This document shows, one piece after another, positions 1 to 32,612 of a stretch of DNA of 32,612 nt. The first letter of the stretch is position 1, and each line of letters begins with the position of its first letter. The translations under genes and the position numbers were made by a program. The notes beneath the pieces were generated by a model that was not told where the DNA came from, did not search any database, and saw only the letters and a list, made by a program, of their open reading frames with translations. This DNA comes from a virus: IMG/VR virus record IMGVR_UViG_3300005563_000073, positions 1 to 32,612 of that record; one strand, written 5' to 3'.

Positions 1-120
1 GTAGCCCTCATCGCGGAAGCAGACCGCGATGAGGGTGTCGCCGGCCAGCGTGGAGGCGTGCGACGAGAGCGTGACCGTGGCGAACTCGGCCGAGCCAGTG
101 GTGACCCCAATGAACGACAC
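1..120 (-). CDS. Beta-rich phage protein, N-terminal part (3' end outside window)
   Basis: Forty codons are present from a GTG at 120, open to the window edge. The reading is VSFIGVTTGSAEFATVTL followed by LAGDTLIAVCFRDEGY, resembling the N-terminal beta-sandwich of the composite tail protein at 9351 (AIGNLLLVSTLTTS) and of many phage tail proteins. Full length unknown. Confidence 0.55.
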   Translation of the reverse strand, partial: MSFIGVTTGSAEFATVTLSSHASTLAGDTLIAVCFRDEGY

Positions 121-123
121 AGG

Positions 124-231
124 TCACCCGCCCCCGCGACGGCGAAGGCGCTTGCCGACGTAGAGCGCCACCGGCACCGACACCACGCACCAGGCGGCGA
201 GCCCGATCAGGACCCATGCGAGGACGGACAC
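124..231 (-). CDS. Very small membrane peptide
   Basis: 35 residues from GTG, preceded by GAGGGGGG, and ending TGA. Residues 3-26 are hydrophobic (VLAWVLIGLAAWCVVSVPV) and the end is basic (GKRLRRRGGG), so N-out, C-in orientation is likely. The next gene starts three bases after the stop. The spacing, ribosome site and membrane profile make it credible. Function unknown; a small lysis or membrane regulator is possible. Confidence 0.55.
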   Translation of the reverse strand: MSVLAWVLIGLAAWCVVSVPVALYVGKRLRRRGGG

Positions 232-286
232 CGCCCACCCCCCTCGCGTCTCGACCAGGGAACGGAGGGGGGCGGGCGGGGCCGGG

Positions 287-679
287 TCAGGCGAGCGAGA
301 TCGTGATCGAGCCCGCGGCGAAGGAGAGGGTGTCGCCGGCGTTGGTGGTCTTGCTGGTGATCGTCCCGAACCACTTGCGGATCGGGGTGCCGGCGGAGTC
401 CCAGATCTCCACGGCGACGACCGTGGTGGCGGGCATGCCGGTGTAGTTGACGGCCGAAGTGGTCGTCACGGAGCCCGCCGACGCGGTGCCCAGCGCGGCG
501 GTGAGGGACTGGCCGCCGGCCGTGTAGGAGCCGCCGGTGACCTCGGTGCCGTTGGCGGTGGCCGTCGGCGTGGTGGTCATCAGCCGCAGCTTCACCGGGC
601 TGACGGTCGCCGTGTAGGTCGCTGCGGCCAGGCTGGCCTTGAGCAGGTTGTTCGCTTCGGTCTGGTCGATGTTGGCCAT
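287..679 (-). CDS. Phage structural protein of the tail-fibre-associated type
   Basis: 130 residues. The series LRLMTTTPTATANGTEVTGG, SYTAGGQSLTAALG, VVAVEIWDSAGTPIRKWFGT and GDTLSFAAGSITISL is the pattern of a widespread small beta-rich phage protein found near tail genes, in which a GTEVxGGSY motif and a C-terminal GDTLxFxAGxLxIxL motif are constant. Probably a virion decoration or fibre-associated protein. ATG follows GAGAAGGAG. Confidence 0.78.
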   Translation of the reverse strand: MANIDQTEANNLLKASLAAATYTATVSPVKLRLMTTTPTATANGTEVTGGSYTAGGQSLTAALGTASAGSVTTTSAVNYTGMPATTVVAVEIWDSAGTPIRKWFGTITSKTTNAGDTLSFAAGSITISLA

Positions 680-738
680 GTCCGGCCTCTCCTTCTCGGT
701 CTGGAGCGGCGACCGGGAAGTCGCCGGGCACGCTGATC

Positions 739-765
739 ACCCGGGGCGCGCGAGGCGCCCCGGGT
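739..765 (-). terminator. Perfect 11-bp hairpin
   Basis: ACCCGGGGCGC / GCGCCCCGGGT with a 5-base loop, 24 bases after the stop of the Cys-rich gene, in the gap 680-789. No U-run follows. Confidence 0.55.
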
Positions 766-789
766 GCGGGTGAAGCGGGGGGTTGGCCG

Positions 790-1116
790 TCAGGCCGTGA
801 CGCCGTGCAGGTGGAGCTGGAACTCGCGCCCGGTCTTGTCGCCGGCGTCCTTGCGGGCGGTGGCGCACAGCGGGCACCCGAGGGGGGCGCAGCAGTCCAT
901 GTGCCGCTCGGTGCCCTCGCCCGACTGGGCGTTGAGGGTGAAGAAGTGCTTCGGGTGGTTGTCGGTCTGGCCGCACACGCCGCACGTGGTGACGTGGGTG
1001 GGCTCGGGCACGTCGGCGGCCGACAGGGCGGCGGGCGCGCCGCCGTCGACGACGGCGCCGTTGAAGGTGTCGACCTCGGCCTGCGACAGCGGCGCGGTGG
1101 GGGTGGGCTCGGTCAT
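790..1116 (-). CDS. Cys-rich small protein, probable zinc binding
   Basis: 108 residues; ATG with AGAGGAC upstream. Residues 1-40 are low-complexity. Residues about 45-93 have CGVCGQTDNHPKH followed by HMDCCAPLGCPLCATA, giving two CxxC units, one CC pair and several His residues, enough for one or two zinc sites. Function unknown. Confidence 0.78.
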   Translation of the reverse strand: MTEPTPTAPLSQAEVDTFNGAVVDGGAPAALSAADVPEPTHVTTCGVCGQTDNHPKHFFTLNAQSGEGTERHMDCCAPLGCPLCATARKDAGDKTGREFQLHLHGVTA

Positions 1117-1145
1117 GACGGGTGTCCTCTCGCGGGCATGACGAA

Positions 1146-1185
1146 GACCCCCGACGCCAAGGCGGCGACGAGGGTCCGGGGGGTC
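1146..1185 (-). terminator. Hairpin upstream of the Cys-rich small gene
   Basis: GACCCCC / GGGGGTC, with further pairing inside, in the 84-base gap 1117-1200. On the minus strand it ends GGGGGTCTTCGTCATG, nearly the same as the terminator before the capsid gene (GGGGGTTTTTCGTCATG). Confidence 0.5.
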
Positions 1186-1200
1186 GGGTGGGGGCCGGCG

Positions 1201-1566
1201 CTACTGGATGGCGCGGCTGAGGTAGAGCGTGCCGTCGCCGACGCGGATCTTGCGGTCGGCGAGCGGCGCGGCCGGGTCCTCCAGGTACAGCTGGTAGGGC
1301 GCGTTGGCGAAGCGCCACAGCAGCGTCTGGGCGGCGGTGACCGTCGGGATGAAGAACTGGCCTTGGAACTGCACCAGGCCCTGCTCGATGGTCGGGTTGT
1401 TCGACCAGGTGAACAGCGGTGCGCCGTCGCGGTCGGCGATGACGCCGGTCGCGATCATCGACGGCCCGAGGATCTTCGGGTTGCCGTCGGCGTCGACGAT
1501 GGCGAAGGCCTCGCCCGGCCAGTCGGCCCCCTGGTCGAGGTACAGGTCCTTGTGGAGGGCGGTCAC
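1201..1566 (-). CDS. Small phage structural-type protein
   Basis: 121 residues from a GTG that overlaps the upstream TGA; ends TAG. Pattern DLYLDQGADWPGEAFAIVD, then IATGVIADRDG, then QLYLEDP and GDGTLYLSRAI, resembles a family of small beta-rich phage proteins commonly located near tail or fibre genes. Role uncertain; probably virion-associated. Confidence 0.72.
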   Translation of the reverse strand: MTALHKDLYLDQGADWPGEAFAIVDADGNPKILGPSMIATGVIADRDGAPLFTWSNNPTIEQGLVQFQGQFFIPTVTAAQTLLWRFANAPYQLYLEDPAAPLADRKIRVGDGTLYLSRAIQ

Positions 1567-2009
1567 ACCTCGCCTCCCTGGGCTGGCATCGTGGCGGTGC
1601 CCTGGGGGCCGGTCGCGGGCACGCGCGCCTCGGCGATCGCGGCGAGCGCGGCGGTGAGGGCGTCGGCGGTGACCGCCGGGGTGGCGAGCGCGGGGGCTGC
1701 CGCGGCCAGTCGGTCGATCTCCTCGTAGACCATCGCGCGGATCACGCCGCGCACCCCGTCCCAGGTGATGCGCCCGACCGGGGAGACCCGGGCGCGGGCG
1801 GCGAGGGTCCCCGCGACCGCCAGCACCAGTGCCAGCACGGTGCCGATGAGGTCGATCGTCTTGTCGGGGATCACGAGCCAGCCTGCGGCGGCGGTGGCGT
1901 AGAGCAGCGTGGTCACGGCGTGCGCAAGCACGACCGGCTCGCTGGCGCCCTGGCCGCCGGTGTCGAGCCGGTGCTGCCCCGCGGTGACGTCGGGCAGCGG
2001 GCCGCTCAT
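1563..2009 (-). CDS. Holin-like two-helix membrane protein
   Basis: 148 residues, coupled to the amidase gene by ATGA. Two hydrophobic helices at about 30-47 (VTTLLYATAAAGWLVI) and 51-71 (TIDLIGTVLALVLAVAGTLAA), joined by a short loop (PDK), and followed by RARVSPVG, a pattern seen in actinophage holins and holin-like proteins. The C-terminus is Ala-rich and helical. Topology and position next to the endolysin are the basis for the call. Confidence 0.7.
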   Translation of the reverse strand: MSGPLPDVTAGQHRLDTGGQGASEPVVLAHAVTTLLYATAAAGWLVIPDKTIDLIGTVLALVLAVAGTLAARARVSPVGRITWDGVRGVIRAMVYEEIDRLAAAAPALATPAVTADALTAALAAIAEARVPATGPQGTATMPAQGGEV

Positions 2010-2863
2010 CCGGCGGTCGGCGAGTCGTCAGCGGTGCCGTCGGGGCGGAGCCGGCACAGCCGCTTGGAGCGGCGGTCCAGCTCGTCCCAGGTGACCTTCT
2101 CGACCCACTGCTCGACGGCGAGGCCCTTGTCGATCGCGGCCTGCGCCGACACGACCTCGCTGTCGCCGAGGCCGACCAGGACGCCGCCGGACAGGATCGC
2201 GGTGATGACCTGGGGCTTGGTCTTGTCGGGCTGGTAGCGGATGTACATCTCGTCCTCCTGGGCGGGCGGCCGCCTCGGGGCGGGCCGGGCTGCGGGCTCG
2301 TGGTCGCCGGTGACCGCGGCCATGAACCGGTCCCACGGGAACCCGGGGCCGGGGTCGCTGTGCGTGCTCTGGTGCCAGGCCTTGCTGACGTCGACGTGGC
2401 CGCAGATGCCGTGCCGGCCGGCGAGCAGGTCGGCCGAGGTGAGCCGCACGAGGGGGATGCCGAACCGATCGCACAGCTCCCGGGTGCGTGCCGCGGCCCG
2501 CGCGACCGCCGGCCACACGTCGTCGGCGAGCCACTGCTCCCGGGTGTAGCTCTGCCGGTAGTCGCCGCCCTCGGCGCAGATCTCGATGCCGAGGCTGTTG
2601 ACGTTGGGCGGGGCGTGGTAGGCGACGGTGGTGTCGGGCACGCAGTGCTGCTCGCCGGCGACGTCGCAGACGTAGTGCGCCGACCCGCCGGCGGATCCGC
2701 CGGCGAAGTAGTGCGCCGTCGACAGCGCGAGCCCGGCCGCCGAGGCATGCGGGTAGCCCACCTCGGGGCAGGTGGCGTGGATGACGACGCGGGTCGGGTG
2801 CGGGTTGTCGCCGACAGCGCGGGAGCTGTTCAGGGCGCGCACGCCGATCGCGGGCTCGGCCAT
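2006..2863 (-). CDS. Endolysin, N-acetylmuramoyl-L-alanine amidase (Amidase_2)
   Basis: 285 residues; ATG with GGAG seven bases upstream. Residues about 20-185 form an Amidase_2 (PGRP/AmpD-like) domain. Zinc ligands are the His in VVIHATC, the His in ICGHVDVS and the Asp in SDPGPGFPW; IEICAEGG supplies the conserved core strand. It cleaves the lactyl-amide bond between MurNAc and L-Ala, releasing phage at lysis. Residues about 200-285 are a separate tail (VITAILSGGVLVGLGDSEV) without a recognised wall-binding motif. The stop overlaps the holin-like gene (ATGA). Confidence 0.9.
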   Translation of the reverse strand: MAEPAIGVRALNSSRAVGDNPHPTRVVIHATCPEVGYPHASAAGLALSTAHYFAGGSAGGSAHYVCDVAGEQHCVPDTTVAYHAPPNVNSLGIEICAEGGDYRQSYTREQWLADDVWPAVARAAARTRELCDRFGIPLVRLTSADLLAGRHGICGHVDVSKAWHQSTHSDPGPGFPWDRFMAAVTGDHEPAARPAPRRPPAQEDEMYIRYQPDKTKPQVITAILSGGVLVGLGDSEVVSAQAAIDKGLAVEQWVEKVTWDELDRRSKRLCRLRPDGTADDSPTAG

Positions 2864-2876
2864 GGCAGATCTCCGA

Positions 2877-3500
2877 TCAGGCCGCGAGCTCGGCCCAGAC
2901 GATGACGCTGGACAGGTAGTTGTGGTGGGCCGCGTCCAGCTCGCCGCCGCACGTGATCAGGCGCAGCGTCGGGCCGGGAGTGGGCCCGTAGACCTCTTCC
3001 GTCGGGAAGGCGCTCTTGGGCACGGTCGCGGTGCGGGTGACGACGAAGGTGACTGTCGACCCGTCGGAACGGTCGACCCGGATCTGGTCGCCGACCTTGA
3101 CCTGCTTGAGCCGGTAGAAGATGCCGGGGTGGCCGTGGCTGTCGACGTGCCCGAGCAGCACTGCCGGGCCGGGCGCGCCCGGCTTGGACGAGCCGCGGTA
3201 CCAGCCGGCCTGCATCGGCGTCGCCAGTGACGGCACCTCGACGGTGTGGTCGGCGTTGAGCCCGAGGCTGATCAGGCTGGAGTGGGCGTCGATCGCGGGC
3301 ACCGTGACGGAGACGGGGTCCGCGACCGACGCCGCCGCCAGCGGGGCCGGCGCGGCCGAGCTCGTGGACGCCGCAGGCGAGGCTGGCGGCGCCGGAACGG
3401 CCATCGAGCTACGAAGGGCCACGCCACCGATCACGGCCAGGCCGGCCAGGATGACCGCCAGCACGCCGTAGGTGGCGACCCTGCCAGGGGCCCTGTGCAC
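2877..3500 (-). CDS. Sortase (class E/F-like)
   Basis: 207 residues from GTG at 3500, the first start after the upstream TAG. Residues 9-29 are a membrane anchor (ATYGVLAVILAGLAVIGGVAL), 36-60 an Ala/Pro linker, 61-207 the catalytic beta barrel. Catalytic His is H118 in LLGHVDSHG, catalytic Cys is C184 in LRLITCGGELD. Expected reaction: cleavage between Thr and Gly of a sorting motif and transfer to an amine of peptidoglycan or another protein, at the outer membrane face. No Arg follows C184 before the C-terminus, whereas sortases normally need one there; H192 and H193 lie where it would be expected. The gene sits between its likely substrate and the endolysin. Confidence 0.88.
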   Translation of the reverse strand: MHRAPGRVATYGVLAVILAGLAVIGGVALRSSMAVPAPPASPAASTSSAAPAPLAAASVADPVSVTVPAIDAHSSLISLGLNADHTVEVPSLATPMQAGWYRGSSKPGAPGPAVLLGHVDSHGHPGIFYRLKQVKVGDQIRVDRSDGSTVTFVVTRTATVPKSAFPTEEVYGPTPGPTLRLITCGGELDAAHHNYLSSVIVWAELAA

Positions 3501-3507
3501 GAGGGGT

Positions 3508-4107
3508 CTACTCCTCGCCCGTGTCCGGCGCGCCGACCGGGAACCGGGCGGCGGGCGCCACGACGACGGTGGTGGGCGGCGGCACGACGACCGTGGTGGA
3601 CGGCGGCGCAACCGTGGTCGGCGGCGGCACGACCGTGGTCGGCGGCGGCGCGACGGTGGTCGGCGGCACCACGACCGGCGTGCAGGCCGCGACCTTCGCC
3701 TCGAGCGCGGCCTTCAGGGCGGCCTCGGCCTTGGTGACGGCGTCGAGCGCGTCGGAGGGGACGGCGTCCTTGGCGACCTGGGCCAGTGCGGCGACGAGGG
3801 CCTTCGTGGCGGTGTCGACAGCGACGATGAGGGCCGGGGTGCCGGGGTGCGCGGCGAGCGCGGCGACAGCGTCGGTGAGGTTCTTCTGCGCGGTGGTGAC
3901 GGCGACCTGGTCGGCGGCGAGGGCGCTCTGCAGGCCTGCGAGGTGGTCGGAGGCGGCGACCGCGGTGCGGGCGGCGGCAGACACGCGCGCGATCGCCTCG
4001 GCGCAGCCCACGGTGTCCGGGCCGACCGGGGCGGCGGCCATCGCGGGCGCGCCGGCAAGTAGCGCGGTGGCCGCGATGCCAGCGACGAGCAGGGAGTAGC
4101 GCTTCAT
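3508..4107 (-). CDS. Exported Pro/Thr-rich protein with C-terminal PDTG sorting-like motif
   Basis: 199 residues; ATG with AGGAG seven bases upstream. A clear signal peptide (MKRYSLLVAGIAATALLAG, cleavage near AMAAA) is followed by an Ala-rich helical domain (about 30-150, with two Cys) and a Pro/Thr/Val stalk of PPTTV units (about 152-187). It ends FPVGAPDTGEE. PDTG matches the core of the sortase motif (xPxTG), but there is no following membrane helix and basic tail. The sortase gene starts seven bases after the stop, so this is the obvious candidate substrate. Stalk plus sorting motif is the architecture of wall-anchored surface proteins. Confidence 0.82.
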   Translation of the reverse strand: MKRYSLLVAGIAATALLAGAPAMAAAPVGPDTVGCAEAIARVSAAARTAVAASDHLAGLQSALAADQVAVTTAQKNLTDAVAALAAHPGTPALIVAVDTATKALVAALAQVAKDAVPSDALDAVTKAEAALKAALEAKVAACTPVVVPPTTVAPPPTTVVPPPTTVAPPSTTVVVPPPTTVVVAPAARFPVGAPDTGEE

Positions 4108-4131
4108 GGAGAGGCTCCTGTCGGGAGGCTT

Positions 4132-4971
4132 TCAGTTGGATGGGGGAACTCCGCCGGGGTCGCCCGTGGCGGGCGGGGCGGTGGGTGGATCGGTGGTGGG
4201 GGGAGGCGGCTGGGTGTCGTCGACGCACCCGCTGCCCACCCGCCCATCGGGGTAGGTCACCCGGTCGCGGTGCTGGCCGGGGTCGCACTGGGTGCCGTCG
4301 CGCCCGGGTGGGCCGGCGGCGGGCGGGTGAGCGGCCAGATAGGCGGCCACCACGGCCGCTACCTGCGCATCTGTTGCCGAAGCGCCCGGCTGTCCGTCGC
4401 GCCCGGGTGCGGGTGGGTGGGCGGCGAGGTAGCCCGAGACGGCGGCCGCGATCTCGTCGGCGGTGGGTGGCCGCCCGGGTGTCGGCGGGTGATCGGTGAG
4501 GTACTGGGCGACCGCGGTGGTGATCTCGGCGAGGGTGGGTGGGCGCCCGGCGGGTGGCGGGTGGGCGGCCATGTACTGGGCGACGGCGGTGGCGATCGCG
4601 GCCGGGCTGGCCGCCTCGGCGGCCGGCACCACGATCGGGGCCGCCTTGACGACGGCGGCCTGCTGGCAGGCTCCGATCGCCTCCAGCTGGGCGGCGGCGT
4701 CGCCGCCTGCGCGGCACGCGGCGGCCACCTGATCGGCGAGGCTGGTGGCCTGCTGGGCGGTCGCGTCGCGCTGCTGGGTGGCGGCGTTGGCCTGGTCGTT
4801 GGCGGCGGCGGCGTTCGTGTCGGCACTCTTCGCGTGGTAGGTGAGCACGATGCCGGCGACCATCAGGAATGCGCCGAGGATCGTCAGCCCGGTGACCCTG
4901 CTCGACGTGACCGCCGTGCGGGTGGCGGTGATGCGCTCGCGGACCTTCTCGAACGCCGACTCGAAGGCCAT
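4132..4971 (-). CDS. Membrane-anchored repeat protein
   Basis: 279 residues. A cytoplasmic N-terminal helix (FEKVRERITATRTAV), one membrane helix at about 26-45 (TGLTILGAFLMVAGIVLTYH), an Ala/Gln-rich coiled coil (51-110), then four units of form AVAQYLAAHPP-x2-GRPPT at residues 126, 150, 174 and 204, a Cys-flanked stretch (QCDPGQHRDRVTYPDGRVG, then GC), and a Pro/Thr tail. The extended, Pro-rich outside part could span the wall. It lies just before the exported PDTG protein. Confidence 0.78.
   Translation of the reverse strand: MAFESAFEKVRERITATRTAVTSSRVTGLTILGAFLMVAGIVLTYHAKSADTNAAAANDQANAATQQRDATAQQATSLADQVAAACRAGGDAAAQLEAIGACQQAAVVKAAPIVVPAAEAASPAAIATAVAQYMAAHPPPAGRPPTLAEITTAVAQYLTDHPPTPGRPPTADEIAAAVSGYLAAHPPAPGRDGQPGASATDAQVAAVVAAYLAAHPPAAGPPGRDGTQCDPGQHRDRVTYPDGRVGSGCVDDTQPPPPTTDPPTAPPATGDPGGVPPSN
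4312..4596 (-). repeat. Tandem 24-residue repeats in the membrane-anchored protein
   Basis: Four units with periods of 24, 24 and 30 residues, each with a short helix (IAxAVAxYLAAH) and a Pro/Gly turn (PPxxGRPPT). The last two turns have collagen-like GRDG. Confidence 0.78.
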
Positions 4972-4973
4972 CG

Positions 4974-5351
4974 TCAGTCCCCCACTCCGGTGCAGTCCCG
5001 CAGGACGAGGGGGTGCGCGTTGCGGGCGGCGATGCGGTCGCGCACGGCCTGGGCGTAGGTGGCGGCGGCGCGCTCCCGATCGGCGGCGGTGCCGCGCGCG
5101 GAGAGCAGGTTGAGCTGGGCGACGTCGAGGTCGCCGGTGGCGTCGCTGAGCGCGGTCACCGCCACCCGGAAGTCGGTATTCGACTGGATCTGGCACGCCG
5201 CGACCGCGGCCAGGCCGCGCTGCGCCGCGTATGACTCGTACGTGGCGTACGCCGCCATCAGCAGGAGGAGGACGCCAAGGACCGTTCGGCCGAGCTCTCC
5301 GAGGCGGCGGGCGCGAGGCCCTGGCCGTCGGACGTGCCGTTGCGGGGCCAC
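4974..5351 (-). CDS. Single-pass membrane protein, possible spanin- or holin-associated
   Basis: 125 residues; GTG with GGAAGG six bases upstream, starting inside the preceding gene (94-base overlap). Basic N-terminus (RHVRRPGPRARRLGE), one membrane helix at about 23-41 (TVLGVLLLLMAAYATYES), then a periplasm- or wall-side helical region with two Cys residues (AACQIQSNTDF; LRDCTG). The topology resembles an inner-membrane spanin-like or wall-interacting protein, but no family is recognised. Confidence 0.75.
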   Translation of the reverse strand: MAPQRHVRRPGPRARRLGELGRTVLGVLLLLMAAYATYESYAAQRGLAAVAACQIQSNTDFRVAVTALSDATGDLDVAQLNLLSARGTAADRERAAATYAQAVRDRIAARNAHPLVLRDCTGVGD

Positions 5352-5743
5352 GGGTCACCTTCCGGGTCGTTGGAGCGGTGCCGGGGGCGCGGCGGCGGCC
5401 ACCGGTCGTCGGAGTAGCCGCCTCGGTCGTCGCGGCGGTCGCGGCCGTTGGGGCCGCGGTACGGGTCGGGCGTACGGCGCTGGTGGTCGCGCCGCGGGGG
5501 GTCGCGCCGCGGGGGCGGCATGACCGGGCGCGGCGGCGGATCGCCGTCGTCGTCGCCGTCCTCGTCGTCGTCGCCGCCCTTGCGGCTGAGCGCGAACGCG
5601 CCGCCGACGACCGCAATGAAGATCCCGTTGATCGACACGTCGGAGTGGTAGTCCGGCACGACAAACTGCGCCCCGAAATTGATCACCCAGACGATCGAGA
5701 CGGTCACGAGAATCGCATTCGCGAGTCGCCGCGGGAGCAGCAC
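5258..5743 (-). CDS. Membrane protein with two helices and charged disordered tail
   Basis: 161 residues from GTG with GGGGGG six bases upstream. Residues about 7-29 (NAILVTVSIVWVINFGAQFV) and 36-54 (VSINGIFIAVVGGAFALS) are membrane helices, followed by a very charged acidic stretch (GGDDDEDGDDDGD) and an Arg/Pro/Asp-rich tail. Location after the fibre gene and before an endolysin fits a lysis-cassette role, e.g. holin-like or antiholin-like. The last 94 bases overlap the next gene in another frame. Confidence 0.75.
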   Translation of the reverse strand: MLLPRRLANAILVTVSIVWVINFGAQFVVPDYHSDVSINGIFIAVVGGAFALSRKGGDDDEDGDDDGDPPPRPVMPPPRRDPPRRDHQRRTPDPYRGPNGRDRRDDRGGYSDDRWPPPRPRHRSNDPEGDPWPRNGTSDGQGLAPAASESSAERSLASSSC

Positions 5744-5780
5744 TGCGGACCCCCCGTCGCAGTTCGTTGGGGCGGGAAGA

Positions 5781-6959
5781 TCAGCGCAGCTGCTCGACGT
5801 TGAAGCGGCACCGCACGTCGGGCTGGTCGACCGAGGTGTCCTGGCTCGACGAGGCCGGGTGCCAGCCCTGGATGGCGACGATGTCGCCGACGTTGAGCTC
5901 CAGCTGCACCGTGTGGCACGGCGTGGTGTTGAAGCCGATGCTGATCACGGGGTCGAAGTTCGCGGTGCCGATCACCGGGTCGCCGTTGAAGGTGATGCGG
6001 CAGCCGACGCCGCCGCCCGAGGCGGAGAACCCGGGGAACGCGACACTGCCGCTGATCTTGTAGGTGCCCTTGCGGCGGCAGGTGTAGAAGCGGCCGTTGT
6101 TGCGGTCGTGGCCCTGGTCGGTGTCGATCACCACGGTGTCGAACCGCAGGTCGGCCCAGACCAGCGCGAGGATCGTCTGCGCCACCGACTGGAACGACGT
6201 GTAGCAGGCGTGCTTCACCAGGCCCACCCAGGTGCCCGGGGTGCCGCCTGAGACGCACACCCACACCGCGGCCGACTGGTCGATGACGAAGTCGCCGCGG
6301 AAGTAGGTTCCGATGATCGGCGGCCCCGAGCTGGTGCCGCCGACGAATCGCGTCGCTGAGACGGCGCCGTCGGTCGGGGCGGGCTGGCCGAGGGCCGGCG
6401 TGAACGGCGGCCGCCACTGACCGGGCGAGCCGGCCTGGTAGCAGATCCACATGTTGCCGGTCTGGTCGACGACGAAGTCGCCCGCGAGGAACGAGCCCGA
6501 GGTCGGGGCGCCCTGGACGGTTCCGCCGACGAAGCGGGCGGCGGCCAGGGCGCCGGTCATCTTGCGGGGCTGCCCGGCGACGTCGGCCCAGCCGACGCCG
6601 TTCGGGAGGCCGGCCGACGACACCAGCGCCTGACCCTCGGCGCCGACGGGCAGGTTCGTTACCGCGCCCGGACCTGACCCGATGATCAGGTCACCGGCGG
6701 CGAGGATCGTGCTGGTGAGGGTGTCGGCGTTGAGCGTGATCCAGCCGCCGCCCCAGTCGTAGTAGATGCGGCCGTTGTCGGTGCCGAAGTAGAAGCGGCC
6801 GTGTTCGCCGGCGGGCGGGCGGGTTGCGGCGGTCCCTTCCAGGTAGACCGCGGCGATGGTGTCGAGCGCGACGGCCAGGCGCTGGAAGTCGCCCGGCACG
6901 TTGTTCGTGTCGCTGCCCGTCGGGTACGGGATCGCCATGCGCGGGGTGGTGGCGGCCAT
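5781..6959 (-). CDS. Tail fibre / receptor-binding protein
   Basis: 392 residues. N-terminal attachment region (PYPTGSDTNNVPGDFQRLA; FYFGTDNGRIYYDWGGGW) is typical of actinophage fibres. Residues 141-182 and 203-244 are two copies of a module also present in the spike/collar protein. The C-terminal part, about 250-392, is a jelly-roll of C1q/TNF type (YKISGSVAFPGFS; RITFNGDPVIG; QLELNVGDIVAIQGWH), a usual receptor-binding head. It is the last of the large tail genes and precedes the lysis and surface cassette. Confidence 0.86.
   Translation of the reverse strand: MAATTPRMAIPYPTGSDTNNVPGDFQRLAVALDTIAAVYLEGTAATRPPAGEHGRFYFGTDNGRIYYDWGGGWITLNADTLTSTILAAGDLIIGSGPGAVTNLPVGAEGQALVSSAGLPNGVGWADVAGQPRKMTGALAAARFVGGTVQGAPTSGSFLAGDFVVDQTGNMWICYQAGSPGQWRPPFTPALGQPAPTDGAVSATRFVGGTSSGPPIIGTYFRGDFVIDQSAAVWVCVSGGTPGTWVGLVKHACYTSFQSVAQTILALVWADLRFDTVVIDTDQGHDRNNGRFYTCRRKGTYKISGSVAFPGFSASGGGVGCRITFNGDPVIGTANFDPVISIGFNTTPCHTVQLELNVGDIVAIQGWHPASSSQDTSVDQPDVRCRFNVEQLR
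6228..6539 (-). repeat. Two copies of the shared adhesin module in the tail fibre
   Basis: Copies at 6414-6539 and 6228-6353, 62 codons apart. Shared pattern: RFVGGT, three to four residues, P-x2-G-[ST], GDFV[VI]DQ, W[IV]C, G[ST]PG-x-W. The third copy lies in the spike/collar gene. Confidence 0.82.
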
Positions 6960-6990
6960 GCGGGGATGCCCCCCTTCTCTGGTCGTTCGG

Positions 6991-9351
6991 TCAGGGGGTG
7001 AGCGACTGGATCTCGATGCCGGCCATCGACGCCTTCTGCCCCGTCGGGGACGACACGCCGAAGGTCTGCGTGCCTTGCGTGGGGGCGGGCTGGTAGCCGA
7101 AGTACATCGTCGAGCTGTTCGGGTAGAGGCCCTCCTGCACGTTGCCAGCGCCTCGGTAGGTCGGGGTGCCGGGCGCGACGTTGTTCCAGTCGGCCGCCAT
7201 CCACGAGACGACGCTGTTCTTCTGGGCGGTGCTCACGGTCTGCGAGCAGGTCGTGTTCGACTGGCTCGAGCCGATCGCTGGCGACGCCGCGAGGGCGGCG
7301 TTGGTCCAGCGCTCGACGACCATCGCGCGCCGGCCGGCCGACCCGCCGAACGCGACGGACACGGTCATGGCGGCTGGGCTGCTCCCGACGACCGCGGTGG
7401 CGAGCTTGCCGGGCGCGTTGGAGCTCGCGGTCTGGTTGGCCCGCGTCGTCCAGGTCAGGCTGCCGCCGCTGATCGTGCCGATGGTTGTCGGGGTGTCGTC
7501 GGCGTAGACCTTGACCACCAGCACCTCGCCGGCGGCGGGGGTGAAGCTGGGGGTCGTGAGGGCGGACGTGCCCGATGAGGTGTCGGGCACGTAGTACGAC
7601 TGGACGAGCTGCGGGTACCCCGACGGGGTGCCCGCGGCGGCGAGGCTGCCCGCGCCGGCCAGGGTGGCGGCGTCGGTCTGGGTGGCCTGCGCGTTGGCGC
7701 CGAGAGCACCGGCGCCGGCCAGGGTGGCGGCCGTGGGCACCAGCAGGCCGCCCGGGTCGAACACGCTGGCGCCGGCCAGGGTGGCGGTCGCGTTGTCGAC
7801 GACGACCTGCCCGGCTGCGGACAGCGAGCCGGCGCCGGCGAAGGAGCGGCTGCTCGACACCAACGCCTTCGGGGCGAGCCCGAGAGCGCCGGTGCCGACG
7901 AGCGGGGCCTGGCCGGCGACGACCATCACGAACAGCAGCCCGGCGGGCTTGGCGGCCTGCACCGCGGCCTTCACCGCGAGGGTGTCAGGGATGAACGTGT
8001 TGTAGTTCGTCGCGGCCGCCGCGAGCAGCGGGTATGTCGGGTAGGTGGCGGTCTCGTCGGCGTAGGTCTTGACCAGGGCGGCAGCGGTCGCGACGGTGAC
8101 GGTGAAGTGGTACGGGTCGGGGCTGCGCTCGGTGATCGTGGCGTGCTGGCCGGGGATGAGCACCGACTCGGCGGCCGCCAGCACCGCGGCCAGGGTGCCG
8201 CGGGCGAAGCCGGCCTTGGCGTCGATCTGGGCGCGCTGAGCGGCGTCGGACTTCGACGGGTCGGCGCGCACCCCGATGAACTGGCCCAGCCACGGCAGGG
8301 CGTAGGTCGGGGCCCGGCCGGTGTCGACGGCCTGGGACCAGCCGGGCCCGTCGGGGGTGTCGCGCACGAGGTCGTCGAGCTGCTGCAGCATGTGGCCGGC
8401 GGCGGCGTCGACGAAGGTGCGCAGCGGGTAGCCGAGCGCGGAGTCGCCCGTGCGGAGGTGCGCGAGCTCCCCGTACAGCACGAGGCCGGCCGGGGTGGGG
8501 TCGTTGCGGGGCGGCGGCCCGGGCGGCAGGCCGCCGCCGGGGGGCGGCAGCTCCGAGCCGGGGGGCGGCGGCGCCGGGCGCACGCCGGGGTAGGCGGTGA
8601 GCTGGCTCGTGCCGGCGAAGGTCGCCGACAGCAGTCCGAGCGGGGTGCGGGCGGTCGCGGCGGCGCCGAACCCACCGGCGCCGGCCAGCGTGACCGACCC
8701 GAGGGTGACGCCGGCGACGGTGCCGGCGACGGAGATGAGCACCGCGATCGTGGCCGATTGGGACGACTGGGTGAGGGTCGCGATGGGCTGCTGGGCGCCG
8801 CCCGAACAGTTCGGGTTGAAGGCGATGCCGTCGCCGGCGGCGTTCGTCAGGAACGTGTAACCGCTGGTGACGCCGCCCTGGTGGAGGGCATTGGCGGCGG
8901 CGGAGACGGAGTGGCCGAAGTAGAGCTGCCCGGCGGCGGTGGGCACCAGTCGGGGGTAGGTCGCCAGCGTCGACGACGAGTTCTGCAGCTGGCCCCAGGC
9001 GCCGGCAATCCACTGGGTGGCCGAGCCGAGGCCGGCCGTGAACTCCTGCACGTCGATCTCGGTGTAGGAGTTGCCGGCGCCGCCGGTCATGCTCAGCACG
9101 ACCGGGTCGCCCGAGCCGACGTTGGCGACGACTGCAGCCCAGATCTGCTGGATGTCGCCCTGCGCGGTGAACGGGCCGGCGACGCGGGTCCAGCCGATTG
9201 CGTTGCCACCCGACACGGCGGTGACCTGCACCGGCGACGTGGTCAGGGTGCTGACCAGCAGCAGGTTCCCGATGGCGTGGGTGGTGACGGCGCGGGTGGT
9301 GGCGCCGTTGGCGGCCACGGACTGCAGTGCACCGACGGGAGAGATCGACAC
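6991..9351 (-). CDS. Composite baseplate/tail protein with central gpI-like domain
   Basis: 786 residues. Residues about 1-215 and 575-786 are similar beta-sandwich-like domains of the phage-tail type (AIGNLLLVSTLTTS; AGEVLVVKVYADDTP), probable surface decoration. Residues about 265-290 are a Pro/Gly hinge. Residues about 290-480 resemble P2 gpI: LGYPLRTFVDAAAG, LQQLDDLVRD, YALPWLGQFIGV, RAQIDAKAGFARGTL. Residues about 480-575 hold repeats with LAGAGxL. gpI normally follows gpJ and links wedge to fibre, as here, but at less than half this size. The start is GTG at 9351; other nearby GTG codons cannot be excluded. Confidence 0.82.
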   Translation of the reverse strand: MSISPVGALQSVAANGATTRAVTTHAIGNLLLVSTLTTSPVQVTAVSGGNAIGWTRVAGPFTAQGDIQQIWAAVVANVGSGDPVVLSMTGGAGNSYTEIDVQEFTAGLGSATQWIAGAWGQLQNSSSTLATYPRLVPTAAGQLYFGHSVSAAANALHQGGVTSGYTFLTNAAGDGIAFNPNCSGGAQQPIATLTQSSQSATIAVLISVAGTVAGVTLGSVTLAGAGGFGAAATARTPLGLLSATFAGTSQLTAYPGVRPAPPPPGSELPPPGGGLPPGPPPRNDPTPAGLVLYGELAHLRTGDSALGYPLRTFVDAAAGHMLQQLDDLVRDTPDGPGWSQAVDTGRAPTYALPWLGQFIGVRADPSKSDAAQRAQIDAKAGFARGTLAAVLAAAESVLIPGQHATITERSPDPYHFTVTVATAAALVKTYADETATYPTYPLLAAAATNYNTFIPDTLAVKAAVQAAKPAGLLFVMVVAGQAPLVGTGALGLAPKALVSSSRSFAGAGSLSAAGQVVVDNATATLAGASVFDPGGLLVPTAATLAGAGALGANAQATQTDAATLAGAGSLAAAGTPSGYPQLVQSYYVPDTSSGTSALTTPSFTPAAGEVLVVKVYADDTPTTIGTISGGSLTWTTRANQTASSNAPGKLATAVVGSSPAAMTVSVAFGGSAGRRAMVVERWTNAALAASPAIGSSQSNTTCSQTVSTAQKNSVVSWMAADWNNVAPGTPTYRGAGNVQEGLYPNSSTMYFGYQPAPTQGTQTFGVSSPTGQKASMAGIEIQSLTP
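7652..7786 (-). repeat. 18-bp repeats encoding LAGAG units
   Basis: The plus-strand 18-mer GCGCCGGCCAGGGTGGCG occurs identically at 7652-7669, 7712-7729 and 7769-7786, with periods of 60 and 57 bases. It encodes the ATLAGA core. Weaker copies flank it (about 7830 and 8687). Confidence 0.85.
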
Positions 9352-9405
9352 CCGTCACCACCTCGCCCTCTGGATCGGTGAGGCGCGAGCAAGGGCGGGG
9401 TCGGG

Positions 9406-10602
9406 TCAGGTCAGGGCGACCGAGGTGGTGATGTTGATGGCGCCCGGCTGGGGCAGCGGGATCGGGCCGGCCAGGGTGGCGTCGGCCGCCGACATCGCAC
9501 CGGCGCCGATCCCGATGGTCAGGCTGGCGACGTAGCGCACCCCGGGGATGTCGTCGAGGATGCCGCCGACGGTGAGGTAGCGGACGACGGTGGTGTTGGT
9601 CCAGGCGAGGTTGGGGCCGCCCCAGTTCGCGGGCGACAGGTAGGCCTGCAGCGCGGCGACGGCGGCCGCGGTGACGCCGTCGGGGTCGTAGCCGGGCGCG
9701 CACACCAGCGACGCGGTGACCTTGACCGTGGAGTAGGTCGGGTCCATCACGTTGACCACGAAGTTGATTTCGCGCTGGGCCTGCAGCGCCGTGGTGACGG
9801 CGGCCTTCACCGAGGACGAGAGCGCGTTGCCGTTGGCGTCGACCACCCCGACCGCGACCATGCGGGCGTTGTTGTAGCTGGAGTCGGCCGGGTTGTAGCC
9901 GTCGAGGGCGGCGGCGCGGGTCACGCCGGGTACGTTGCGGGCCAGGGCGGCGAAGTCGGCTGGCAGGATCGGGCGCGGCGCGAGCAGGCGTAGCTCGTCG
10001 GAGAGCCGGTCGAGGTAGTCGGACTGGGTCTCGGTGTCGGCGCCCCCGGCGCTGGTCGTGGTCGATTGGACGCTCACGACGAACGCGAGCGCATCGACGA
10101 GGCTGAGCGCGGCCGGGGCCAGGCCGTTGCCCTGGGTGCCCGGCAGGACCGCCTGCAGTGCGATCGCCCCGGCGGGGGTGACCGACTGCCCGGCGGGCAC
10201 GGTGTAGTCGGCGACCGTCTGGAAGAGCATCGTCTGGCGGGCGCTGATCGAGTAGGCGACGGTGGTGCCGGCGGGGATGAGGTGCCCGGCGGTGTCGTTG
10301 AGCGTCCACGTGCTGTTCATGCCGGCGGCTGCGCCCTGCTCGGCGGGGAGTCCGAGTAGCCGGTTGCCGAAGTACTGGAAGATCGCCAGCGGCACCTGCG
10401 CGGCCACGGTTGCGGTCTCGGCGCACATGCGGGCGAACGCGCGGATCATCCAGACCTCGAGGTGGCCCTCGCGGGCGACCCATCCGGGCTGCTGCAGGGC
10501 GAGGTAGGCCAGCGCGTCGGCGGCGAGCTTGTCGGGGTCGGTGGTGACCGGCAGTGCGATGTAGCCGGCCGACCCTGCGACGGACTGCGCGGGCGTGGTC
10601 AA
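9406..10602 (-). CDS. Baseplate wedge protein (gpJ / gp47-like)
   Basis: 398 residues. The start is taken as TTG at 10602, overlapping the upstream TGA, with GAGGAG five bases upstream; no ATG or GTG suits better. The protein has the baseplate J signature: EVWMIRAFARMCAETATV, IPAGTTVAYSISARQT, then VLPGTQGNGL, then QSDYLDRLSDELRLLAPRPI, and DFAALARNVPGVTRAAALDG. It forms the wedge ring with gp25 and the gpI-like protein that follows. Confidence 0.92.
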   Translation of the reverse strand: MTTPAQSVAGSAGYIALPVTTDPDKLAADALAYLALQQPGWVAREGHLEVWMIRAFARMCAETATVAAQVPLAIFQYFGNRLLGLPAEQGAAAGMNSTWTLNDTAGHLIPAGTTVAYSISARQTMLFQTVADYTVPAGQSVTPAGAIALQAVLPGTQGNGLAPAALSLVDALAFVVSVQSTTTSAGGADTETQSDYLDRLSDELRLLAPRPILPADFAALARNVPGVTRAAALDGYNPADSSYNNARMVAVGVVDANGNALSSSVKAAVTTALQAQREINFVVNVMDPTYSTVKVTASLVCAPGYDPDGVTAAAVAALQAYLSPANWGGPNLAWTNTTVVRYLTVGGILDDIPGVRYVASLTIGIGAGAMSAADATLAGPIPLPQPGAINITTSVALT

Positions 10603-10913
10603 CGGTGCTCCTCAGGGATCTTCGCGATGATCGAGGTTGAGCCATCGCTGCCCGGGGTGACGGTGAGCTGGGTGCCGATGGCGCGGGGTTCCCAGCGGGC
10701 CAGTGCCGCCTGGATCTGCGCGATCACCCGGGATTCGCTGGTGAATGTCACGTCCGGGATGCCGTAGTCGAACTGCTCGATGCGGGTGCCCAGCGGTGTC
10801 GACAGCAGTACCCGTACGCACTGCGACAGCTCGCCGATGGTGTCCTGCTCGACGACCGCGGCGGCGCCGGTGGCGTCGTACTGGAAGGGGATGACGAAGT
10901 GGTTGACGGCCAC
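10599..10913 (-). CDS. Baseplate wedge protein (gp25-like / gpW)
   Basis: 104 residues from a GTG with AGAAGGGGG seven bases upstream. Signature features: DTIGELSQCVRVLLSTPLGT, IEQFDYGIPD and IAQIQAALARWEPRA, matching gp25/GPW lysozyme-like wedge proteins, which connect the sheath to the baseplate and lack lysozyme activity. Its TGA overlaps the TTG start of the gpJ homologue. Confidence 0.92.
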   Translation of the reverse strand: MAVNHFVIPFQYDATGAAAVVEQDTIGELSQCVRVLLSTPLGTRIEQFDYGIPDVTFTSESRVIAQIQAALARWEPRAIGTQLTVTPGSDGSTSIIAKIPEEHR

Positions 10914-10934
10914 GGTGGCGCCCCCTTCTCGTGC

Positions 10935-11360
10935 TTATGCGGGCTCGATGAGGCCCCGCGGGTCCAGGTCGTGGCCGCGGTCATGGTCGGCGGCCTCGGC
11001 GGCCGGGGCGGGGGGCTCGCTGGGGGCGCCGTGGCCGTGGCCGTGGCCGACGTCGGCCGGCCCCGGCTCAGGCGCAGGGGGTGGGATGAGGTCGTCGCTG
11101 TAGAGCGGCACCAGCGCGTGCAGGAGTGCGATCGCGTCGTCGTAGGTCGGGGCGCTCCCGAACGGGATCAGCCACACCTCGCCGCAGCGGCGGCAGTACA
11201 GGTGCGGGACGCGGTGGCCGCTGGCCGAGCGGACGCGGGTCGCGCCCTCGCTGGACTCTTGGGGGTTGTTGCTGATCGCCTCGTCGATCGCGAGCGTGTG
11301 ACCCAGGCGCTTGCAGTCGTCGCGACGGACCGCGCGGCGCGCAGCCTCGGTGATCTCCAT
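10935..11360 (-). CDS. Zinc-finger-like protein with His-rich tail, within the baseplate genes
   Basis: 141 residues; ATG preceded by AGAGGGGGG. Residues 16-60 contain DCKRLGHTLAID and then YCRRCGEVWLIPFG, a C-x4-H ... C-x2-C arrangement that could bind one zinc ion. Residues 61-90 are helical. The tail has Pro and His (GHGHGHG; DHDRGHDLD). It lies between the spike gene and gp25. Function unknown; it may be a small baseplate component or a regulatory protein. Confidence 0.78.
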   Translation of the reverse strand: MEITEAARRAVRRDDCKRLGHTLAIDEAISNNPQESSEGATRVRSASGHRVPHLYCRRCGEVWLIPFGSAPTYDDAIALLHALVPLYSDDLIPPPAPEPGPADVGHGHGHGAPSEPPAPAAEAADHDRGHDLDPRGLIEPA

Positions 11361-11371
11361 CGGCCCCCCTC

Positions 11372-12430
11372 TCAGTACCAGATCGCGAACATGAGCGGGG
11401 CGTAGGCCGGGCGAGCATCGAACGCTGTCGCAGCGGGGAGCGCGACCCGGTGCATCGTGTGCGAGCCGGCGGAGTTGTCGATGGCGAACACGGCGACGGC
11501 GCCGTGGCCGTGGTTGCCGGAGTCGACGCCGCCCGAGTTCCACGGCGACACCCCGTAGTCGGGGCCGCGGGCGGCGATCACCTGGTCACCCGGGAAGTGG
11601 CCGCCATGGTTGCCGCCGCTGGGAACGGTGCCGCCGGTGAGGTCGTGGTGGTGGTTGCCGTGGGTGTCGACGGTGATCTGGTGGTCGTGGTCGGGGAGGT
11701 TGGCCGTGAGCAGCGTCTTCAGGGTGGATCCGCCGACGCCGCCGAGCGCGTAGGTGTCGGCGCCGAGGGTGCCGACGCCGACCGGGACGCGGCCTGACAG
11801 GTTCGGCAGCACGAACGTCGTACTGCCGTCGCCGGCGCCGAACAGGTTGGTCGCGACCAGGCTCTTCGCCTGCGCCCACGCCCACAGCGCCGGGTACGCG
11901 GACCGCAGCACGGTCTGCCCGACCAGGGCAAGTTGGTTCGGTTTCAGCGCGAGCGACAGCTCGATGTCGCCGACGGGCTTGTCCTGGCTGGAGCGCCACC
12001 CGCCCGGGGAGCCGGCTGTGCGGCAGATCCACAGCAGGCCGGACTGGTCGACGACGAAGTCGCCGACGCGGAATGTGCCGGTGGTGGGCGGGCCCGAGGT
12101 GGTGCCGCCCACGTAGCGGGTCTCGGCGGGGGCGCCGGGCAGCTGCAGCGGGGTGCGGGGGGCATCAGCCCAGGCGGCGACGTAGGGGCGGGTGAGGTCG
12201 TCCCCGACGAAGCCGACCAGGCACGCGGAGTTGACCGGGGGATACCCCTGGATCGGCCACGAGTAGCGGCACGGCCCGAACGACCAGTCGGGGTGGAACG
12301 TCGGGATCGTCACGAACAGGCCGTCGGTGTCGGCCGACAGCACCAGCGCCTCCTGCAGGCCGGGCAGGGCCTGCGTCGGGGCGGGCTGCTGGTTGATCAC
12401 GAAGTTCAGGTCCGAACCGATCTCGCCCAC
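11372..12430 (-). CDS. Baseplate spike with tail-collar domain
   Basis: 352 residues. Residues 1-95 resemble a short gp5/gpV-type OB-fold spike base (LVLSADTDGLFVTIPTFHP; GYPPVNSACLVGFVGDD). Residues 104-145 hold a module also found twice in the tail fibre. From about 155 onwards is a phage tail-collar domain: VGDIELSL, TVLRSAYPALWAWAQ, FVLPNLSGRVPVGVG, and clustered His (NLPDHDHQITVDTHGNHHHD) followed by HTMHRVALP and PAYAPLMFAIWY at the end. The His cluster probably binds metal and stabilises a trimeric tip. A spike and collar in one chain suggests a combined central tip and adhesin. Confidence 0.83.
   Translation of the reverse strand: MGEIGSDLNFVINQQPAPTQALPGLQEALVLSADTDGLFVTIPTFHPDWSFGPCRYSWPIQGYPPVNSACLVGFVGDDLTRPYVAAWADAPRTPLQLPGAPAETRYVGGTTSGPPTTGTFRVGDFVVDQSGLLWICRTAGSPGGWRSSQDKPVGDIELSLALKPNQLALVGQTVLRSAYPALWAWAQAKSLVATNLFGAGDGSTTFVLPNLSGRVPVGVGTLGADTYALGGVGGSTLKTLLTANLPDHDHQITVDTHGNHHHDLTGGTVPSGGNHGGHFPGDQVIAARGPDYGVSPWNSGGVDSGNHGHGAVAVFAIDNSAGSHTMHRVALPAATAFDARPAYAPLMFAIWY
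11996..12121 (-). repeat. Shared adhesin module, copy in the spike/collar protein
   Basis: About 42 residues (104-145), consensus RYVGGTTSGPP, then GDFVVDQSG, then WICRTAGSPGGW. Two more copies are in the tail fibre gene at 6414-6539 and 6228-6353. Confidence 0.8.
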
Positions 12431-12448
12431 GGGCCATCCTTCCCGGGG

Positions 12449-13399
12449 TCAGTTGCTCGCCTGGAAGGACACGGTGTGCGTGTCGCCGGTGCCCGTGTCG
12501 GTCGGGGCGGGCTCGGGCAGGGTCGGCTGGCTCCTGACCAGGCTGACCGCGGTCGCCTCCCGGTACAGGTCGCGGGAGATCTCCGAGACGATCCAGTCGC
12601 CCGAGCCGGCGGCCAGGTTGCGCGCCGCCACCCGGGCGCCGAGGCCGGCCGTCCAGCGGGCGGCGTAGGTCGCGACCTTCGCCGTGGCGACGGGCTTGCC
12701 GATGTCGTGGTCGAAGTCGATCGTGTCGACCGCGTCGCTGTACTCGCCGATCTGCATGGCGGGGGCGTAGCCGAGCAGCCACGAGTCGGGCCCGAACCAC
12801 ACGCTGACACCGTCGGAGAAGCACCGGTACCCGACGTCGGAGGCGATCCGCACCAGGCACGCCCACGAGTCCTCGTCGGTGGCGTTGGAGGTGCCGCGGG
12901 TGAGCGGAACGAGCGCCTTCGGGGTGTTCGGGGCGACGATCGCGGGGATGCCGGCGGCGCGCAGCAGCTGCTGCGCGAACTGCACCCGCGTGGTCACCCC
13001 GGAGGCGGCCGCGAGCTGCCCGGTCTGCGCGCGCAGCTTCGCGACTACGGCATCCTCGTAGGTGCCAGAGATGACGTCGCCGGCCTTGTTGACCTGCACG
13101 AGCTTGAAACGCACCGGCGGGTTGGCGCCGGTGTCGATCGTGACCGCCTCATTGAGGATCGGGCTGGCCATCATGACGCGGGCCGGGTCGATGAACGACA
13201 CCTTCAGCGTGGCGGCCTGCGTGATCGAGCGAGACAGGCTCGCCCCGGTGACCAGGTCGCCGCTGTAGGAGGCGAGGGTGCGGCCGTACTCGACGACGGT
13301 CATCCGCTCGGGCTTGATGCCCGACAGGGCCGGGCTGTTGGCCTGCCCGATCAGGGTCGCCGTGGCCTCGGATGGGCCCGGCAGCAGCGGCGAGGTCAC
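12449..13399 (-). CDS. Baseplate hub protein (gp27 / late control D-like)
   Basis: 316 residues starting at a GTG that overlaps the upstream TGA (GTGA). Beta-rich N-terminus (ERMTVVEYGRTLASYSGDL; ATLKVSFIDPARVMMASP), then TRVQFAQQLLRAAGIPAIV, and a domain with DVGYRCFSDGVSVWFGPDS. These are features of the hub family (XkdQ, gpD, gp27) that adapts the six-fold tube to the three-fold spike. It lies between the LysM protein and the spike/collar gene, the usual order. Confidence 0.82.
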   Translation of the reverse strand: MTSPLLPGPSEATATLIGQANSPALSGIKPERMTVVEYGRTLASYSGDLVTGASLSRSITQAATLKVSFIDPARVMMASPILNEAVTIDTGANPPVRFKLVQVNKAGDVISGTYEDAVVAKLRAQTGQLAAASGVTTRVQFAQQLLRAAGIPAIVAPNTPKALVPLTRGTSNATDEDSWACLVRIASDVGYRCFSDGVSVWFGPDSWLLGYAPAMQIGEYSDAVDTIDFDHDIGKPVATAKVATYAARWTAGLGARVAARNLAAGSGDWIVSEISRDLYREATAVSLVRSQPTLPEPAPTDTGTGDTHTVSFQASN

Positions 13400-14259
13400 G
13401 GCAGCAGGATCCGGCGGCCGGGCAGCACGCTGAGCGGGTCGCGGATGCCGTTGAGGATGGCGATGATGTTGGCCTTCTTGTAGTCGCCGAGCTCGCGAGC
13501 GGCGATGCGGGCGAGGGTGTCGCCGTCGCGCACGAAGTAGGCGCGGCCGCCGCCCAGCGTCGGCAGCAGCTGCGCAAGCTGCGGCAGCGCCGCGGACACG
13601 ACGGTGGCGGCGCCGGCCGGGTTGTTCGGGATGCTCGCGACGAACTCCGCGAGCTGCGTGGTGACCTCGCTGGCGACCGCGGCCGGCGCGGCCGACAGCA
13701 GCGACGGCAACTGCTGGATCAGCTCGGCCAGCTGGGCGGGCACCTGGGCGCCGGTCTGCGACAGGACGCTCAGCGCCGCGGACAGCTGCGCCGACAGGGT
13801 CGGGGTCGGCGCGGTGACGATCGCGCCCGCGTGCTCGACGAGGGTCAGCACGACGTCCTGCTGCACGAGCGCGCCGTCGCGGCGGCGCATCTGCTCGGTA
13901 CCCCAGGCGATCGTGATCGCCACCCACTCGGCGACCCCCGACTGGTCGACCGGGCCGACCAGGCTCAGCAGGGGCGGCTCGCCGGTGGCCGCGGTCGGGC
14001 GCATCCACCCCGACACCAGGGCGACCTGATCCTCGATGGAGACGTCGTTGTCCGACCCGTCGAGGATCACGGGCAGGGTGAGCTGCATCAGGGAGTCGGC
14101 GGTGAACTCCAGGAACGCCTTGCGGCGCGGGCGGGCGACCGCGGTCCAGACCGAGCCGCCCGACCCGTACTGCGCGAGCTGTCCGACGTCGGCCAGGCCG
14201 AACCCGACCGTCGGGCCGGCCGGCCGGATCGGGGTGATGAACAGGTCAGGCTGCGGCAC
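13396..14259 (-). CDS. LysM-containing baseplate/tail protein
   Basis: 287 residues from GTG, preceded by AAGGGGTGA. The N-terminal 150 residues are beta-rich (RPRRKAFLEFTADSLMQLTL; SGWMRPTAATGEPPLLSLVG) as in XkdP or gp53-type baseplate hub partners. Residues about 155-235 are Ala/Leu-rich helix. Residues 238-287 form a LysM domain (FVRDGDTLARIAARELGDY, then ANIIAILNGIRDP, then LPGRRILLP), which binds peptidoglycan or stabilises the hub. Gene order after the tape measure fits. The stop overlaps the next GTG. Confidence 0.87.
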   Translation of the reverse strand: MPQPDLFITPIRPAGPTVGFGLADVGQLAQYGSGGSVWTAVARPRRKAFLEFTADSLMQLTLPVILDGSDNDVSIEDQVALVSGWMRPTAATGEPPLLSLVGPVDQSGVAEWVAITIAWGTEQMRRRDGALVQQDVVLTLVEHAGAIVTAPTPTLSAQLSAALSVLSQTGAQVPAQLAELIQQLPSLLSAAPAAVASEVTTQLAEFVASIPNNPAGAATVVSAALPQLAQLLPTLGGGRAYFVRDGDTLARIAARELGDYKKANIIAILNGIRDPLSVLPGRRILLP

Positions 14260-14280
14260 TGGTCATCACCCCTTTCCCGG

Positions 14281-16317
14281 TCAGCGGCGTGCGACGGCGT
14301 CGGAGATGCCCTGCTTCACGGCCTCGTACGCCTCCTGGGCGTTGACGACCTTGTTCAGCACGACGGCGCCCGGGTGGACGTGCACCACGGTGGATCCGGG
14401 GATCGTCGGGCCGCCACTCGGGCCGCCGGTGCGGCGCCGGGCGGAGGTGTCATCGGCGGACATGACGGTGCCGCTCTGCGTCGGCACGAACAGCTCCGGG
14501 CCGCGCTCACCCACCAGGTAGCTCTGCCCGGCGGTCACCGGGCCCCCGTCGGCGCGGGGGGTGAGCGGCGGCGCGAGCCCGCCACCGGAGTACCAGCCGT
14601 AGGCCTGCTCGTGGGCCAGCGCCCCGGCCGGGGAGCCGTAGCGGCTCGCGATGTAGTTCAGACCGGCGGTGGTCTGCGCGGCCGGGTCCGACGTCTTGGA
14701 CGCCCCGTACGCGCCCCACGTGGAGTCGAGGAACTGGAACATGCCGTAGGCGGTCGAGGTCGGGTTCTGCGCGTTGTTGCGGAACCCGCTCTCCCGCATC
14801 ACGACCGCGTACAGCGCGTCCCACTGGGCGCCGGTCCAGCCGCGCGCCGCCGCCATCGACTGCACCAGGGCCGCGTTGCCGCCGACCGCGGCCGGCGCCG
14901 AGCCGACCGGGCCGCCGACCGCGTTGGCGGCGGCGGCCAGCATCGCGTTCCACCAGTCGGTGATCTTCTGGACCAGGCCGTCGACCGCCTTGCCTGGGAC
15001 CTTCACCAGCATCTGCGCGATCGGCGACGACGCCGCACCCTCGGCGCCGGTGATCACGCCACCGAGCCACGCCTTGATCTTCCCGACCGGGTCGGACAGG
15101 AAGTCGCCGATCGACCCGACCGCCGAGCCGAGCCAGCCGAGGATGGTCGACCCGACCCCGCCGGCGCTGCCGCCGCTGCCGCCGGCCACCGGCGCCGGGT
15201 TGCCGACCACGCCGCCGCCGGCGAAGTTGCCGAGCACGGTGGCGGGGCGGCCGCCGCTGGCTGCGGCGTTGAGCGCGAGGATGGTCTGCGGGCCGATCGC
15301 CGCGACGAGCTCGGGGACGAGCACGGCCTCCCCGGGGGAGAGCATCGCGGGAACGGTGTCGCGGCCCGGCGCGTAGCCGCCGATCACGCCACCGCCGGCG
15401 AACTGCGGCGCATCGGGCAGGTGCCCGAGCCCGACGAAGTCGGCAACCCCGTCCCACACGGCCTTGATCCCGTGGGTGTAGACGGTGTCGACCACCCAGT
15501 GGATCGGGACGGCGACTGCCTGCTCGACGCCGGTCCAGACCTGACCGATGATCTTCTGGGCGTCGTCGAACGCCTGACCGAGCACCTTGAGTGCGACGCC
15601 GATCGGGTCGAAAACGTTCGTCTTGATCCAGTTCCAGGCGGTGCCGATGGCATCTTTGATGCCATTCCAAACAGGCACGACGTACGTCTGCCAGAGAACC
15701 TGGAAGCCGATACCCATCAGCGTGACGGCCGTGCTGATCGGCGTGAAAACGTTGGCCTTGATCCAGTTCCACGCCGTTCCGATGGCCGCCTGAATGCCAT
15801 TCCACACCGGGACGACGTATGTCTGCCAGAGAACCTGGAAGCCGATCCCCATGAGCTGGAGGCCGACCTTTATCGGCGTGAAAACGTTGGCGTTAAGCCA
15901 ATTCCACACCACATTGGAGATGTACATAATGCCATTCCAGGCTGGCTCAATGGCGTTTTTCCAGAGCCAAGTGGCCGCCATCCCCATGCCGTCGAAGCCG
16001 GGCTTGATGGTGTTCAGCCAGACCGCATTGACGATCGCAGCGAGAACGTTCCACGCGATGACGAATGGTGACACCAGCACGGTCCACACGACCGCGATCA
16101 GGATGCGCACCGCGAGCCCGATAGCCGAGAACACGGGCGAGAGCACGTTGTCCCACAGCCAGCTGGCTGCCGCGCCGATGGCCTGCCAGGCCGTGACGAA
16201 GGCGCCCTTGACGGTCTCCCACAGGCCAACGAAGAAGGCCGAGATCGGCCCCCAATTGTCGATGATGAAGTAGGCCGCCACGGCGACCGCTGTGACTACG
16301 GCAATGATCGCCAGCAT
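14281..16317 (-). CDS. Tape measure protein, C-terminal part with lytic transglycosylase domain
   Basis: 678 residues in phase with the upstream tape measure part. Residues 1-130 hold hydrophobic helices (IIAVVTAVAVAAYFIIDNWG). Residues about 135-240 carry tandem 45-residue Trp-rich repeats (MGIGFQVLWQTYVVPVWNGI twice). Residues about 480-590 are an SLT/goose-lysozyme-like domain: GWTGAQWDALYAVVMRESGF with catalytic Glu at E509, then AYGMFQFLDSTWGAYG. This would locally open peptidoglycan during DNA entry. The C-terminus is Gly/Thr-rich with FVPTQSGTVMS, common in tape measures. With the N-terminal part and three joining codons the full length would be 1,296 residues. Confidence 0.9.
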   Translation of the reverse strand: MLAIIAVVTAVAVAAYFIIDNWGPISAFFVGLWETVKGAFVTAWQAIGAAASWLWDNVLSPVFSAIGLAVRILIAVVWTVLVSPFVIAWNVLAAIVNAVWLNTIKPGFDGMGMAATWLWKNAIEPAWNGIMYISNVVWNWLNANVFTPIKVGLQLMGIGFQVLWQTYVVPVWNGIQAAIGTAWNWIKANVFTPISTAVTLMGIGFQVLWQTYVVPVWNGIKDAIGTAWNWIKTNVFDPIGVALKVLGQAFDDAQKIIGQVWTGVEQAVAVPIHWVVDTVYTHGIKAVWDGVADFVGLGHLPDAPQFAGGGVIGGYAPGRDTVPAMLSPGEAVLVPELVAAIGPQTILALNAAASGGRPATVLGNFAGGGVVGNPAPVAGGSGGSAGGVGSTILGWLGSAVGSIGDFLSDPVGKIKAWLGGVITGAEGAASSPIAQMLVKVPGKAVDGLVQKITDWWNAMLAAAANAVGGPVGSAPAAVGGNAALVQSMAAARGWTGAQWDALYAVVMRESGFRNNAQNPTSTAYGMFQFLDSTWGAYGASKTSDPAAQTTAGLNYIASRYGSPAGALAHEQAYGWYSGGGLAPPLTPRADGGPVTAGQSYLVGERGPELFVPTQSGTVMSADDTSARRRTGGPSGGPTIPGSTVVHVHPGAVVLNKVVNAQEAYEAVKQGISDAVARR
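15609..15904 (-). repeat. 135-bp tandem repeats within the tape measure
   Basis: The segment beginning GCCATTCC at 15661 recurs at 15796, a 135-base period, and the segment GAAAACGTT(C/G) occurs at 15609, 15744 and 15879, also 135 bases apart. Each unit encodes 45 residues, roughly one Trp-rich helical hairpin. Such units can change tail length in whole steps when copies are gained or lost. Confidence 0.85.
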
Positions 16318-16323
16318 GATCGC

Positions 16324-16326
16324 CTA
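16324..16326 (-). other. In-frame UAG splitting the tape measure
   Basis: Minus-strand reading CTG TAG GCG ATC ATG CTG GCG. The codon lies between two frames that are in phase, with only Ala and Ile codons separating it from the downstream ATG. No purine-rich ribosome site precedes that ATG. Confidence 0.9.
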
Positions 16327-18171
16327 CAGCGGGGCGCCGGCCACGGTGACGGCCAGTGCGCTCGATGCCCACCCATAGAAGGCGACGGTGAGCGCCACGA
16401 CCGAGGCGACCATGATGCCGCCCAGCACCCCGGCCAGGGCCATCGCGACGGTCTGGTGCTGGCTCAGCCAGGTCGCGCCGTCGGCGATCCACCCGACGAG
16501 CACGGTCAGCGGCGGCAGCAGGTAGGTGCCGATGCTGATCGCGAGCGACCCGAGGGCCGAGCCGGCCTGCGACAGCTTGACGTTGAGCGTCTCCTGGATC
16601 TCGGTCCAGCCCTTGACGTCACCGGAGGCGTCCTTGGTGGCGTTGCGGATGACGTCGATGTCGTTGGTCGTGGTGGAGGTGTTCTCCCCGGTGAGCATCA
16701 GCGCGACGTTGAGGCCGGTCGCGTCGCCGGTCGCCCGGCGCAGCGCATCGGAGTAGGACTGCATGGCCGACATGCCGGTGACCTGCTGCGTGCCGACCTG
16801 GTAGAAGTTGGTCGCGAGGGTCTTGAAGCTGACCGCCTGGCTCGCCGAGATCGGGTCGAGATCCTTCGCGGCCTTCGTGTAGTCCTTGAGGCTGATCGAC
16901 CCGTCGAGCAGCTTCCGGCCGAGGTCTTGCACAGGGCCCGGGAGGCCCTTGAGGGCGTTCTGGAGGTTGACGATGACCTTCTGGGCGCCGTCGCCCATGC
17001 CCTGCTGGATGCGTGTCGTGATCTCCAGCAGGGTCCCGGAGAGGCCCTTCGTGCCGAGGTCGCTCGACAGCTGCTGCGCGTTGATGCCCAGCGCGGCGAG
17101 CTCCTTGGCCTGCACCTGAGTCGGCGCGGCCATGTGCTTGATCACGTCGGAGAGGTTCTGCGTCGCCTGCTGCGCCGACATGCCGTGCACGGTCATCGAG
17201 GCGAGGTCGCCGAGGATGTCCTCGAGCGCGACATGGTTCGCCGAGGCGATCGGCAGCACCGACGACAGCGACCCGGACAGCTCCTCGAAGGTCATCTTGC
17301 CCTGCGAGGTGGCCGCGACCAGCTTGCTCGTGACGTCGGCCGAGTCGCTGGCCTTGAGGTGGTAGTCCTGCAGCACGCTGGTGAGGGCGTCGGCGACGAC
17401 GGTCAGGTCGGCGTTCTCGGTCTTCGCGCCCTGCGCCGCCGCCTTCAACACGTCGAGGCCGGCGGCGCCGTGCTGCCCACCGGACTCGACCTTGTACATG
17501 GCGGTGGACAGCGCCTCGGCGCTGTAGCCGACCTCGCCGGCCATCTGCAAGATCCCCTGGCGGACCAGGTCCAGGTTCGACTGCGCCTCACCCGCCGAGG
17601 TGACCAGCCGCTCGGTGCTCTGCTGGAAGTCGGCCGCCATCTTGACCGAGGCCACGGTGACAACCGCGCCGATCGCGGCGACGCCGAGCGCGGCCGCCTT
17701 CATGCTCTTCGCGCCGGCCTCGGTGGCGGCGACCTTGCGCTCTTCGGCGGCGGCCACCTCAGCGGCGGCGGTGCTGGCCGCTGCGGCGCTCTCGGCGGCC
17801 GCCTGCACCTCGATCAGTGCCGCATCGCGGATCGCGAGGGCGGCCGCGGTCGCCGCGTCGGCCTCGGCGCGCTTCGCGGCGGCGAACTCCTCGCTGCCGG
17901 CCGCGGCGAGCGCCTCGGCCTCGGCACCGGCGCGCAGGGCCGCGTTGTAGTCCATCTGGGCTGCGACGGCGGCCTTCATGGCCGCCGCGAGCTCCTTCTG
18001 CGCGGCCTGGTTCTTGACCGTGGCAGCGGACATCTGCTCGCTGGGCGCGACGGTCGCCTTCGCCGACGCCGACATGGCGTCGAGGGCGGCGTTCGCCTCG
18101 GCCAGGCCGGCGACGTACTCGCGCTGACCGATCAGCACCATGCGGGCGCCGACGGTTTCGAGCAGGTCCAT
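16324..18171 (-). CDS. Tape measure protein, N-terminal part (ends at in-frame UAG)
   Basis: 615 residues. Tape measures set tail length and are ejected with DNA. Residues 1-160 form a long Ala/Glu-rich coiled coil. Residues about 190-480 match the TP901-type tape measure core (AADFQQSTERLVTSAGEAQ; GEVGYSAEALSTAMYKVES; VIKHMAAPTQVQAKELAAL). Residues about 525-615 are hydrophobic with membrane-like helices. The frame stops at a UAG in the middle of this hydrophobic region, and the sequence after it stays open in the same frame and continues the usual tape measure pattern. Either a nonsense mutation, readthrough, or a true two-gene arrangement. Confidence 0.9.
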   Translation of the reverse strand: MDLLETVGARMVLIGQREYVAGLAEANAALDAMSASAKATVAPSEQMSAATVKNQAAQKELAAAMKAAVAAQMDYNAALRAGAEAEALAAAGSEEFAAAKRAEADAATAAALAIRDAALIEVQAAAESAAAASTAAAEVAAAEERKVAATEAGAKSMKAAALGVAAIGAVVTVASVKMAADFQQSTERLVTSAGEAQSNLDLVRQGILQMAGEVGYSAEALSTAMYKVESGGQHGAAGLDVLKAAAQGAKTENADLTVVADALTSVLQDYHLKASDSADVTSKLVAATSQGKMTFEELSGSLSSVLPIASANHVALEDILGDLASMTVHGMSAQQATQNLSDVIKHMAAPTQVQAKELAALGINAQQLSSDLGTKGLSGTLLEITTRIQQGMGDGAQKVIVNLQNALKGLPGPVQDLGRKLLDGSISLKDYTKAAKDLDPISASQAVSFKTLATNFYQVGTQQVTGMSAMQSYSDALRRATGDATGLNVALMLTGENTSTTTNDIDVIRNATKDASGDVKGWTEIQETLNVKLSQAGSALGSLAISIGTYLLPPLTVLVGWIADGATWLSQHQTVAMALAGVLGGIMVASVVALTVAFYGWASSALAVTVAGAPL

Positions 18172-18208
18172 GCGGGGGCGCCCCTCTCGTCTCGGAGGGG
18201 CGCGCGGG

Positions 18209-18460
18209 TCAGCTGAACAGCTTCGCGATGGCGTCGCCGACGTGGCTGCCGATCGCCTTGGCGAGCTGGTTCAGCTCCTCGGTGCGACGTTCGTTGTGGA
18301 GGCGACGGGCCCGGGAGATCACCGCAGCCGCGATGGTCCAGTCGTCGCCGCCGAGAGCGAGGAACGTCATCGGGTCGCCGATCCCGAGCAGGAGGGCTTC
18401 GGCGGCGGCGTCGACCAGGCGCTCAGGGTCGCTGTCGCCGCCGCCGCTCAGGAGTCCGAA
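18209..18460 (-). CDS. Tail assembly chaperone extension (GT-type, made by -1 frameshift)
   Basis: About 83 residues in the -1 frame relative to the upstream chaperone. It has no credible start of its own, because the part of this frame before the slippery site is the shadow of the first gene. The protein-like part begins FGLLSGGGDSDPERL and contains TFLALGGDDWTIAAAVISRA and a C-terminal helix ending AIAKLFS. A frameshift would make a fusion of about 292 residues, the equivalent of lambda gpGT. It ends 38 bases before the tape measure gene. Confidence 0.75.
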   Translation of the reverse strand, partial: FGLLSGGGDSDPERLVDAAAEALLLGIGDPMTFLALGGDDWTIAAAVISRARRLHNERRTEELNQLAKAIGSHVGDAIAKLFS

Positions 18461-19086
18461 AAATCCTTGTTCTGGTTCGGCAGCACCATGCCCGACCACT
18501 GCAGCAGCTTCGTGGCGGTGGAGGTGACGTCGGCCTCGGTGAGGTAGAGCGCCCGCACGACGGCGATCGCACCGGCGTGCTCGTCGAGCCCGAGGCTGTA
18601 GGCGAGGTCGGGGTCGAACTTGGTCCACTCGCCGTGCGGGTCGTCGTCGCGCAGCGACAGCCGGGGCCGCTGTTCCTGCTCGTACTCGTAGTCGTCGGCG
18701 CCCTCGATGGCGAACACGCCGATGCAGGAGCTGACCAGCACCTGAGCGTTGGCGTTGATGGCCCAGTCCTTCGGGCGGTTCTTGTTCTTCTGCATCTTCT
18801 CGATGCGGTCGGAGAACTCGCTCGGGCTAGCCGGGCCGTACCGCACCCAGATGGCGGGGCCGTCGTCGACCTCGCCCCAGCGCGGCACCCGCAGGTCGGT
18901 GTAGAGCAGATCCGTCATCTGCTGCTTGCGGGCGCGGAGGCTGAGCAGGGGAGAGCCGGCGGCGGCCCGGCGGGGGGCGGCGAGCTGCTGCGTCTGCTCC
19001 GCGGCGGAGTCGGGCGCGGCGTGCTGGCCGGCGGCGGCGATCGGCGCCGGCATGCTGACGGCGACGACGGAGGGGTCTGCGGACAT
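18448..19086 (-). CDS. Tail assembly chaperone (G-type, unshifted product)
   Basis: 212 residues. Role: coats the tape measure during tail assembly, equivalent to lambda gpG. Evidence is position (between tube and tape measure) and the presence of a downstream overlapping -1 frame entered at an A/T-rich slippery site near the end. The N-terminal 50 residues are Ala/Gln-rich and the remainder is mixed alpha/beta and rich in acidic residues (DDYEYEQEQRP). It ends in KDFSDS, TGA. Confidence 0.82.
   Translation of the reverse strand: MSADPSVVAVSMPAPIAAAGQHAAPDSAAEQTQQLAAPRRAAAGSPLLSLRARKQQMTDLLYTDLRVPRWGEVDDGPAIWVRYGPASPSEFSDRIEKMQKNKNRPKDWAINANAQVLVSSCIGVFAIEGADDYEYEQEQRPRLSLRDDDPHGEWTKFDPDLAYSLGLDEHAGAIAVVRALYLTEADVTSTATKLLQWSGMVLPNQNKDFSDS
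18457..18466 (-). other. Programmed -1 frameshift site of the tail chaperone genes
   Basis: Minus-strand sequence GGATTTTTCG, read in frame 0 as GAT TTT TCG. A run of five T is rare in this GC-rich region. Slippage by -1 at the Phe codon moves ribosomes to TTC GGA CTC CTG and bypasses the TGA at 18448-18450, entering the open frame that ends at 18209. GC-rich sequence capable of forming structure follows. Confidence 0.75.
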
Positions 19087-19144
19087 GCGGAAACTCCAGG
19101 AGTAGGGGCCAGGGGGCCAGGGGTGAGCGGTCGAGCCGAGAGGG

Positions 19145-19552
19145 CTACGAGCGGGTCTCGGGGTCGACCTCGAAGTCGTACATCTGCGGACTCGACGACG
19201 TGCTGTCCGCGTCGCCGACCTTGACGCCGAGCAGCCGGCCCGACCAGGTCATCGGGGTGCCCCAGGCGTTGCCCTGCTCGTCGAGGGGCTGCTTGGTGAT
19301 CTGGGCGCGGACGCCGCCGGACTGGTCCATCAGCCAGCGCAGCACCTCCCAGTCGCGCTCGCGCTCGAGCACGCGGGTGACGGTGATCGTCGCGTAGGTG
19401 GGGAGGGACCGGTAGCTCTTCTCCGGGCCCATGCCGCCGGGGCGGTGCATGGCGGACTTGGTCTGGACGTCGCCGCCCTTCATGGTGTCGTAGACGCCGA
19501 GGTCGCGACCGCCGACGTTGGCCGTGATCAGGTACTGCTGCGCGGTGCTCAT
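19145..19552 (-). CDS. Tail tube protein (T4 gp19-like)
   Basis: 135 residues forming the inner tube inside the sheath. The size, the opening QYLITANVGGRDLGVYDTMKG, and the central strands (YATITVTRVLERERDWEVL; LDEQGNAWGTPMTWSG; YDFEVDPE) match short contractile-phage tube proteins. The gene follows the sheath gene, the standard order, and precedes the chaperones. Confidence 0.92.
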   Translation of the reverse strand: MSTAQQYLITANVGGRDLGVYDTMKGGDVQTKSAMHRPGGMGPEKSYRSLPTYATITVTRVLERERDWEVLRWLMDQSGGVRAQITKQPLDEQGNAWGTPMTWSGRLLGVKVGDADSTSSSPQMYDFEVDPETRS

Positions 19553-19596
19553 GCCGCCTCCTTCGGGGGGCCCGTCGCCGTGGAGCGGGCGTGAAA

Positions 19597-19624
19597 GAGC
19601 CGCCCGGCGGGTGCCGGGCGGCTC
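19597..19624 (-). terminator. Perfect 12-bp hairpin between sheath and tube
   Basis: GAGCCGCCCGGC and GCCGGGCGGCTC pair perfectly around a 4-base loop, followed on the minus strand by TTTC. It lies in the 99-base gap 19553-19651. It looks like a partial transcription terminator or mRNA stabiliser that sets sheath level relative to downstream genes. Confidence 0.72.
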
Positions 19625-19651
19625 GGTGGATCAGTGCCAGGGAGGGGCCGA

Positions 19652-21124
19652 TCAGACGGACTGCGTGAGCGGCACGTTGATGATCGAGATGCGGGTGAAC
19701 TCGCTCATCGCCGACTGCCGGATGCTGAGCACGGCGAGTACCTGGCCGGCGGCGGCGGTCTGCACCGTGTTCACCGCGGACGAGGTGTCGACCTTGAATG
19801 CGTCGGTCGCTGAGGTGCCGAACAGGGCGCCGATCTGCCAGAAGCGCTGCAGCATGCCGGCCAGGTGGCCGTTGAGGCGGCCCAGCAGCTGCCCCTTGGC
19901 GTCGATCGCGGAGAACTGGGCGATCTCGGCGGCGATCTTCTGCCCCTCGTCCTGGATGGCCATGTGGAGGCGGCACCAGTTGAGCTGCGTGAACTGAGGG
20001 TCGATGCTCATCGAGCGGAAGCCGTAGAGCTGCACCACGCTGGCGATGTTGCGGATGACGTTGATGCCGGCAGCGTTGAGGTTGCCGCGGTCAGCCGCCA
20101 CGTAGGTCTGGCTCACTCCGATCGCGAACGACGATGCGCCGGCGGTGGAGCCGGCGGCCGCGACGTTCGGGTTCAGCGTCTGGGCGTCGGAGCGGGCGAT
20201 CGCGGCGGCCGCGAGCGCCGAGGGCGGTGCGACCCGCGACGGCGCGGGGATGCCGGTGCCGGTCGGGATGCCCGGGATCGTCACCCACGGCGCGACGATG
20301 CAGCCACGGGAGCCGTCGCCGCCGGCGATCGCCGCGGTGGCGGCGGAGATCAGGGTGGCCGCGGTCGGGGTGTCGACGCCGTCGAGCAGGGCGATGCGGT
20401 TGCAGGCCGACGCGTGCGCCATGAGCGCGACGTGGGCGGCGTCGGTGGTGCGGCCGGGCGCGGAGACCTGGCCGGGGCCGAGGTCGGGCGGGAACGCGTT
20501 GAGCGCGGCCGTCCAGGTGCCTTCGGCGATGGAGGCGTTGTCGTCGAGGCCGTTGGCCAGCGGGGTAGCCGCGACGACGGCCGGGTTGTTCGTCGGCGCG
20601 GCGGTGGCGTTGGCCTGGTCGACGACGACGATGAAGTTGCTCAGCGACGACCAGTTCTGCGCGTCAGCGGGCGAGGCGAGGTTCGGCGACTGCTCCACGG
20701 TGACGCCGTTGTAGGCGATCACGAGCTGGTAGGTGCCGGCGAGGGTGCCGGCGACGACCTGCACCGTGAGGGCGTTGCCCCAGGTGCCGGGGCTGTTCGC
20801 GCTGACCTTGATCGTGTTCAGCGGGGTCGTGGCGGAGTCCTTGAGGAACACCGACGCGGGGGCCGCGGAGGGGCCGACGACGCGCGACACCATGGCGAGC
20901 AGGCCGCCGTCGTGGAAGAACAGGTCGAGGGCGTCGTAGAGGGCGGTGTAGCCGGCGCGGCTGCCGAGCTTGGTGGTGAAGTCGGCCATGCTCTGCAGGC
21001 TGATCGGCGTGCCGACCGGGCCGCGCTGGGCCAGGCCGGTGACGAACCAGGTGGCGGTGGCGACGTTGGGGATCGGCGGCGGCGTAGCGACGGCCGTGGT
21101 GACGGTGATGCCCGGGGCGGTCAT
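19652..21124 (-). CDS. Tail sheath protein
   Basis: 490 residues forming the contractile outer sheath. The N-terminus (PGITVTT, then TWFVTGLAQRGPVGTPISL) is the classic sheath beta-strand arm and first domain, with SPGTWGNALTVQV in the middle. The conserved C-terminal half has the QTYVAADRGNLNAAGINVIR and FRSMSIDPQFTQLNWCRLH regions and ends in a strand (FTRISIINVPL) used for handshake contacts between subunits. Its presence defines the tail as contractile. Confidence 0.95.
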   Translation of the reverse strand: MTAPGITVTTAVATPPPIPNVATATWFVTGLAQRGPVGTPISLQSMADFTTKLGSRAGYTALYDALDLFFHDGGLLAMVSRVVGPSAAPASVFLKDSATTPLNTIKVSANSPGTWGNALTVQVVAGTLAGTYQLVIAYNGVTVEQSPNLASPADAQNWSSLSNFIVVVDQANATAAPTNNPAVVAATPLANGLDDNASIAEGTWTAALNAFPPDLGPGQVSAPGRTTDAAHVALMAHASACNRIALLDGVDTPTAATLISAATAAIAGGDGSRGCIVAPWVTIPGIPTGTGIPAPSRVAPPSALAAAAIARSDAQTLNPNVAAAGSTAGASSFAIGVSQTYVAADRGNLNAAGINVIRNIASVVQLYGFRSMSIDPQFTQLNWCRLHMAIQDEGQKIAAEIAQFSAIDAKGQLLGRLNGHLAGMLQRFWQIGALFGTSATDAFKVDTSSAVNTVQTAAAGQVLAVLSIRQSAMSEFTRISIINVPLTQSV

Positions 21125-21127
21125 GAA

Positions 21128-21520
21128 TCAGCTCTCCTGAGGTGCGGACGACGCCGCGGGGTCGGTGGGTGCCAGGGCGGAGGTCTCGGGGTCGGCGCCG
21201 GCCGCCGCGGCAGCCTCGGCCGAGGCGAGCGACAGCACGGTCGGGGCGTCCGCGTCGTAGGCCGCCCACGGCAGGCCTTCGGGGTCGGCCGTGTCGGCGG
21301 TGTCGGCGCCGGCCTCGGTGGAGTCGGCGAGCGGCGCGGAGAGCGGGTCGGCCGTCGGGGCCGGTGGGGCGTCGTCGTCCTCGCTGACGGGCACGAGCAG
21401 CCCATCGGCGATGAGCAGTTCGTGGCGGGCGGAGCGGTCGACGTCGGCGCGTTCACGCGGGGCGAGGACGCGCCCGCTGTCGAGATCGACGTCGTGAGTG
21501 CAGCCGTTCTTGACGAGCAC
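21128..21520 (-). CDS. Small acidic protein upstream of the sheath
   Basis: 130 residues from a GTG with AGAAGGAGG six bases upstream. The N-terminal 45 residues form a compact basic/acidic mix (VLAPRERADVDRSARHELL) and the rest is a low-complexity, acidic, Ala/Asp/Pro/Thr-rich tail. No known family recognised. The place in the operon would suit a neck or tail-accessory protein. Confidence 0.7.
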   Translation of the reverse strand: MLVKNGCTHDVDLDSGRVLAPRERADVDRSARHELLIADGLLVPVSEDDDAPPAPTADPLSAPLADSTEAGADTADTADPEGLPWAAYDADAPTVLSLASAEAAAAAGADPETSALAPTDPAASSAPQES

Positions 21521-21533
21521 GGCGGTCCTCCTT

Positions 21534-22151
21534 CTACGTGGGCCGGGGGGTGACGGTGACGTGCGTGGATGTGACGGCGGGGGCGGCGCGCGGCGGAGCC
21601 GTCGGGTCGTCGGGGGGCACGGCGGGGCCGGCGAAGGCGTCGACGACGCCATCGACGCTGACCGCCACCTGCAGCACGGCCTGACCCCACGTGCGGTAGG
21701 TGGTGTCGCCGCCCTGGACCTGGGCGTAGCGCTCGGCCCGCCAGGTGGTGCTCTCGGCGAACCCGCCGAGCGACGCCTGCTGCAGCAGCAGCTGCCGCAG
21801 CGCGGTCAGGTAGTTGCTGAGCTTGTCCTCGGTCTGCTGGTAGTCGGCGCCCCACATCCACAGCTCGATGCGCACGTCCCACACGGCGCGGTAGGTGCCG
21901 TTCCCGCGGCGCTCGGGCGGCGCCAGGGTGCCCGGCACCACCACGACGTAGCGGGGGGCCTCCTCGTGGGTCACGACGGAGGTGAGGGGCTGGTTCACGA
22001 AGTCGGTGAAGCCGGGCATCTCGGCGGGGTCGGCGCCGACCTGGCGGATGGCCTCGGCGACGTAGAACGGGGCCCAGCGGTCGAGGGTGGCCTTCACGGC
22101 CTGCCGGACGTGCGCCGGCCCGATGAACGGCCCCAGCGGTGATGTGGTCAT
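21534..22151 (-). CDS. Putative tail terminator / neck protein
   Basis: 205 residues, ATG overlapping the upstream stop. Residues about 15-175 contain helix and strand patterns (RYVVVVPGTL, AVWDVRIELWMWG, TEDKLSNYLTALRQLLLQ, AVLQVAVSVDGVV) like small alpha/beta tail terminator proteins; the C-terminus is Pro/Ala-rich. Assignment rests on gene order, since a terminator is expected between the completion protein and the sheath. It ends in TAG immediately followed by the next ribosome site. Confidence 0.6.
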   Translation of the reverse strand: MTTSPLGPFIGPAHVRQAVKATLDRWAPFYVAEAIRQVGADPAEMPGFTDFVNQPLTSVVTHEEAPRYVVVVPGTLAPPERRGNGTYRAVWDVRIELWMWGADYQQTEDKLSNYLTALRQLLLQQASLGGFAESTTWRAERYAQVQGGDTTYRTWGQAVLQVAVSVDGVVDAFAGPAVPPDDPTAPPRAAPAVTSTHVTVTPRPT

Positions 22152-22651
22152 CAGAAGCCCGTCGTGAGGACGCCGACACGGCCGAGGGCGAGCTGCACGA
22201 TCTGGCCCCAACGCAGCGCGTCGAACTCGGTGAGGTGCACGAGCTCGCGCTGCGGCAGTGTCGCGGATGCGTGGCCGAACACCTGGATCTGGCGGGGTCC
22301 TTGCTGGTGGTACTTCGCGTAGGGCAGCGACGTGCCGACCGTGAGGTGATCGGGGGTCGACTCGTACACCGAGTGCTCGGTGACGCCGGTGAGGGAGTCG
22401 TAGAGGGCGCCGGTGGCGTAGAGGATCTTCTCGGGCTGCGGGTAGCCGGCGGCGCGCTTCAGCTGCACGGTGGTGGGGCTGAGCGGGGCCCAGCCGGGCC
22501 CGTTGTCGGCGAACCGCTGGGCTGACATCGCCCGGAAGTCCTCGGCGATCGCCGGCCACGCGGTGGCCTCCACGCCGACGGCGCGGGCGGCGTAACCGTG
22601 CAGCACGGCCTGCATCTCGGTGGCGCCCACCAGGGCGAGGTCCATGTTCAT
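22151..22651 (-). CDS. Tail completion / virion morphogenesis protein (Mu gpG-like)
   Basis: 166 residues. It contains the order of motifs of the Mu gpG / P2 gpS tail-completion family: RFADNGPGWAPLSPTTVQLK, then ILYATGALYDSLTG, then SLPYAKYHQQG, then LPQRELVHL. These proteins cap the tail and let it attach to the head. It is coupled on both sides, by ATGA to the connector gene and TGATG to the next gene. Confidence 0.83.
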   Translation of the reverse strand: MNMDLALVGATEMQAVLHGYAARAVGVEATAWPAIAEDFRAMSAQRFADNGPGWAPLSPTTVQLKRAAGYPQPEKILYATGALYDSLTGVTEHSVYESTPDHLTVGTSLPYAKYHQQGPRQIQVFGHASATLPQRELVHLTEFDALRWGQIVQLALGRVGVLTTGF

Positions 22652-23343
22652 CCCTTGCCCCTGCCTCGCCGGATCTGGCGGCGCGGGTCGGGCGCCCCGA
22701 ACGGGACGAGCAGGCTCACCAGCTCGTTGTCGAGGTCGGCGGTGCTGAGGTTGCCGCGGCGCTCGGGGGCGAGCCCGAGGATGAACAGCTTCGTGGCCTG
22801 CAGCATCGCCGCCTGGACGAGGTCGTCGGGGTAGCCGAGGGTGTAGCCGCCCGAGTGGCGGATCTCGATCGTCGAGCCGACGGGGCAGTAGATGCCCAGC
22901 GGGAGCCGCAGGTGCCCCGTGTCGGGGTGGGGGCCCTCGTAGATGCCGGTCGACTGGGCGCCCCCGACGGGGGCGGTCACCAGGGCGGTGACGTCGCTGT
23001 AGGTCCACAGGTGCGCTGCGACCGGCGCGTAGTCGGCCAGCCACACGTCGCGCACCATCTGCCCTGCGGCGCCGTAGGCGCGGGCCAGCGACATCTGCAG
23101 GGCGCCGACCGTGGAGACGGGCAGGCCGACGCCGTCGCCGTCGGGTGGGACGCCCTCGGCGCGCTCGGTGTGGACTGCGCCGACGTAGGGCACGAAACGC
23201 CGGCCGCAGATCGACTCGATGCGGCGGCTCGCCCGCACCATCGTCGACTTGACGTAGTTCTCGGTGGCGCCCCGCAGTGCATAGCTGTAGGGCCCGTCCG
23301 CCATGTCGGCGACGCTCGCGAGCGGCTCGTAGATGTACGCCAT
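22648..23343 (-). CDS. Head-tail connector protein (gp6-like adaptor)
   Basis: 231 residues. The ATG at 23343 is preferred because GGAGG lies eight bases upstream; a GTG nine bases earlier is too close to it. The protein has helical segments (TENYVKSTMVRASRRIESI; DDLVQAAMLQATKLFILG) around a beta-rich middle (STIEIRHSGGYTLGYPDDL). That layout is typical of connector proteins of the HK97 gp6 family that bind below the portal. It follows the capsid genes and its stop overlaps the next start (ATGA). Confidence 0.72.
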   Translation of the reverse strand: MAYIYEPLASVADMADGPYSYALRGATENYVKSTMVRASRRIESICGRRFVPYVGAVHTERAEGVPPDGDGVGLPVSTVGALQMSLARAYGAAGQMVRDVWLADYAPVAAHLWTYSDVTALVTAPVGGAQSTGIYEGPHPDTGHLRLPLGIYCPVGSTIEIRHSGGYTLGYPDDLVQAAMLQATKLFILGLAPERRGNLSTADLDNELVSLLVPFGAPDPRRQIRRGRGKG

Positions 23344-23376
23344 CGGGGGCACCTCCAGGCTGGACGGGCGGCGGGG

Positions 23377-23673
23377 CTACTCGGTGACGGCCTTGCCGCG
23401 GGCGCCCTTGGCGGCCTTGTCGTTGGCCTCCGCCTCGGCCTTGTCGGCGGCGGCCTTGTCGGCGGCGGCCTTGTCGGCTGCGGCCTTGGCCTCGTCGCCG
23501 TCGGCCGGGTCGGCCGCGACCGGCGGCGGCACGACCTCGCTGAACCCCTCGATCTTCAGCAGCTCGCGGGCTGCGTGGTCGTCCTCGACGACCACGACCT
23601 GTCCCGCCTCGGTGAACTCGACACCTTCGAACGGGGTGTTGGCCGGTCGGTCTGCTCGTACGTGCACCGCCAT
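23377..23673 (-). CDS. Small protein with AAADK repeats, downstream of capsid
   Basis: 98 residues; ATG with AGAAGGAG five bases upstream. Residues 1-55 form a compact region (EAGQVVVVEDDHAARELLKI) and residues 60-98 are Ala/Lys/Asp-rich with three tandem AAADK units, ending in a basic helix. Position after the major capsid gene suggests a head accessory, decoration or connector-associated protein. I cannot assign a family. Confidence 0.78.
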   Translation of the reverse strand: MAVHVRADRPANTPFEGVEFTEAGQVVVVEDDHAARELLKIEGFSEVVPPPVAADPADGDEAKAAADKAAADKAAADKAEAEANDKAAKGARGKAVTE

Positions 23674-23709
23674 AACGGCTCCTTCTGTCCAGGGTGAGAG
23701 GTGAGGACC

Positions 23710-23749
23710 CCCGTCTGGTCGGGCGCCCGAGGACGCCCGACCAGGCGGG
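23710..23749 (-). terminator. Strong hairpin directly after the capsid gene
   Basis: A near-perfect 16-bp inverted repeat (one G-T pair; core CTGGTCGGGCG / CGCCCGACCAG) with an 8-base loop, starting 10 bases after the capsid stop. No U-run follows, which is common in very GC-rich phages. It probably ends or stabilises the capsid transcript. Confidence 0.65.
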
Positions 23750-23759
23750 AGGGGAGAAC

Positions 23760-25142
23760 TCAGGCCGCCAGCGTGGCGACCACGTTGCGGAGCCGGCCCA
23801 GGTACTTCGGGGCGCGGACCGCGAGGGTGGTGTCCGTCGCGAGTGCGAAGGGCAGCTGGTCGGGCGACGCGACCGTCGGGTAGATCGTCAGCGGCGTGAC
23901 GTCGCGGACGTAGGGGCGGACGAGGATGTCGGGGTCGCGCGGGATGAGGTAGATGTCCTCGCCGCCCGCGGCCCGCGGCTTCTGGGCGCCGCCGCCGATG
24001 TACTGGGTGTTCTGCACCGGCGCCTGCACCGCGCCCGACTGGGCCGACACGTTGAGCGCCGCCCCGGTGTCGAGGATGGCCGTGGCGTAGATCGGGGTGA
24101 TGCCGTCGCCGCCGGTGGTGACGACCGCGTCGACGATGCCGATCAGGGTCTCGTTGCCGGCCGTACCGCGGTACACGCGGTAGGTCTGCGGGGTGGCGCC
24201 CTCCTGGCCGGTCGGGACGGCGAAGGTGAGGCTGACCGAGCCGGTGGCGCCGGTGGTGGTCGCGGTGACCGCGGCCGAGGGCTTCATGGCGCCGGCGCGA
24301 GCGACGATCGGCTCCAGGATGTAGCTGTAGGTGCCGGCCGCGAGCACGCCGCCCGTGGTGCTGGGCGTGGCGGTGACGGCGCCCATCTGGTTCGCGAGCC
24401 GGGTGCTCAGGAACGACGACTTGATCATCGGGATGTCGCGGTAGGCGTTGACGATCAGGCCGGCGGTGATCTCGGTCGAGGTGAGGAACCGCTGGTTGGG
24501 GGTCTCCAGCTGCGCGATCCGCGAGGCGGCCGTGGGGCTCATGACGAACATCCACTGGTCGTTGAAGATCGGCATGGCGGCGTTGGTCTCGACCATGTCG
24601 ATGAGCTGGTCGAGGGCGCCCAGGCCCAGCGTGGCGCCGGCGTACTCGATGGCGTTCTGCGGGTTGTTCACCGTGTTGGTGAACTGGCTGACCAGGGCGT
24701 CGAGGCCGTCGAACTGCGGCCACGGGCCGTTGACGGTGGCGCCGGCCGAACCCCAGATCATCGCCTGCTCGATGTCCCACAGCAGGCCCTGCACGCACGA
24801 CGCGATCTCCTGCGCGCGCAGGTCACCGATCTGGTCGCGGGTGACCTCCTGCGCGTAGCCGGTGACGCCACCGACGCTCTGGAGCAACTTGATCACGAAC
24901 TGGAACTGCTCGTAGACGCTGTTGCCCATGGGGCGGGCGCCGCCGTCGGTCACGAACCCGCCCGGGGCGCGGAAGGTGCGGCGGTTGAAGTAGTACGTGG
25001 TGCTGCTGATCTTCTTCGTGGGGACGACCCGGACCAGCGGCGAGTACCGACGCTGGTACTCGAGCATGAGAGGGTCGATGACCTTCTGGACGAGGGCGGG
25101 CACGCCCGCGGCGGTCAGGGCCTCGTCGAGTTCGGTGGCCAT
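23760..25142 (-). CDS. Major capsid protein, HK97 fold, with inserted Ig/FN3-like domain
   Basis: 460 residues; ATG with GAAGGAG seven bases upstream. Features of the HK97 capsid fold are the N-terminal helical arm (1-30), the E-loop-like stretch (TYYFNRRTFRAPGGF), the helix with DIEQAMIWG, and the A-domain residues from about 390 (IYLIPRDPDILVRPYVRDV). Residues about 255-365 interrupt this with a beta-rich unit: AGTYSYILEPIVARAG, then SVSLTFAVP, then YRVYRGTAGNETLIG, typical of Ig/FN3-like domains that decorate capsid surfaces. The gene follows the protease-scaffold gene and is flanked by hairpins on both sides, as expected for the most abundant product. Confidence 0.9.
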   Translation of the reverse strand: MATELDEALTAAGVPALVQKVIDPLMLEYQRRYSPLVRVVPTKKISSTTYYFNRRTFRAPGGFVTDGGARPMGNSVYEQFQFVIKLLQSVGGVTGYAQEVTRDQIGDLRAQEIASCVQGLLWDIEQAMIWGSAGATVNGPWPQFDGLDALVSQFTNTVNNPQNAIEYAGATLGLGALDQLIDMVETNAAMPIFNDQWMFVMSPTAASRIAQLETPNQRFLTSTEITAGLIVNAYRDIPMIKSSFLSTRLANQMGAVTATPSTTGGVLAAGTYSYILEPIVARAGAMKPSAAVTATTTGATGSVSLTFAVPTGQEGATPQTYRVYRGTAGNETLIGIVDAVVTTGGDGITPIYATAILDTGAALNVSAQSGAVQAPVQNTQYIGGGAQKPRAAGGEDIYLIPRDPDILVRPYVRDVTPLTIYPTVASPDQLPFALATDTTLAVRAPKYLGRLRNVVATLAA

Positions 25143-25167
25143 TCAGGTGCTCCTTCGGGGCATGACG

Positions 25168-25196
25168 AAAAACCCCCGAGGCGAGCGCCTGGAGGT
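25168..25196 (-). terminator. Rho-independent-type terminator upstream of the capsid gene
   Basis: On the minus strand an imperfect stem (AGGC/GCCT, mismatch, four more pairs) is followed by GGGGG and TTTTT. It lies in the 136-base gap 25143-25278, the largest in the window, which also holds a 6-bp inverted repeat (25241-25260, CCGGTC/GACCGG). I see no convincing promoter in the gap. The capsid gene ribosome site GAAGGAG follows. Confidence 0.55.
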
Positions 25197-25278
25197 GGGT
25201 GGATGGGGCTGTGCGGTTGTGGTGCCAGGGGGTGGAGCTACCGGTCAGGCCAGGGACCGGGGCAGCGCAGGGGGGAGG

Positions 25279-25791
25279 TCACTCCCCGCCGGGAACACCG
25301 ATGACGGCGTCCCAGGCGCCCGCGGCGTGGCGGGTGAACTCCTCGGGCGACATCTTGTGCAGCGGGGTCTCGGGGGCGTCCTTCTCCGCGGCCTCCACGA
25401 GGCCCTTGCGGCGCGGGGAGCCGAACTTCTCGATCAGCTCCGCGCGAAGCTCCTTGCGGACGGCCTCGGCCGTCTCGGCCTGAGCCTTGGCGACGGCCTC
25501 GCCGACGACCTTGGCGACGTCGACCTGAGCCGACTCGGCCGGCGCGGCCGCGGTCAGCTTGGAGTGCAGGCTGGTCGCGATCGCCTCCACGTCGCCGGGC
25601 AGCAGCGACATGCCCGCGGCCGGCGCGGTGGCGCCGTCGGCGGGGGCGTCGGTGGCGGCCGGGGCGTCGGCGGGGGCGTCCTCGGTGGCGGCGGCCTCGG
25701 TCGTGGTGGTGGCGGCGGCTTCCTTGGCGGCACCCTCGGCGGGCGCGCCCTCGGCCGGCTTGGTCTCGGTGGCGGGCTTCTGGTCGGGCAT
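25279..25791 (-). CDS. Possible nested scaffold product (internal start 2 of the protease gene)
   Basis: The in-frame ATG at codon 359 is preceded by GAGAAGGAG with six bases spacing, as good as most genuine starts in this window. It lies just after the zinc ribbon and at the beginning of the Ala/Glu/Thr-rich region. It would give a 170-residue acidic, largely helical protein, a usual size for an internal scaffold. It shares the sequence GTCATGCCCGAC with the other internal start. Confidence 0.4.
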   Translation of the reverse strand: MPDQKPATETKPAEGAPAEGAAKEAAATTTTEAAATEDAPADAPAATDAPADGATAPAAGMSLLPGDVEAIATSLHSKLTAAAPAESAQVDVAKVVGEAVAKAQAETAEAVRKELRAELIEKFGSPRRKGLVEAAEKDAPETPLHKMSPEEFTRHAAGAWDAVIGVPGGE

Positions 25792-26316
25792 GACGGGCTC
25801 CTTCTCGGTGTGATCGGCGGACTCAGCCGCGACGACCGCAGCTCCGCAGGACGGGCAGTAGGCGGCCCCGGCGGGCAGGAGCCCGTCGCAGCCGGCGCAG
25901 GTGTCGACGTCGGTTCCGTCGGGCAGGTCGAAATCGCCGTCGTTGTCGGGGTCGAGCACCTTCAGGGCGGCGTCGAACGCGGCGCCCAGCTGCACGGCGG
26001 CAGCGGACACGTCGTCGTTGCTGATGCCCCAGGCGTCGAGGTCGATGTCGATCGGGCCCTGCCAGCCGCCGATGCGCACGTGCGCCTCGCGGAGCGCGGC
26101 GATGGTCTCGGCGAGCGGGTTGGGCGCGGCCTCGGTGGCGGCCTCGGCAGTCTCGGTGGCGTCGGCGCCCGGGGTGGCGTCCTGCTCCTGTGTGCCGCCC
26201 TCCGTGCCGGCGGGGCCATCGGGGGCCACCTCGGCGGCCGCCGGCTTCGCGGCGGGCTCTCCGGGCTTCTTCGGCGGCATGTCGGCCGGGCTGGGCCGGC
26301 CGGGGATGTCGGGCAT
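25279..26316 (-). CDS. Possible nested scaffold product (internal start 1 of the protease gene)
   Basis: The in-frame ATG at codon 184 of the protease gene is preceded by GGAGG with eight bases spacing, in the sequence GTGGAGGTCACCGTCATG. Initiation here would produce a 345-residue protein without the protease domain but with the linker, Ca-like loop, zinc ribbon and C-terminal helix. Nested scaffolds of this sort are known in lambda (Nu3 within C). This is inference from ribosome-site spacing and domain boundary; the GGAGG also encodes Glu-Val, so it may be chance. Confidence 0.35.
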   Translation of the reverse strand: MPDIPGRPSPADMPPKKPGEPAAKPAAAEVAPDGPAGTEGGTQEQDATPGADATETAEAATEAAPNPLAETIAALREAHVRIGGWQGPIDIDLDAWGISNDDVSAAAVQLGAAFDAALKVLDPDNDGDFDLPDGTDVDTCAGCDGLLPAGAAYCPSCGAAVVAAESADHTEKEPVMPDQKPATETKPAEGAPAEGAAKEAAATTTTEAAATEDAPADAPAATDAPADGATAPAAGMSLLPGDVEAIATSLHSKLTAAAPAESAQVDVAKVVGEAVAKAQAETAEAVRKELRAELIEKFGSPRRKGLVEAAEKDAPETPLHKMSPEEFTRHAAGAWDAVIGVPGGE

Positions 26317-26865
26317 GACGGTGACCTCCACGCTCTCGGTGATCGGGGTGCGGAGCGGACCGTCGTCGGGGGCGGTCTCCTGCGCCTCGGCTGCGGCGGC
26401 GCGGATGCGCGCCTTCAGCACCCCCGGGCTCTTGGTGATGTCGATGGTGTTGATTTCGAGGTCGTCGCCGGTCTCGCACATGACGCCGTCGATCTCGACC
26501 TGTCGTGTCGGCCCGAGCCACCAGCCGTTGATCGACACGGAGTCGACGGTGCGGCGGCCGTCTGGGCCGGGCGTGGTCAGCTCGGCGATGTCGCGGCCGG
26601 CCTGGGTGCCCACGAGGTAGCCCGACGCGGTGGCCAGCTGGGCGTCCTCGTCCCATTCGGCGGTCATCCAGCGGGCGGCAACCTCGCGCGTCTGGTCGCC
26701 GGCGCCGTGGTAGCTGAGCATCTGCACCGGCAGTGCGTCGGGGTCGGCGAGGCGTTCCTGCAGCCGCTTGACGGCCTTCGCGCACACCTCGGGGGTGTAG
26801 TAGCGGTTGTTGCGCGACACCCCCGGCGCCAGGAAGTCGGAGGTGATGGTGCCGATGACGGCCAC
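25279..26865 (-). CDS. Capsid maturation protease fused to scaffold-like region
   Basis: 528 residues from a GTG with AGGAGG seven bases upstream, just after the MuF-fusion stop. Residues 1-155 resemble prohead proteases: NNRYYTPEV, then a His in SYHGAGD (H53), then a Ser in DSVSINGWW (S109 or S111), then EINTIDITKSPG; these would be the catalytic His and Ser. Residues 185-250 are a Pro/Ala/Glu linker. Residues 305-313 carry a DxDxDG-like loop, and C323/C326/C337/C340 make a zinc-ribbon pattern. From residue 359 the protein is Ala/Glu/Thr-rich, then helical, like a scaffold. Position directly before the capsid gene fits. Expected to cleave itself, scaffold and perhaps capsid N-termini. Confidence 0.85.
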   Translation of the reverse strand: MAVIGTITSDFLAPGVSRNNRYYTPEVCAKAVKRLQERLADPDALPVQMLSYHGAGDQTREVAARWMTAEWDEDAQLATASGYLVGTQAGRDIAELTTPGPDGRRTVDSVSINGWWLGPTRQVEIDGVMCETGDDLEINTIDITKSPGVLKARIRAAAAEAQETAPDDGPLRTPITESVEVTVMPDIPGRPSPADMPPKKPGEPAAKPAAAEVAPDGPAGTEGGTQEQDATPGADATETAEAATEAAPNPLAETIAALREAHVRIGGWQGPIDIDLDAWGISNDDVSAAAVQLGAAFDAALKVLDPDNDGDFDLPDGTDVDTCAGCDGLLPAGAAYCPSCGAAVVAAESADHTEKEPVMPDQKPATETKPAEGAPAEGAAKEAAATTTTEAAATEDAPADAPAATDAPADGATAPAAGMSLLPGDVEAIATSLHSKLTAAAPAESAQVDVAKVVGEAVAKAQAETAEAVRKELRAELIEKFGSPRRKGLVEAAEKDAPETPLHKMSPEEFTRHAAGAWDAVIGVPGGE

Positions 26866-26879
26866 GGCGGGGCCTCCTG

Positions 26880-28196
26880 TCAGGCGATGGTGATGAAGCA
26901 GCGGCAGCCGCCGTGCGGGGTGCTCGGGGTGTCGAACACCGTGTAGGGGCTGCGCGCCTCGTAGCCCTGGCAGATCGAGCAGGCGTTGGAGTCGGCGCAG
27001 ATCCACCAGGTGGTGGCGAGCCCGAGGTCGATGAAGAACTGCGTCTCGGCGTCGAGGTAGGCGTCCGACATCTGGGTGTCGAGGTAGTAGAGGGCGCCGG
27101 CACCGGCGTCGATCAGGTCGGCGACCTCGTCGGGGTCGAGTAGCCAGGCGGCCGGGTCGTCGAGCAGGGACCCGAGGGGGTCTTCGTCGGGGTCGATCGG
27201 CGGCGGGGCCAGGCGCGCCTTCGCGGCGGCGGCGTCGACGATGTCGCCGGCGAGGCCGGCCTGCTGCGCGAGCACCCACGGTGCCGGGTCGAACGGGTCG
27301 GGGTAGGGCGACTCCCCGGGCTCGACGTCGACCTGGCCGGCCGAGGCGATGTGCGCGGCGGCCGCGGTGCCGGCCATGACGGCGGCGGTGTGGGCGTCGC
27401 GGGCGAGGGTGTGCCAGGCGATGTCGTGGCCGCTGATGCGGGCCTGGCGGGCGATCTCGGCGGCGACGGTGGCGCGCTGGTCGGCGCGGGAGGCGTCGGG
27501 GTCGATCAGGTCGACGATGGCCTGCCCGTCGAGGCCCTGCTTCGCGAAGTCGGCGAGCAGCACCGCCAGGAGTGCGGCGTGGCGGTCGTGGGTCTTGTCG
27601 CGCTGCTTGCGCACGGCGAGCTGAGCGGCGGCCGCAGCGGCGGCGGCTTCGTCGTCGGTGAGCTCCCCGGGGTCGTCGGTCTCGGTGAGCGCCTCGGTGG
27701 CCGGCGTCGGAGGAGGCCCGAGGGGGAACGTGGCCCAGTCGCCGCCGAGGGCGACGGTGATGCGGTCGAGCATGACCGGGCCCGTGTAGCTCAGGTCGGC
27801 CGCGGTGAGGCCGTATCCGGCGGTGAGGTGCGGGATCCACGGCAGGTGCTGTGCGGGGAGGTCGTCGCCCAGGATCGCGGCGAGGCCTTCGCAGACGATG
27901 TCGCGGATCGGGCCCAGCAGTGCCGAGTCGCCGGCGAGGTGGACCGCGCACTGCTTCTCGTGGCCGGGCCGGAACGTGGCGTGCCCGATCACCTCGGCGG
28001 AGATCGGGCCGGGCGCCGTCGCGGCGATCGCCTGCACCAGCGCGGTCAGGGCGGCGTGCCGGGCGGCGTCCCAGGTGGCGACGTCGTCGCCGAGGAACGC
28101 GAGCGTCAGGTGGATCTGGTCTTCCGGCTCGGCGCCGTCGGCGTCGAGGGTGAGGGCCGCCGGGTCGGCCGGCAGCAGAGCGATCATGCCGGCCAC
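26880..28196 (-). CDS. 2H phosphoesterase / MuF-like minor head protein fusion
   Basis: 438 residues with two recognisable ends. The N-terminus (about 1-165) has the layout of the 2H phosphoesterase (2'-5' RNA ligase-like) family: opening IALLPAD, first motif HLTL with H29 and T31, second motif HLTA with H123 and T125. The C-terminus resembles MuF-type phage head morphogenesis proteins: C400, C406, C409 and then PHGGCRC (H428, C431, C433) at the very end. Between them is an Ala-rich helical linker. MuF proteins are minor head components placed between portal and capsid protease, as here. The 2H part may hydrolyse 2',3'- or 2'-5'-linked phosphodiesters. GTG at 28196 is the likely start (AAGGAGG upstream); ATG at 28187 is possible. 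Confidence 0.8.
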   Translation of the reverse strand: MAGMIALLPADPAALTLDADGAEPEDQIHLTLAFLGDDVATWDAARHAALTALVQAIAATAPGPISAEVIGHATFRPGHEKQCAVHLAGDSALLGPIRDIVCEGLAAILGDDLPAQHLPWIPHLTAGYGLTAADLSYTGPVMLDRITVALGGDWATFPLGPPPTPATEALTETDDPGELTDDEAAAAAAAAQLAVRKQRDKTHDRHAALLAVLLADFAKQGLDGQAIVDLIDPDASRADQRATVAAEIARQARISGHDIAWHTLARDAHTAAVMAGTAAAAHIASAGQVDVEPGESPYPDPFDPAPWVLAQQAGLAGDIVDAAAAKARLAPPPIDPDEDPLGSLLDDPAAWLLDPDEVADLIDAGAGALYYLDTQMSDAYLDAETQFFIDLGLATTWWICADSNACSICQGYEARSPYTVFDTPSTPHGGCRCFITIA

Positions 28197-28228
28197 GGCG
28201 CGCCCTCACCCTCCTTCGCAGGTCAGCG

Positions 28229-28672
28229 CTACTTGCTGCTGCGCTTGCGGGCTGGCTTCTCGGCCGCCTTCGATGCGGCCGAGGCCTTCGTGGCGTCGGT
28301 GAGCGCCGGCACGAGCGTGGGCGTGGCGGCGCGGGTCGAGGTGCGGGGGGTGGCGCGCGGGCGCGGGGTCGCCGGCTTCGGGGCCAGCTTCGCGCCGAGC
28401 TCCACGATGGCGTCACCGATCACGGAGGCGGTCTTCTGGCTCTCCGTCACGACAAGCAGCCGCACCTCGGCGGTGCGCGCACCCACCTCGGCGGTCACGT
28501 GGTCGGTGAGGGCCTGCTCCGCGTCGGAGATGCGGGTGCGGGTGACCTCGGCGCGCCGCCCGGACGAGCGCAGCAGGCGCCAGTACAGGAACAGGAGCCC
28601 GATCAGCAGCAGGGGGCCGATCGTCGCGAGGTTGATCAGCGCGAGGCGGATCAGCAGTTCGTCAGTGGTCAT
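28229..28672 (-). CDS. Single-pass membrane protein with cationic tail
   Basis: A 147-residue protein. The ATG at 28672 is chosen because GGAGG lies five bases upstream; a longer frame exists but has no ribosome site. Residues about 8-32 are a strong transmembrane helix (LINLATIGPLLLIGLLFLYW) followed by RSSGRR, then an amphipathic helical stretch to about residue 95, then a Pro/Thr/Arg/Lys/Ala-rich basic tail ending KPARKRSSK. A membrane protein inside the head-gene block is unexpected. It may be a virion-entry, early lysis-regulation or host-surface protein, but the sequence does not say which. Confidence 0.78.
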   Translation of the reverse strand: MTTDELLIRLALINLATIGPLLLIGLLFLYWRLLRSSGRRAEVTRTRISDAEQALTDHVTAEVGARTAEVRLLVVTESQKTASVIGDAIVELGAKLAPKPATPRPRATPRTSTRAATPTLVPALTDATKASAASKAAEKPARKRSSK

Positions 28673-28712
28673 GGTGGCCTCCAGGGGGCCTTGGGGAGGG
28701 GGAGGGACAGCC

Positions 28713-28747
28713 GAGGCGACCGCGGCCGGCAGGGCCGCGGTCACCTC
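28713..28747 (-). terminator. Long GC-rich hairpin upstream of the membrane protein gene
   Basis: A perfect 10-bp inverted repeat (GACCGCGGCC / GGCCGCGGTC) with a 5-base loop, extended by four more pairs beyond one mismatch. It sits in a non-coding gap (28673-28750). No U-run follows on the minus strand; the sequence after it is C/T-rich. It could be a terminator, a processing site or a translation-modulating hairpin. Confidence 0.45.
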
Positions 28748-28750
28748 GGG

Positions 28751-28864
28751 TTACCGCTTGTCGATCTTCTTGCGGATGAGCGCTGTCACCTTCGCCGCCG
28801 TCATCGGCCCAGCGGTGGCCGGGTCAGGGACGGGCGGCGAAGGCGGCGGAGGGGCCGCCGTCAC
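28751..28864 (-). CDS. Tiny basic ORF, possible small head-region protein
   Basis: A 37-residue reading frame starting with GTG that overlaps the TGA of the upstream gene (GTGA), and ending in TAA. The first 20 residues are Pro/Ala-rich and the last 17 are basic and helical (KVTALIRKKIDKR). Overlap geometry matches the other coupled starts in this window, and without it there would be an unusual gap of about 190 bases. Alternatively the ATG at residue 21 starts a 17-residue peptide, or this is non-coding. Function unknown. Confidence 0.42.
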   Translation of the reverse strand: MTAAPPPPSPPVPDPATAGPMTAAKVTALIRKKIDKR

Positions 28865-29604
28865 TCGCTGGAGCGGGCGCCGGTCCCGAACGCCGAGTCG
28901 TCGCCAGCCGACGGGCTGGAGGCGTCGTCGCCGGCGACGGCGCCGGGTGCCGACGGGTCGCCCGACTGGGCCGGGTTGGCCTGGCCGTTCTCCGCGGGGG
29001 TGTTCACGCTGTCGTCGCCGCCGACGGAGGTGGCGGGAGCGTCGGAGCCGGGCTGCTCCGGGTCCTGCTGGACCGGGACGCCCGGGTCGACCGGGGTGCC
29101 CGGGTCGAGCGGCCCGCCGGGGGCGGCCGGGCTGGTCGGGTCGGCGACCGTGCTGCCCGGTGCGGGCGGCACCACGCCGGCAGCGTCGGACGGGTTCGCC
29201 GGCTTCGCCGCCTCGACGGCCTCGCGCAGGCCGGCGATGACCTGGGCCAGGCGCGTGTGTCCGTCGACGAGCTCCTGGTGGTCGGCGGCCGCCGCCGGGT
29301 CGACCGGGTTGCCGGCCGCCTCCAGCTGGGCGATGCGGTCGCCCTGCTGCTTGATCAGCGTCTCCTGGCCGGCGAGCGCGGACTCGGCCTCCTGGACGAT
29401 GCCCTCCAGCTGCGCGAGGTCGTCGGTGATGATCCCCATGACTTTCTCCATCCATTCCTGGTGCCGGGCTGCCTGGCGGCGGATCTCGGCGACATCGGTT
29501 TCGAGGCGGGACAGCCGGTGGCGGTCCTGCTGGTTCTGTTCCGCGACCCACTGCGTGAACTTGCCGAGCTGGTCGTAGAACTCGGCCCGGTCGACGTGCG
29601 ACAT
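28861..29604 (-). CDS. Coiled-coil protein with disordered Pro/Ala/Gly/Asp-rich tail
   Basis: A 247-residue protein of unknown function, ATG start with GAGGAG five bases upstream, directly after the portal stop. Residues about 1-135 are predicted helical with heptad-like Leu/Ile spacing (RLSRLETDVAEIRRQA; DRIAQLEAAG). Residues about 140-247 are low-complexity, acidic and proline-rich. The layout, helical bundle plus flexible tail next to the portal, would suit a portal-associated, internal-head or scaffold-like component. No catalytic motif is visible. Confidence 0.8.
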   Translation of the reverse strand: MSHVDRAEFYDQLGKFTQWVAEQNQQDRHRLSRLETDVAEIRRQAARHQEWMEKVMGIITDDLAQLEGIVQEAESALAGQETLIKQQGDRIAQLEAAGNPVDPAAAADHQELVDGHTRLAQVIAGLREAVEAAKPANPSDAAGVVPPAPGSTVADPTSPAAPGGPLDPGTPVDPGVPVQQDPEQPGSDAPATSVGGDDSVNTPAENGQANPAQSGDPSAPGAVAGDDASSPSAGDDSAFGTGARSSE

Positions 29605-29613
29605 GTCGGCTCC

Positions 29614-31170
29614 TCAGCTCGCCGTGGCGAGCAGTCGCTGGTAGTGCTCGGCCACGCGGGCACGCCACGCGACCGCCTCGGTAGGGGGCTCTTTGTCGGT
29701 GTCGGGTGTGCCCGCCGCAGGGCTGGGAGGGGCCCCCTGCGGCGGGCCGGCGGGCGGTTCCTGGCCGGGCGCGCCGGGCATGTGGATGACCGGCGCGGCG
29801 GCGGCCCGCTTCGTGGCGAGCTCGGCCTGCGCGTCGACCCCCTTGGCCTTGATGGCGTCGACCGCGGCCGTGGAGTAGCTCTGCAGGTCGTCCCAGGTGA
29901 TGATTTCCTTGCTGGTGACCAGCACGTGGACATCGCCCTCGGGGCCGATGGTGGGCTCGCCGATGTCGGTCAGGTAGTTGTTCAGCGTCCAGGAGCCGTT
30001 GCGGATCCGCTCGTCGCGGATGTCCTCGACGATCTTGTCGTCGCGCCAGTCGACGGCGACGAACTCCAGCACCCAGTCGGTGATGCCGTAGGACTCCTGC
30101 GTGATGTGGAAGTTCAGCTTCTCCAGCACGATGCTGGCGATCGGCCCGCAGGTGTTCACGCGGAACGTCTTGTCCTGGTCGGTGCCGGTGCCGCCGCCCA
30201 AGTTGCCCGACTCGATGATCCCGACCTTGCTGGGCGGGACGCCGGCCACGGACAGGATCTCGTCGCGGGCCTCGCGCTTGACCTCGGCGTACTCGATGAG
30301 CTTCCCGACCTGCAGCTCCGTGAGGCTGTTCAGGCCGCGCGTGGTGATCGGGTTGCCGATGTTGGCCGACCCGAGGTTGCGCACCTGGTACTGGGAGCGG
30401 AAGTCGCGGACGTCGGAGGGCTGGACCTCGAGCGGGAAGTCGAGGTGGATCTTCGGCGGGTCACCCTTCTTCATCGTCTCCTTGACGACGGCGGCCGCGA
30501 ACAGCCACGTCGTCACCGGCAGCAGCGCCTTCTGCCCGATGCCCATGCCGTAGAGCGAGCCCTTCGGCGAGTCCATCGAGATGTGGATGACCTCGTGCGG
30601 CTCGAAGTGCCTCTCCCGCGTGTCGACCACCTGGTCGTAGCCGAGCACGTCGCCGTGCTCGTCGGCGTCGACGGTCATCGTGGCGGGGTCGAGCGCGTAC
30701 AGGGCGACGATCCGGCCGAGCAGCCACACGCACTCGATGAAGGCGTCGCCGTAGATGCCGAGGTCGGTCACGGTGCCGCGGATCAGCTGGATGATGTCCT
30801 GGTAGGGGTTGCAGAAGTTGAGCAGCGCCTGCAGCTCCTGCACCGCGGGCGGCGGCTTGTCGGGGGTCACCGATTCGTCGGCGAGCGGCCCCGGCACGAT
30901 CTGCAGTCCGCCAGCGGTGACCGTGCGGGCGATCGCGTCGATCGGGGCCGACAGCCACGGGCAACCGACGTAGCCGTTGTAGAGCGACTGCATGAACGCC
31001 GCCCGGCCGTCGGGGTAGTCGCCGCCGGGGTTGCGCTTGTTCGCCCCGCCCATCGGGACGTCGCTGTCGTAGCCGGCGCGGGAGATGCCAGTGGGGGCGC
31101 TGACGGTGCCAGGGCGCACCGCGACCTCGGCGACGCCGGGCCGGGCGAGCACGCCGCCCTCGGTGAGCAT
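29614..31170 (-). CDS. Portal protein (HK97-like)
   Basis: Forms the dodecameric ring at the head vertex through which DNA is packaged and to which the tail is joined. At 518 aa it has typical portal length. Supporting stretches are LIRGTVTDLGIYGDAFIE, VIHISMDSPKGSLYGMG and SVAGVPPSKVGIIESG, all characteristic of the HK97/SPP1 portal superfamily. The stem and clip region is followed by a Pro/Ala/Gly-rich C-terminal tail from about residue 460. The ATG overlaps the upstream stop. Its location directly after the terminase genes and before the head genes agrees with the call. Confidence 0.93.
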   Translation of the reverse strand: MLTEGGVLARPGVAEVAVRPGTVSAPTGISRAGYDSDVPMGGANKRNPGGDYPDGRAAFMQSLYNGYVGCPWLSAPIDAIARTVTAGGLQIVPGPLADESVTPDKPPPAVQELQALLNFCNPYQDIIQLIRGTVTDLGIYGDAFIECVWLLGRIVALYALDPATMTVDADEHGDVLGYDQVVDTRERHFEPHEVIHISMDSPKGSLYGMGIGQKALLPVTTWLFAAAVVKETMKKGDPPKIHLDFPLEVQPSDVRDFRSQYQVRNLGSANIGNPITTRGLNSLTELQVGKLIEYAEVKREARDEILSVAGVPPSKVGIIESGNLGGGTGTDQDKTFRVNTCGPIASIVLEKLNFHITQESYGITDWVLEFVAVDWRDDKIVEDIRDERIRNGSWTLNNYLTDIGEPTIGPEGDVHVLVTSKEIITWDDLQSYSTAAVDAIKAKGVDAQAELATKRAAAAPVIHMPGAPGQEPPAGPPQGAPPSPAAGTPDTDKEPPTEAVAWRARVAEHYQRLLATAS

Positions 31171-31538
31171 CAGGCGCTCCCGGGCTGGTCAGCGGCGACG
31201 CGCTGCACGTAGGCGACGCGGCCGCGGTCCTGATACAGCTCGCCGGGGACCGCGGAGACGGTCCCGTCACCGCGGCGGTGCACGTCGGCGAGCACGAGGG
31301 TGCGCTCGTCGGCGTCGATGAGCAGGCCGTCGTAGACGGTGCCGTCGATCAGGAACACCAGCAGCCGCGACTTCACCAGTCCGCCGATGACGCGGTCGAG
31401 GTCGGCGGGCGGGCGGGCGGCGAGCTCGGCGGCGAGGCGCTGCGCCTGCTCGGCGTGCTCGGCGGCGATCTGGCGGGCACGCAGGGCGTCGCGGCGGGCG
31501 GCGGCGAGCTGGGCTTCGGTCGGTCGGTTGGAGAACAC
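31170..31538 (-). CDS. Small coiled-coil protein with a beta-barrel-like C-terminus, between terminase and portal
   Basis: A 122-residue protein of unknown function. The GTG start is preceded by AGAAGGGGG. Residues about 7-45 form an Ala/Arg/Glu-rich helix likely to be a coiled coil. Residues about 50-110 read as a small beta-rich unit (LVFLIDGTVYDGLLIDA, then AYVQRVAA), resembling an SH3- or Sm-like fold, but this is only pattern reading. Its TGA overlaps the portal ATG (TGATG), so the two are probably translationally coupled. Position suggests a packaging or portal-assembly accessory. I recognise no named family. Confidence 0.75.
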   Translation of the reverse strand: MFSNRPTEAQLAAARRDALRARQIAAEHAEQAQRLAAELAARPPADLDRVIGGLVKSRLLVFLIDGTVYDGLLIDADERTLVLADVHRRGDGTVSAVPGELYQDRGRVAYVQRVAADQPGSA

Positions 31539-31586
31539 GGGGTCCGCGCCCCCTTCTCGTTCGTGGGGGCAGAGGGGGCGGGCCGG

Positions 31587-32612
31587 CTACACCTGCGACC
31601 AGGGCGACTCGACGCGCGCCGGCTGGGCGGCGTGATCGACCCAGGGCGACGCGGCGGCCACCCCAGGGGTGACGCCGGGCTCGGGGATGTACCCGGGGAT
31701 GGAGAGGTCTTCGGGGCGGAACCCGAGGCCGCCGTGGTCGACGAGTTCGCCGCGGTCGTCGTCGTCGTCGAAGATGACGCTCGGGGCCGTCCCGATGGCC
31801 ATCAGGGCGTACCGCGCCGAGTCGTAGTGGTGGTCGGCCGCGTTGGTGTCGACGTCCTCCGGTTTACGGGGGTCGCGCGGCAGGTTCTCCATCGTGGTGA
31901 GCAGCTCTGGGCAGCCCGTCTCGACGACGTGCACGTTCGGGCACAGCTCGAACCCGAGGTCGCGGTGGTAGGCGCAGGCCGGGGCCGGCGCGAGGTACTG
32001 GTGCACGCGCTGCTTGCCGCCAAACCGATCATTGTCGGCCTTCCGTAGCGGGGTGCCCTCCAGCGCGAACTGGCTGGCGGGCGGGAGCGCCGAGCCGGCC
32101 TTGCCCCACATCGCCGGGTCGGCGGCGCGGGTCGCGACCACGTGGTCGCCCTCCAGGGCGCGGACCTTGCGGGCCTGCTCCCGCTCGGGGGTCTGCCGCA
32201 TCGACAGCTCGGCGTAGAACCACACGCGGCCGTCGCTGTCGCGGGCGGCGAGCAGGTACACCGAGGGGGCGGTCCAGCCGTAGTCGAGGCCGCCGTAGCG
32301 GATCCACGAGGCGGGCACGTCGAACGCGGGCACGGCCAGGCCGCCGACGCGCTGGCCGGTGGCGGTGTCGGTGTAGGCGTCGCGGCGCCAGTCGGGGAAC
32401 GCCTGATCGGGCATCACCGACCAGTCGCCGTCCATGATGCGGCGGCGCAGCTCGGGGTCGTCGATGCCTTCGAGCACCTTCTCGTACGACCCGACGAACG
32501 GGTTGTCCGAGATCTTCGCGGGGATGAAGATGCGGCGCCGGCCGGCCTTGTCGATCAGTTCGAGCTTGCCGTAGTCGGTGGCGTCGACGTAGCCCTTCTT
32601 CACCACGCCGTG
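31587..32612 (-). CDS. terL: Terminase large subunit, C-terminal part (5' end outside window)
   Basis: This is the DNA-packaging motor subunit that cuts concatemeric DNA and drives it into the prohead through the portal. The frame is open to the window edge, so the start and the whole ATPase domain are missing. What remains is the end of the ATPase/linker (PELRRRIMDGDW) and an RNase H-like nuclease domain: the first acidic residue lies in GGLDYGW and a late Asp in DHHYDSARYAL, the usual positions in this family. The tail is acidic and proline-rich. It ends in TAG, which matters for the UAG inside the tape measure because it shows UAG works as a normal stop in this genome. It is followed by a small gene and the portal, the usual packaging order. 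Confidence 0.9.
   Translation of the reverse strand, partial: HGVVKKGYVDATDYGKLELIDKAGRRRIFIPAKISDNPFVGSYEKVLEGIDDPELRRRIMDGDWSVMPDQAFPDWRRDAYTDTATGQRVGGLAVPAFDVPASWIRYGGLDYGWTAPSVYLLAARDSDGRVWFYAELSMRQTPEREQARKVRALEGDHVVATRAADPAMWGKAGSALPPASQFALEGTPLRKADNDRFGGKQRVHQYLAPAPACAYHRDLGFELCPNVHVVETGCPELLTTMENLPRDPRKPEDVDTNAADHHYDSARYALMAIGTAPSVIFDDDDDRGELVDHGGLGFRPEDLSIPGYIPEPGVTPGVAAASPWVDHAAQPARVESPWSQV

Follow-up and report, generated by a model that had tools for sequence, protein, structure and literature searches.

A phage-encoded class F sortase and its exported partner with a stripped sorting tag in a late fibre/lysis operon

The DNA analysed, here called the window, is IMG/VR record IMGVR_UViG_3300005563_000073 over its whole length of 32,612 bases (G+C 72.5%), and the family matches of its minus-strand genes to terminase, portal, head protease, major head protein, tail sheath, tape measure and baseplate identify it as part of a myophage. 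On the same strand lie two genes separated by exactly seven bases (3501-3507), one for an exported stalk protein of 199 amino acids (3508-4107), the presumed sortase substrate, and one for a class F sortase of 207 amino acids (2877-3500, with a GTG start at 3500). Upstream, three membrane-protein genes, which together with the pair make up a five-gene block, separate the stalk gene from a fibre-like gene (5781-6959, minus strand; weak PHROG tail-fibre matches, synteny with the contigs L012 and L176), and downstream an Amidase_2 endolysin gene (2006-2863, minus strand; PHROG endolysin 2e-40) starts 13 bases past the sortase end. The original prediction of a sortase and an exported PDTG-ending partner seven bases apart, placed between fibre and endolysin in a late fibre/lysis operon, is thus borne out. 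Consensus matching over positions 1-7000 of the window, with other promoter types outside the scan, found neither a promoter-like site nor a terminator-like site on the coding strand, which fits a single late transcript.

The host is probably to be sought among soil actinobacteria, as suggested by the G+C content, the class F relatives of the sortase and the sheath, which has distant relatives in phages of Arthrobacter, Gordonia and Brevibacterium. As side observations on the same record, ARAGORN reports a tRNA-Sec at 17940-18031 on the plus strand, opposite a tape-measure gene, which is probably a false positive, and the adjacent minus-strand genes 14281-16317 and 16324-18171 both match tape-measure families and look like a split tape measure, or like one trailed by a lysozyme-like part.

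Sortases are bacterial enzymes that fasten proteins to the cell surface. The protein of the window shows a hydrophobic N-terminal segment followed by the sortase barrel (residues 61-207), and its predicted structure (pLDDT 88) shows the barrel with confidence from residue 61 onwards and has 113 matches in the PDB at E<=0.001, with sortases throughout the matches listed. It scores 183.8 bits (E 1.5e-54) against the NCBIfam class F model NF033748, above the curated cut-off of 166 bits, and 30 and 20 bits against class E and class D, respectively, besides matching Pfam PF04203 at 8.9e-24. The catalytic H118 (codon 3147-3149) and C184 (codon 2949-2951, in a TLxTC-like context) are invariant across 41 aligned sortases, as are K162, T183, G186 and Y195. 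Membership in class F is therefore confirmed, as is the claim of a genuine sortase-type protein of a phage, whereas transpeptidase activity is predicted. At E<=0.001 the BFVD viral structure library gave no match to the sortase model, no PHROGs family matches the protein, and a tblastn search with four class F queries against 50,697 phage records found nothing.

One position deserves attention, as residue 198 (codon 2907-2909) is Ser in the window, against Asn in 80 of 83 bacterial class F sortases, so that activity or specificity may differ from that of the bacterial enzymes; the viral sortases have Asn (17), Ser (7) or Gln (2) at this site. Loss of a catalytic Arg was considered as a sign of inactivity and dropped, since the sortases of class F do not share a conserved Arg at the site matching R197 of S. 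aureus SrtA.

A classical sortase substrate combines an N-terminal signal peptide with a C-terminal recognition motif, a hydrophobic helix and a basic tail. The stalk protein starts with a Sec-type signal peptide, judged by eye (MKRYSLLVAGIAATALLAGAPAMA), and continues with a helical domain at approximately residues 30-142, whose helical segment sits between two cysteines in a model of modest confidence, a Pro/Thr linker and a C-terminal tag (...ARFPVGAPDTGEE). The protein ends in FPVGAPDTGEE, in which the tag PVGAPDTG occupies residues 190-197 (3517-3540) and is followed by EE and the stop codon alone, with no membrane helix and nothing hydrophobic or basic. Signal peptide and TG motif of a classical substrate are consequently present and helix and basic tail absent, in agreement with the proposal of a stripped-down sorting signal on a matched exported partner. 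The motif, ending in TG, fits that of class F partners and is not a canonical LPXTG. All matches of the stalk to known families stayed below cut-off.

With the sortase of the window as the only query, viral contigs gave no match, and a nine-sequence alignment was too divergent for scanning. Scans of IMG/VR with small alignments and degenerate DNA patterns brought the number of viral contigs that carry a class F sortase to 26, the window and 25 others, which is a lower bound, as sequences using different codons escape pattern scans. These contigs are mostly metagenomic fragments whose viral status is that given by IMG/VR except where hallmark genes were tested, and genes beyond the window were called by a purpose-made simple caller. 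A tagged neighbour lies upstream of the sortase in 24 of the 26 loci, with a stripped tag in 21 (the window and 20 others) and a full sorting signal including a membrane helix in three (L013, L105 and L123), so that sortase homologues lacking a tagged neighbour, for which the original prediction called for a search, come down to L020 and L117 (neighbourhoods L032 and L151), whose partners have no clear tag. These two related partners carry PVGAVSAGDGSC and PVGVAAGDGSC, respectively, some 20-30 residues before the end, with no TG tag, possibly a diverged motif. The pairing exceeds chance: of the 26 genes immediately preceding a sortase, 20 have a loose tag pattern close to the C-terminus, against 14 of the 470 genes that form the background in the viral neighbourhoods.

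The conserved element is the octapeptide P-x-G-[GA]-x-[DEN]-T-G, followed by 2-10 residues; conservation of the motif therefore held for the octapeptide, and the exact PDTG initially singled out is not the conserved part. Among the 21 stripped partners, P is found at -6 in 18, G at -4 in 15, G or A at -3 in 17 and D, E or N at -1 in 15. Examples are PVGAADTG-AA (L012), PVGAPETG-GL (L019), PVGGADTG-GA (L021), PVGGVETG-GGPA (L022), PSGGVNTG-GGPA (L119) and PVGAPATG-DGSTATRYIG (L112, ending in PVGAPATGDGSTATRYIG). In L025 (neighbourhood L037) the tag is altered to PQGGVQTDGGVE (QTDGG), the inserted D interrupting the T-G bond that a sortase would cut, whereas the otherwise close relative L024 has PNGGVNTGGWKK.

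The cargo in front of the tag is variable. An excalibur calcium-binding domain lies above the Pfam cut-off in the partners of L024 and L023, some other viral partners are beta-type by eye, and similarity between the cargo domains of the window and L012 is not detectable (an equally high score arises in 40 of 300 shuffles), despite the tags PVGAPDTG and PVGAADTG and a tail sheath that is 67% identical between the two contigs. Gene order is kept in L012, with an endolysin of another type. Endolysin families are found near the pair in the window, L031, L039, L143, L150 and L152, whereas in L034 the pair has the terminase on one side and the portal on the other, and in L038 it is next to a terminase. 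Capsid-family matches occur in nine viral contigs and tyrosine integrase family matches in ten of the 26, nine of them above cut-off and including G001, the closest relative of the window.

The remaining genes of the block are less constant companions. The membrane repeat protein (4132-4971, minus strand), with one N-terminal helix, YLAxHPP repeats and a C-terminal cysteine pair, has relatives upstream of the pair in approximately nine viral loci by neighbourhood profile search and is missing from many others; the original suggestion that it may hold the substrate is a conjecture. Its C-terminus holds a tag-like stretch (PTAPPATGDPGGVPPSN), as does that of the gene before the stalk in L013 (3637-4962; ATPATGTPTDMPT), and the L012 counterpart of the repeat protein is without such an end; a tag-like end in the gene before the stalk could mark a second substrate or arise by chance in a Pro/Ala/Thr-rich tail. 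The small membrane protein at 4974-5351 (minus strand, start uncertain), with a ..NPLVLRDC-type end, has relatives at position -2 or -3 in L012, L024, L025, L108 and L119, and the first gene of the block, for a small hydrophobic membrane protein (5258-5743, minus strand, start uncertain), has a counterpart in L012.

The whole block is accessory, as it is absent from the close relative phage L176 (baseplate protein 65% identical), where, within the stretch 13723-15952, the fibre gene leads directly to a GH25-like endolysin 13 bases past it, a natural empty site. A requirement of the module for lysis was rejected on this ground, and the suggestion that it tunes wall integrity before lysis is weakened, since L176 keeps fibre, endolysin and holin-like genes.

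The bacterial sample comprised plasmids, a genome-collection scan and 119 Actinomycetota genomes sampled with the same pattern, with partners sorted by reading their C-termini. A full signal, consisting of tag, membrane helix and mostly a basic tail, was found in 68 partners from Actinomycetota genomes and plasmids, a stripped one in ten (L046, L050, L054, L055, L057, L070, L095, L158, L173 and L052; Nocardia and Micromonosporaceae among others), and five could not be classified. With ten of 78 classified bacterial partners stripped too, the idea that stripped tags are unique to phages was rejected; the form is strongly enriched in viruses and not exclusive to them. The Fisher p of 1.9e-11 treats relatives as independent, and as the stripped state needs just seven changes on the tree, the rows represent a much smaller number of independent events. 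Of the bacterial sortases found, L041 is the nearest (60% identical); its partner has a full signal, and its neighbours are metabolic genes, by eye a dehydrogenase, glycerol kinase and glpF-like genes.

In a tree built from 109 sortases, four changes suffice to explain the viral label, compared with 23.5 in shuffles. A group of 22 of the 26 viral sortases, including that of the window and defined after the tree was seen, fits one clade (AU p 0.78; the constrained tree is better than the free one), so that a phage lineage of sortases exists. Holding all 26 together gives an AU p of 0.08, which is borderline and not a rejection, and a single origin of all viral sortases is not favoured by these sequences. 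Outside the main clade fall L013, a phage record with a full-signal partner and no sheath match, and the group of L018, L114 and L122, whose viral context is less clear, although G003, the contig of L018, has a capsid-family match.

Several known systems bear on how such a pair may work. Actinobacterial class F pairs (NF033748) share the sortase class, the two-gene order and an octapeptide-type motif before the cleavage site; their partners nearly always go on with a membrane helix and a basic tail, whereas the partner of the window stops two residues after TG, and the pair of the window, unlike theirs, sits in a phage late operon. The best functional precedent, which works alike with the window not being a member, is AbpA-SrtB of oral streptococci, where a protein ending in its motif plus three residues is anchored by the neighbouring sortase, laddered and partly released (PMC4974636). 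Like the window it is a two-gene locus with the substrate gene directly upstream and an exported helical cargo, and the AbpA signal, for which anchoring has been shown, has neither a hydrophobic domain nor a charged tail (PMC4974636); unlike the window it involves a class B sortase, an LPKTS motif, a bacterial chromosome and an amylase-binding cargo. In S. aureus, SrtA builds the free peptide LPETG into the wall (PMC3929722). SasX, a prophage-encoded wall-anchored LPXTG protein of staphylococci (PMC8655729), resembles the stalk as a phage-borne gene for a surface protein with a sortase motif, but depends on host sortase A, with no sortase gene described in the phage.

The whole account rests on sequence and predicted structure, and for cleavage, attachment, acceptor and benefit we infer the following. 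The stalk would be exported via the host Sec system, as its signal peptide suggests, and the membrane-held class F sortase would recognise the C-terminal octapeptide, cut between T and G and transfer the stalk to a cell-surface amine, most likely a peptidoglycan precursor of the infected host. As the tag lacks membrane helix and basic tail, the partner would be soluble until captured, and some of it probably released, as with streptococcal AbpA. Since cargo varies from phage to phage, the constant function would be covalent display. That the sortase of the window acts on this tag is highly probable, and attachment of the stalk to the host wall is somewhat favoured. The altered surface of the infected or lysogenic cell might, as a guess, limit adsorption by rival phages; such a surface change, for example superinfection exclusion, is offered tentatively and with doubt. 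CwpV of Clostridioides difficile, a cell-wall surface protein with antiphage protection (PMC4737114), is a model for this proposed benefit; it is host-encoded and phase-variable, and no relation to the stalk is claimed.

We lean slightly towards a phage sortase/substrate module that covalently attaches the tagged stalk to the wall of the infected cell late in infection, as the AbpA-SrtB and free-LPETG precedents favour attachment of a soluble stalk with some release over mere secretion. Against it speak the ending up of ordinary sortase substrates without hydrophobic or charged tail in the supernatant (PMC5569036), S198, the untagged partners of L020 and L117 and the interrupted tag of L025. 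That the pair is host DNA misassigned to a virus, or an assembly artefact, is hardly credible: the less clear neighbourhoods of L018, L114 and L122, with their sortases grouping apart, point that way, but for the window this is already refuted by the position of the pair inside a myophage structural operon that is syntenic in L012, and elsewhere the pair has terminase and portal, or endolysin, as neighbours, with capsid-family matches in nine contigs. Quite improbable, too, is that the sortase has its real targets among host surface proteins or wall precursors, with the tag left over as baggage from bacterial class F. The stripped tag does lack the retention parts needed for classical anchoring, and full-signal bacterial class F pairs such as that of L041 are the likely ancestors; yet decay would erase a tag that instead persists across diverged phages during cargo turnover, and stripped tags with their own sortase persist in two bacterial groups.

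Joining of the stalk to another phage protein, be it by fibre polymerisation, linkage to the membrane repeat protein or addition to the virion, would agree with the ladder that AbpA-SrtB also makes, with the accompanying repeat protein in some loci and with the location of the pair near terminase and portal in L034 and near a terminase in L038. This is nonetheless unlikely, as the export and anchor signals on partner and sortase place the reaction outside the membrane, whereas virions assemble inside; in addition, neither a pilin motif nor a conserved residue that could serve as acceptor was identified, and many loci do without the repeat protein. A somewhat better, still minor chance is given to a conversion module expressed by the prophage, in which stalk and sortase provide the host with a useful surface protein. 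The integrase matches, including that in G001, the accessory nature of the block and the SasX precedent (PMC8655729) argue for lysogeny, while the packing of the genes into the fibre/endolysin operon of the window and L012, with no promoter-like site, suggests late expression and hence speaks against it.

With respect to class F sortases in general, their biology is still not established, and the partners beside srtF1 and srtF4 of Actinoplanes missouriensis have been reported to lack a canonical pentapeptide (PMC13251363); the octapeptide pairing offers a candidate explanation for these. A literature search for phage-encoded sortases, with a coverage that leaves out most subscription journals, returned unrelated papers only. 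If true, the module would be the first sortase system of a virus and, at the same time, a natural means of ligation with a minimal tag, and approximately 20 natural substrates would define a minimal tag for a sortase class without an established role. If the enzyme is active, phages would covalently edit the host envelope with an enzyme of their own, swapping cargo under a fixed tag, and the modules would provide a route to surface-based phage competition that can be tested directly. The chances appear evenly poised that actinobacteriophages keep their own sortase lineage with minimal-tag partners and with it clothe infected or lysogenic cells in a covalent coat of interchangeable proteins.
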